Shown here in pieces: positions 1-64,000 of a DNA stretch of 64,000 nucleotides. Within the stretch, counting starts at the first letter, position 1. Each line of letters starts with the position of its first letter. Location: contig KQ965820.1 in assembly GCA_001574975.1 (NCBI GenBank), positions 103,663-167,662 of the forward strand, given 5' to 3'. The notes beneath the pieces were generated by a model that was not told where the DNA came from, did no database searches, and saw only the letters and a program-made list of their open reading frames with translations. This stretch comes from Gonapodya prolifera JEL478. Its lineage: Eukaryota > Monoblepharomycota > Monoblepharidomycetes > Monoblepharidales > Gonapodyaceae. The translations under genes were made by a program, and so were the position numbers.

Positions 1-899
1 GAGCTCGTCGGCACGGCTGAAGCAGAGCTGCCCCCTTCCTCCGTTCCCGCAGAGCCATCCCCTGTCGCTACAGCAGACACAGCCGCCGCCTCCTCTGGTG
101 CACTGTCCTGCACATCCAGCTCTGGCACGTCCACAACAACATCAAGGCCCACATCGTCACGCAGGCCCCTCTTCGTCCCTTCTACCAACACCTTGCCCTT
201 ATCAGGCTTCAACGCGGCGGGCTCTGGCACGGCCAGTGCCACCATCTCCACCGTCGCATCCTTGCCCATCCCCTTCCCATCCTCCTCTTGCCCATCGCCC
301 TGATTCTCCTCCTTCCCGGCGCCCCACACGAATGTACGGAACGTCTGCAGCAAGAACGGGTCCGTTCTGTTCAACGCCTGCCTGATCTGCGCCGGTGTGA
401 TTGCGGTACCGGGGGGAAGGAACACGTCGCCGTTCAGTCGGCCCGCCTCGGAGGTGATGATGAGACGGTAAAGAGAGGGGTTTTGCTCACGAAGAGGACG
501 AAGGGCCCGGCGGCGGCGCTGTGTGGAGTCGGAATCAAATTTGGAATGAGCATTGCGAACCCACAAACTGAGAAGACGGAGCACAGACCACAAAACTCCA
601 CACCCCGTCTCCAGCCAGCGTAGTAATCACGATAGTCACCCCGAACCGTCGACGATCGGCCCACGCTTGCCGACCTCCACATCATCACATGCCAACTGTT
701 CATACCAACTCACCGCTTTCGCCAAGAGGTTGGCAACCACTGCGCCCACACACGTCGCCAAAATGCACATGACGATGACAAATGCCGAGAACACTGTCGG
801 ATCGAAAAACCCGGTCCGGTTGTTGGGAGCCGGAGTTGGGGTTGACGTGAAGGTCGTGGTCGCGGTTGCTGCAAGAGCGATACAGAAGACAGGCATCAC
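1..899 (-). CDS. membrane protein, C-terminal part beyond window
   Basis: I do not recognise this gene. Two exons are visible on the minus strand: 899-640 and 567 running off the left edge, joined by a 72-bp intron (639-568, GT..AG); the reading frame is kept across the junction. The first exon starts at ATG 899 with a hydrophobic N-terminus that may act as a signal sequence, then a Ser/Thr/Pro-rich linker with an NRT glycosylation site, then one strong transmembrane helix (about residues 35-62). The second exon is basic (RRRR) at its start, contains a motif around SLYRLIITSEAGRLNGDVF, and becomes acidic and low-complexity toward the window edge. A type I single-pass membrane protein with a cytosolic tail is the simplest reading. 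Start is inferred from the first in-frame ATG before the hydrophobic stretch. The 3' end lies outside the window. Confidence 0.6.
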
Positions 900-2290
900 A
901 AACGCATGTTATTTCGGTTGCTTGAAGCTAAGAAACCATCCATTTTCCGCGTGACCCGGGATTCCCGACCATTCACATCGGGTAACGAACGGCAAGGAGC
1001 TCCGCACCACCAGCTCCTCCTGACATTTCATCCTCGACTCACCATTCGTCACGTTCTGACCCGTCACGCCCTGCCATTGAATCGCCATCGCAGCCGCGAT
1101 CGCCAGGATCTCTCCACGACCATAACGCGGGGTTCGTCGACAGGGTCGCTTGCCAGGGCAACCCCCACAGACACCCTCGCAGCTCCGTCGACGGCGGATC
1201 GACTCCATGATGCTCCACTTTTTTTTTTTGCAGATGTCTGCGATCGGGTCCAGATTTGGGGAATCGGATGATTGTCAATCTGCCAAGAAAAGTTCACGCT
1301 CATCTCACTGACAGGCCCGGGAGGGTTCGGCCGCGCCACCGGAGAGCCGCAAACCTTCCCGATAATCGGAGTTGCAGGGTCAAACTTTCTGCAAATTAAT
1401 TTATGCAACTCGGTTCATGTAATGGTGTTGGGGTGGAAGCGTATAACCCCGCGATATCGATTAAGCTAAAGGACGACTAATACTATGTTCGCGTTTGTTC
1501 AAACGTCCCAGGCAGCTGGGTGATTGACGAAATTCGATCGAATGCCAGAAAAGGCGGCCAGACAACCCCACGCTTCACAATGGTCCCTGGAAACGCGATC
1601 GTCGAAAAGCATTCGATATGGGCAAAGACACGAAGAGTTTGATGCTCGAGAAGAGAGGTTGTGATGGTCGAGGGCGTGGGTTCTCTGAATGATGTCGAAC
1701 CCCGGTGTTCCTCATCCTTTGTGTCATAGCCATGTACAAACAACCTTTGCAGGTTTTTTGAGAGCATGCCAGAGAGTAGACTGGCCAAGGCTTAAAGCTG
1801 AATGTGTAGCTCTGCGTCATTAGTAGTCTGAATGGTGATTTTCGTCATGGTTTGTGCTCAGTAATGAGACATGTTTTGTTGGTTCTTCAAAACCTGATAT
1901 CTTCAGGAGGTTTTCGGAATTGCAGAAGGAAGTTCCGTCTGAACGTCACTATTAGTCTTCGCTTTTGATATGCGTATGCGATTTTCCCGCAACCCACCCA
2001 TATAGCTGTAAACTTCGCCGCAACCGGCCACGCGCCTGTGGGCCAGGACATACAACGCTATGCTCACTTTTCTTGGCGCAAAATGACTTAAACACTCTCA
2101 AGATTGCAGCTGTCCAGATTTACGGGTTCAAACTGGGACAGAGCCACGGGAAGCGGGTGTGGCGGACGTGGCGCTGCAACTGCGGGTCAAGCACAAATAC
2201 CCGAGCACCTCCAGCTAGCGTCACGCCCGCCTCTTCTGCAGCTCCGCTAGACATATTCCTCCACCGATTTCCATTCTTCATCTCTCCGGG
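900..2290. other. gene-free stretch
   Basis: Between two divergently placed genes I find only short overlapping reading frames without family resemblance or convincing splice-linked coding. A run of ten T residues lies near 1218-1228. The stretch probably holds the promoters of both flanking genes. A short upstream coding exon of the left gene cannot be excluded (a hydrophobic Ala-rich frame near 1100 on the minus strand), but nothing links it to the next exon. Confidence 0.4.
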
Positions 2291-3729
2291 ATGGCCACCA
2301 AGCCTGTGGTACGTCTCCCACGCTTCCGCATCATGTTCGCCGCGCCCACTCAAACTGCAGGCGATCTCTGTCCCAACAGATACTGGTTTTCGGCGCCACT
2401 GGGAAGCAAGGGTCCGCAGTCATCCCCCAACTCTCACAGATACTTGCCCAATCGCACGCCATCCGCATTGTCACTCGCAATCCCGCGGGCGCAAAGGCAG
2501 CCGCATTTGCCGACACGGGGATTCAAGTGCACAAAGGCGACATGCTCGACCCTCAATCGCTCAGCGACGCCATGCAAGGCGTGTGGGGTGTTTACTTAGT
2601 CACGGACAACATGGGCAAGGGCGGCGTCGTGACGGAGCAGAATCAGGTCTGTCTGCTCCACACAGCTCTGTGGCCTTCTCCCCAACTCCACTCTTCATCA
2701 AAACACCCATTGAATTTATTTTCCAAAAGGCAAAAAACGTCATAGAACAAGCAGTCCGTGCTGGAGTGCAGTACTTCGTGTACTGCAGTTCATTCGGAGT
2801 TTCGTGTGAGAACGACACGGCCAAGTAAGTGCCAGCGTGTATAGCCCATCATTCTCCCTTGACGACCGCACATGTATCGTCTTACTGATTGGCTGCTGGG
2901 ACGGTACCGACGCACAATCAGCTCTGTTCCTCACTTCACGAGTAAAAGGGCGATCGAACACCTCATCACGTCGGCCTCATGGCCCTTGGGCTACGCAATC
3001 CTGCGTCCCGGTTCCTTTTTCGAAAACTTTGAAGTCATGGGTCCCCTTTCTCGCGGATCCTTGTCCGGCATCACTCCTGGCGCAGTCAAACTCAAATGGA
3101 TATCCACAAAAGATATCGGCGTCTTTGCTGCTCTAGCATTTCAAAAGCCTGAGGTGTTCAAGGGGAATAAGACGGAAATTGTCGGTGATTGGATCTCTCC
3201 CGACGAAATGGCAAAGGTCAATATTTCGTCACTCCTACGTGGGGGGAATGCGTCGGCGGACTGAGGATGAATTTACTATCTTTCGTTCCCGATTGCGCAT
3301 ACATTACTTTGTTTTATATTCATCTGTTTCCCCATTCTTACCCTCTTTCCATATCAGGTCCTTTCAGACCTAACCGATTCACCTTGGACGTACAGCGAGA
3401 TGCCACACTTCCTGCTCCGCCTATTATCAAAAGATTTATATCTCATGTCGGTCGCTCTGGATAAGCTGGATATGGTCGAGGTGCGTTGACATCGCGCACA
3501 GCTGGTTGCTCCAACATTTTGGAGGATCTTTCATCTCTCTGTAACCGCTCTCTGATTTATTACCTCCCATTCCTGCACTCTCTAGACCGACATTCCCTCA
3601 CTACGCTCTCTGCATCCGACCCTCCAATCATTCCAAGATTGGTGCGTCGCAAAAGGTATCGGGGAGAAGGACAGTAGTGCTGACTCGTACGTGTATGCCA
3701 AGAGCTTGTGGCAGAAACTCATGGGATAG
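2291..3729 (+). CDS. NmrA-like (HSCARG-type) NAD(P)-binding protein
   Basis: Six exons (2291-2308, 2380-2646, 2730-2824, 2922-3216, 3358-3480, 3586-3729) give a 313-residue protein, the usual size of the NmrA/HSCARG family of atypical short-chain dehydrogenases. The nucleotide-binding motif ILVFGATGKQGSAVI sits at residues 7-21, split from the start by the first intron. Further family marks are GDMLDPQSL, the YCSSFGVS segment and the LRPGSFFENF block. Such proteins sense the NADP(H) ratio and act as redox-dependent regulators rather than true dehydrogenases; consistent with that, the classical YxxxK catalytic pair is not obvious here. All five introns are GT..AG and the sum of exon lengths is 942 (314 codons). 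ATG 2291 is chosen because it places the Rossmann motif at the N-terminus as in homologs. The exact target is unknown. Confidence 0.9.
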
Positions 3730-4051
3730 TTTCTTAGATTACTACTAATGACTTAGTTTTCTTGAGCAATGAACGGTAAAAGTAAATCTTGTTCATTTTT
3801 GGAATTTCACAATCCATTTCTTGCAAAAATGCACACCACCTAACAACAAGCAAGCGTGTCCACCCCACCACCATGACGGCGGAGGTAAGGAGGGTGGTTC
3901 CAGAAAGGACACCGAAAGTGAAGTTCATGTGGCGGTAGCCAATTGATAAGGAAACGCTAAGAGGAATACAAAAAATCTAAATTATCCATCGGGTCCCCAG
4001 CCCTGCCACAATGTCTTCAAAACCCTTTTGCAAAAAGTGCCGGTGCAAACT
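3730..4051. other. convergent intergenic stretch
   Basis: This region lies between the 3' ends of the NmrA-like gene and the permease gene. It is AT-richer than the genes and shows no coding frame; it presumably holds both 3' untranslated regions and polyadenylation signals. Confidence 0.5.
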
Positions 4052-7000
4052 TTAAGCTTCCACCACTTCCTTCTCGGCCAGACTCTCTTTGGACTTCTCC
4101 AGGACCTCGATCTCCTCCGCCGTGATATGCTGCCGAGGCCCGATGAAGGTTTTGCGTGCGCCGAGGAACCAGATAACGTTGATGATGAGGAAGACGCCAA
4201 CAAACACTGGATAAAACGACACGGGTAAGGACCAGCACGCAGACCGGTAACACTTGCGGGAGAGATGAACTTACTGATGGGGCTGAGGTTCAAGTTTGAG
4301 CTGGTGACAGGGATGCGCTGTTTGTGTTTGAAACGATCACGGTGTCACTCATCCATGGGGCTTCTGGTCTATCGTGATTCAGGAGCGAAACTCACTCGTG
4401 GAATGGACAGGATGACGATCATATAGACGAGCCACAGCGCAGCGACCAGGTTGATGATGGTGGAGAACGAGCCGAGATCTAGAAGGGTGGTGTGCGTGTG
4501 TCGGATACTGATAATGCATTTATAGGACAAGGTGAAAGACTTACTGATCTTGCTCCGCTTGAATGTATCCCGAGCCCAGATGAGCTTGCAGATTGTCGGG
4601 AGGGTGTACCTATCCGCAAACAATACGAGGTAAATAAGGAGCAGTGCACACAGAGTCCCAATTGCAACTCACGCCGCATACATCCCAATCGTGCTGAACG
4701 CCGAAAAGCTGCTCACAGCTTGGCTACTTCCAAAGTTGATCAGAAGCAATGTCGCTGCAACGGAGCGGTGCGTGTTAATGAAGCGGTGTCAGGAAGCGCT
4801 TACGTAGGTGGACACGTACCGGTGGTGAAGAAGTGCAGCCAAATGGTTTTCAGGGGCTGCTTTGATGTGGGGTGGACGTAGGCGAACCATTGGGGGATGC
4901 CGCCGTCACGGGCCCTAAAAGTTCATACTGATGACGTTATTGTAATACAAAAACGACACGGTGGTACTTACCATGCGTCTATCTCGACCGGTGCAGGCAA
5001 TGGACATCGCAAGAGCAAGAGCATCCAACGTCAGCGACTGGAATCTCTGGGGCGTTCACGAATCACGCCAAGGCACCCAAACTCAAACTCACAAATGCCG
5101 CGCGAGGCTCCGTTGTGACCCGTGATGTTCTGGAAGACAAACTGGAACAGCGTCCACAGCGTGAGGAAGAACGCCATGGGCTTGCTCCCTCCCGTACCCT
5201 AGAATGAATAAACAGTTCCTTAAGTCAATGATCGGCACGGCACCCAGCACCCCACACCACTCGGAGAGAGGAAAGAGGAAAGCTACCTGCAAGTACACGC
5301 ACACCAAATCCTCGTTATAGGGACAGTCGAGGATCTCGTCAATGTCTGTGATGACAAAGGACAGGATGAGGAGGAAGATCCACCCAAGCGCGATGGAGAG
5401 CACGAGCGAGTAGATGATGGATTTGGCTGGCGTCGTGTCGGCGTTGACGGTTTCTTCGGAGATGTGGGCGGACGCGTCGTAGCTGGAGGAGGGGGTTCAA
5501 ACAACGTGTGAAGCAATGGAAAGAAGGCAGAGGGCGGCAAAGAGCTTACCCCCAGAAGCACCACATGGGAAGCCTGAAGGATCGGAGACGTTAAGTATGA
5601 GTGGTAACGACGCAACGAAGTGAAGAGACACGCTTACAGGAATCCAAGCTGAAACACGATCGCGGAGTTGTCCCATCCTGTCAAGTCGACAAAGGTTCCG
5701 AACGCGAACGACGCCGAGGCCTTTGATGGTGACATGACCAGCAGGGGTACTAGAGATAGACCATAGCCAATGTTTGATTTGAGTTCCAATCGCAAGACGT
5801 ATCCATCGTTAGATTCGAGCTCCACGGTCCGCTACAAAGCCCACACCAATCAACCCACCACCAATCACCACAACCCCCGTCGAAATCCCCACGAGTGCAA
5901 TCCAGGTAAACGCTCTCAAGCTGGCCTCTCCGATGGAATTGGTCGCGCTCCCGATGAAGGCATACGCGATGGCCACGCCGTAGAGCCACCCGAGCGAGGG
6001 TGAGAAGTCCGGGTTGTAGATCTGGATGATGGAGCCTAGGATGGAGGCCACTTGGAGTGAGGTGGCTGGGCTGCCGGTTAGCATGCCCAGTACGTTGAAC
6101 CAGCCCTGAGGGTGTCCGGTGGTGTCAAGGGTGGGGTGGATAGTGACGTAAGTGACACGTCCACACGGCAAGAGTATGAAACCCCCACACCCCCACTCAC
6201 TGTGATCCAAGCCATGTACGGTCCCCATTTAGGTCCAGCGAGCTTCGCACTCCAGTAGTAAAGTCCTCCGGCGGTAGGGTATGCCGAGCAGATTTCGGCC
6301 ATGGACAAGCACGTGGACATGGAGAAGAAGGCTACAATGAGCTGTTTGGGAAGTGGGAGTAGAGTCGTGTAGGTTTAGGTGGTTTGAACGTCGTTTTTGA
6401 ACGTCAGCGTGCGGTTGGTGCTTGCAGGTCCCACTCGTCAGTCGGCACACGGCACTCACCCATCCGATCAGAATGGTTTGCGGTCCTCCAGTTTTGAACT
6501 GTGAAGGCAGCGAGTTAACGTTGTCATAAGGAGAAGACCCATATGTGGGATATGACGTACTGCAAAGCTATAGAGAGTGGCAATCGACGATATGATGCCT
6601 TCCCACGACGAAAGGCGTCACTACATGATCTTCGACGCAGCCACGGGAATAATAGCTCACCAATGTAACCCAGACTTGTTCCTGTTGGTGGCGGCGGGTC
6701 GCAATATATGTCACGTCACCGATCCGCACAAATATATTGCCATCGCCTGAGGCCGCGGCGGCACCGCGAGCACTCACCCATGTTGAGGAAAAAGCCCCAT
6801 GAGCGTTTTAACTCTTGGCCTAGTTATTGTACAATATTTGATTGAGATGGTGTTTCATTTTCGGCTCGCGAATACCGAGAACTCACGGTAGCCAAGCTTG
6901 GCGAGCTGGAGCGGGTAACGAAGCCGCGACCGATACGATGAGCGTTCTCTACACCCTAGCGCAGTCCTTGCTCACAACTCTGACTCACGTTGATCTCGTC

Positions 7001-7114
7001 TTCCGGCGGATTCGGTCCATTCACGCGTCGGAAGCAAACGACTTGAGAGTGAGACGGCAGTCGCCATCCAGCTGAACGCGCACGCGACTCACCGTCACTC
7101 AAAACACGCGACAT
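4052..7114 (-). CDS. amino acid/polyamine/organocation (APC) permease, GABA/choline-permease-like
   Basis: Twenty exons were assembled: 7114-7093, 7041-6989, 6905-6887, 6819-6778, 6681-6661, 6598-6561, 6498-6460, 6341-6201, 6105-5847, 5749-5638, 5573-5550, 5482-5287, 5198-5093, 4978-4972, 4914-4820, 4754-4673, 4609-4545, 4478-4396, 4317-4275, 4206-4052. They total 1602 nt, a 533-residue protein with about 12 hydrophobic helices. Family signatures seen: KLGYRQELKRSWGFF near the N-terminus, the MAEICSAYPTAGGLYYWSAK block with the helix-breaking substrate motif, GWFNVLG, GYDASAHISEET and SRGIYAWARDGGIP. These match fungal plasma-membrane or vacuolar transporters for GABA, choline or amino acids; the substrate cannot be read from sequence. 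Exons are unusually small (several of 19-42 nt, one of only 7 nt). The start at 7114 is supported because it splices in frame into the conserved block. It is convergent with the NmrA-like gene. Confidence 0.93.
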
Positions 7115-8352
7115 CTCCGTTCTCCCGATTGTTGTGGAAAGTGGCTGCCAAGGGAATGGGTGCGCTTATTACAAATGGCGGGCCGGTGTTTGATCAGTGG
7201 GGGTTTATCGGGACCCTTACCCCTCACTCCCCCCCCCATTGAGGTCCGAAATTGATCCGCTGTGAAACAAATTGGCCGCAAAGGAGGCTCATCAGGCCTC
7301 ATTTCTTCTAAACGTCTGCCATGCGCTGCGTCCACGTCGTAGTTCCACTTTACCTTCACCACACACCCTCGGCTCCATAGTACAGTTGTTGTCCCAAATC
7401 AAACTGTTGTGACAGCTCGATGTTTTCAATCGCATGACTTCTGGTCGGCATTGCGAACGTAGTTTCGAGAGATCGCGAGATTGCCAGAGTCAACCTTGCC
7501 ATCCTATCTTCCCAGCCTGCTTAATATGTTCGCAAAGTGACATCGCACAGGCAATCATACATGTATCGTCTTCGCCACCGTTCTATCTAAGTGAGTGTAC
7601 CCAAGGTCAGGTGGGGAATCGTTTTTCGTGGGGAGGACATGGTTCTGGCGTGCTTTTGGTTGTGACCAACGTACTCGCATCGCACCCCAGAACTCGGCAC
7701 CCCAGAACTCTGTACAGAAAATGAGATGTAAAAAAAAACGCACACATAAACTTATTTTCTGTGCTTCCATTCTCGAATTCGTTGTTTCTGGCTATTCGGT
7801 ATTCAGCGCTGCGGCCTTTGCCTGGACTATAAAAAGCCCACGATTTTCCCCCTCAACCAACCTCCCCTCCACAGGGGCCTCCGCCATCTCCTTCAATCCG
7901 CGCCGAAACTGTTTACCGTCCCCGGGTCTGATGCCGATGCTCCATCCCTATCCGTGCCGTTTGTCTTTGGCGTTGGATTCCGGTCTGGTATTGGTAGCAG
8001 TTTCTCCGACGTGGGCAGCCGCCGCTCGGACAGCCGGGATTGGAGGAGCTGCACAGGGCTGCGTAGCGCGTACTGGTGCTGATGCTCCGCTCCTATCCGC
8101 TCGCGCCGTTCGCATGCCGGTCTGGTATTTGTACGAGTGTCGCGGCGCAGTAGGCAGCAGGATGGACCACCATCGTGACCGCCCTCCACGCGGGGTGCTC
8201 TGGGCGGCGACGCTCTCACGCTTCCGCGGGTGCGGGTGTCGTCGGCGAACTGGGTCACGCTTTGTCGTAGTTTCGCAGGATTGTAGCGCAGCAGTGGTTG
8301 TAGTCAATACCCGGATGTCAGCACATTTGCATTGCCACTATTTGCTAACGAG
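7115..8352. other. stretch without a supported gene; contains a TATA-type promoter
   Basis: No convincing protein was found. From about 7860 to 8340 the DNA is GC-rich and holds two imperfect copies of a stretch beginning GATGCTCC..CCTATCCG and containing CCGGTCTGGTATT (starting near 7935 and 8080), so open frames here may be repeat-driven. A TATA box at 7828 points into this stretch on the plus strand, so it may contain the 5' exons or leader of the hypothetical gene that follows. Confidence 0.35.
7828..7836 (+). promoter_or_regulatory. TATA box
   Basis: The sequence TATAAAAAG is followed by a pyrimidine-rich tract, a classical RNA polymerase II core promoter layout on the plus strand. The nearest supported plus-strand coding exon begins at 8353, so the leader would be long or contain unrecognised exons. 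Confidence 0.5.
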
Positions 8353-9164
8353 ATGGAGGGTTTGAAGGGAAGGGGGGAGGTCCTCACTGTGTCTGCTCTC
8401 CATTCGGTGGACCGTGTTGTGCTTTCGGTGAGCGTTTCGTATCTCATCATATCATTACCCAACCGTCGTGGCCCGTGTACCCTTCATGGACGCAAAACAC
8501 CCGCCCTCGCTTTCCTACGAGCTGCTGTTCGTGTTTCCAACACTTAGTTGATCACGCAGAAGAGCCTTGGGATCTGTCGTGTGATTCACAGTGACAAATG
8601 GACTCTTCCACACGAGCAAAATGAAAATCATCCCAGTCTTTCCCCGAACTATTCAGCCTCGGTGGAAAGTGAGGCAGTTCAGTTCTTCCGTCTCGTCGTG
8701 TCCCCGCCCCCAACAGAAGGCCCAAGGTGTAGTGGCGTCATTCAATCAGACATTTTGGCGCTCATCGCACCGCCACCATTTGAAATCCCTGCTGTTATCG
8801 GAGGAGCTGTTGGAAGGGCCATTGCCCTGGCAGACATTTCTGCCACGTGCACGTTCAAGTTCAAGACATCGTGGAAGATTCGGAGAACGGATAAGGGGAA
8901 ATCAGAGACATCGGAGCCCAAACAGGCACTTGTAGTTGTGCACAAGTCTCAAGACACTGATCCGCTGCAAGTGTGAGTGATGGAGCATTTGAGCGTGCGA
9001 CGTGGCGACAGAACCAATGGTCGGCGGGCTCCTGCAATTCACTACTTAGATTTCCCCCGCGACCTCCATTACCATCACTTAGCCCTCCCAGAAAGTCACA
9101 AGCAGATCAAGAGTTATCGTATGCCATGTCCCAACGATCTGATTCTGGCTTTGCCTCTGCCTGA
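8353..9164 (+). CDS. hypothetical protein, possible single-pass membrane protein
   Basis: I do not recognise this gene. A model of three exons (8353-8427, 8548-8972, 9050-9164) keeps frame across two GT..AG introns and gives 204 residues. The middle exon carries a Gly/Ala-rich, mildly hydrophobic segment (VIGGAVGRAIALADI) followed by a basic stretch (WKIRRTDKGK), compatible with a membrane-proximal region. The last exon is Pro/Ser-rich (FPPRPPLPSLSPP) and ends SQRSDSGFASA, typical of a disordered cytosolic tail. The coherent C-terminal splice supports the strand and the end. The true start may lie further upstream, because a TATA box sits at 7828 and open frames continue between. A further intron inside the middle exon is possible. 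Confidence 0.45.
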
Positions 9165-9374
9165 GGCTTTGTTGTGCGAACAGTCAGCGTCGGCTCCTGT
9201 TCACGAGACACACCAGAGTTAAATATGCACTAAACTCTATCAAACATGTACAAATGCCTCCAATGAGGAGATTGTTACAGTATGAAGCCCAACCATAACA
9301 CCAGTGCCTCCCTCGGTTGACGTGCCTCGGCACCACGTTGCTGTGGCCTGCAATATCTCGTGACACCGTCAACG

Positions 9375-10911
9375 ATGGCGTCGCGACACGGATGTTCGGT
9401 CGTTCTCGCAGTGATAGTGCTACTGAGCCTTCTGGCGCCATCGACTTGGGCGATTCGTGAGCTCGGACCGGGATTGAAGCTGAAAGCTTGGTTGGGCAAC
9501 ATAGCCGCAGGTGATTGATTCCCAACTGTTGTGGACTCTCGGTCGGTGTTTTCCACTCCTTTTTGACGCGCTTTAGCTCCTGTGGCGCCCATCTGCAATC
9601 GCCCGCCAACCGTTACCGAAGACCGACGAATCAACAAGGGCAACCTGTCAGTCCTCGTCTACAACGCTGAGTGGCTGTTCTTCAAGGGCGCCAGGCGGTC
9701 TTTCATCCCGTGTCCCGGACGAGGATGTCCGTGGAAGGACCTCTCCGCCGCGCAAGAACACTTTGAGCACGTCGCGGCGGCGATCAGGATAGCGGACGCG
9801 GACATCGTTCACCTCAGCGAGGTCGAGTCGTGCGACGCGCTCGAGAGGCTCGTGGCGCTGCTGCCGGGGATGGGGTACAGATACTATCTGGTCCAGGGGC
9901 GGGATGTAGCGACCGGACAAAATGTCGGGCTGCTGACAAGAGTTGACCCCGTGCGAGTTCTCGACAGGACTGAAGAGAGGTTACCGTTTCCCCTCCCCGA
10001 ATCGCACTGCGCCGCGACAAAGCGACCTGCCGAGTCGGACATTCTCCGTGGGCCGGAGGACGGTGGTGTTGCGGATATTCAACCTCATATTGCGGACGAA
10101 GTGGATGTCGATGCCACCGCGACTGAATATGGCCTATCGAAACACTACGTCACCCGCATTTTCGTGAACAACATGTCGATCTGGCTGGCGGGGGTGCACT
10201 TCCTCGCGATACCCTCTGATACGGACCGGTGCCCAAAGGTGAGGCCTACATTGCAACTACCTTTGCTTTACTTTTGCACTTCATCTTACTTCGATAGCGT
10301 GAAGTCCAAGCCGCCGTGCTGAAGAAGTATCTTCAGAAGCTGTCCACTTTCGAAAAGGAGGAACTCATCATCATGGGCGACTTTAACGATTTCGACCACG
10401 ACGTGCCGGACGCGTCGGGACCCGCAGACGAGCCAATCTCGCAGGTACAGCTCTCTACGTTTCGGATCAAACGCTGAACATTGATCCCGTCAAACTGTTC
10501 GCGATCCCCAACAGGCCCTTGCCATTGTCAAATCGACCACGCAACCGGCACTCTTGAATGCCGCCTCGCTCTGGGCCGACCCCAACGTGCGATACTCGAA
10601 CTGGTTCGACCGGAATCGCAACTGTCGGGACGATGGGGGCGACGAACACTGTCTAATCGACCACGCGCTTGTTTCTAAAGGTGGGTGACTGCGACCTCTC
10701 ACCGATCGAGGCTGCGGCTAAAAGAAAATATCTTTATAGGTCTGGCGTCGCGCATAGTGGCTACGAAGCCGATGCATATATACAAGGAGTTTTGTGGGAA
10801 GATGGATTCGGACCATTGGTGAGAATCCCCATCAAAGCTGGTATCGCCCACAAACTGTATTTGATACTGTCATACTAAAGGCCGATCTACGTCGAGTTCG
10901 ACATGACCTGA
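9375..10911 (+). CDS. secreted endonuclease/exonuclease/phosphatase-family protein
   Basis: Six exons (9375-9510, 9577-10238, 10298-10444, 10515-10680, 10740-10818, 10881-10911) make a 406-residue protein of the DNase I-like metal-dependent phosphoesterase superfamily. Residues 1-25 form a signal peptide (VVLAVIVLLSLLAPSTWA). Catalytic motifs appear in the family order: YNAEWLF (Asn ligand), VHLSEVES (metal-binding Glu), LAGVHFLA (catalytic His region), IMGDFNDFD (Asp-x-Asn) and the terminal SDHWPIYVEF (Asp-His pair). The last motif is split by an intron after the first two bases of the Trp codon, which helps confirm the model. Substrate could be nucleic acid or a phospho-ester; sequence does not decide. 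The N-terminal start is fixed by the signal peptide. Cys pairs in the mature protein fit extracellular export. Confidence 0.88.
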
Positions 10912-11110
10912 AAACGCCTTTCCGGGAGGCCTCTTCGAGGCCCTCATCCTCCCACTTCAGAGATACGAAACTTTCGTCACGCTAGCATTCTCGGAAAGAG
11001 TCGGATATATATTAATGTACATTAAGTATAAGACGGAATAAAGAAAGTAGATTCAAATTGTTAAGCATGCAAAGCGAAAACGTAAAACGGTGGGTGGTAC
11101 AAAACCGTTA

Positions 11111-13203
11111 TCAGAACGAGGTGTCGATACCAGCGCGTTCAGCCAACTCCTTCAGCGTGGTGTGGTATATCCGGAACCGAGTTTACTCATTAATCCGAGC
11201 AATAAATAGGAAGGCGACGTTGTTTCGCGATCTGTTTTGGATTAATCGTACCACGACGGGATCAGCGGTCGCAAGCGGGGTTTGGAGGCAATTTGCGACG
11301 TGGATCATTCTACGTTGTGAAAGAAGATGTTTATGACAATGCATTGAAGATATCGACATGTTCGACTCACCCGCTCTCTATGTCGTTCAATTTGGTTCCA
11401 TTACGCATTTCAAAAATAGTTGGAAATCTCAAATCGGTCGACCCTGGATACTTTTCCACTCACCAAACAAAATGAAGGCGACAAAGAAATGTTGAAACTC
11501 GAAATGTGGATCGATTTCGAGTGTCTTCTGGGGAATGTCAGCGATCTAGTACCAAGTTGTTGTCAAATAATCGATGACCCTTGAATGGCGAGCTCGGCGA
11601 GAGTTACGTACCTTGTCAGCCGCTTTTGTGCATCACTGCCAAACTTTCCTCAGAGGGTCATGAGAGGGTCTCAAGATAAATCTCGGGTCGGTACAGAAGA
11701 ATTACGCAGGTGTTATACAACATGTGAAGATAAGCAGACACCATGAACTGGCTGATTTCGGTGTTCCGCAGCAGGGCAAGCCCTTGGGTTGTGACAGTGG
11801 GAGCAACTGGCTCCACGAACGATGCAGGAAGCATAGCGAGCCAATCAGACAGTTGCGTAGAGAACACGAAGAAGTCTGGGTGCTGGAAGCGTTGAGGTCC
11901 ATGATCCTTCACCAATTGAATGATTTTACTGAAGATCTGGTACCGAGTGGCTTGTTCGTAGAATCCCACAGATGGAACGACGGGCACCACGTTTCGACCA
12001 TGGAGCTGTTCGAGCGTTTGTCGTGCCTGAGAGCCAACAGCGTTGCTTGCAAGTGACGTCGCACCAGAGTAAATCCCTTGCGCCGTTCAACTCCGTGGAG
12101 AGATGCAACCATCAATCACGAGGCAGCGAAGGGTTCTTTCCGCATGGGAGCATGGAAGAGGTTGCCCAAACTCATCAATGCTGTTCCAGGCGTTATCGTC
12201 AGGATAGTCCAACATTATTTGCTGAGTAGTTGGGGAGCACTGATTTTCCAAATGTAATCGGATGTCGACCTGACAGCTACTTACATCATCCAACTTCACG
12301 AACACTTCCCGAGATGCCATGTTGTGTCGACCCATATGACGCTCCACCTGGGGAACGCAAATGAAAACTCATTCTGCGACGAGATCATCGATGAGAAAGC
12401 ATCTTGTTCGCACACGAATTTCTCATTCCAACAGGGTCAAAGACTTGAGAGCACTTTTAACAGGCGATTTATGCCATCCCATATCGGTTAGCATCTTTGA
12501 TGCAAGACCACCACTATATTCGCATGATCGACCTGCTCCAGAGCAATGAGATATTTCATATTACTCACTACATCCATCCCGAACTCGGCCGTCCAGTCCC
12601 ACTGCAGTACGTTGCCATGCACAAAGCGGTAAAGAGTGTCGTTAAAGTCGGTCCGTCTTCGAGACACGACGCAAGGAGGCGCCGAACTCGTCCAAAGTAG
12701 AACTCTCCCTCGGGATTGATTCCACCTTGTGGACCCATATCACTTCGGTTGAAAGTGCACGCCATGGCATACATGGCTGTTACGAAAAAAGATGGACTAT
12801 GATCCGGGCTTGCACGAAATTGTACAGTTTAATAACGACGAACCATTAATGAGAAGTGGCGAGACTTGCTTGAGTTTCAGATCATGATCTTTTTGGAGTC
12901 GATGAAGTCAGTGCCACCCATGGCAAGACACTACGTATCCACTTACAAAACTGGCCGGCATGAAGGGACGGTTCAAACGTTTCAATATGCTCGAAAAAAA
13001 TCGAAAGCAAATCGAATAATAATTCTTACTCTGGCACGATTTCGATCATTATCTGTTCCATCCGGTTTGTGGCATTTAAACTGAGGTTTGAGAGCTCAAG
13101 CGCAAGATCCGCACCTGTCGCAAGCGACCCCGACTCGTTTTCTCGGCGCAACTTCGGGTACCGTCGATCCACTCTCCCGTGATCCCGTAGAGTTTGATGC
13201 CAT
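11111..13203 (-). pseudogene. decayed copy of a Zn2Cys6 transcription factor, zinc cluster deleted
   Basis: This is the left copy of a tandem duplication; the right copy lies at 13396-16570. Homologous parts, in order: an N-terminus starting at ATG 13203 (MASNSTGS..RKRVGVACDR), then directly the middle of exon 4 (LELSNLSLNATNRMEQIMIEIVPE), the region corresponding to CTFNRSDMG..GGINPEGEFYFGR, the DYPDDNAWNSIDEFG block, the FYEQATRY..LHMLYNTCVILLYRPE block and a terminus YHTTLKELAERAGIDTSF ending at 11111. The fusion at 13135-13110 removes the exons that carry the six zinc-binding cysteines. In addition there is an in-frame TGA at 12089-12087 and the splice donor after the ..EIRVRT segment is lost. 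It cannot encode a DNA-binding regulator. Whether it is transcribed is unknown. Confidence 0.8.
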
Positions 13204-13395
13204 CGGCAATCTTCTCGGGTTTTCACGTTAGCCGAAAGGGTGTCCCCGCTAGTCGGATGTCCGCGCTCAGACCCTTTTTCGACAGGACGGACACCTCAAT
13301 TCAATCAAATACGAGAGTTATAAATAAATAGAATTAACAATGAATTGGGCAAAACATGAGATGCAAAATGGTGTACGTTGGCACTCCCCGTCACA

Positions 13396-16300
13396 TCATC
13401 GGAAAGTGGCATCAATACCCGCGCGTTCGGCCAGACTCTTGAGTGTGGTATAATATCTGTGGAGGCAAAGATAGCTCTGTGAACGATGACATCGAACCAG
13501 GACAAAGACCAGCTCACCTTTCTGCGACGACCCATGATCTCATCAGTCGCGTCAGAGCGATGAGTAGAAATACAACGCTATTCCGCGATCTATTTTGGAT
13601 GATTCGTACCATGACAGGATCGGCGGTTGGGGGCGGGTTTTGGAGACAGTTCACAACGTGGACCATCCTTATTTTACAAGACGTGTTTGAAATTGTTGTA
13701 TGAAAGGTGATCCTTCGCCACTCACCCGCTCTCTATCACAATGAGTTCGAATTCATTTTGTAGCCAAAAGGTTAGAACACTCAAATCTCCGAACAGAAGG
13801 CTCATTTCACACACACCAAACAAAATGAATGCGACAAAGAAATGTTGAAATTCGAAATTCGGATCGATTTCAAGAGTCTTCTGGGAAATGTCAGCGATCT
13901 ACACAGTACGAAGTTTGTTGTCCAATCATCGATGACTTCTGGTATGGCTGGGCAAGAGTTACAGACCTTGTCCGCCGCTTTCGTGCATTGCTGCCATACT
14001 TCCTCAGAGGGCCACGAGAAGGTCTCGAAATTCATCTCGGGTCGGTACAGGAGAATCACGCAGGTGTTATACAACATGTGAAGATAAGCAGACACCATGA
14101 ACCGACTGATCTCGGCATTCCGCAGCAATGCTCCGGATAATGCACGGCCTTGAGTTATGACGGTCGGGGCGACCGGCTCTGCAAACGTTGGAGGAAGCAT
14201 CGCCAGCCAATCGGAAAGCTGCACCGAGAGAGCAAGGAACTCCGGCTGGTGGAAGCGATTGGGGCCGTGGTCCCTAACAGATCGCATGATTTTGCTCAAG
14301 ATCTGATATAGAGTGGCTTGTTCGTAGAATCCCTCAGACAGAACGACGGGAACAACATTTGGACCCCACAGCTGTTCCAGCGTTTGGGACGTCTGCGTTC
14401 CATTCATGTGTGCTGATAGACCTGAGTAGATCCCCTGCACACTTCGAGTTTGCGAAGAAATGCGACCTTCGACCACGAGACGGCGAAGAGTCTTTTCGGC
14501 AGGGGAGCACGGACGAGGATGGCCGAACTCATCGATGCTGTTCCACACGTCATCATCCGGATAGTCTAATGCGATTTGCTGGATTAAAACGCCGTAAGTT
14601 GAGATTTTGGACATCGATATCTGATCATATGCTTTTGCAGCACTCACATCGTCTAGCTTCAAAAATAATTCCCGAGACGCCATCGCCGAAGAAGTTGTAT
14701 CGCACCAAATGATGCTCCACCTGGAAGACATTTGATTCAGACATACCGACTCCGAGTAAAACGGACCACACATACCACGTCCGTACTCTAGTTTCTCGTT
14801 CCAGTAACGTCAGTGACTTGAGGGTGCTCTTACTTGGAGGCTTGTGCCAACCCATATCGGTCACCATTCTTGAAGCGAGTCCAGCACTGTCACAATTAAA
14901 GGTCTCGAGGACTCTTTTGACCCCAAACCCCCCCAAAATATGCTCACTACATCCAGGCAGAACTTGGACGTCCCGTCCCAGCGCAATAACCCGACATACA
15001 TAATGTGGCGTAGACGGTTGCGAGCGTTGGCCCGTCTTCTAGGCACGACGCCAGGAGACGGCGAGCTCGGCCAAAGTAAAACTCCCCTTCAGGATTGATC
15101 CCGCCTTGTCGACCCATGTCGCTTCGATTAAAGGTGCACGCCATTGCGTACATCGCTATTTGCAACGTTTGCGAAAGTGAGTTCGGCAAACGATTCACCA
15201 TATTCATTCACCAACCATTGACGAGAAGTGGCGACGCTCGCTTGAATTTAAGGTCACGATCTAACGTCAAAACCAAATAGAGTCAGTGGACAGGGAAGGC
15301 ACATAGAGCATTCCACTTACAAAACATTCCAACGTGGAGTGAAGGCCCAAAAGTTTCAACGTGTTCGAAAAATATTGAAAGAAGGTCAAGTTTGACTTCC
15401 TCTTCTGGCACAATTTCCATCATAATATGCTGGATCTTGTTTGTTGAACCCAGGCTAAGTTTTGAGAGTTCACGTGTGATGTCTTGGGATTCGTCCTCTC
15501 CATTTTCTCCATTTCGCGAACGAGGAGACTCAGATCTTCCCACCGATTGAAGGTCAAACTCTGCGAGTAAGTCTCGGTCAGAAAGCGTCACTTCGGCCAA
15601 GGGAGTCGCACTTGTTTGGACGTTAACGCCCGATCCTTGAACCGGGTCACTGAACCCGAGCGATAGGTTTGTTGGACTCATTTGCTGCCCCGGGATTCCT
15701 AGAAACATGTCCAACCGGCCATTCGAAGGGGGAAACAACGAGCCTGATTGAACGAGAGAGGGCGAATCCATTGTATGGGGCGGTGACACTGTGGGAGGTA
15801 AGTGTACACTGGAGAAAAGGTGCGTCAGATCGGCGGAGCCCGGGAGTTGGGTTGACCATTGCTCGAAGTTGAAATGGAAATTTTGGAACGGGAAATTGCT
15901 CAGATCATCCTGAACTAGTGCCTGCACCGGTAGAAGTCCGTTTCCATTGAATGACAAACCACCTTGGTTTGAATTAGGAGAGATGCCGTGCAATTCTTGC
16001 GGAAGAGAGTGGCTGTGGTGGCCAGGGTTTCCTGTGTTGGTTGCAGGTATAACAGAATCCCGATCCAATCGCCGGACTTTTGATTTTCTATGGTCTAGCT
16101 CATCCTGTGTCATACATATGGCGTATGAGCGATTCATTTTTGTGAACAAACAAACAGACTCACATCAGAAAGCGTTTGATCTCCACTGCCAGCGAGTTTC
16201 CTCTCCATCACAGCCAACTTCCGCTCTAGGTTGAGAACATATCCCAAGCGAACCTTGTTGAGTGGCTCTCGCTCGTATGTGCAGGCACGATTGACTCTTT

Positions 16301-16570
16301 TGCAGTAGGAACATGGTCTGCAGTCCGATTGGATTTTAAGTTCTCATACCATCAATGTGGTAGTCACCGAGGAGCTCTCACTGGTCACCGTCACACTTTT
16401 TCTTCGAAGCATGGCAGCTTTTCAAAAGGTTATGTGATTCGATTGCCTTCAAAAGAGACCCTATCGCAGAGGGCGTACCTGTCACAAGCGACGCCAACCC
16501 GTTTCTTCGACAGAATATCCGCTGCCGTTGGTGTACCGTCCGGCGATCCAGCAGAGTTTGATGGTGCCAT
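13396..16570 (-). CDS. Zn2Cys6 (fungal-type) transcription factor, one suspected frame problem
   Basis: Exons 16570-16479, 16417-16382, 16317-16164, 16104-15321, 15260-15216, 15155-14948 and 14886 onward were assembled; the coding end is 13396. The zinc cluster is split over three exons: ACD..CHASKKKCDGDQPCSYC..VNRAC, giving C-x2-C-x6-C-x5-C-x2-C-x6-C, followed by the linker YEREPLNKVRLGYVLNLERK. Downstream is the fungal-specific regulatory domain: FFEHVETFGPSLHVGMFYRD, SPLLVNAMYAMACTF, GEFYFGRARRLL, DMGWHKPPSKSTLKS, then DYPDDDVWNSIDEFG and LHMLYNTCVILLYRP. The last exon (YYTTLKSLAERAGIDATFR) follows a 13-kb-region intron. It should be a nuclear DNA-binding regulator. Around 14760-14690 the frame does not join without either a 26-nt intron or a 1-nt shift, so the gene could be damaged or my splice choice wrong. 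Start is the ATG before SNSAGSPDG; an in-frame upstream Met exists at 16657. Confidence 0.75.
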
Positions 16571-16638
16571 TGGTAAATTTCGGTTTCCTCTCCCCGAAAA
16601 GATACTTGCAACGACCGCAGTATCGATCAAACCTTTCC
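16571..16638. promoter_or_regulatory. 68-bp divergent promoter
   Basis: Only 68 bp separate the ATG of the zinc-cluster regulator (minus strand) from the ATG of prefoldin subunit 2 (plus strand). Both core promoters and leaders must fit here or overlap the neighbouring coding sequence. No TATA box is visible. Confidence 0.6.
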
Positions 16639-17434
16639 ATGTCAAGTTCTGCATCATCTTCGAAAGAAAGCCCGGTTAGTTTCAGGAAAAGTGGACATTA
16701 ATAGTCTGGATTGGTCACTGAACGGAGCACTCCTTCCATTGCTCGATTCAATTGTACGACCTAATGGCTTCAGGCGGAGATTGCTGCGACCTTCCAAAAG
16801 ATGTCGCAAGAGGTTGTGAGTAAAGCGTTGCGGTACATGAGATGGATTCGGATCAACGGTGACCTCTTGGTGTTCCCCAAAGGAAGCAATCCGGTCTGAG
16901 CTCCTTCGCATGGATACAGACCGGGAGGAGAACCAGTTAGGTCTTCGTGGCCATGAAAACCTTGTTTCCCAACAATGAAAAGCTGCCGTTCCTTCGCAGG
17001 CTGGTTTTGGACTCAATAACCTCGTTACCATCCGAGCGACGATGTTTTCGTTTGGTCAGCGGTGTTTTAATGGAAAAAACTGTTGGAGAGGTCGTGCCGA
17101 TGTTAAAGGGTGTGGTAGAGAACGTGAGTATGCCGCGGAGGGCTGAAGTTTGGGCGCTCCAGAACGGTTGTTGGCGTGGGAGTGGCGAGAGGAGTTCTCT
17201 TTCGGACGTAACACCACAGAGGGGATACGGACCTTCTGTCAGAGTTGAAGCCGAGCACGAGGGACAGGAGGCCGGAGTTTACAATGTGATTCATTGTTAC
17301 AATGCCAACGGTTTTTGATTTTGTGTTCCCAGATTTCCAAACGCTCAACTGAACTGATGGAAGTGTATCGTAAGCGGGAATCGGAGCTGTACGAATATCA
17401 ACAGAAGTACAATATTCGGAGGACGCGACAATAG
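16639..17434 (+). CDS. PFD2: prefoldin subunit 2
   Basis: Five exons (16639-16674, 16774-16815, 16883-16935, 17000-17123, 17333-17434) total 357 nt, a 118-residue protein, close to the family length. It is the beta-type subunit of the prefoldin hexamer, which captures nascent actin and tubulin and hands them to the CCT chaperonin in the cytosol. The N-terminal coiled coil (AEIAATFQKMSQEVEAIRSE, ..DREENQLVLDSI) is followed by the conserved beta-hairpin block ERRCFRLVSGVLMEKTVGEV and the C-terminal coiled coil ending YEYQQKYNIRR. The third intron uses a GTTAGG donor, which is the only choice that keeps the conserved ENQLVLD motif in frame. It is divergent from the zinc-cluster regulator. Assignment rests on the characteristic RCFRLV.GVL.E.TVGEV signature. 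Confidence 0.92.
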
Positions 17435-17579
17435 TGTGGCAGGCCTGCTACTTCCGCTCGTAATGCAAATTAAATAAAATTGCTCCCGATTACCCTGCTA
17501 CAAGTGAAGGTTGAAACATTCTCGTTGCAATGTTGAAAGAAAATGAAGCTTTCCTGGAAAGTTGCCACCACAACAAGCA

Positions 17580-18690
17580 ATGTCATATCGCGGTGGCGGA
17601 TACCGTTCTCGTGACGATCGGGCCGACAACCGCGACTACCACAGTGGCTACGGACGAGGAGGCGGGGGGTACGGTCGCGGCGGTTCTCGAGGGGGATGGG
17701 ACCGTGACGACCACCGAGGCGGGCGCGGACGGGGAGGATACGGAGGAGATAGAGGCGATAGGCGTGGCGGAGATGGCGCAGGGGAGCTGAGCATGAATGG
17801 CGCCAAGGATTCGAAGGGGCTGTTCTCGCCAAGCGATTGGAGGTGCACTGGGTGTGGAAATGTCAACTGTGAGCAGCATGTTGACCAGGGACACCGATTG
17901 TGTCATGTTGATCCTTTTTATCCCGTGGAATCCCATCGATGGTGGCCCTGTGCGCAGGGTCGAAACGAATCTCTTGTAACATCTGCAACAATCCGAAACC
18001 AGGACTTGGGCCTCAAGGCAACCGGGAAGGATACGGTGGCGGATTTATGGACAGAGGTGAGTGTCTAGCCTACCGATCCGGGCACATGTGCTATCTCAAC
18101 GTGCTGGTGCTTGGGCTATTTACATTTCAGAGGAACAGGTGGAGTATCGTGATACCCGATTCCGAGACAATGACGAATTCGACGAGTTCGGAAGGCGAAA
18201 GAAGAAGAGAAGCCACCGTGAGGGCACCGGAGAGTCGAAGCGTTCAGTTTCTGAGGATCCAAATTCGGCAGCAAAGGAACCCTTGCGGGAGGAAGAAGAT
18301 GACGATGGCGACGTCGATCCCGAGCTACTCAAAGCTTGGGGCTTGGACGAAGACGATCGAAGCGACCCTCGGAATGGCGGAGGTAGAGACGGGGAGAGGA
18401 CGTCACATCGGGATCGTGGCGACGAGCGGGACAGAGAAAACGGTCGCCGTGATGAGCAACATCACCAACATGAGCGATCTCGTCGGGAAGACGACCGAGA
18501 ACGATCTCCTCCGAGGTTTCGGAACAATAACACTGACGAATGGCGGGGCGAACGACCGCGAAATCGGTCACGCTCTCCGAGAGATAGTCGCAATGAACGG
18601 AACCGGGACGAACGAGAGGACAGGTACCACGGAAAGGATCAGGGTAGCAGAAGAGGGCGCGATGAGCCAAGAGACAGCCGAGATCGATGA
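17580..18690 (+). CDS. ZRANB2: RanBP2-type zinc finger, arginine/serine-rich protein (ZRANB2-like)
   Basis: Three exons (17580-17868, 17958-18056, 18131-18690) encode 315 residues. The N-terminus is an RGG-type low-complexity RNA-binding region (YGRGGGGYGRGG and similar). Residues about 87-112 form one RanBP2-type zinc finger, DWRCTGCGNVNWSKRISCNICNNPKP, with the four zinc Cys and the Trp and Asn that contact GGU-containing single-stranded RNA in this family; the intron splits the second Trp codon. The C-terminus is acidic (EEEDDDGDVDPELL) and then strongly enriched in Arg/Asp/Glu/Ser, like the splicing-factor tail of ZRANB2, although pure RS repeats are few and RD/RE dipeptides dominate. A nuclear role in splicing is expected. 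Vertebrate ZRANB2 has two fingers; I see only one. Confidence 0.8.
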
Positions 18691-19169
18691 CAGGACTCTT
18701 CCATCAATGGTTCAATATAACAGCATTGATCTTCCTTTCGGACTACATCCTTGTTGTCGACTCTGTTCTATTGCACTTCTTTCTGTAGATGGCGCTGTGT
18801 CAGTCAAGCGCCATCGTCACCTCTCGTCATCAAAGGCGCCCCCGCCTCTCTCATGGCGAATGGCGTAAAGGCCGACGCGAAGAGCACTTAGCGATTGAGG
18901 TGTTACCACTTCATTGCGAGCGTCCACGCCTCGTGTTGATAGCTTCATACCCATCGGAGTCGGAAACGACAACTTTGGAAATCGCGACATTCACACCTCC
19001 CCGTGAATGGTATCCCGCGCTTTATATTAGCATTTTGCTCAGAATGCTTGAGATGAAAAAAGAAAGGGATAACTGTGTCCATGTGATTACAGTCGACAGG
19101 CTAAAACATAAAAGCCGACTATCTAATCAGCTCCTCTGAAGGGGACTCCACAAAGAACCAAACACAGCG
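18691..19169. other. intergenic stretch
   Basis: No gene is supported. It should hold the terminator of the ZRANB2-like gene and the promoter of the PDI-like gene, both on the plus strand. Confidence 0.4.
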
Positions 19170-21657
19170 ATGGAGCGTCGTCGGGTCACTCGGCGTGCTG
19201 TGACATCAATTGTTGCCATCGTCGCCCTCGCCTTGTTCCTCCTTATCGCGTCAGAGCCCGTGGATGGGGCAATTCACTTACTGAAGGACGAGGAGTTCGC
19301 CGCTACCACGAGCAAGGGAACGTGGTTCGTTTTCTTTGGAGCGAGCTGGTGTCCGCACTGTCAGCATGTGAGCGCTTGCGTGGACCCGTTTTCACCGTGG
19401 CAATGGGGATGTTTAATCACATTCATTGGCCGATCCAGCTGACGCCGTTGTGGGAAAAGCTTACGGATAAGCTGGGGCCGGAGCTGAAAAAGAACGATTT
19501 TCATATCGCCAAGGTGGAATGCACGGAGAATGATGGTGGGTCTCAGATAACGAATAACCTCGACGCGTGCCTCAATGGTTCAACCATGAGAAGCGGTGCG
19601 CAACAAGAAATATGCCTGCGAAGGAGACCTGTGATGAGGCCGAGCGTCTACCACCCTGCTCTCACACTGTTTTAAACTCGCAGGACTATGCAAGCGACAC
19701 AACGTCAAAAGCTACCCAACTCTTATCCTGTGAGCCGTTCCCGCGGCTGTAAAACCGTTTCGTTTGCCAACTTTTCCAACACGAAAGATTTGCCGAGGGT
19801 CAGAGGATCGACACGCATGAGGGTAGCAAAACATTCGAAGAGCTCAAATCGTACGCTCAGTCCCACGTCAAGAAGGCTCCGAGTGTCCCTCTCTTGTCCA
19901 CGGTTGCGAAGCGCCTCGCCGCCGCGCACTCTTCCGCTCACCCCAAATCTTCAGTACCCCCCAATCCGAATGGACGTGTTGTGTCTTTGACGCAGGCCAC
20001 GTTTGACACAAGTTTGGGACTCTCGGAGAGTGAAGGCGACGACGAGGTTTCTTCGGGTCCTTGGTTTGTCGAATTTTTCGCGCCGTGGTGTGGCCACTGC
20101 CAGAAGCTTGCGCCAATCTGGGACGAAGTTGCGGACAAGTTGAGGGGAAAAGTTGGAGTTGGGAAAGTGGACTGCACAGTGGAAAAGAGTGGGTTCACCA
20201 TGAAACAGACATGGCGCACGAATTACTGACGACTTACTCTTCCAAAGCGCTTGCATCCCGCTTCAAGATTCGCGGATACCCCACTCTCATTTTGTGAGTT
20301 GACTCGACGAAGTCTTTACAACCATCTTACTTTGTTTTAAACCATCCATGGCTCCTTAAGCCTTGAACGTGGCTTGCCCGTTGAGTACAACGGACCGCGC
20401 ACGCGAGATGCACTGGTCGAGTTCGCGGAGTCAGGAACTCGGTGCGGAACATTTGTGCAGGCGTGCGGCCGCTCTTTACTAGACGTTACTTTTGTTTGAA
20501 AATAAGGCCGGCGATTCTGCCGATCGACCAGAAGAAACTGGAGGAGGCAACATCGAAGGATGAAGTGGTTTTCCTCCTTGCTTTCGACCCTGAAAAGATT
20601 GCTGATGAAGCTTTGGTATGCCCACAATCGTTGGAAAGAGAATCTTCCGAACATCTCCACAACTAATGTTTCGTGCTCTGTGTTTGACAGTACCCGTATC
20701 TCTATTCTGCATCAGCGCTTCGCTCAACGAACCGCTTCTTCGCGAGTGGAGATCCATCAATTCTCCCCTCCCACGCCGTTTCTTCTTCTGACCACTCGCA
20801 GGGTGTCGTCTTCGTCCTACGCGATAACGGAGCCACCATAATTCGGTTTAATGGCGACATTGCTGACGCATCCGCGCTTCCCGAGTGGATCAACCAACAC
20901 CGGAAACCAGTCCTACCACTCATAGACCAAAGCAACGCGAACGAGGTTCTGGCGGGACAGGATGGGAAGCTGGGTGCGGTCCTATTGGACGACCTGCGAC
21001 GACCTAACCGCGCGGAAGTTGAGAAAGAGGTGCGAGAGGCAGCACGGGCGTATGCATCGGCACAAAGCGCACATGACGGAAAGAGAGAAGTTAATTGGGG
21101 TGTGTTGGACGCCATATCGTGGGCAAAGTATGTTGAAAGACAGTTCGGCGTCAAGAAGGGGGACTTGCCGAAGTTTGTAATTGTGGATGCCGAGGTAGGA
21201 GATGTTGCCTTTGAAGACGTGTTGAGCGCTTTGACACGATTTGACGCTGCCTGCGCGGCCCGTTGCGATACTTGTTACATAGTTGGATCAATTTTACGAT
21301 TCTGACGCGAACGGGAAACTTATCGATCTCAAAAGCGGTGCAATTGAAGAGGCTGTGCGAAAGGCAGCCGCGGGAGAGCTCCCCGTAAGTTTTGTGTCGT
21401 ATCGCGTGTCAGCATCGATTCCTGACACTTTCTTCCAGGGGCGGTCCACGGAAAACTTTTTCGTTCGACCACTTAAGCGTGTTGGCCGAGCCCTGAACCG
21501 TGCAGCACTGTGGCTCAATGGCAAATGGCCGTATATATTTGCAGCCCTCCTGGTGCCGTTCGCCTATGTCTTTTATTTGTTGTGGAAAGAACATGGCGCC
21601 TTGACGGAGGCTGAAGAAGCCGGGGCGCGAAAGCCGGTTCAGAATAAAGGAGATTGA
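19170..21657 (+). CDS. membrane-anchored ER protein disulfide isomerase-like protein
   Basis: Ten exons (19170-19367, 19439-19535, 19684-19729, 19788-20188, 20248-20293, 20361-20441, 20507-20615, 20691-21194, 21283-21384, 21439-21657) give 600 residues. A signal peptide or signal anchor covers about residues 12-34. Two thioredoxin folds follow: the first with active site ASWCPHC (CPHC), the second with the classical [10 protein letters not shown] (CGHC); both show the later YPTLIL cis-proline motif. A long region without active sites follows (two redox-inactive thioredoxin-like folds are likely), then one transmembrane helix near the C-terminus ([20 protein letters not shown]) and a short charged tail, so the protein should be an ER type I membrane oxidoreductase resembling TMX3. 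The tail ends [10 protein letters not shown], not a KDEL-type signal. It catalyses disulfide formation or rearrangement in the ER lumen. Confidence 0.88.
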
Positions 21658-21953
21658 TCTCAGCTGATCACAATTGATGTGCATGTCCTCATAACCTAAT
21701 GATACGGCAACATTATTTGTTTGAAGACATCAATGTACATCCAGTATGTTGGCCCAGATACTTATCCTTCCAACTACATAGGGAGATACCAAAACAAGCC
21801 CGAGCATAATGTGAGTGCACAATAGCGTGGAAGGTGTGCGAGTAGTTCGGAGTTCTCGAATACATTTGACTTGGAAAGGGCGTGGTCTGAGTGAGGTTTA
21901 TCAACAAACGGATCGCTTCTCTTCCAAAACCGAACCTATCTGACTGACTTGAG

Positions 21954-22864
21954 ATGGCGTCTACAATTCTTCAATCGGAAGAGGAGGAACAGCGTCTTCG
22001 TGCTTGTGAGTGACTGCTTGCCCCAACTAGTCTGGAGCCAAGGCAGGGTCTAAAAGCAAAACTGGAACATTTTCTCAAACTCGCGACCTCTTCCTTGCCG
22101 CGATCGCCATAACGACAATCTTCGCCGTGCAGACTACGTGTGGAAGCAGACCAAGGGAAGGGAAGGGGACAGCCTGTACCACTGGTTTACCACAGACAAA
22201 GATGGTGAGTCCCACCAACGCTTTTTCGTGTCTTTTAGAGCGGTGTCTTATTCTTGTCACTCGCACTATTCTTCCCGGTGGCTTTGTTGCCCTATATGAC
22301 TCATCACGCAACCCTCTTTCACCCTCTTTCACCATGACCCCGCCCCAAGCCTTTGGGAACTACGAGTACCACACCGACTTTTTGAAGGACGATAACACTC
22401 GTGAACAGATTGAGAAGCGCTTGGCCGACACCTTTGCCGACCTGGATTTCGTTCCTCTTCCGGCCAAACTTTACCGTGTTGACGACGGAACTGGCCCTGA
22501 CAACAAGACACCAACCATTCGGTTCACAACCCATTATCCAAAGGGAACTTCGTCGGTCAAAGAGATAACTTTCAACCCTGAAGACCAAGTGGTCGACTTG
22601 ACCAGCATTCTCACACAGCGAATTCTCAGCGAGGGAGCCGGTTTCGACAGCAACATCATTCCACACCACAATTTAGACGACACCATGAAGGACATCTACC
22701 AGCTCTACAAGAAGCCCCTCATGACCCTTGGCATTCTGGGCTTTGGCAAGCGCATTGAGCCTTCACACCCAGTGCCTGGTGACGATGGCGAACTCAACAC
22801 GTTCGACATCATCCAGGAATTCGTTTTCGTCAACCCAGACTACCAGGCTGCCAAAAGCGCCTGA
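21954..22864 (+). CDS. unrecognised protein (C-terminal exon firm, 5' part uncertain)
   Basis: The firm part is the open frame from ATG 22334 to the stop at 22864 (176 residues), with even codon use, an alternating hydrophilic composition and motifs such as FGNYEYHTDFLKDDNTREQ, LPAKLYRVDDGTG and GFGKRIEPSHPVPGDDG. I do not recognise a family. Upstream, an ATG at 21954 begins MASTILQSEEEEQRLRA and ends in a good GTGAGT donor, and a further exon around 22070-22203 encodes DYVWKQTKGREGDSLYHWF in one frame and hydrophobic helices in another. I could not join these to the main frame without ambiguity. It is either a single gene of 3-4 exons or a short gene starting at 22334. No transmembrane segment lies in the firm part. 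Confidence 0.5.
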
Positions 22865-23049
22865 ACTGAACGGAGGAGTGAATAAAACCAGAACGTCCTT
22901 ATTCATAAGCATAAAGCATCAGCGTTACTTACCCAATGTATCCTCGCGCAAAAGTGTTTAAGAAACAAAAACGCATACCCTGAAGGCTTCGGTTATTTTG
23001 CATTCGCTCGTTTGTTGGATCACTCAAGCAAATTTTGAATCCACTTCAC

Positions 23050-24723
23050 ATGCGAGGACTCATGATGATTCGGCAACGCTCTGGAAATTTCATTCGAACC
23101 ATCAATACCCTTACCTCACTTCATCCAACCTTCTGTCGTTCATCCTGTCGGTCAACGATCTGGGTTCCACCTCATCGCGGTTCCCGATTCTTCACCTCCA
23201 CGCCCGCTACCACCCAAGCGCAGATCATTTTCGACCGGCACGTGAAAAAACTACAGCGAGATAAGAGCGTGCATCACCCGGAAAATGCCCAAACGGACTA
23301 CATTAAGGATGAGGTTGCAGAACGACTCGTGGACCGATTGATGGTGAGAAGATGGTCATTGTATGCATTGAGAGGATACTTACATTGACTCAAAAAATGC
23401 ACGTTTGACCTCTGGGTTGCGAATCCGTGTACAGGATATCAAACGTCGGTTCAAGACCGTCGTGGACCTGGGGGCTGGTTGCGGACATGTCGTAAAGTTT
23501 TTGGACAAAGAAATCTGCGAAGAAGTGATACAGACAGACATATCTCGTGGGTAATGAAAATGAGTGACATACAATGAGGGTGTCAACTCATACTGTCTGT
23601 TCCACACCTAGAACAGATGCTGGATCGGGACAAGGATAAGGAATACGAAGGTTAGCTTTCTTTTGCGCAAGTTCTTACTTTGATTGACGATTGAAGCCCC
23701 GTGTTAGTCACTATCCAACGACAAGTGGTTGACGAAGAGAACCTCTCCTTCGAGCCCGACTCTCTCGACGTCGTGCTTTCCTCACTGAGCTTGCACTGGG
23801 TCAATGATTTACCGGGAGCGCTTATTCAAGTCAATCGAGCGCTCAAGCCAGACGGAGTTTTGCTCGGCGCAATGTTTGGCGGCGACACGCTGTTTGAGCT
23901 TCGGTGGGCGTGCGCTGAATCAGATCTCACGGGAACACCTAACGTACCGTTTCGCATAGAACATCCTTGCAACTTGCGGAACTGGAAAGAGAGGGTGGGC
24001 TGTCACCGCACGTGTCTCCAATGATTAGTGAGTCATTTTCAAACACATCCGTCCACGTTGCCGATATTGTAAAAATTTTTATTCAGACGTCAGTGACATA
24101 GCGCAGCTTTTGTCTCGCGCCGGATTCACCCTGACGACAGGTGGGGTCCCAGTGTTTGACATCCCCACCAACCATCATGAACATCATATTCCATCTAGTC
24201 GACAGTGAAGAAATTGTCGTGAGATACCCGAGCATATTTGAGCTCATGGAAGATCTTGGAGCGATGGGAGAAAGCAACGCCGTCATTTCTAGGTTCGTGG
24301 TTTTGGGTTCCAGGGGAGAGTTAAACGACTGAAGCAACCATTGGGGCAACAGAAAGCCTTTTCTTCGACGAGATACACTGATTGCAGCGTCTTCTGTCTA
24401 CAAGGGTGAGTGCTTGGTCGGTGTTAACCGGTCGGAGTAGTCGGGAGATATTCAAGCGTACACATCCCATAGAGTTGTACGGAAAGGAAGACGGCTCAAT
24501 CCCTGCGACGTTCCAGGTCATTTTCCTGGTATGCTGAAGTGCCGTAACTTTCTCACCCTTGACATGAACTGAATCCTCCTCATGCCAGATTGGATGGAAA
24601 CCTTCCCCAACCCAACGAAAACCCCTGAAACCCGGCTCCGCAACACACTCGATGACAGACCTTGCCAACCCCGAGAAGATGAACGTGTTGTTTCAAGAGC
24701 AGCAACGCAAAGGAAAGGCATAG
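23050..24723 (+). CDS. NDUFAF5: NDUFAF5-like mitochondrial complex I assembly methyltransferase-fold protein
   Basis: Ten exons (23050-23343, 23435-23546, 23612-23650, 23708-23903, 23960-24027, 24087-24140, 24199-24292, 24353-24405, 24473-24528, 24589-24723) total 1101 nt, 366 residues. The first ~55 residues are basic and Ser-rich, a mitochondrial targeting sequence. [11 protein letters not shown] opens the conserved domain. SAM-binding motif I is [11 protein letters not shown]. The diagnostic NDUFAF5 blocks are [52 protein letters not shown] and [18 protein letters not shown]. In animals the protein hydroxylates an arginine of complex I subunit NDUFS7 at an early assembly step in the matrix. 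Its presence implies that this fungus keeps respiratory complex I. All introns are GT..AG; the ATG at 23050 is chosen as first in-frame, with alternatives a few codons later. Confidence 0.92.
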
Positions 24724-24856
24724 TAAACTTCGACACATCTATTGCAGAAAGCACGGCTCAAAAATAGCATCTAGTTCTAATTCAGGAGCGTAGTTCAGTG
24801 TTACGGGGTATGCACTATATCTGATGCGATTAATCATTACGATGTCAGAAATGTGG

Positions 24857-27800
24857 TTAGTCAGAGTCAGTGTCCTCGGGCTTCTCGCCCATCTTGCCAG
24901 ACGCGAGCCATTGAATGTGGCGCAGCCTCCTTCGGACTTCCCTCTCTTTCAATTCATTCCGCGTGAGGCGCTTCTTCTTCGGACCACGTTTCTCAACGGC
25001 CGTCTTCAACTGCTCGATAGAGTCCGATCCACTGCCATCTTCGAAAGCCGAGTCGTCCACCGCCGACTTGCCCTTTGTCTGGATTCGTCCGTTCTCAACG
25101 AGCCACGTTTCTGGGCAGAGGGCCGAAACGAACTCGGTGTTGTGCGAAATCATCAGCACAGCACCAGTCCAATGCCTGATGGCCACAGCGAGTCCACCGA
25201 GCGAGTCACGGTCCAGATAGTTGGTCGGCTCGTCCATGATGAGAATCTGCGGGTTCGCCCAGAGCGCGGCAGCGATCACGACCTTGACCTTTTGTCCGTC
25301 ACTCAAACTGCCGATCTTGTTGTATTGGGCAATGTCACCGGGCAATCCGACATCTTCGAAGTGTTGTCGAAGAGCCGGAGTTGTGAGCTCTCGGTATCCA
25401 AGACCTTCACGGGCCGCCACGAAGTCGTCAAACGATTGCACCAGTTTCGTGAACCCTCGCTCCACAAGTCGTTCCCGTGTCACCCAGGTGTTGTCCTTGT
25501 CCTCGAGACCGACCCATTTAATTTCGTACTGAAACGATTTCTTCTGCTTCGAACGACCGACCTGAGGGGTTCACTGTTAGTTAGATGCTCCTTCACCTCC
25601 CATAGACCATCAGTGCACCCACGAGTGACTCGATCTTGCGCAAATCCCCAGGTCGAACTTCAAGGGGGGTCTCCATGAGCTCTCGTTCCTCAACAGATAA
25701 CTTGCGACTCTGCTTTTCGAGTACTTCCTTGTCACTATCGTTCACGCGACCAGTTAACAGTATTTGTGTCAGGTCAAGAGCAAACGGCACACTTACTCTC
25801 CATTTCCGAATCGCCAAAGCATGTACTTGAGCGGTGTGTCAGTAAGGTGACGGTTGACGTGGTGCAGCGAGTGTTGCGCGATGTATCCGATTCGCAAGTT
25901 CGGGTGCTTGTTGACCTGAAGGTACCAACGTCGGTCAGCATCCCATCAGACAAGTGCCCGTGGTGGAGTTGGGCCCTTACCTCGCCCTCTTGGGGGACCA
26001 GTTCGCCCGTCAACACCTTAACCAAGGTAGATTTACCGGCACCGTTGCTAAGAGGACGGATCGTTTAAAGACCGGTGCAATCTCTCAGTATAAAGCTTTT
26101 ACTCACGGTCCAATGATGGCAACGCGGGAGGAGAGCGAAAGAGCAACTGTGACGTTTTCGAGCTGCTTCTTCGACGCGCCAGGGTACGTAAACTTAAACG
26201 TGAAGTCGTGTCAGCAAACGGCGGGCTTAACTTGTGCAAAACAAAAAGGACCTAGAACTCACCGAGCAGTTGGTCATTCGCAGGATAGATCGAGTCTGCG
26301 ACCTTTTCGTGGAGCAACGATGAGGTCTTTTGCGAAGAGGGCGAGCAGTAGACTTCAAGAACATACCTGACACCGGTCAAGAACCCAGGCGGGGGGAACT
26401 TGAACTCGACGTTGCTGTTGGAAAGCGTGTAGTACGTTTTCGCCTTATCACGCCCACGAGAGGTTATCAAAGCTTTCTCAGACAACGCCCACCAGAAGAA
26501 TTCACCTCAGGCCGCTGCTTGACAAACTCGGCGATGTTACCCCTGTAATGCTTGAGCTTCTTGTTGCGCTCGTAGTGCAGAATATCCGTGGTGACGTGCT
26601 CCAAGAACCCGGCGTCGTGGGACACGACTAGGACGGTCATGTGGGGCTGCGAAAGGAGCCAGCTCTCGAGGAAGGCGATCGACGCGACGTCTAGGTGGTT
26701 TGTCTGGAGACACGCAGGAGCTACCGTCAAGGACCACTCGACAACGCGGCGCTGGAGGACGGACTCACCGGCTCGTCCAGCAGTAGCAGGTCGGCTTTCG
26801 ACAGCATGGCACGGCACAGCTCCAGCTTCATCTTCCACCCTCCCGAAAGCCCGCCGACAGTCTTTGTGCGCTGCTCCTCGTCGAACCCGCTCTTTTCCAG
26901 CTCAGCGATGATATGGTCCCGTTTCACTTTCTTCATGAGGGGATCTGAGACAATGTGCCGAGTCAGCGATTCGCCACGGTAGGAACGGCGTGACGGGAAA
27001 CACGAACCTTCGGCAATGAAATCCACAACGTTCTTCTCCCCCTCATCGCCCTGCAGCTTGTGCTGCACGAACACTGTCCGCACCTGGTCCTGCGTCGGGA
27101 ATCCTTCCACCTTTCCTCCGGCAATCGACCTCATGAGGGTCGACTTTCCTGCACCGTCTTTTGGAGGGGGAGTTGGGAAGAGCCCGTTAGTCATCCACCA
27201 AGAAAGCCATGCCAAACCAAATTCCAACTCACTCGGCCCACACAACCCGTACCGCCGTCCTCTCCGCAGCTTAAGCTTTGTGTTGTTGAGCAGCAGCATG
27301 GTCCCGTACGCGAGGGAGAAGTCGATGTCGCACAGCAGCTCGCCGTCGGCGTCGTCGTCTTGGTAGTCTGGCGGGCGGGAGTTCTGTCCAAGTGTTGGGT
27401 GGGTGTGGTGGGCGTTAAACGCGAACACGCGCGGAACGTGGGGGGAACAGACGAACCCTGTCGATATCGTCATAGTGCTTCCACACATCCACCGCAACCG
27501 TCTCACCCGACCCCGCGCTGGGCACGTACGGCGCAACAAACGGCGCCATGGCGTGCGTCCAGTCCTTCTTGTTGAATATTCCCGTCGAGAGGAGCTCGTA
27601 CGCGTGCGCGCTGACGAGGCCGAGGGTGACGTCCAGGGCCGCCTTGGACGAGTCCGAGAGGGCGGCGATGTCGGGGTTGGAGGCGAGGAGGGTGAGGATG
27701 GTGGATTTGATTTCGGCAGGAGCGGGGAGTGGGGGTCCGTGCGCATCGTGATGATGTCCGTTCGTCTCCGCATCCCCATTCGCATCCCCATTCGCAATCC

Positions 27801-29141
27801 CATTCGCCGCCGCCCCACCACCACCCGTTGCCGCCGCATCCGCCTTAATCTTCCTAATCGTGGCCTGGGCCGCCGTCCCGAGCGCGCGGATCTCAGGGAA
27901 CGCCGCAGTCTCGACGACGCGGTCGACACCGGGCGCAATAAGGGGAAGGAAGGGCGCGGCTTCGTCTGGGTTGCGTACGAGCTTGAACAGGTTGTCCACG
28001 ATGATGGTTGTGGGGCGGAGGAGAGAGGCCGAGCGCTCGTTGAGGGCGCGCGTCAGGAGGGGGACCATGATGGCGAGGGCGGGGGCTGTGACCTGTTGGT
28101 GGGGAGGATGATGGTGAGGGGGACAGGGTCGGTGGAAGTAAAGTGGGGACAAGGACGTACCTCGGCAACGAACGTTGTCATGGCAAGTTTCTCAATAGCA
28201 GCGGGGAGTTCGCCCGGGTGCTGCATACAAGAAACAAGCGTCTCGATATGGGGCTGGATGTCCTGGTTCCCCACGACGCTGCACAGTGCCGTCATGGTCT
28301 TGACGGCCTCCTTGGACACCTTCTGGTCGATCTCGTGCAGTGGGTGCTGGACGTTCTCGATAAGGTCCGGCAGACGGGCTGCGACCTGGTTCGGGGCGGT
28401 CTTGGCGAGGCGCGCGAGGAGCTGCAGCGCGACGAGTTTCGAGGGCGCCTTGTAAGAAGGACTGCGGATGATTTCGTACAGCAGGGGCAGGATCGTGGCG
28501 GTGGTTTGTGGCAGGGTGAGCAGGATGAGTTGCTTTGTGGCCGCGAGGGCCCCGTCGGCGATTTGTTTGGATTTGTCAGAGTACATGTCGAGAAGGAGCG
28601 GGAGGAGGGGTAGTGTGAAGGGAAGCGCGGGCTGGCCGACGTCTTTCAGGCTTTGAATTCAACGGGTTGGGTATTGGATCAGAGCAACATGTCAGTCTAA
28701 CAAAAGACATCCCTTCCCGACGAACGTTCGATGATTCATCAGCTAAGCTCCACGGCGAATTGAATATGCGCTTCCACAAGAGGGAAGGCACGCTTCGCGA
28801 GAGTATTTAGTCCGCTTCGCGAGGCGCTCGCCTCCGGCGGACAGCCTCGGTCTGCGCTATCGCTAAGGCCTCGGTGTCCTCGCTATGCTCGCGGGCCTCG
28901 GTTTTCCGTGCTTCGCACTCCAGACCTCGCAGACTCACATGGCCAACAACGCCACCATAGCATTCTCCCTCTCCCTCGCGATCTTTTTATTCCTGGCCTG
29001 TCTTTCCAGCTCTGCCACAACCGGTAGGAGCACCGCGACGTCCCGTTTGGCGGCCTTGACAATGTCGCCCGAAGCGTCGAGCGCTGCGACGGAGGATTGG
29101 GAGAGCGAGAGGCGGGACAGGAGGGATGTTACGTCGTCCAT
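24857..29141 (-). CDS. TEF3: translation elongation factor 3 (EF3, ABC-F ATPase)
   Basis: Fourteen exons (29141-28939, 28650-28161, 28092-27457, 27383-27233, 27157-27008, 26944-26769, 26703-26506, 26443-26367, 26326-26263, 26192-26107, 26047-25981, 25915-25797, 25734-25623, 25561-24857) total 3234 nt, 1077 residues; yeast EF3 has 1044. Order of domains: N-terminal HEAT repeats, four-helix region, ABC1 with GPNGAGKSTLMRS, LSGGWKMKLELCRAML and LLLLDEPTNHLD, ABC2 with GPNGAGKSTLVKV, an inserted chromodomain (KKSFQYEIKWVGLEDKDNTW), then LSDGQKVKVV and ILIMDEPTNYLDRDSLGG, and a Lys/Arg-rich tail. EF3 binds the ribosome and releases E-site tRNA in fungi. Two oddities: the ABC2 signature reads LSDGQ rather than LSGGQ, and a Gly/Ala/Asn/His-rich insert (near ANGDAETNGHHHDAHG) interrupts the linker before ABC1. 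Intron 1 (28938-28651) carries a dispersed repeat. Confidence 0.95.
28651..28938 (-). repeat. EF3 intron 1 carrying an introner-like GC-rich repeat
   Basis: This 288-bp intron is the longest in the gene. In sense orientation its first half contains GCGAGGACACCGAGG, ACCGAGGCTGTCCGCCG, the 17-mer CTGTCCGCCGGAGGCGA and AATACTC. The same words, in the same order and the same orientation relative to transcription, occur in the second intron of the serine protease gene at 33431-33675. Confidence 0.7.
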
Positions 29142-29572
29142 TTCCAGTGCGGGGCGGGAAGGGCAAAGGGGGACGAAGGGGAAGGGGAAAGGGCTTTGGA
29201 ATGGAGGTGGGCTGTGGTCAAAAGAGAAAACTGGATAGAGCATGGGAAGCTCGTGGCCCCAACACGCAGGGTGGTGAATGGTGCCTGTGAAATCTGGGGG
29301 CAGCGCTGCTGTGTGAGAGCTGATTTAATGGAGTTCAGTTGTGATATTGTGAGAGAAGAGTGGTCAGACAACGAGGAAAGTCTTTTCAGTGTTTCAATGA
29401 TGATCGAAATTGGAGAGCTTATTTTAATTCGAGTGATCTTGGGTCAGAAACGAAGAGGAGTGTGGGCCACACAAAGAACTCTGTCACAGCAATGGCAGTG
29501 TGGCAAAGTAACTGCGGCAGACTTTTGTGCACACTAACTCGAATCGGTCCGCAGGACCCTTGGGCCTAGCAC

Positions 29573-29581
29573 TATAAAAAG
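29573..29581 (+). promoter_or_regulatory. TATA box facing the repeat tract
   Basis: TATAAAAAG in the context CTATAAAAAGCGCCC closely resembles the TATA box at 7828 (CTATAAAAAGCCCAC). It points on the plus strand into the gene-free repeat tract. No protein-coding gene follows for 3.3 kb. Confidence 0.4.
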
Positions 29582-29949
29582 CGCCCTCGACCACTCTCCG
29601 CATACTTACCTGTTGGACGCATTCGGGTGATCAGGAAGGCCCGGTGTGGTGGGTGGGCGATTGGCATTGCACCAACGTCTGGTTGTCTGCCTGCGGAACG
29701 GCCTTCGGGTCGTCTCCTCCGAATAATTTTTGATATGGATGGCGCACGCTGTCCCGATACTCCGATTCTAATCTAAAAATTAATGAAATGTTGCTACTCT
29801 CTGGACTGGTCTCTTCAAGCAATGGATTGAAGTGGAGCGCAGTGAATTCTTTTGGAGTGCTTGGTTCAGCGCTTCCACCTGCGCCAAACCAGGTTTTATG
29901 CCAAGCCTCCATTCGATTTACTGCTTCGCTTATGGATTATTCTCTCTGT

Positions 29950-32250
29950 CACAGCTTTCCTTCTTTGGGGTTGGTGCTTGAATGGGGCGTCCACACTTCC
30001 ATCTTCTCCAGCGACGTTTAGTATATGCCGTTTTCTCACGAAGGAGTCTTTGCTTCGGTGTGGAGCGTGGTCATCTGTCCTTCCCATTTCGGAGTGGGCG
30101 GCTGTGTTGGCAATGCCTTCACATCCATCGACTCCACATCATACTCGAACTAATCCCGCTACCCATGCACATTTCGTCGCTTTTCCGGGCTCTACCTTTT
30201 GGAGTGGAAGATTGTGTCGACCGGAGTTTCGGATATCACCATGAACTCCATGCCCTGAGGGTACATGTTTTCCAATGTTCAACTGTTCGTATGCGCTCTT
30301 ACATGTCTTGGAGTGGTGCCGCCTGTCCGTACGTCGGCTTGGACTGGTGGGATGGTTTCACAGTGACTTTTTTCGAGATGGGTGGCAATGCCTGGGGAAC
30401 GGTGCAACCATCTGCTCCAAGGCGGTTTCCGGTCCCTCCCTCTTCTGTTGTCGTTAACGATCTTCAGATTGGTTGGTGGTGCAACTGTCTGTTTCAAGTC
30501 GACTTTCAACCCCTCCATTGCATTTAAAGTTGTTGTGAAGGGTCTTTGGTTCGGAGTGGAGCGTGTTCACATTTTTCTTTCTCTATTTAGAGTCGGCATG
30601 GCGCGGCAAATGAGAATGCTTCCACAATCACCCTTCCATTTCCCTTCTCGTCTTGCCATCGCTCCACTTTTTGTACGTTGATCGAAAACGTTGTCAGCTT
30701 TTCGCGGCTTTACCTTTTGGAGTGGAATGTTGTCAGTCAGAGCCTCCGATGTCAACATACACTCCAATCCGTTCGAGCCTCCGATTCCTTTCACTGTCCC
30801 GCTGTTTATGTCTTGATATTTGTTGTCTGCTACCGATGGAACTCTTCTCTGGAGTGGGTGGTCTTGTTGTCCTCCGGCTCCAACTAATGTCAAAGCTTCG
30901 TCATTTGTCGACGCACCAATCGGAGGGGTACGGCGCACGGACGAAGGGAGGATCGAAAGTGTTGTCGACTTTGTGCGGCTCTACATGTGTGGTGATGGTG
31001 TCGGCCAGAGTTTCCAGCATCACCCATAAACACCAAATGTTTGATCCGGTACTTTTCTCTGGCCGACTTGCTACTGCAATTGCATCTGGTTACCATTCTC
31101 CCTCTAACTGAAGTTGAAAGGCAGTCACTCGTCGTCTCGTCAATCGGAGTGGTATTGAGCACGGATGACAGGAGTTGCTCATTTTTGGAATTGGTGGATG
31201 CGTCGGTGAACCCTGCGCACCCATGGTTTCCATCTTTCTCATCCATACTCTTGCATGTCTTGGAACTGTCGCCGCTTGTACGCAACTTGGTTTGGACTGG
31301 TGGAAAGGTGTCTGTGTCTTTTGAATGGATGTGATCCTGTGACGTCACTGTCCTCCCAGTCGTGGGCGAAGGCCGACACTCGTCATCCGCATCCCCAGAT
31401 TCCATCTTACACCTATGTCGTCGGAAGGTGGTGGTGTTGGGTATCCAGCACAAACCATCTGATACATTCATTTTCTGACCGACCCTCCACCGTCTTCTAA
31501 AGAGACGACTTGGTTTTTCTTTTGGTTCGGAGTGGACGGTGGTGTTGGCAAACCCTACATCACCTACTCCATTTCTTGTTCCGCTTCCTTGTAGCTCCTC
31601 TCTTCCTACATTTCATTGATCAATAGTGCTGGCGGCTTTGCGGGGCTCTACTCTGTGGAGTGGGTGATGGTACCGGTCAGAGTTTCGACATCACCTTGAC
31701 TCCAACTCCTCCGCCAATCGGAGGGAGCGGTATGGAGCACGGACACTTGAAATTGCACTTTTTAGAGCAGGAAGTTGTGTCGAATGGTACAACGAAATTT
31801 ATCCATCTTTTTCCCAGATACTTTCTCACTCGTCTTGGGGTCATCGCCGCCTGTCGGCAACTCGGTTTGGACTGGTAGGATGGTGTTGCGGCATCGTTTT
31901 TTGAGTGGATGGTGGTGTTCGCAAATTTCCACACATGACACAACCATCCACTCACCGACCACTTCTCTGGCACGCTTGTTCCTTTGTTTCGTCTCAGTTG
32001 TCTCGCAATTTCGAAGAAGTGATGCGGTGGTGTTGCACTGTAACGTTTGGAGTACTTGATGACGCAGGCGCAACCCGCGCAACCTTGCACCATGTACTTC
32101 ACGTTTGATACACTCATAATCCTCCCCTGATCACTTTTTCCTACACGTTTTGAAGTGCTACGCGCTCTCTGTTCAGTTTTGTGGGTGTTGAGGTGTGTTC
32201 GCAGATTCCTTTTTGGAATGGTGTTGTAGCATTGCTACGTCTACGCACAA
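29950..32250. repeat. tract of diverged repeats, no protein gene
   Basis: Several motifs recur in imperfect copies. Motif A (about 53 bp, GGCTCTAC..TGGAGTGG..GTC..CAGAGTTTC..CATCACC) is at 30188-30240, 30703-30755, 30973-31024 and 31642-31695. Motif B (about 57 bp, CTTGG..GCCGC.TGT..TTGGACTGGTGG) is at 30301-30356, 31254-31311 and 31829-31886. Motif C (CAATCGGAGGG..GAGCACGGA) is near 30918, 31140 and 31713. Spacing is irregular (roughly 270-670 bp). Open frames across the region are short, change frame between copies and resemble no protein. It may be a decayed tandem array, an old transposon nest or a non-coding RNA locus. The remaining sequence from 29142 to 29950 and 32250 to 32890 shows nothing else I can support. 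Confidence 0.6.
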
Positions 32251-32890
32251 CCAACTCTACTCCACTATAACTCGGCTTTTATCAGCCCCTCAAAATTTTC
32301 GTGCTTTGTTTACCATCCGCGCGTCCTCCGTTGGTGTATCGTATCCGAAATTCGGCAGCCTCGTCGTGCGCTCAGTGCATATTGGAATATTTTCATCCTT
32401 CTCCCCCGTTTCGAACTCTCTCGCGGGATACTCAAGCGATGAAGAATGATTACAGGTGTCGCTGGAACCCTTGTGGCCATCCAGCTCGATTCCGAGGAGC
32501 ACCCGGTGGTCCGGACGAGGTCTTTCCCACCTTGCAAAACGAGATTACAGAGCCATCCCTCTTACAAGGTGACCAAACTCCGCGTGTACGAAGACAGGGG
32601 AGGACCTTTCTAGTCAAGAGCGAGCTTCCCGTGACCCTGGGCCTTTAAACGAGCTCTCTCCCCATACTCACAGGCTCCAACGGATCGCGGTACTTCCTGC
32701 CGTGAACATGACATCTCGGACCTTTCCAATTTCGGACATAATTGTACCCTAAAGTGCCATAAGTGGGAGGCACTCAATCAAAAATTTGTATCTGCCGCGC
32801 CAAAAACGACGGCCAAGGACGGCGGATGAGGGCGTGAGTACGTACTCTCCGTGATACCCTGATATTATTTGCCCAACTTTACTTCCATCG

Positions 32891-34143
32891 ATGGCTCGTG
32901 TTGAGCTCGTGCCACGACAGCGGATCGCACAAGTGATCGCCCTCGTCGCGCTAGTCTCTGTTACCTTCTTGGGCACACCATCGGCGAGTCAGGTGCACGA
33001 TGTGGCTGGCGGAGTGAAGAGCTCGAATCGTGAGTGGTCGCGTACAGGAGGACCTTCCGTGCGCGATTGTCTCATCCACAACTCGAAACTGCTTCCAAAT
33101 CCAGTCGTCGTTGGCGGTGTCACAGTCGACATCGCGCAATTCCCTTACGTCGCCCTCCTTGAATCCTCCTTCGGAGCCTACGCCATACGCTGCACCGGCT
33201 CGCTCATTCAGGCCAGTCCCGTGCCCATCATCATCACCGCGGGCCACTGCGGGACCATGTCGGACGGCGCCGAGTACCGGCGCGCCTACGTCGGGCTTCA
33301 GGACACGACCGTAGCATGCGCGAGCCAGCCAACCTGCCGGATGATGAATGTGCGCTACATCGTTGGCAACCCGAACTACCAGCCCCCCACAAGCGGGGTT
33401 GACAAGACGGGCCATGACGCCGCGATATGGGTGAGTGGTGGGGATGGAGGGGGGGGGGCGGCGAGACGGAATGAACGAGGCGAAGCCGAGAGAAGTGGAG
33501 TCGAACCGTCCGAGCGGAGCGAGGACACCGAGGTCTAAGCGCCTCTAAGCACTACCCGAGTCTGTCCGCCGGAGGCGAATGATCCTGCGCGAAGTGCGTG
33601 CGGAGCAATATTGAACCGAGGCTGTCCGCCGATGGCGAATGAAGCTGAATACTCTAAATCAACCCAATTGCACAGATCCTGGAGCCCTACTACGAGTCTC
33701 GCCCCATCACGGACATCGCACCCGTGCCACTCAACACGGACCCCGCCATGCCCGCGATCGGCGACATCGATTTTGCACTCGGGTGGGGCCTCACGAACCC
33801 GGGCGGGACGCAGGGCACCGAGACCTTCCCGCAGAACTTGCAGGGCCTGAACCTGCGTGTCAACAACAACTACGACTGCGAGAGGACGTACGGGATCGAC
33901 TCCAGCTCCCGCCTTAACCTCGGTTGCGTCATTGGCGTCGTCAACGCACAGGGACAGCAGACCGCCACGTGTAACGGCGATTCGGGCGGGCCACACATTT
34001 CCCGCGGCGTGCTGTGGGGGATCACGAGCTTCGGGCCTATCCCGTGCGACCAGCGCAACATACCGGCGTCGGTGGTGCGGCTTACGGGGATCTCGACGTG
34101 GATTCAGAACACGATCGCGATGGCTAATTCGGGGCAGATTTAG
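32891..34143 (+). CDS. secreted S1-family (chymotrypsin-fold) serine protease, copy 1
   Basis: Three exons (32891-33029, 33105-33430, 33676-34143) encode 310 residues. A signal peptide (IALVALVSVTFLGTPSASQ) leads to a short propeptide and the mature N-terminal motif VVGGVTVDIAQFPYVALLES. The catalytic triad is visible: His in IITAGHCG, Asp in GHDAAIW and Ser in CNGDSGGPH. Conserved Cys pairs fit an extracellular enzyme. The residue six positions before the catalytic Ser (chymotrypsin position 189) is Ala, so trypsin-like Arg/Lys specificity is not expected. Intron 1 (75 bp) is a multiple of three and stays open, so an unspliced version would read through. Intron 2 (245 bp) is absent from the paralog at 37479-38513 and holds a dispersed repeat. 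The two paralogs have identical predicted length. Confidence 0.92.
33431..33675 (+). repeat. paralog-specific intron with introner-like repeat
   Basis: This 245-bp GT..AG intron interrupts the codons after GHDAAIW. Inside it are GCGAGGACACCGAGG and two tandem imperfect copies of CCGAG.CTGTCCGCCG..GGCGAATGA (about 33555 and 33610), with CGAAGTGCGTGCGGAG between. These words are shared in the same orientation with EF3 intron 1. The paralogous protease at 37479 has uninterrupted coding sequence at the homologous position. Confidence 0.75.
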
Positions 34144-35265
34144 AGCGGGAAGTTTTGATACCGTGAGGCGGAGGGCAGTTAAGGGTTATGTCGTTTACTG
34201 GGTCCACGTAATGAAAGCGTACGTACGAATTGGCAACGGTTGTCGAGTTACAACACAAGTTTATTTATGTACATGTTCACTCAAACAATCTTGAGCACTT
34301 ATCCCTGTAAGGCTTCCACAGTGGGCCGGGAAGGTTGTCCACACGCCCCACTGTTAACCTTCTGTAAAACACGCGAAAACGGGAGGACAAAACTAAACAG
34401 AGTACACTTGACCACATTTGAATGCAGATTCGGATCTTTCGATTCGGTTGTTAAATTGCTCCACATAATCCAGCGCGTACTGGTTGCCGTTCTGGAGGAC
34501 GCGGTGGGTCGGAAGAGACCCTGTCGAGTATGAGATTGCAAGCAGCCACGGTTGCTCGACTGCTGTACCCTGTGAAGCAGGTGTTGTGGGCAGTTTTTGC
34601 TCACGGCACGACGATGCTCGACAAAACTTCCTCCCCACCTTTGGTCTCTCGATATCACCTTCGGTCTGAAGGTCTGACCAGCCCAGCGCTGCCGGGAAGG
34701 AAAGAGGGCTCTAAGCTTACAAAGACGCGGGTTTTGACCACACAACCCCAAAAGACTTCGGAGTCGTTCTGGTTGCCGTTTCGAAGGACGTGGCGGGTCT
34801 TGGAGAGCCCCATTGGCTCCCGGGTACCAGCTCGGTATTACGCTGGTATGGGGAGGCATGTGCTCCGGGGCTTAGCGCTTGATCTAAAGTGCGACAGCTC
34901 TCCCTTGCCATCTGAAATCTTTTTCTTTTTGAGAGATATTCAAACCAATGAAAATGGAAGCAAGCTGAATGGCCGGCGCTGAAGGTGTCGATGCTGTTGA
35001 ATTGCATTCGTATTGGAGAGGAAAGGGGAACGACCATTCCGTTTGGCAGACAGTCTCAGACAAATTTGCACAATCGGTGTTCTTCCTCTCGAAATGGTGT
35101 GGCATTCTGGGATGTGAAGACTCACGCGAGCGGACACCCCTTTTCACCCCGACACGGCCCTGAAAGAGCTCTAACAGTTTTCTGCGCACCTTGCGTTTCT
35201 ACAAGGGGAGTTTTTGCAGCTTAAAGTTCATATTACAGATTCTTCCCATTGCAGTACTGTTAATT
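34144..35265. other. 3' flank of protease copy 1 and uncertain coding remnants
   Basis: The first ~165 bp after the stop are homologous, inverted, to the 3' flank of protease copy 2 (shared GTACATGTTCA and TCTTGAGCACTT words). On the minus strand, 34638-34393 has a plausible terminal-exon frame (YALDYVEQFNNRIERSESAF) that I cannot extend. A related stretch (TGGTTGCCGTT..GGACG.GG.GGGTC) occurs at 34479 and again at 34761, suggesting a small duplicated and degraded gene. Nothing firm can be called. Confidence 0.3.
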
Positions 35266-36865
<1,600 letters not shown>

Positions 36866-37478
36866 TATGCCGTTTGGTAGATGAAGGAACTTGGAATATG
36901 TGGCCAAGATTCGCAGAGCCTGGGCAGAATGCCTGGACAGAAAAGGGAACTGCGGAATTTTCCGTCGGAAAAAGACCTGCCAGGGATGGGCGGTCCTGCT
37001 GCACCAATCAACTCACGTATCACTGCCATTGTTGAGCAGTTTGTGTAACGTTACTTGGTTTTTTAAGGTCTGACAAAGGTCTGGTGAATCAAACCCAATG
37101 TCCGTCCATTCATGTGAATGAAACATGTTGGTAAGCTCCACTTCCACATTCGAAAACAAGGTCCGGTTCCCCGCCCTCCCCCTCTCCACATCACTAGCAT
37201 CCGGACCCTTGAAAGCGCAATGCAACAAGTTTGGACGGTTGTGATGGTCGGAGGTGCAGCATTCCACAAAGTTCTCATTTACGTACATCGTTGTTTGGGA
37301 ACAGTGCATCGTGGAAAACAACAGGATCAAGTGCTCAAGAATGGTTGATTGAACATGTACAAATAAATTACGTAGTGATGCAACATCCGATGTCTCATGG
37401 TACCCTGTCACTGTGTGGAATTGGTGAAAGGCACCGCCCGTCCGTCGACCGTCCCCTCACAGTATCGGACCGCCCGCT
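36866..37478. other. intergenic stretch with inverted protease 3' flank
   Basis: No gene is supported. Roughly 37330-37478 is the 3' flank of protease copy 2 and is homologous, inverted, to the sequence after 34143. The rest probably contains the GAPDH promoter. Confidence 0.45.
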
Positions 37479-38513
37479 CTAAACCAGACCCGAATTTGCC
37501 ATCGCAATCGTGTTCTGGATCCACGTCGAGATCCCCGTAAGCCGCACCACCGTCGCCGGGGTGTTGCGCTGGTCACACGGGATAGGCCCGAAGCTCGTGA
37601 TCCCCCACAGCACACCGCGGGAAATGTGTGGCCCGCCCGAATCGCCGCTACACGTGGCAGTCTGCTGCCCCTGCGCGTTGACGACGCCAATGACGCACCC
37701 GAGGTTGGCGCGGGTGCTGGAATCAAACCCGTACGTGCGTTCGCAGTCGAAGTTGTTGTTCACGCGCATGTTCATGCCCTGCAAATTCCGCGGGAAGGAT
37801 ATGCTCCCCTGCGTCCCGCCTGGGTTGTTAATGCCCCACCCGAGAGCGAAATCGTCGTCGCCAATTGCGGGCACGGTCGACTCCTTGTTGAGCGGCACGG
37901 GGGTGATGTCCGTGATGGGTCTGGACTCCTGGAACGGCTCCAAGATCCACAACGCGGCGTCGTGACCCGTTGTGTCGACCGACCCCGAGGAGGAGTTGTA
38001 TCCCGGGTTGAGTACGATGTTGCGCACGTTCATCGTCCGGCAGCTTTGCTGGTTGGAGCACGCCAGTGTGCTGTCCTGGAGCCCGACATAGGCGCGGCGG
38101 TACGCGGCGCCGCTCGACATGGACCCGCAGTGGGCCGCGGTGATGAGGATGGGCACGGGGCTGGCCTGGATGAGCGAGCCCGTGCAGCGGCGCGCGAAGG
38201 TCCCGAAATTGGATTCGAGCTGGGCGACGTAGGGGTATTGCGCGATGTCGACGGTGAAGCCCCCAATGACGACTGCCGGAGTTGGGAGGTGGATGGTGAC
38301 GAGGTGAAGTTTCGTTGTGAATGAGTCAATCCGGTGCCAGTCTGCCACTTCCTGACTGTAATCTGAGCACTCACGACTCGTGGTCTTGACTCCATCCGCC
38401 ACATTGCGCACCTGCGCCGTCGAGGGTGTGCCAAAGAACGCCAAAGCGAGCAGAGCGACCACAACGACGAACTGCGTGGTCGAAGCATTTGCCGTGGCCT
38501 GTACACGCGCCAT
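37479..38513 (-). CDS. secreted S1-family serine protease, copy 2
   Basis: Two exons (38513-38375, 38272-37479) give 310 residues, the same length as copy 1 and roughly three quarters identical by eye over the mature domain. Signal peptide VVVVALLALAFFGTPSTAQ; mature start near VIGGFTVDIAQYPYVAQLES. Catalytic residues: His in LITAAHCG, Asp in GHDAALW, Ser in CSGDSGGPH; Ala again at the position that sets S1 specificity. The single intron (102 bp, also a multiple of three and open) is at exactly the same codon as intron 1 of copy 1. The codons GHDAALWILEPFQESRP run without the second intron found in copy 1. An open frame upstream of ATG 38513 exists but the signal peptide fixes the start. It probably digests external protein. 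Confidence 0.92.
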   Translation of the reverse strand: MARVQATANASTTQFVVVVALLALAFFGTPSTAQVRNVADGVKTTSRECSDYSQEVADWHRIDSFTTKLHLVTIHLPTPAVVIGGFTVDIAQYPYVAQLESNFGTFARRCTGSLIQASPVPILITAAHCGSMSSGAAYRRAYVGLQDSTLACSNQQSCRTMNVRNIVLNPGYNSSSGSVDTTGHDAALWILEPFQESRPITDITPVPLNKESTVPAIGDDDFALGWGINNPGGTQGSISFPRNLQGMNMRVNNNFDCERTYGFDSSTRANLGCVIGVVNAQGQQTATCSGDSGGPHISRGVLWGITSFGPIPCDQRNTPATVVRLTGISTWIQNTIAMANSGLV

Positions 38514-39324
38514 CGGTGGATTTAGGAGAACTAGTACAAGGGCTATCGCGCTGTGCAAACTCACGCCCTCATTCTGGCTGTCCCTGCAGGTCGTTTTTGC
38601 ACGTGGCTGGTGCAATAAATTTTGGGTTGGTGCCTCTTTCAGGTCTGTCCGCTCTGAGCGACCCCAACCGGAGTTCCACAGTCCACATACCTGCACCTTC
38701 ACCTCCCCCGTCACTTCATGCGCTCCCCCGCTCAACTACCCTCTCCCATTCTTTTCTCTCTGCTTAACGTCTTCGGCTTCTCGCTCCTCCGTCCCCCCGA
38801 CAGGCAACCACCCCTTCTTCGTCTCCATCCTCCTCGACAAAACCAGCTTCCATGTCCGCTGCCGGACTTCTCGGTGAGCTCCACCCGCCCATCAATGTTG
38901 CTGAGCATACCTCGCTCACCGCCGTTCCGCCGCTCCAGTTCCGTTGCCTCTCTACACTGCTGAGCGGCGCGCGCACTAGCTGGCGATGAAACATGCGCCA
39001 GAAACTCGGGTACTTGGGTCGTCGGGTTGCCGTGCTCTTGCCCTTCTCGTTCTATCCTTTATCTGGGCCTGTGGTCTGCTTCCACGTGTGACGACGCAGT
39101 GTGCACTGTGAACAGTCTTGGAGAGGGAAGAGGTCAAGGTGCGTAATCCTTGCTGTTTCGATGATCCAGAGTTCCTCCATTCACCACTCGTCTTCTAACT
39201 ACAACGTTTGGCGTTTGGCCGCCCATATGGACTTTTCCCCGGCTAGGACGTTTCCTTTCGATTTACTTCATCTTTCATCTAGTCAGCAAATTCAAGTGTA
39301 TCGTAGCACCGTTACCCCACGCTT

Positions 39325-39429
39325 GTCGCCGGGGGAGGTTGTGCGGGTTTCAGCAACACCTCCAGGAGGACTTCCCCGGGTAACCGTCGCGGTGGAGGCG
39401 TGAAATAAGCACCACACCCGCGCAACCTC
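39325..39429 (+). mobile_element. MITE-like element, copy 1
   Basis: The element begins GTCGCCGGGGGAGGTTGTGC and ends ACCCGCGCAACCTC, so its ends form an inverted repeat GAGGTTG.GCGGGT. Its interior (AACACCTCC..GGA.CTTCCCCGG) matches the reverse complement of the element at 45076-45179 at most positions. It is far too short to code for a transposase, so a non-autonomous element is the likely interpretation. Confidence 0.65.
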
Positions 39430-39486
39430 TGTCATTTTCCGTATTTTGTTTTCGTCCTTGTCCCTCTTTCACCTGCCAGGAGGTCA

Positions 39487-39560
39487 TTGGCATGGGACTT
39501 GTGCGTCAACAGCAACTCGGACTGCGAGCGGACGTACGGGCTCCACGTGTCCACCGGCAG
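39487..39560 (+). pseudogene. fragment of a third serine protease gene
   Basis: The frame reads LCVNSNSDCERTYGLHVSTG, clearly related to MRVNNNFDCERTYGFDSST of protease copy 2 and LRVNNNYDCERTYGIDSSS of copy 1. Neither the upstream His/Asp parts nor the downstream Ser motif is present nearby. It is a relic of about 70 bp, ending about 90 bp downstream of the MITE-like element. Confidence 0.7.
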
Positions 39561-39810
39561 TTGGAAACAGCGCCAAAAGCTTCCTGAATTCATGAGTCCA
39601 AAAAATGTAATTACTGCGCTACATAGCATATGCGCTTCCAAAAATATAAAATGTGAAAACATCAAATGAGGTGGAGGTCGAAGTGGGAAACACAAAGCGG
39701 GGAGCGACGACGACAACAGCGACAGATGACCACCCTGACCCACAGCCCAAGGTCCAAGGTGTCGAGAAAGTTGGACTGCTGAGATGGCGCAGGCTGCAGG
39801 CTGCACAAGC

Positions 39811-41180
39811 TCAGTCCATGACAAGGTACTGCGACATCCCCGGCGAATCAATCGCTAACCCCGCCGGGTCCTCCAGCACGTGCGTGTCGCCAAGGTGTTC
39901 GGCCGTCACATTCACGGGCGACAGCATCGCGGTGGTAAGAAACACGTCGTACGGGTTTGTCGTCCACACCGCGTTGGCGAACTCGCCCACGCGGATGTCC
40001 AGAAGCGACGTCACCCTTCCCCTGCCCCTGCCGACACCCACGCCGTCGTCGTCCTCGTGCACGAGCTGCAAGGCATACTGCGCACCCAAGGTGGGTTTGA
40101 AGTCGTGGAATGAGGGGAGAGGGAGTTCGAGACCCGAGGAGTAGGAGTTGGTGTGAGAGGTGTGAGAGAGGGCCGTGGGGAGGACGTGGAAGGCGGGCAA
40201 GGAGGGGAAGGGGAAGGGCGGTGAGGACTCGGAGTAGGTCCGGCGGGGTCGTTTGCGTCGCGAGAGAACGTCGAGCCCCCCGCCGAACGAGTAGGACCGT
40301 TTTATGGACCCGGGGTCGGACCGCACCAAGCCTGAGGCGGAAGTGGAGGCAAGGAGACCTGCACTCGCCGCCCTCTGCCCGATCCTCGTCGGACCAAAGT
40401 TCAGTTCAAACGTGTAAAACGTCTCCCGTCCCACGTCTTGCCAGGGTGTGCAAGCGCATACTTCGAGCGGGGGGAAGTGCTCGTAGAGCGAGAGGCGGAC
40501 GAGGCGGACGGCGAGGCGGCTTGACGATGAGGTGGGGGTGGTGACGCGGGTAGGAGTGGGAGAAGAGTCGGAGAGGAGGGTGGATGTGGTTTCGGGGGAG
40601 GCTGGGGCGGATGGTGATCGAGTCGAGGAGGATGGCACGGTAGACGTGGAGGAGGAGGAGGAAGACCGGGCCCCGCACGAGCCAGCACAGGCCTTGTCCA
40701 GTTCGTCGTATTGCGTCACGTCGGAGAGATCATCCCGCGCGATGCTGCCAGGGCGGGACACGGGAGTGATTGCTGGTTCCTTGAGGGGAGGCATTTCGCG
40801 GCGAGGAAGGGCGCAGACCCAGAGCTGAAAGACGAGGCGCAGGTTATTCGCTAAATACGCCATACGCCAGTCAATGGCGGGGGTGTGCTTGCCTGGTAAT
40901 TCTTCTGGAGGTCCAACCTGGTGACACCTTCCAGGGGTCCTCTCCTTCGCACCGCGGATCCCGTCGCGGGTGCAGCGAGTGAGAGAGGCACAGCCACCTG
41001 CGTGCTAAAGTATCCGTCGCCGGAGAGGAGTTCTGGGGCTGATTTGTCGAACAAGTCCACAGTGACGATTTGGACTGGCGGGAGGGTGAAGAGGGGGCAA
41101 AATGAACGGTGGAGCGTGAGAGGACCCGTCGATTGGAAAGATGTGACCCGGATGGTGCGATTTAGCGATGATTTGTGATT
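39811..41180 (-). CDS. unrecognised protein, possible regulator
   Basis: I do not recognise this gene. Two parts join in frame through a very short GT..AG intron (40927-40893, 35 nt): an upstream exon with VQIVTVDLFDKSAPELLSGD and YFSTQVAVPLSLAAP, and a long exon 40892-39811 with DWRMAYLANNLRLVFQLWV, a Ser/Thr/Pro-rich disordered stretch, SLYEHFPPLEVCACTPWQ, ETFYTFELNFGPTRIGQR, a basic patch (RRKRPRRTYSE) and a C-terminus ending SQYLVMD. The start is unknown; coding extends upstream to about 41180. The mix of folded blocks, basic patch and long disordered segments suggests a nuclear protein, but no DNA-binding motif is recognised. The window neighbours a bHLH gene on the same strand. Confidence 0.5.
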
Positions 41181-41404
41181 ATTAGGACTGGATTTGGGCG
41201 GCAATTGGGCGACGAGGCAACCCACCGTTCTTTGACAGAGTGTAAGACCGCCAGCACTCTTCGTTCGCAGACGTGCGCGGCGGCTCGCTCTTGAGATACT
41301 GCGGATACACCATTGGAGCGCGTGTTGCGAATATCGGGTGTTTGTGCGAGTGTAAGAAGCCACTTGAGTTTCCCCATCGGAAGCTAAATCCGGCTCAACC
41401 CTCA

Positions 41405-41921
41405 ATCACCGCGCGTCACCCACGAACGCGACAATCAGCAGACAAAAAATAGAATCCGGTGGGCCAGTGCACGGTGCCTGCCACGCTGACCGCGTCTGGC
41501 CGGGTGCGGGACCGTTCCAGTGCGTTCCCGCTTTTCTGGGCTGCGAGGCGTTTGTGTGCGGCGTGTCTCCCACCGCACGCAAAATGCAACCTCAGCAAAA
41601 TTATGAATTTTTTGCCGGTTCCAGGCCGGACCGGAGCATTCGTTGTTACATTTCGAGGAGGACCGAGGTCACGAGTCCGTGGCCAAAGAGCAAAGCGCTC
41701 ACCGTGATGGCTCGTGCTCCGCGAATTGGAATACTCATGAGATACTTAGAAGTTTCAGGACAAGACCGTCACTGTGTGCTATAAAGGCTCATCTGTTATG
41801 TTACAACATTCATCAATATTCACTGCACGCTATTGGGTGCAAGTCTTTGGGATTATGGGTATACTGCAAAAGTGCCAAAGGTATTGCATCATTGCTTCAA
41901 TGGCATCATTCCATCATTCCA
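41405..41921. other. intergenic stretch
   Basis: No gene is supported between the unknown gene and the end of the bHLH gene. Short frames on both strands lack family resemblance. Confidence 0.35.
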
Positions 41922-43334
41922 TCATTCAACATCCATGATCCCATCCGGAGGACTGCTACTGACGGTGCTCAGCCCGCCGGGACTCGTCACGCTATTGGAG
42001 CGATGTCGCGGCGAGGGGGCGTACACTGGGCGACCCATGCTCGTGCTCATGGTCATGCTCGGTGGAAGCACACTCGCCACCGCTCGTGCGTGCGGACGCG
42101 CCAGAATTCCGCCTTCGAGTGGTTCGCCCACCATTTGACGTAACCGAAGAACCTCGCCTTCCAGATCTCGTTCGCGGTTGATGAGAGTGCCGAGGACGCT
42201 CTGGACTTGACGCACGTAGTCCACTGTTTTTGTGAGGATGTAGCCTTTGCTCGGGCGGGCGCGGGAGGATTGCTGGTGGATGTTGGTGGAGGGGTAAATT
42301 TAACAGTTAAGAGAAATCAATTTGTGTCATTTGATCTCGTCTCTCCCCTCTCCGCTCCCTCCCCCCCCAACACCATCACCAACTCACACCAACAGTCGCG
42401 CCCTCCCCGCTCAACATATGCGACGGAAGCAGCTCCGTCAAGTCGTTGAGCTTCTCGTTGATGATATCGCGCCGTCTTCGCTCAACCGCAATGTGCTTTT
42501 CACGTCGTGTTCGCTTCTTCTCGACGATGTCGGGAGTGCCCGCACTATAACGAGCACGCGAGGGAGCGTATAAGCGATCCCATTCTGTTTTGTAAACTGT
42601 GACGGAGGGGGGAGCGCAGTGGCCCAACCCCAACCACGAACTCACCTTCGTCCGTCGTCCGTATCGATACTCAACGTCCCCAGACTCCGCGCATGCGGCG
42701 TGCCGCTGTAATACGCATACTCCACTCCTGCAGGCATACTGGCGCTGTAGGTTCCCGTCTGCATTCCCCGAGGTTGTATCGTGATAGGCGACACTGTCGC
42801 TTGCAGCCGCGGAGACAAGCTGATTGGCGACACCGTCCCCGAAAAGTGCCCATTTCCGTTGGTGTACACTTGTTGTCCCACCAGACAAGGGGATCCGCCC
42901 GCAGACTGGTACTGGGGCGCGCTTCCTGTTGCTGTTGTAGTAAACTCGTCCGGCTCCAGCTCGCTGTACCCATGTTGCGGAGACGCTCCAGGCGAGGGGT
43001 TCATGTCGTCCGGTGTAACGGCATCTTCCAGGTGGAACTTGAAGATATCGTCGTCTTCCGATTTTATCAGCGGGTCGCCCCCATGGTCCGTGGGGAGGTT
43101 AGGCAACCACGGAGCTAGGTCGTAAAACGGGGGCTGCGACGGTGGATGGACCCCCACAGCGGCTGCTGCGAAGGATCCCGAGGATGCAGAGGTGTTGAGG
43201 ACGTTGGAAAACTGGTAAGGGTCGGTGAAGGTGTCGATGAAGTGGATCGGTTGAGGCGAGATGGACAGAGGACGGCTGCGGGACCCGGGCGACACTGCGG
43301 GGCTCGAGAGCCGGCGCGAGCCCGAGGAGTACAT
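41922..43334 (-). CDS. basic helix-loop-helix leucine-zipper transcription factor
   Basis: Three exons: 43334 to about 42671 or 42646, 42584-42388 and 42272-41922. The first encodes a long Ser/Pro-rich acidic region (GGDPLIKSEDDDIFKFHLED and many SP sites). The second holds the basic region and helix 1: KRTRREKHIAVERRRRDIIN and EKLNDLTELLP; the His-Glu-Arg triplet at the class B positions predicts binding to CACGTG E-boxes. The third has helix 2 (KGYILTKTVDYVRQVQ) and a leucine zipper (LINRERDLEGEVLRLRQMV). A loop lengthened by the exon 2/3 join fits SREBP/USF-type factors; no membrane segment follows, so it is not a typical SREBP. The donor of exon 1 is unsettled: GTGAGT at 42645 gives the wrong phase, GTATCG at 42670 the right one. 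Start at 43334 is the first ATG; in-frame coding continues upstream to about 43470. Confidence 0.85.
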
Positions 43335-43465
43335 AGTTCTAGGCGTGGAGAGATCCGACTTTCGTGGTGTGGTGAGGTATCGCTGGGTGACTTGCGTGAA
43401 ATCGGGCAGTTGGCCACGGAGCTCCCCACCCGCTTTTCCGCCAATCGCGCAATTAAACCTTTCAC
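43335..43465. promoter_or_regulatory. divergent promoter of bHLH and Nudix genes
   Basis: The two start codons face away from each other with 131 bp between. The bHLH frame stays open across most of it, so a more upstream bHLH start would shorten the gap to a few bases. Confidence 0.45.
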
Positions 43466-44780
43466 ATGGCAAGCACCCTGGCTGCGTCGCACACTCTTCG
43501 GCGGCCCAGTGTGAAAGAACTGCCAGAAAGAGCCGCGGAGCAGCTGTCGAGAATCAAGAAGCTTTGGGATCGTCACGAACGAGGTGATCCGGTGCGTTTG
43601 GAGAATCGATTGCGGGACACTCTGTCGTTATTGTATTAATACTGAATCGCATACATGACTTGTAAAAGTATGGGCCAGAGTACAGGTGCGTCCGCGAGGA
43701 AGGAGGTGTTCGCTTGAACTACTGAAGGAGACACCTGCGATTCAGGGCATCCGTGCTGGTACCACTCATCTATAACAGCGAAACGTCAGCTTTTGACATT
43801 TTGCTCACACGACGGAGGTGCGATTGTGCTCGCTTTGTTGGGGGATGACGCAAATGTTACTAACCCATAGTTCACTTCCAGCACCAAGCTCAGGAGTCAT
43901 TCGGGAGAGGTTGCGTTCCCAGGCGGTCGAAGAGACGAAGGCGATGAGAATGTCGTGGTGAGGGCGACCGGAGTCGTTGTTCGGGGGGAAAGTTGCCCAG
44001 GTTGAAACTTGGCTTTGGAAGAAAGACGACGGCGTTACGTGAGGCGTACGAGGAAGTGGGACTGCCCCCGTCGTGTGTCAATGTGATCACACGGTGGCCG
44101 CCAAGTGAGATGATTTCGAACATCGCTTCTCGTTCGCCAGTTCGCTGACCACCCGTTTCCAGTTGTGTCGCGAAACAACCTCCTCGTCACCCCCGTGATC
44201 GCACTCACACCACCCGACTTCACACCGACGCCGAATCCGGACGAAGTCGAGTCTGTGTTCAAGGTTCCAACGACGCACTTTCTGTCTGCGGGACACTATT
44301 GGTACGACACCTTAATGTGGAATGGGACCAACTTTAGATTGCATCGGTTCTCGTACGGAGATTATGTCGTGAGCGGATTGACTGCGGATGTCTGCATCCA
44401 GGTGGCAATGGTGAGTGAGCAGTCTGCTGGACCTCCCCCGTCTTGTACATCTCAGTTCTTGTTGGACAATTATCAAGGCAGCGCACGATATTCAAGATGA
44501 GGCGCTTCTGGGCTACAACCTTTCCGAACCGGGTCAGACGTCGTACGAGGACCTGATAGAAAAGCTCGTTCGGGAAGGGCGGTTCACTAAGCCAGACCTC
44601 GAGTTTGTGAAGAAGAGGAATCTGAAGGAAACGCCCGTGTTTGTGGATACCCGCGTTGCAGCCGACGCGATGGATGTGGATCTGGGGGATCGTGCATTGT
44701 TTTCTGTCGTGGGTGCGGAGGAGGAAGGCCCAGAGTCGGAGGGTAAAGAAGCACCGAGGACAGTCAACGGCAGGATGTGA
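43466..44780 (+). CDS. PCD1: Nudix hydrolase, coenzyme A diphosphatase type (PCD1/NUDT7-like)
   Basis: Seven exons (43466-43591, 43669-43685, 43746-43817, 43882-43957, 44027-44105, 44163-44410, 44478-44780) total 921 nt, 306 residues. After an N-terminal helical segment (VKELPERAAEQLSRIKKLW) comes the Nudix fold: ASVLVPLIYN, the CoA-type extension and Nudix box LRSHSGEVAFPGGRRDEGD.. ALREAYEEVGL, then RWPPIVSRNNLLVTPVIAL. The LRSHxGEVxFPGGxRDxxD..TALREAxEEVGL pattern marks enzymes that cleave CoA and acyl-CoA to 3',5'-ADP and phosphopantetheine, usually in peroxisomes or mitochondria. No clear C-terminal SKL peroxisome signal is seen (the end is TVNGRM). Exon 2 is only 17 nt; its inclusion is required to reach YGPEYRASVLV in frame. 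Confidence 0.9.
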
Positions 44781-45938
44781 GGGGCTTGAGTTCGATAGTG
44801 CAATATGTAGTGTTGATTATTTATCTGGAAGAACTTCTCTTCATCGATTTGCCATTCGGGTTGTATGCTTGGGGTTCTTAGAGGTGGCGAGTTTGTAGCT
44901 GCGGTGCTCGAACCGCTTGTCGCCTTCGGCAGTGATGCTGCACAGGACTCGTGTAACAGACGTGTTCGTTATTTGCAGAAGCCAAGAGAAACACGTTTTG
45001 GGTAAGGAACATGACGAGGGCCAATAAATTTCAAATGGTTCGAAGGCACTTTGGCTGAAAAACATGCACAAAAGGGAGGTTGTGCGGGTGTGGTGTATTA
45101 TTAGCGCCTCCAGCGCATCGATTAACCGGGGAAGTTCCTCTAGGAGGTGTTGCGGACCCGCACAACCTCACCCGGCGACGCGACTGGGGCCCCAAACTAT
45201 TGTACACAGCAGCATTAACTGAATGAGGAGAGAGGGGAGTAAAGGGCAGGAGTAGGAGCAGGAGCAGGAAGGGAGAGGGAGGAATCAAGAGACGACGGAA
45301 ACGAGGTGTGAGTTCGACCTGTACAGAAATGGTGGACCGTAGCAAAACCCACCTCCAATCGGCTGCTGCGATCTCTCACACCTCCCATGGAACCGTCGAA
45401 ACCTTCTTCCTTGGCAAGACGGTGCGCAGTACTCACTTGCGTCGTCAGGAAAGACTCAGACCAACGGACCGGGGTATGTGGCCCCTGCGTTTCCGCAGGC
45501 GCCGAGACTCGGGTTTTCCGGTAATTTTCAGCGCCAGCTAGTGCGCGCGGCTCCCTCAGCAGTGCAGAGAGGAAACGGAACTGGATGGAAATGGGAAGGA
45601 GTGTTTTAGGGAGAACATTTGCCTCATCTGACGGAAAGAGAAGCTCACTTGGAAGTCCCGTGACGCTAGGTGCCATCGAGAGCGTCGATGAGGGACGTAG
45701 AGGGGGAATACAAAGGGATTGGCTTGGAGTGGTGGAAAGGGGAGGGAGGACGGTGGTGTCAGCATGAGAAGGCACGGCGAGAAGTCGGAGAGGGAGTGCG
45801 AGTGTGCAGGGAGAATGGGGAGGGAGTGCAGGTGGAGAGGAGGGGAAGGGAGTGCAAGTGGAAGTGGAGCACGATTGAGAGCTCCTTTTTTCTCAATACA
45901 TGGTGAGGCCACAGCAACATCCCAAATCTCAAATCTCA
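44781..45938. other. intergenic, purine-strand-biased low-complexity DNA
   Basis: No firm gene. Tracts at about 45220-45310 and 45690-45880 are rich in G and A on the plus strand. A minus-strand frame (about 45677-45215, starting MAPSVTGLPSELLFPSDEAN) is open but its composition follows the strand bias and I give it little weight. A MITE-like element lies at 45076-45179. Confidence 0.35.
45076..45179 (-). mobile_element. MITE-like element, copy 2
   Basis: Read on the minus strand it begins GTCGCCGGGTGAGGTTGTGC and ends ACCCGCACAACCTC, with the same terminal inverted repeats and the same interior order of motifs (AACACCTCC, CTTCCCCGG, GGAGGCG, CACCACACCCGC) as the copy at 39325-39429. Copies lie in opposite orientation 5.7 kb apart. 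Confidence 0.65.
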
Positions 45939-48073
45939 ATGTCAACTGCTTCGACCGGATACGCGCTCATTGGACCGGTGGCGCATTCCAGCAGTAGTAT
46001 CAGAGCTTCTCTGCGCCTCCTAGGACCTGCTCGTGGGGTGGAGTCTCCCGATATCCCAGCATCACATGCGAAGGGCCATCGATCGTTCATTTCCAGATAC
46101 ACGACGAGGAAGACTCGCGGTGGAGAGTCCCAGAACTCATTCACGGAAAACGTCGCACACGGACCACAGATTGGGCCGAATCGGGGCTGTCCGTGACCGT
46201 GAATGATGACGGCTTGTGTGTTGCTCGGGCGTCCGACCTGGGAGATTTTTTATGGAGGAAAAGATGGCAAGACCTTGTTTTTAAGGACCAATACTTGGAA
46301 GCCAGCTCGGAAGTGAGCAGAGACATCATTGGGTGAAGTGCGACGACATTGACCACGCTGTTCAGGTGCCCTCAGACGCAAACATTTATGGTCTTGGAGA
46401 AAATGTGAATCGCTTGAGGCACAATCCAGAGGAAACATTGGTGACGATATTTGCCGGAGGTGCAAGCCTTGTCATTGTTACGGAAGCCTCAAATTTACAC
46501 ACGGGTCAGTGTAGATGAGGGATCCACTCCTGGCGTGAATCTCTAGTAAGAAATGAAGTCTTGGCATGGATTCTTGTGAGACTCTTTCCACTTACGCTGG
46601 CGTGGTAGCGGTTGCCAACCAATTCACTTGGAACTCCGAAACGGAAAAGCACACGGAGTTTTTCTCAACTCTTCGAACGCCATGGACGTTGAAATACGGA
46701 ACTCTAAAATAACGTACAAGGTTACTGGCGGAATTCTCGATTTCTGGGTCTATTCTTGCCCCGACCCACATTCAGCAGCACACGGACCTAATCGGGAAAC
46801 CATACGAGGTTCCCTATTAATCTCTTGGCTTTCACCAGTGTCGTTGGGGCTACAAGTCTGTCGACGAGCTCACGGGGGTTGTTCGTGGCTACGAGAAGGC
46901 TTCGATTCCACTGGATGTGATTTGGACGGACATCGATTACATGGATCAGGTGGGCGGCTACATCGTTGGGTCCACCAGAGTTCCGAAACCAAGATTCTTG
47001 TTCTGTCGCATCAAAGTACAAAGCGTTCACCTTGGATCCTGTGAACTTTGCTGACACGGTGGATACAGCTTGGGAGCTTTTATCCCTTTGCGAGGAATCA
47101 TGTGAGTGAACTCAACCATTTTCAGCTCATTTGAATAAGTGCGAAACCTTCTCTGTTCGTCTCCTTCTGACCAACCTTTAGAACGGCTTGGGTTGCATAT
47201 CGCAAGAGCCCTACCTTTACGAAAGCACATCAGCTGAATCCAGGAAGTATCTCACTCTGCGGTATTCCCTCCTTCCTTGCTACTACAACCTGCTTCGAAA
47301 GGCGCATGAGATGGGCACCTCCGTCTGGAATGCTCTTTGGATGTGCTGCCTTGACGACCCCGCGACGTACAGTATTGACGAGCAATTTATGGTTGGGGAG
47401 GCATTCATGGTCTCACCGGTGTTTGATGAAGGCAGGGAAGAAGTGGAGCGTACTTTCTCTTGGGGTCTGGTGGAGAGGGTTGGTTCGAATGGAGCATGGG
47501 GGAAGAGATCGTGGTGCACCGTTCCCAGGGAAAGGGCTCTACTGTCACACTCCCGGCCCCACTATCGGAGATTCCGGTGCACATGCGGGGCGGATTCATT
47601 GTGGCTCTGCAGCAACCAGGGACGACTACTGAGTCAAGTAGACGTGGGACTTTCGAACTCGTTATTGCCCTTGATAGCGACGGTTGCGCTCAGGGTGAGC
47701 TCTTCTTGGATGATGGGATAACTCCGGATACACAAGTCGGCGCCAACGCGACCCTTATCAAGTTTGTGTACAAAAAGATGGCAAACTCCAAAGTACGGGC
47801 ACGTATGGATACCATGGGGACGATGGGCGCTCTGTGGATCTCATGGTGTCGAAAGTTCGGGTGTTTGGTCTGAGGCACACCAACATAGTTGGGTCTGACT
47901 CCGAGATCAAGGTAACGTTTGACATCGCCAGTGGAGAGCAGGCAACTGTGTCGAGTGTCGAGTGGGACTTGCTCAAAGGCGTAGCAGAGGTGAACCTTGC
48001 GAATGCTCCGTTGGTTTCAGATTGGAACATCGACCTGCATCTTGGTGTTGAACGGGGTGCTAGAGTAAATTGA
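45939..48073 (+). pseudogene. GH31 alpha-glucosidase pseudogene, catalytic core deleted
   Basis: Recognisable GH31 pieces in order: STGYALIGPV and RASLRLLGPARGV at the N-terminus, HFQIHDEEDSRWRVPELI, DANIYGLGENVNRLRHNP, AHGVFLNSSNAMDVEI, TGGILDFWVYS, GFHQCRWGYKSVDEL, IPLDVIWTDIDYMDQ, YKAFTLDPVNFAD, then WIQLGSFYPFARNH, the QEPYLYESTSAESRKYLTLR block, the DEQFMVGEAFMVSPVF block and the beta-sandwich end. Damage: a frame shift near 46050, a TAA where the family has Trp (after the PPY-type motif, about 46822), another frame change near 46755 and one near 47450, and a direct jump near 47058 from the VNFAD motif to WIQLGSFYPF. That jump drops the central barrel with the catalytic nucleophile and acid/base, normally several hundred residues. 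No functional enzyme can be made. Confidence 0.85.
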
Positions 48074-48418
48074 TACATACCATGTTGATGAAATGCCGAC
48101 TATGCCTGTGAGTTTGTGGTCCCCGAAAGTACCCAAGAATAACTAGTTTGTATTCTAATCGCTGCATCTCGCTTCTCTGAGTTAGAAATACACGAACTAG
48201 ACTTTCATTGCTTTGGCCCGCCTTGAACTCCCTGCCGTGCGGCGTACCCCTTTTTTTCCCAAATTACACTCATTCAAAGGATCTGAAGGTCTCGGGACAG
48301 GAACAGAATCCAGTCCAAAAGGAGACTGCACATTGGAAACATTGAACGCTGAAGGCTTTTGACGGAGCTTCGGTCTCATTTCGAAATCGGAGTTGGTCCC
48401 ATTGGTTTCAAGACCATC
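48074..48418. other. intergenic stretch
   Basis: No gene is supported; it likely holds the promoter of the membrane protein gene that starts at 48419. Confidence 0.4.
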
Positions 48419-51058
48419 ATGGCACGTGGAACGCTGTGGAGGATGATGGCGCTCGCCGGTAAGCGCATAACATGTATGCCACCCGTGTTCCCGAAACTCA
48501 AAGAAACCGGCTTGAGTTAGCGCTTTTATCGCTGGCTTCAATCACACTCGCTTCCCCGATCGACCGTACGGCGCTCAGCAGACGCAAGGTCTCGTTCCCT
48601 TCTCGATCTCTGCACCCTAGGTACGTCACCTGCAGGCAATTCAAAGAGAAGAAGAGCCACACAACATTATGTGGCGATATCACCTATTGGACAACGGCGA
48701 AGAACGTTACGGACGCTGATAATCAATTACTGAGTAAGTCTCTCCGCCTGTGGTAGTGTTTATGGCTGCCCTGCTGACCACAATGGTGGGCGGTTCTATC
48801 AGCCGCCATCGCGGACTTGGTTGGGGACAATACATGGCCTGAAACCGATCGTGATTGTTACGCCGCGGTCCAGAAGCTCTTCTGTATGTACTACTACCGG
48901 AAATGCAACCAGGAGTCGAAGAAACTGCAGCAGGTATGCCCATCTGTTAGGTGAGTAACCCCAAAGACATCGTCATTCCTGGCCAATCATCCTGAACTTC
49001 AGCCTCCAGAACAAACGCCACCAATTATTGCAACCGCCCTGGTATTGACTTGAACTTTGACGATGTCGATAAAGCACTAGGTGGCTCCTCGATGTACTGG
49101 AACGCCAACTGCTGGAACGGTCAGGACATTCAGAACGACGACGACCTTGTTCCCGTCCTGCCCGGGTCAACCCTCCAGGCCGAACATGATCTGGACGAAG
49201 ACTTATACTTTGAAGAGATGCTGGACGAAGCTGAAGAGGCCATCTCGGAGCAGATTGGGGAGCTCGAGGACGAGTACAACAGCATTGAGGGGCAGCTGGT
49301 GAGCCGACGGGATCACATCATCCACTTTGTAACGTCATTTGATTCTTGCTGCGGCAGACCGAAGTTGGTGATGACATCGAGAACAAAGTTGAAGACCTTC
49401 TGGGGGGTGGAATGGGTGGGGGAATGACACCTGCTCCCTCGTCGAGTCCTTCGCCAACTCCTGCTCCTGCACCTGCGCCCGCGCCCGCGCCATCGTCGAT
49501 TCCACCACTCAGTCCTGTGCCAGCACCTGAAACGATTACGGACCCGGCCATGGATGATACCGACAATGAACCGCCAGAAAGTAAAGGATCGGAGTCTCAC
49601 TTGCCTCCGTATAGTGCCACTTACAGTTCCAAATTTAGAATGTACCGTCCTCGATTTTGCTCCCAAGCTTGCGTCGGGCACGTGCCCTCAGGAGATTACC
49701 TACAACCTCATTCCTGGCCACACCTGTATCGACGAGGACAACATACAGTTCCGTACCGACGTGCAGGAGTGCCCCTGTGAGCTTGAGACTCAAATGACGC
49801 TCATGACACCGTGCCACAGCGGAAGCCAGACCAAGATATCCTTCTATGACCCCGTTGGCCCTGTGGGATCCACAATGGGAGAGATTGGGGTTCCGGCGAT
49901 GAAGGAGTGCGATAGGAGGTACAACTTGATTCCGTTGCAGCAAGAGTCGGACCAGTGCACTATGAAGGGTGCGGAGATGAACGGAACGGGAGGCTGGGCC
50001 TACGTGTCCTTCTTGGGTGGGGCCCTGTTGTCGTTGGCATCACAACAGACCGCTGTGACGACGACAATGACCAACTGGGACAGTGTATTCTCGTCCAAGT
50101 TCACCAAATTCGATGGGAGCGTCGTGACCTCTGGGGATATGAACCTGTGGATGCCCGAGGATGGCAAGCTCAAGGTCGAGGGCAACGACCCGGGTGGTGT
50201 GGCCACTCTGGATATCACCATCCGCACCCCGGCCGAGACTCCGGGTATGGATGACCCCATGGTTCTCTTCGCATTCGAAGCCCTGGCCGATTTACCACTC
50301 GCTGGTCTGCGCTTATATGTGAATAACCTGCAGCGCATGCCAGTTGTGAACAATCTAGACCAGACAGTTGCGTATGCGGTCACGTTGCCCAAGGGAGCTG
50401 ATTCCTTGGTCCGGTGGGAGTTCACGTGGGCGTCGGAAACAGGGATGAGAAAGAGACAGCCAATCGGGGGGTACCAATATGCGGCACTCTCCCTGTTGGC
50501 GGTGCGGGGAGCGTCTATTTTGGATAGGAATGGGAAGGTACCGGCAGGCCTTGAAGCGCCGGCAATGCCGGTGACAACTGCGAGTGAGCATCATCGTGAA
50601 AGCCTTTTGAAGTGAAGGACGCTCATCACGTTTTTACTCATTTCAGGCACTTCAGGAGTAGGCGTTGTATCGACACCGGACTCTGCGAGTAGTAGGAACG
50701 GGGCACCCGACACAGCCTACCTCATTGTTGGAGTAGTTGGTCTGACCGTCGTCCTCGGAGCTGCTGTCTTGATGGTGAGGAGGGCCGGTCGACGGCCGGA
50801 GTACCAACAGCTTGCGAACCCAGATGCGGAGAACGAAATCAATGAATATCTGGCGGAGGACGGCGCGAACGAGGCGCTGGGCGAGCCCGACAATCTCGAG
50901 GTAGTATTGGGTCACGACTGATGGTTGCGACTTGGCTGACCCATTCAAACTGTTTGCAGTTGAGACGGTTGGACTATTTCGCCAACGAGGAACAGAACGA
51001 CGAGATCGAGGTGGGCGAGACTGGGCGATTTTTGAATGGCGGTAGCGCGGCCCACTGA
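48419..51058 (+). CDS. type I membrane protein with Frizzled-like cysteine-rich domain
   Basis: Eight exons (48419-48458, 48521-48733, 48803-48950, 49010-49298, 49358-49580, 49615-50583, 50647-50900, 50960-51058) total 2235 nt, 744 residues. A signal peptide (MMALAALLSLASITLAS) is split by intron 1. Residues about 48-150 have the spacing of a Frizzled/Mid1-type cysteine-rich domain: C..C..DCYAAVQKLFCMYYYRKC..VCPSV..YC. An acidic helical segment (DLYFEEMLDEAEEAISEQIG), a Pro/Ala/Ser-rich hinge (SPSPTPAPAPAPAP), a second Cys-rich module (CPQEITYNLIPGHTC..CPCELETQM) and a large beta-rich domain follow. One transmembrane helix (AYLIVGVVGLTVVLGAAVLM) precedes an acidic cytosolic tail of about 65 residues. 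It should be a cell-surface protein; ligand and partners are unknown. Six or more disulfides are plausible in the ectodomain. Confidence 0.8.
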
Positions 51059-51235
51059 AGGGTCGAGGATAAGAATAGCAGCATTAATCATTGTAAATTG
51101 CATGTCTACCGATTCCCGATATTGATTTGGTTATCTTCCTGGTAGCGGTGTGGGTTTTGTTTGTTTCGCAAAGTGGGAGACCAAAGTGAACTCTATCAAC
51201 AAGGATTCTCGACGATTGCTAACACCGGGGCGGAG

Positions 51236-54200
51236 ATGTCGGGCGGGAGCGAGGCCTTGGATGACGCGGCGATGGCGCTGACGCGAAGCATTCGCATAAC
51301 GGATCTTCCTTCAGAGGTCAGCGGCGAGAAACGCTCTCCCACCGGTTTTGTTGTTTCAAACCATCGCTCCCCCAAAGGTCCTCATTTCAATCTTCAAGAT
51401 CGTTATTTCCACTCCGAATGTATCAAAGGAACTCGCCCAAGAAGCATTCCCCAAGCCGGATTCCAGCCAGGCTCACCAACCTGCTCACTTTCATGCGGGA
51501 AGCGCACCGCATGCCCCAGACATTTTCGGAATCCTTCCTGTATCCAAAGTCAATCGTCTGTTTCGCTCGCTGTGTAACGAGAAGCCTCTATGGAAGCGTG
51601 TGGCTCTGAAGGTGTCAGCACGCTCCCTGGAGGAGGATTTAAAGTCAGAGGTGAGTTGCAACTTCCGGGTTCTTCAGCACTGATGATCGCGACGGACTGT
51701 ATCTGTGACGTCGCTAGCTGCGCAAAACATCGCAAACCGTTACGGGATGCTGCCTTCACGGTTCGCTACCGCGGAACTGGGTGGCCCCACGACGACTGAC
51801 GGAGAGGTCTCTCCAACACCTTGTTGGCGTTCATGGGAGGAAAATCGAGGCTTTTAAACTGGAAGTTGTGTATACGGAGAAGGATGGGATAGAACGCAAT
51901 GCCAATGGCAGGAATTCTCAGCAATCCCAGCAGGATGCAGACCCACGAAGATTCCTTTTGTTGGCAGCTGCAGAGTCAGCTGATGCATTTGAAGAACTTT
52001 ATGCAGCTCGCGGGGCCGCGGACAATTCCAAATACAACGAAGTGGAACTGGTGTCGTGGACGGTGCCGAAGTGGAAGGGCATTCTGGAACAGCTACCCAA
52101 CCTAAAGGACCTCACACTTAGCCGTCGATTTGCAAAACCACCGGGAAAAGATGCCGACGATGTGACTGGATCGGGGCAACCTCAGACAACGAGCGGCATC
52201 CTCCCTATCGGAACGACTTTCCTCCGCCTCCTGACGATTCACTGTACGAACCTTGAGTCGCTCGTGCTCGTGAACCCTTGGACGGCCTGGCCTGTAGCGG
52301 AAGTAGGGTTCATGAGAGTAGTCGCGGGACCGCGGAGCGAGAACATTGTCCAACTCCTCACGGGGTTTCAGGAGTCTGTCGCCTCCAATGACGAAGAGGA
52401 GATGAAGAAAGCGAAGCGGCGCAAGAATAAAGGAAACTTAAAAGAAATTAAGGACTCGTCGTCAGAAGAAACCCCACTGACCAATGGAGATACACTGATC
52501 AACACGGAACCACAACCACTCAAGAAGCTCAACTACCTTTACCTTCAAGATGACCAAGGTGTTCATATTCCGAGTGAGCTGGTGCATGATTGGACGAGAA
52601 TTCTTCGTTCTAATGAATAGCTCTCTGTTAAACAGCTGCATGGAACGATGTGTTTCGAATATTTGCCAGGTACTGCCCCAACTTGAAGTACTTTGGTGCG
52701 TGAACAGGCTATTCGAAATCACGTTCGGCATTCGAAAGCTTTACTTATTTTGAATATTTGCTACTTCAGACATCGGTGGAGAGCATGTTCTGCCCGACCC
52801 GCTTCACTCAAACGACGCAGAATCTGAGGACCCTGGAATCAACGCGCCTCGCCAGATGCCCATCTTGTTCCCAAAGATGGATGATTGGGTTAAATTTTGC
52901 CAGTATTGTGTGGATATTGAGTCCATGGACTTTGGGTAAGTCTTCGCAGTTCCAATTCTCACTCCATGCTGCTTTCGATGCTTACTCTTGTTGAATCATG
53001 CAGGCTTCTTGGAAGTATCAGCGACGACCATCTTCGAGTTTTCTCGGAAATATCTGACGAGGAGCTTGCTGAGGTGGACGCAAGTGAGGACGAGGAACCA
53101 CAGGAGGTCATGCAAACCGATATGTCGCCGAACGAGGCGCGACCTTCAGATACTGAAATGCCGCTCCGGCCCAAGCGGGCACTTCGCTCGCGATCTCCTT
53201 CATCCAAGATCCGTGTGCACGAAAATTTGACAACCATCGACCTTACTCCTCGAAACTCATCGGATATGTTCTTTGGCCACAATGGTGCTATGGGCGCTCC
53301 AGAGGGTGATATGGAAGACGACCAAGAAGGACCTTTCGGAACAGCGCCCAATGAGACTCAGGTTCCTGGCCCACCACAGCAGGCGAGTGGAATTTTTCCA
53401 ATGCTCGCCAACTTCATCGGTGGGGGATTCGGATTCGGAGGGGGAACGTTCTTTGCCGAGAATGGGAATGCACACAGTCACAATCATGATCATTCCCATC
53501 ACGATCTCGTTCACAACCACGTGCATGATCATGAGCATGACCATATGGATCCCGATGGTGACCAAGATCTACAGGATGTGATGGGCCCCGATGAGGTGTC
53601 GACGTGGTCCTATTCCATGGACTCTGTGATGCAATTGTTGTCCAGTGCGCCGAATTTGCAGGAACTGAGTATCGGTGGGTTTCACTGATATTCAAACATA
53701 CGAAACTAGCGTTCGAAAATTTTTGGTTATGATGCCAGCTGATTCGGCGAACGGCTTCGGAGGTTCAATGGATGATCCTATGGATATGTGGGGATCGGAC
53801 GGGGAGGACTACTGGAGTGGTTCCCGAGGTATGTACTCGCTTTTGAATACAAGTTTTGCTGAGACCGGACTAACCATGTTGACCAGTGCTAATATCAGAT
53901 AGTCTCCTGGAGCACCTTTCGGAAACCAATCGAAAGCTTGTGACTCTCCAAGTGTGGAGCAATGGCTTAGGTTAGTTGGTACCGGTTTTTATACACCTCG
54001 CGAAATCATTTCTCGTCAACTTGGTGCCCAAAGTAATCCACAACAACATCACGGATTCTGGGTTTGAGTCCCTTGCCTCCCTGCCTCACCTTGAAGAGGT
54101 TTCTCTGAACGAGGTTCCAAATATCACTCATCGCGGCATCGCCGAGTTCCTTCTTTCCCCACGACCAAGCTCCATTTCTGAAGCCAGCAACACTCCCTCT

Positions 54201-54692
54201 TCATCTAAAGGACCTCGAAGTCGCCCTGCACAACATCGGAGGGTCACTGTGTTTGGAAGAGGCGATAAGATTGAGCTCACGGGACTGGTGGAAGAGCTTG
54301 TTTCTCGATGGTCCCGATCTGAACGGAATCCCACAGTCGATGGGTGGCCGTGGCGGGATATTCCTCGCACTCTCATTGTTATGAGACTGTGGGACTGTGA
54401 CCTGGAACCGTTGGAACACGCCAGAAGGCTCGGAATATCTCTGGAACCCGGAGCTGAAACTGAGCGTAAAGCTCCAACAGATCCGAGCATGAGATGGATG
54501 GTCGAACGGTTGGTGGGGTGGCCTGGTCGTGCAGAAGCGGACGCGCTGGTCGCGAAAATACAAGACGTGTTTCAAGGCGTGAAGTTGGAGGTGAGGGTCG
54601 AGCTGCGCTGGAATACAACGCCTGCACCAGGTTGGGTGCTTCACATTGACGGTGCGGGAAAGAACACGCACGAGATTCGCTCGGAGCAATAA
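51236..54692 (+). CDS. F-box / leucine-rich repeat protein
   Basis: Nine exons (51236-51316, 51378-51650, 51718-52573, 52636-52695, 52770-52935, 53004-53674, 53739-53828, 53899-53970, 54034-54692) total 2928 nt, 975 residues. The N-terminus has an F-box-like motif (ITDLPSEVLISIFKIV, ..VSKVNRLFRSLCNEKPLWKRV) that would bind Skp1 in an SCF ubiquitin ligase. Leucine-rich repeat segments are scattered and separated by long insertions: LEQLPNLKDLTLSR, CTNLESLVLVNPWT, YCPNLKYFDIGGEH, APNLQELSI and LPHLEEVSLNEVPNITHRG. Insertions include a Lys-rich stretch, a very acidic stretch (ISDEELAEVDASEDEEPQE) and a striking His/Asp-rich cluster at about residues 620-650 (AHSHNHDHSHHDLVHNHVHD). No signal peptide. 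The substrate is unknown. Confidence 0.82.
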
Positions 54693-54857
54693 TACCCATA
54701 TCTAACGCTAAATTCGAAGTAGCATTATACTTAATCACTGTTTCAATTGTGTTTTGAATGCTAGGTAATATCCGCATGTGACGTCACTAACAATACTGAC
54801 GATTAGGGAATATAAGTTGCCAGTTACAGCACATCCAATTACTGAATGGCGATAAAA

Positions 54858-56323
54858 TCAATTGGATATCCATTCTGGTGAATCCGTTGCCACTTGGATA
54901 AAACTTATCACTAATGCGGCTGGATATACTCGACTCTGATAGTCTTCCAATTTGGAGTACCCAAACCTGCGCAAACAAAAGTATTTATCGAGATCCAAGC
55001 GAGAGAGGGAAGTTTCAAACCCTTACTTCTCTTCGAACTTCCCCAATTGTTCCCGGAGCACACGATGAGACGTCGCTTCATCGTCTCCAAGAAGCGTCCT
55101 TTCGTGTTCTGGTAAGTCAACCCTGGTGAAACCATTGTAAAAAAATCCAGCAATCCTTTTCCCAACAATAGCAGGTTGTGCCACTTACGCCAATTTGATC
55201 ATCCCATCTTCAACGGCATAGTCTACGTCTCTTGCGACAAAAAATGCTTCGCCATTGTGGTACACCACTGCTATCATGCGCTCCCAGTCATCAGAGGTGA
55301 GGAGAGAAGGTTGGCTTGCGTTCTGAGCGCGGAGCGAAGCAGCGAGGAGCGTGGACTGGCGCCAACAAAATGTCAAGAAGGGGCACAAGCGTAGGGATGG
55401 GGACAAACTAACCCACTTTGAGCTTCAGGCCATTGGAGAAGTCCACTGGTGCTGTTTGGCGATGAGTTCAGGTCATATTTTTCTCCTAGACAACTCAACT
55501 TACTGAAGTCGCCCAGCTCCGTCCAGCGTAAAACGTCTTCAATTTGCATATCAGAGCCCCCCGAGAAGAGTCCGTCGTCTCCAGCTGAATTGCTTGGGCG
55601 AACGTCTTCGTCCAATTCTGTGAGATAATCTTCATAGAACAGGTCATCACCAAGTTTGGCATCCGATACCACGACAAGCGAGGTCGACGCTATATCGTCA
55701 TCAGACTGCCGCTGTCGACTTTGCTCGGGATCCAACCAAGGTGCGGGAGGAGTGAGGAAGACTCCAATGTCCCTTTCTGCCGCCAGCTGAGACACACGTT
55801 CCTCCTCTGTAGTAAGCGCACGTCGCACGTGCTCCGTGTAACTTTGCTCGTCAGCTTTGTATGGGTCATCAAGAGAACCACGAGCATCTTTCAAGAGGCC
55901 GTTTTGTCCACTACTCCCATTCGAGGGCTGATCGGTCACATCCAGCTGCAAAAACTTGGCTTCTAGATCCTCTAGTTCTAAGCTATCCTCCGAAGAGTCA
56001 TCCATGTGCTCATCGGTTGCTCCCGGTGCGGTCAGGTGCAACGCTCCGTTGAGAACCAACTCCCCAACCTCCTCGTCAACTTTGGGTCGACCAAAATCCA
56101 CAGCAGGTACGTCCTGGTAATGGTCTTGGTCCTCGCTTTGTGAGGAGCTTTCCTCTTGGTCCAGAAGTGGGGGCGCCAAATTGTCCTTCTCCAAGTCCTG
56201 GGCCTCTTCGGTGAGAACGGAGTCAACTCGATCATCCAAGATATCCTCCCATGGCTCCTTTATGATTGAGTCCTGAAGCGACGGCACAGATTCCTCCGCA
56301 TCGAACTCGGGGTCCATGAGCAT
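54858..56323 (-). CDS. unrecognised acidic protein
   Basis: I do not recognise this gene. Five exons (56323-55504, 55445-55413, 55267-55189, 55122-55027, 54966-54858) total 1137 nt, 378 residues, with frame kept at all four introns. The long first exon is highly acidic and disordered (EEAQDLEKDN, EESSSQSEDQDHYQD, SSEDSLELEDLEAKF). The C-terminal ~110 residues look folded: MDFSNGLKLKVV, VYHNGEAFFVARDVDYAVED, GMIKLAVDLPEHERTLLGDD, KFEEKFGYSKLEDYQSRVYP and PAALVISFIQVATDSPEW. Intron 2 (55412-55268, 145 bp) includes a GC-rich stretch (CGCTGCTTCGCTCCGCGCTC) reminiscent of the introner-like repeats. Start codon: ATG 56323, with 56317 a near alternative. It is divergent from SPC2 with about 34 bp between starts. 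Cytosolic or nuclear location is likely. Confidence 0.65.
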
Positions 56324-56357
56324 GAATGTAGTCGGTTGTGGTCTGTCCACAGTAGCA
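56324..56357. promoter_or_regulatory. 34-bp divergent start-to-start gap
   Basis: The ATG of the acidic protein (minus) and the ATG of SPC2 (plus) are separated by about 34 bp, too short for two independent leaders. Transcripts must overlap or one of the true starts lies further inside. Confidence 0.5.
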
Positions 56358-57310
56358 ATGACAACGACGGGTAGCTCAAATCAGAAGACCTCTGCTGCTG
56401 AGAGGGAGGAAGAGTCGCTGGCGAATTCCAAATGGCTGCAGCAAATTGGTGAGCGAACTGCTGAGACCCAAGCTTCACTGTCCTTTATACTTAACACTCC
56501 TCCCGCGATTGAAGAGATCAATCCAATCAAATTGATACCAAACAACCCCGCTGACCTGCGGCTAACGCTGGATGATTCAATCCGCGGTGTAGGTCTCATA
56601 TATGTTGAGCGTCGGTGGCACATTCTGACTCTTTGGGTCTGATCGAAGATACTTCTTGAAGACTACAAGTTTCGGGAGGATAACACGCACGCGGACAGGA
56701 AGCTGGTGACTGGATACTTGGCGTGCTTCATCGCGGCTCTGGCGGGAGCGTACTCTACTCTTGTAAATCCGGACTTCCAGGAAACGAGGCCTTTGATGCT
56801 TGTTTCCGTCATTTCGTAAGTGGAAGCGCTAAAAGTCGGCTCCTTCGCTCTCTGTTAATTGCTCGGCTGGAAAGATTTTTCATTTTGTACGTGGGTTTCC
56901 AATGGTACATGCTGTATGTGGAGCAGAACACAATTTTCGTCGGAGAACAACGAGACGAACTCGGATTCGTGAGTCGTCTCCGCCCGTTACACATGGTGTA
57001 CGTACACTTACCTTTGTCTTCCCAGGAACCCCCGAAATACCTTCACATCTCGTCCGAAAACGAGCGCTACTCCACATCGTACAAGCTTGTGCTTACGTTC
57101 GCCAAATCCAATCACTTTTCAGGTTTGAAATTCCCGCCAACTATCCCACTCAAGGGACCGCTTCCACCCTCAGCACCCAAGGACGTTGTTCGACGGGAGG
57201 TGGAACTCGATATCCCAAACTACTTTGATGCAGAGGGACGTTTTGCCGCGAGATCCCTCCGCAAGCTGGTTTACTCATTAATGAAAGAGAATGTAATGCA
57301 CGTAGATTAA
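56358..57310 (+). CDS. SPC2: signal peptidase complex subunit 2 (SPC25-type)
   Basis: Five exons (56358-56448, 56515-56588, 56649-56815, 56875-56968, 57026-57310) total 711 nt, 236 residues, slightly longer than usual. Conserved features: NPADLRLTLDDSIRGILLED at the N-terminus, GYLACFIAALAGAYSTLVNP (first membrane helix), the second helix ending FILYVGFQWYMLYVEQNTIF and the cytosolic C-terminal half with KYLHISSENERYSTSYKLVL and DIPNYFDAEGRFAARSLRK. SPC2 is a small non-catalytic subunit of the ER signal peptidase, with both termini in the cytosol, and helps couple the enzyme to the Sec61 channel. The intron at 57116-57125 suggested by a CAG/GTTTG junction was not used because the frame is open and the sequence continues to align with the family end. 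Confidence 0.85.
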
Positions 57311-57408
57311 TGTTCGTCCCAGCTTCGGCGTAGAGCTCATGTGTGGCAGTGAACAGACGACCACAGTTTTCTCCATTGATTTGTTTCATCCAAACACGAC
57401 ATTCTTCA

Positions 57409-58236
57409 ATGGCTCCAGGAACTGAACGCACTTTCATTGCCGTGAGCCTGAATCGATGAATTCGCTCTGCATGTGTCTTATGTTGCGCGACTTCCATCGT
57501 CCATCGCTCCTTGCGAACACCACGTTCCAACCCCTTTTACTCCCATCGTCACCATGTCGCACCATTTTCCGAATCTTTTAGGTGAAACCCGACGGTGAGT
57601 AGCTCGATTGGCTTGGAATGTATTCCATTCGGGCGGGAAGTACGTTTCTCTTGGCTTCTCTGAACAAACCACCACTTGTGCCACAGGCGTCGAGCGCGGC
57701 CTCACCGGCGAAATCATCAAGCGCTTCGAGCAGCGCGGCTACAAGCTGGCTGCCATCAAGATCCTTAAGGCCCCCGAGACTCTCTTGAAGGCCCACTACG
57801 CCGACCTTGCCGGAAAGCCCTTCTTCCCCCACCTCATGGCCTACATGCAATCCGGACCCGTCGTCGCCATGGTCTGGGAGGGTAAGGAGGCCGTCAAGAC
57901 CGGCCGTGTGATGCTCGGTGCCACCAATCCCCTCGCCTCCGCGCCTGGAACCATCCGTGGAGACTAGTGAGTCGACGACTTCGTTCGAGGTCCCGTACCC
58001 CTCAAAAGCTGATTTTAATCCGCTCTGTGAAAGCTCCATCGACATCGGCCACAACATTGTTCACGGAAGTGACAGTGTTGAGTCTGCCAACAAGGAGATC
58101 GGTTTGGTTCGTATCTCGAAGTGCATTCCCCCTCGAAGATTTTGTTGCTGACTTAAGTTGTTGCACCATTCAGTGGTTTCCCGAGGGAGTTGTTGAGTAC
58201 ACTCGTCCCCACGTCGACGCTCTGATCTACGAGTAA
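57409..58236 (+). CDS. NDK1: nucleoside diphosphate kinase
   Basis: Five exons (57409-57441, 57582-57594, 57687-57966, 58034-58106, 58174-58236) total 462 nt, 153 residues, the canonical length. Motifs: [20 protein letters not shown] (the KPD nucleotide loop, split by a 13-nt exon), [31 protein letters not shown] and the active-site His in [14 protein letters not shown], followed by the end [13 protein letters not shown]. The enzyme moves the gamma-phosphate of ATP to other NDPs through a phospho-His and forms hexamers in the cytosol. The second exon (13 nt) is a micro-exon, conserved in reading by the VKPDG motif. Nothing unusual is missing. Confidence 0.96.
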
Positions 58237-58575
58237 ACGATACGCGAATGTAGCAGACATTTTGCCCATTTTCCAAATATGCCCAGCCGAGAAGAATAAA
58301 AAGTTGAGCCTGCACGACAATTTGATGTTGTCTCCAATCTTCCAACAGTGATCAGCATCTCCAATCCGGGGACGATAATATGTTTTATAGAACCAGAAAC
58401 GCACTGCTAAGTGGGAGAGAACTCGAGTCTCTACCGGCTATGAGCCTAATCCTGGAACAGTTTTGGTGAAAGAAAATTAGGGAAGGAAACTATAATGTCG
58501 TTTCCTGATGATATAGTTCACGACGCGACGCTGCATATACATCAATTGGGTATCTTTGTCACCTTCGTCAGTGCA
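58237..58575. other. convergent intergenic stretch
   Basis: AT-rich DNA between the ends of the NDK gene and the hypothetical mitochondrial protein gene; no gene is seen. A hairpin-like stretch near 58420-58460 was examined as a tRNA and rejected. Confidence 0.4.
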
Positions 58576-59115
58576 TCAATAGAAAATGTTCGTGGCGCGT
58601 TGTCCTCGCTGGCGTGGTCCAACCATCAGCACCCTCCCGTGAGGAAATGAGTCTCCCCTCATCAAACCCGGCTCGCAGACGGAGATTGGTCCATGACCAT
58701 GTTCTTTGAGAAAAATGCGAAACCCGGCGGCGGTGGCCGGAGTAAAATATGCGCCGTCGATGCCGTCCCGAGTACTCTCGCTGCCACACTCGGCGCTAAC
58801 CGCCCGAGCCCCTGCCGCACCAAACGACTCCCCTCTCGCCATCTCTTTTACAGCGTTTGCGTGCCCCTTGTACTCCTTCAAATCCTCGAAGTCGAGTTCC
58901 ATCACATCGACGATTTCCTCCGCGAGGGTTTGCGCCCAGATCTGGTCCGGGCGCCGGCGGGGTATGAGGGTTGCGGCAAAGCGGGGGGGGAAGGTGTGCC
59001 GGTGCCATGAGGTGTGTGAGGAAAAGGTTGGGAGGAGCGGCAGGAGGGATTGGAAGGGTCGGAAGGTGCGGGGGAGGAAGATGCTTCTGGAGTAGCGCAG
59101 AACGAGTGGAGGCAT
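58576..59115 (-). CDS. hypothetical protein with mitochondrial-type N-terminus
   Basis: I do not recognise this gene. A single open frame from ATG 59115 to 58576 gives 179 residues. The first ~50 residues are rich in Arg, Ser, Leu and Phe with no acidic residues (RYSRSIFLPRTFRPFQSL, RFAATLIPRRR), as in matrix-targeting peptides. The rest has a helical acidic segment (AEEIVDVMELDFEDLKEYKG) and a Gly-rich end (GFRIFLKEHGHGPISVCEPG, LMVGPRQRGQRATNIFY). The Gly/Phe block resembles no domain I can name. An intron is not needed. The gene is convergent with NDK and divergent from nothing; uS8 lies upstream on the same strand. Coding status is inferred from length, targeting-type composition and a normal ATG. 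Confidence 0.55.
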   Translation of the reverse strand: MPPLVLRYSRSIFLPRTFRPFQSLLPLLPTFSSHTSWHRHTFPPRFAATLIPRRRPDQIWAQTLAEEIVDVMELDFEDLKEYKGHANAVKEMARGESFGAAGARAVSAECGSESTRDGIDGAYFTPATAAGFRIFLKEHGHGPISVCEPGLMRGDSFPHGRVLMVGPRQRGQRATNIFY

Positions 59116-59587
59116 GGTGTTTGGAGATAAGTTCGTGAGATTTTGATGGTAGAGGTGAGTGTGTAGAGGGTTTGTCTTTGGGTTGTGGGTTGGTGTGGGT
59201 TGGTGTGAATCGGTGCGCGAAGTGCGAAGACTGACGGGCGGGCGAATGAAATTGAGGCAGCCTTGAGCTTTTTTGCTTTAGGCTCATGCAGCTTTGGATT
59301 GTACTCTAGTGGACCCATAGAGATGAACTGTCTGCCAATTTTGTGTCGCGTTGAGGTCAACCTTCGACAATTTCTTCCTCACCTGGCCAGCACTACATAG
59401 CGCACTTTCAGGCAGAAAATGTATATATACACTCATACGCAACCAACTCCGTCAAGTCGTGAACGCCGACCACAAAATCTCAATATGTGCACGTATTATT
59501 CGACCGACTACGATATACGTTATACACGCAGGCGCAGCCCTGTCGACAACACCACCGTCCGCAACCACCTCACACGAACCGGACCGT

Positions 59588-60409
<822 letters not shown>

Positions 60410-61012
60410 GTTGAGGAATTAGAGAGGATGGCTGGAGATGCGCCCAGAGAAATGGAGGTAGCCATAATGGGGAAATATGAGTTTCATTACTAGGGCATTT
60501 TCGCACCTGGCTCTCACTCACGTTGAAGTGTCGTGTCCTGTGTCCGTGATACGATTCCAGACACGCCAAAAAGATGGGCCCAAATTGCGTCCGCAGAGAG
60601 ATGAAAGTGAGTAGAATGGCACACGCGCGGCAACCGGAAGGGGGACTCACACAGATGGACGGATGGATGGCTGTTTGACTGACTTGTGGAAATGTTTTGT
60701 GGTGCACCGCAGGGGCGGCACCACGATTATGCGCCCTCCAAAATGGCACTCGAAGTTACCAACCCTTCATCGTAGAAGAAATGCTGTACGTATGGCGAGC
60801 TACATCTGAGACAATTTTTGAGCCTCGCGACCTCCACACCCAGACTCCACCTTATAAGCTGGATGAATAGTCCAAACTTGCACCCACTCGACGTGGAATT
60901 ATGTAAATAGAAATCAATACAGCATTAAATCTAACACTTTAAATAGTTTACATCAAGTGGTACCAGTGGAGCAGTCATTCAGTGGTTGAAAGCCCAAGCT
61001 GTGAGCGATTCG
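60410..61012. other. intergenic stretch
   Basis: No gene is supported. The part next to 60410 should hold the uS8 promoter; the sequence around 60890-60950 is AT-rich. Confidence 0.4.
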
Positions 61013-61881
61013 TCACTCCGTTGTTAGAAAGGTCTGCATCCACTGGTTCAAGTCCCCTCCCACATTGGTAAAAATTCGACACTGTCGAACAACACCCTGT
61101 TCCACCTTCTCAGTCTTCACGCCCACCAACTGATTTGGTCCAACACCGTGCATTCCGCTAGCAGACGTCATTCCATTATATCCATAGAGCCAAGCAGGCG
61201 CGTACTCGACTCCAGTGTCGAGATCGACCACAACGGGTTCCTTGTCAACTGTCACTCGGCCTTTGGTACCGAACAGGCCGTTCTTTGGGCGAGAGTAGAC
61301 CGTGACGCTCACGCGGTGGCCGATGGGAATGGGGCAGGGGTAAAGCAAGTTGTACGTTGGCATGGTTGGCTGCGTTGGAGGGAAGGATGGCGGTTGATCG
61401 ACTTGGAGGCTGTGGACATGAACCGAGATCGGAGAATGTATCAAGACTTCTCTGCCCTGCGCTCACGAAGGCTCGACCTCACGTTGACGGTTTCGATGAA
61501 AGTTATGCCCTCGCCGCTGACCAGATTGTCTTTTATGGACCGGAATGGCTAAGGTGAAGCAGTTTCTCCACGTCAGGATGGCACCGCCACCTCTTTAGAA
61601 CACTGATACTGTGAATATGGAAACAATTTCAGTCGCTCGATATGCGAATAGCCTGATGCAGGCGAGACAGAGGAGCGCTAATTCCCAGTTGCAAACTTCA
61701 TCTTGGTTGAAATGCTGGGCGCTCTACTGAAATGTATGGTAAACCTAGCCTTTTGCCACCCTTGAGAGGACGACCAGACATAGATACTCCTATACTTCAA
61801 TTCATTTCTTGCAAAATCTGGAAGTTGGCAGAGAGTTGTTACAAGATCGACCACTCGAGGTAATGGTCCGATTTCCTCCAA
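61013..61881 (-). pseudogene. unrecognised gene, possibly decayed
   Basis: I do not recognise this gene. Coding-like blocks on the minus strand, in order: an ATG exon at 61881 (MEEIGPLPRVVDLVTTLCQL, LKYRSIYVWSSSQGWQK), a block VLKRWRCHPDVEKLLHLSHS near 61610-61550, KDNLVSGEGITFIETVN ending at a good GTGAGG donor near 61480, and a last exon (PTMPTYNLLYPCPIPIGHRV, SVTVYSRPKNGLFGTKGRV, TNVGGDLNQWMQTFLTTE) ending at 61013. The last junction works in phase. Between the second and third block the frame changes by one base at a CCATAAAAG stretch with no usable intron, and no clean donor follows the first exon. Either the gene is decaying or I miss short exons. The last exon alone (ATG 61363, 116 residues) could be a small intact gene. 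Confidence 0.4.
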
Positions 61882-62187
61882 AGTTCAGAACAGTATTGTG
61901 ATAAGAAGTCAATATAAAGAGCAGTGTGGAGTGCACGGAATTAAGGTTCGCTGTCTGCTTCGTTGAGGACGTTTTATGTTTTGCAAACCTGCGAAAGGGA
62001 GGTGATTAGATGGGTGACAATTGTCATTAAATGGTCTCAACATTGATCGGAGACGATAGCAAGCCCGACAACCTCATGAATGCAATGCCGTCGTCCCGTC
62101 GCTCTCATCTGGGCGAAGCAACCACCGCAAGGTGCCACAACAGGCCACTTGTCAACCTGGCATCAAAACCCGCCATCCCTCCTTGTT
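61882..62187. other. divergent intergenic stretch
   Basis: Probably the promoters of the two flanking divergent genes. No coding signal is seen. Confidence 0.4.
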
Positions 62188-64000
62188 ATGGCGCCATCAA
62201 CCCATCCCAACCCGATCCCGCCCCTCGTCGCAACAATCTTGATTTCCCTCTCCGCGGTGCCATGTCTCTACTACGCCCCGATGCTGTTTCCGGACAGCGA
62301 CACGACCGAGCTGTCGAACGGGGCCACCGTGCTGCCGTTTGTGGCGTTTGCGACCATGGCGTTCGCGATTGGAGGCCTCGCGGCAGTGGCGATCAAGCCT
62401 TACAAGAACGAATCGGATTCGTCGTGGTATCTGTACATGTTCTCCTTCATGGGATTCACGTCTGTCGTGTGAGTTGCCCGGTCCTTCCTGCCGGATTCCA
62501 TGGATCGTCCTCACTCTCTCGGTCAGTGATCTTGTCCTGTCGCTCGGAGCGCTTGGATTGGTCGATCTGGGTACCTTCTACCTTCGTTCGGAGGAGAGAC
62601 ACCACTCGTCGTCGCACGGCGCCTTCCTGTGTTTCTGGGACGGCATATTCCAATTCTCCTGCCACCTCTCATTTGTGTACGGACTGGTAGTGGAAGGCGG
62701 AGCCTTTTGGCAACACAAGGGATACAGGGCAGTGGTATGGTGGTGGCTCGCGTCGATTTTCAACTCGTGAGTGGAATGAAACGACAGAGATGCCTTTTGG
62801 TGTGTGCGCATCGCTCCACACGTAGCCACTCGGGCACCCGAAGTAGAGATGCGACAACTCTCACTGATCGAACCTCACTTTCCAAAGGATGGGATTTATG
62901 CCCTCCGCTGCGATAGGTCTATTTGGCCTATACCTCGCTCCTTCGTTTGCCCTCAACATTCCTTGGCTCTTGTTTCCCCTCTCGGTTTTGTTCAAGCTTC
63001 TCGACACCCGTCCGAAACCTTCCGACATTACCCCGCTTCCCACTCCGAACGCCAAACCGTCGTTGCTCATGATCGCCTTCTTGGGTGCGGTCTTCCCGGT
63101 GGTCACCATAGCTCGCTGGATCGTCTCGTCGGGATCCTACTTTGCTTGGGCGAAGTGGTACTTGAAGAACGTTGAACCTGAGCTGGGGACCGCCGCCCGA
63201 TTCCCTCTGGTCCAACTTATCGTCTACATGATGTGGGTCACACCGGCCTTCATTGGTGTCGCCCGTGCTCTGTGGGTGTACCGTCGCCGCAACGTCCGCG
63301 CGACAGAGCCTATCCCCATCTGGGTCCGAGATACCCTTGCAGCATGCTTCGGGTGCCTTGCTCAGGGCCAATGGTGCTATTTGGGATCGGCGTACATGGA
63401 GACGGAGTTTGTCAAGGTGGAAGGTTTCCGACCCGTCCCGAAGGAATACGAGTACACCTTCTGGGTGGTCAACCTGGGGCTCTTCGTGGCGCTACCGGCG
63501 GTGTGCTTTTCTTGGATAATGCGTCAGGAGTGTGTGGGGGACAGACAAGTCGTGGCAACGGAGAAGCGCCAAGTCAAAGAAGACACTAAACCTTCCGTGG
63601 CTGCCCCCGTGCCGGTTCCCCATACCAACGGTCACTCGAAGGAAGCACTCGACCCCGAGTTTGCTGAAGCGTACTTGAAGGCGTCCAAGGGATTTCTCGG
63701 ATACTTTCCATGGCTCCAAGCGTTCCTCAATGAAGCACCTCGTGGACCTTACCCGAACCGGCTCTACGAGGATGCGCTCAAGGGGAAACGCGTCTTGGTA
63801 ACAGGTGCGGCAAAAGTGAGTCCAAAGAAAATCATGTTTGCGGTGGACGTTGTTTGTGGATGAAAATTATACTTGCAGGGTATTGGGCGGGAACTCGCCT
63901 TGCTCTACGCCCTTCATGGCGCTCGCGTCTGCGTCGCCTCTCGAGATGTCGCAGGCCTGCAAAAGGTGACGCGGGAGTGCCTTGCTCTTCGTTCCGCTGC
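62188..64000 (+). CDS. polytopic membrane protein fused to a short-chain dehydrogenase (partial)
   Basis: Exons 62188-62468, 62527-62766, 62888-63815 and 63879 to the window edge keep frame across three GT..AG introns. Residues 1 to about 350 contain 8-10 hydrophobic helices, for example LVATILISLSAVPCLYYAP, VAFATMAFAIGGLAAVAI, LVLSLGALGLVDLGTFYL, LLFPLSVLFKLL and LLMIAFLGAVFPVVTIA, with a conserved-looking FWDGIFQFSCHLSF segment. A charged linker (EKRQVKEDTKPSVAAPVPVP) leads to FAEAYLKASKGFLGYFPWLQ and then a classical SDR Rossmann start: GKRVLVTGAAKGIGRELALL, YALHGARVCVASRD. The SDR part is intact as far as visible (TGxxxGIG motif). The window ends about 40 residues into it, so the catalytic Tyr-x3-Lys is not seen. 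A membrane-bound lipid- or sterol-type oxidoreductase is a reasonable guess only. ATG 62188 is the first Met before the first helix. Confidence 0.8.

Follow-up and report, generated by a model that had tools for sequence, protein, structure and literature searches.

A probable genome-wide family of intron-resident modular repeats that mostly lengthens old introns and occasionally forms a new one

The origin and the growth of introns are an old open question. In fungal mitochondria, double-hairpin elements are short GC-rich hairpins which are thought to be mobile and are not known to be linked with spliceosomal introns or with one strand. The closest described systems among spliceosomal introns are introners, introner-like elements and stwintrons. 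The fungi named in the available part of Gozashti et al. 2022 (PMC9860276) are the Pezizomycotina, and the ascomycete introner families are described there as being without TSDs and TIRs; the words 'chytrid' and 'basidiomyc' are absent from its main text. Titles and abstract openings on introners, chytrid introns and Gonapodya, among which few subscription journals are covered, describe no family of the kind reported here.

The window (the whole 64-kb stretch of DNA analysed) contains two introns, in an EF3-like gene and in a serine protease gene, that carry related repeats. These belong to a repeat family spread through the genome, probably one of modular repeats residing in introns that mostly lengthens old introns and occasionally gives a new one.

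Two introns of the window and their host genes

The features of the window are the following.

28651-28938, minus strand: intron 1 of the EF3/New1-family gene with a leader-I element; 288 nt, borders GTGAGTCT...ATTCAAAG; EF3A match across the junction
28790-28938, minus strand: portion of this intron common to other introns (5' splice site and element); matched by 68 of the 68 other leader-I introns
28897-28924, minus strand: module A (leader I), a 28-nt hairpin; pattern place C90:132559-132586, 1 mismatch
28828-28851, minus strand: module D (ACCGAGGCTGTCCGCCGGAGGCGA); 28-nt pattern, 219 copies genome-wide
28651-28789, minus strand: 3' tail of the intron, unmatched in other copies; 139 nt reached by fewer than two matches
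33431-33675, plus strand: protease intron 2 with a leader-II element, apparently gained; 245 nt, GTGAGT...GCACAG; absent from paralogs
33463-33490, plus strand: leader II (GAGACGGAATGAACGAGGCGAAGCCGAG), with a G-run upstream; pattern place C90:137125-137152, 1 mismatch
33502-33643, plus strand: shared modules of the protease intron, D-type at 33562 and 33615; matched by 48 of the 68 other introns
37485-38264, minus strand: protease paralog without the intron (empty site); C90:141147-141926, continuous match over 1-260 of 261

Within the window, intron 1 of the EF3-like gene aligns with 33511-33594 of the protease intron (E=1e-10) and, by a further piece, with 33615-33638 (E=0.008). The sequence-only reading had pointed to four words common to both introns, in one order and one orientation relative to transcription. 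All four are present in both introns in the claimed orientation. Their order holds only loosely, since CTGTCCGCCGGAGGCGA and ACCGAGGCTGTCCGCCG overlap in the single module 28828-28851 of the EF3-like intron and fall in separate module copies, at 33562 and 33615, in the protease intron. Three of the four words are confined to the two introns within the window, and AATACTC is also present at 41730. The stem of module A is GTGC-GAA-GCAC within GGTCT...AGACC, as seen by eye and in two folds of other copies.

The spliced N-terminus of the EF3-like gene matches a 2898-residue HEAT chain (7.6e-16) and EF3A (5.3e-15), the latter over residues 43-232, a match that spans the junction at about residue 67. 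A stretch of the ABC part is closer to New1 (2.2e-43, 150 bits) than to EF3A (9.4e-32, 113 bits). The host had been called EF3 and is better placed in the EF3/New1 family; judged by these similarities, the gene at 26480-28940 (minus strand) may be New1-like. The spliced protease is a single Trypsin domain (Pfam, residues 1-249 of 261) that spans the intron junction, and its paralog within the window (37485-38264) shows 79% protein and 83% DNA identity. A search of Rfam over 28500-34000 gave two matches, none on the element. A full-length U1 snRNA match, with 79 bits against a gathering score of 69.5, is situated at 29602-29758 (plus strand), between the EF3-like gene and the protease.

Spread, location and anatomy of the copies

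The searches covered an assembly of 47.56 Mb in 207 contigs. The parts of the repeat are spread through the genome: searched at no more than 3 mismatches, the 28-nt leader-I pattern gave 144 copies (71 forward, 73 reverse), leader II, which was discovered via the protease intron, 58 (30 forward, 28 reverse) and the downstream module D 219 (119 forward, 100 reverse), whereas the same three patterns reversed gave no match in 47.6 Mb. With the EF3-like intron as query, at least 49 genome matches were obtained (40 of 219 candidates scored). Aligned pieces of the copies are 72-95% alike. Both leaders occur together at C5:322 kb (L021) and at C46:254 kb, with leader II placed just upstream of leader I. 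The total may be about 700 elements, a very rough figure in which independence is assumed (about 160 D-bearing introns, from 219 x 16/22, divided by 16/69). When 68 leader-I introns were searched against the window, the two introns were the only strong matches in 64 kb, and the 68 queries reversed gave none. Weak single-query matches occurred at 6232-6255, within an exon as judged by eye, and at 33508-33536, both on the minus strand.

The leader-I sample comprises 69 of the 144 copies (60 taken by place, 9 already in hand) and the leader-II sample 16 places; both were drawn by their conserved leaders, and older or leaderless copies may behave differently. Coding strands were called with a codon model trained on 25 ORFs of the window (12 plus, 13 minus) outside 26000-34300; these ORFs had been chosen in a first pass by a model whose seeds were the copies themselves together with the EF3-like gene and the protease. 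Around the 68 leader-I copies outside the window, the coding strand was the same in 52, opposite in 5 and without call in 11. As is expected of introners, similar sequences recur in numerous introns of the genome, judged by the pattern counts and by the intron context of 69 leader-I and 16 leader-II copies, and they run in sense to the host genes. A combined donor, acceptor and coding score was higher for the sense than for the antisense model in 67 of 69 leader-I copies and in 15 of 16 leader-II copies. The antisense model was favoured in L055 and L008 (leader I) and in L106 (leader II), and some sense wins had no antisense model as competitor (L058; L094, L096 and L100). The chosen donor was GTGAGT in 38 of the 69 leader-I copies, a count that is partly circular because the donor score rewards this word.

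The gene models were built on codon usage and domains, and the introns that carry the element are, by these models, presumably spliced. Twenty leader-I models, hand-picked from the best 32 sense models partly for their familiar look, were compared with Pfam. A domain spans the junction in 13 of them (in L042 by only 2 residues and in L012 by 8), 4 have one-sided matches (L006, L004, L023 and L064, where a second match crosses the junction but falls under the curated cut-off) and 3 have none. Two of five leader-II models have a domain across the junction and three have no match. L099 (C27), which has no Pfam match, and L104 (C21) are very similar gene copies with a leader-II element at the matching place in both. 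Further downstream in L020 and L063 comes a second GTGAGT with element-like sequence after it, as though the following intron also had modules.

The copies are anchored at the 5' end of the intron. Comparison of all 69 introns, with 300-nt flanks, against each other gave 7528 sense and 14 antisense matches, and the first repeated base lies at a median of -1 nt from the predicted donor. Sequence covered by two or more matches amounts to 14265 nt in the introns, 230 nt in the 5' flanks and 626 nt in the 3' flanks; 561 of the latter were traced to L010, L020, L023 and L035, in which either the acceptor was perhaps wrongly placed or modules may be present in the following intron as well. The distance from the predicted 5' splice site to the start of leader I is 3-58 nt, with a peak at 10. 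Leader II starts similarly and is usually preceded by a G-run: five or more G are found before it in 13 of 16 copies, against a window background of 5 of 64 GTGAGT words that precede such a run. Each leader is trailed by a variable chain of short mini-hairpin modules, which ends at a variable point short of the branch-point and 3' splice-site region. In the 29 introns compared, the 3' ends halt in differing modules; the tail beyond the shared sequence is non-repetitive and mostly pyrimidine-rich. Only in the protease is the inserted piece exactly the intron. Matches had been expected to be intronic, sense-oriented and bounded by splice sites. The sampled copies agree in location, orientation and 5' end, while the 3' ends proved ragged.

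Read on the sense strand, the modules form hairpins whose loops are GNA. Downstream of leader A, 60 perfect 4-bp/GNA hairpins were counted, compared with 4.0 in shuffles (maximum 11) and with 2 for TNC loops; GCGNAGC occurs 107 times and GCTNCGC once. The leader-II sample contains 18 GNA hairpins against 1.6 in shuffles (maximum 6), with 41 GCGNAGC and no GCTNCGC. As DNA, the heptamer GCGAAGC forms an extraordinarily stable mini-hairpin. A conserved RNA structure was also considered. Six stem tests gave 4, 2, 4, 10, 77 and 0 double compensating changes, with shuffle means of 1.9, 0.7, 2.2, 5.7, 45.3 and 0.1 and some instances counted twice via alternative matches. Only the fifth test lies above every shuffle (77 against a maximum of 60), and it pools different modules. 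The folding of 160-nt pieces is near that of shuffled sequence (mean z -0.6 sense, -0.8 antisense). On these results, a selected RNA structure is not supported. In the fragment L109 (C133:42300-43250), the exon end and the first part of the element are common with L101 (C63) and the modules then differ, as if by recombination within the element; an ambiguous base is nearby, and an assembly effect is possible.

Splice-like signals differ between the strands. In 69 stretches of 160 nt, YAG was counted 176 times in sense against 314 in shuffles, and 365 times in antisense against 289. Pyrimidine-plus-YAG sites numbered 21 in sense (54 shuffled) and 102 in antisense (100 shuffled), so that an antisense copy would carry about five times more acceptor-like sites. 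Donor-like GTRAG was found 18 times in sense (40 shuffled) and 6 times in antisense (7 shuffled). On the other hand, branch-like CTRAY is commoner in sense (72 against 30 shuffled) than in antisense (14 against 24 shuffled), and the sense strand is therefore not free of all splice-like signals.

Old introns, one gain and the explanations weighed

Five paralog comparisons were informative, namely the protease, L046, L015, L045 and L056; those of L101 and L041 were left out. For L056/L076, L046, L015 and L045, the correspondence of intron positions was judged by eye. One of the five gave a precise gain, and in four the paralog has an ordinary intron of 55-83 nt at the same place. The paralog of L046 (L085) has a 55-nt intron followed by a matching downstream exon, that of L015 (L087) a 66-nt intron, that of L045 (L092) an 83-nt intron and that of L056 (L076) an 83-nt intron that agrees in both codon and phase. 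The corresponding introns with the element were modelled at 320, 253, 219 and 231 nt, respectively. Given the short intron at the same place in the paralogs, the element of these four genes sits in an old intron. In the case of L046, 8 of 10 paralogous genes have a break of 42-61 nt near the same protein position; the one on C11 is without it and the one at C9:532 kb is ambiguous.

The protease gives the opposite picture. Its paralogs L070 (88% DNA identity) and L069 (83%) keep intron 1 and read through the site of intron 2, and the exon join of the protease, ATATGG to ATCCTGG, agrees with the uninterrupted L070. No intron is present exactly at the site in L069, L070, L072, L073, L075, L077, L056, L078, L079, L080 and L081, and in L076 and L082 the site is covered by one unbroken tblastn piece; in L080 and L081, a short intron lies about 8 codons upstream. 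Protease intron 2 appears to have arisen as a precise gain, a simpler account than a series of independent losses. The duplication at this 245-nt insertion, the sole testable site, is at most an ambiguous single G (1 nt). A recent source intron was not found: among the 40 of 205 candidates that were scored, the best match has 83% identity across 150 nt of the 245. Over the 77 nt from the intron-1 donor, the window (33030-33106) and L070 (C146:51281-51973, minus strand) differ at one position; a recent exchange between the window protease and this broken paralog, whose coding parts are 88% alike, is possible.

The sequence-only reading had proposed introners, which spread as new introns. Such spread was seen once, in the protease, whereas four of the five comparisons concern old introns, and new-intron formation may be the minority mode. 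The explanation considered probable is that of intron-resident modular repeats which mostly lengthen old introns. Its spread, intronic location, sense orientation, 5' anchoring and ragged 3' end, as well as the four old introns and the one gain, are directly supported in the sample. Copies would enter transcribed introns, or sites adjoining them, without duplicating any longer stretch of the target, and those that persist would be the ones behind the 5' splice site and in sense, with selection as the filter. Sense copies would persist because acceptor-like sites are few in that direction, which allows the element to be spliced out. Rarely, when a copy falls into an exon and both a donor and an acceptor can be used, it would turn into a new intron. 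The acceptor counts agree with selection against antisense copies but do not prove it; by itself, such selection leaves the lack of strong intergenic matches in the window unexplained. Within one genome, a single family would lengthen old introns and also create a new intron, and close paralogs show the states before and after.

A classical introner family, in which an element with both splice sites inserts and mostly makes new introns, is an unlikely alternative. It agrees with the clean gain in the protease, where the exon join follows the uninterrupted L070 and many paralogs have no intron at the site, and with the joint recurrence of the 5' splice site and leader in unrelated genes. However, the short paralog intron at the same place in four of the five informative comparisons speaks against it, as do the 3' ends, which are not common among the copies.

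A mobile element of single-stranded DNA that exploits transcription is given a small chance. The G-run behind the 5' splice site would favour an R-loop, the displaced sense strand would fold into GCGNAGC mini-hairpins, and copying or insertion would act only on that strand. The R-loop idea fits the G-run and the strand-specific mini-hairpins and is speculation. If true, one mechanism would explain the intronic location, the sense orientation and the 5' anchoring, and introns would be both the habitat and the occasional product of the element. The strand-specific GNA mini-hairpins are a concrete and testable clue to mechanism.

Nesting of the stwintron kind, in which a reverse-spliced intron RNA enters the 5' splice site of another intron and the inner donor is then used with the outer acceptor, is considered improbable. 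It would account for copies that run in sense and are anchored at the donor, for the tail from the host and for insertion that leaves no target-site duplication. Against it, 54 introns show no excess of the predicted host-donor remnant over mononucleotide shuffles (YAGTRAG 1 against 3.4 expected, AGGTRAG 0 against 1.9, AGTRAGT 4 against 3.4), although old remnants could have decayed. Moreover, the inner 3' end is not conserved, and the [D1,2] arrangement, with TRAGT after the inner 3' splice site, has no support in these 54 introns.

Very improbable is an ordinary dispersed repeat or MITE without link to introns, its pattern reflecting tolerated insertion places and sampling: the modules are short GC-rich hairpins, the copies are 72-95% alike and their intronic location is known from the sampled copies, but the 52-to-5 strand bias and the homology from the donor onward are unexpected of random insertion, and the two introns are the only strong matches in 64 kb. 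As regards features of MITEs or DNA transposons, the 3' ends are variable and the duplication, at one site, is at most 1 nt.

Comparison with described systems

GC-rich hairpins are common to the present family and to the double-hairpin elements of fungal mitochondria, the former being located in spliceosomal introns and tied to one strand. An intron-in-intron insertion at the 5' splice site would be shared with the stwintrons of Hypoxylaceae, as presented in the available part of PMC12403724; in the present introns, neither a nested donor remnant nor a conserved inner 3' splice site was found. The introner-like elements of Dothideomycetes (Collemare et al. 2015, PMC4457414, in its available part) are likewise fungal and multiplied in introns. 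They are invasive, multiplying introns, whereas the element considered here is sub-intronic.

The introners of PMC9860276, as far as the available part of that paper presents them, differ in several respects. Here, the anchoring is at the 5' end only, the 3' end is ragged, the body is a modular chain of mini-hairpins, four of the five tested copies are in old introns and the target-site duplication, at one site, is at most 1 nt. The two systems are alike in the similar sequence found in many introns, the sense orientation, the 5' end at the splice site and at least one apparently precise gain. If the genome is that of an early-diverging fungus, as its gene set may suggest, the known range would be widened.
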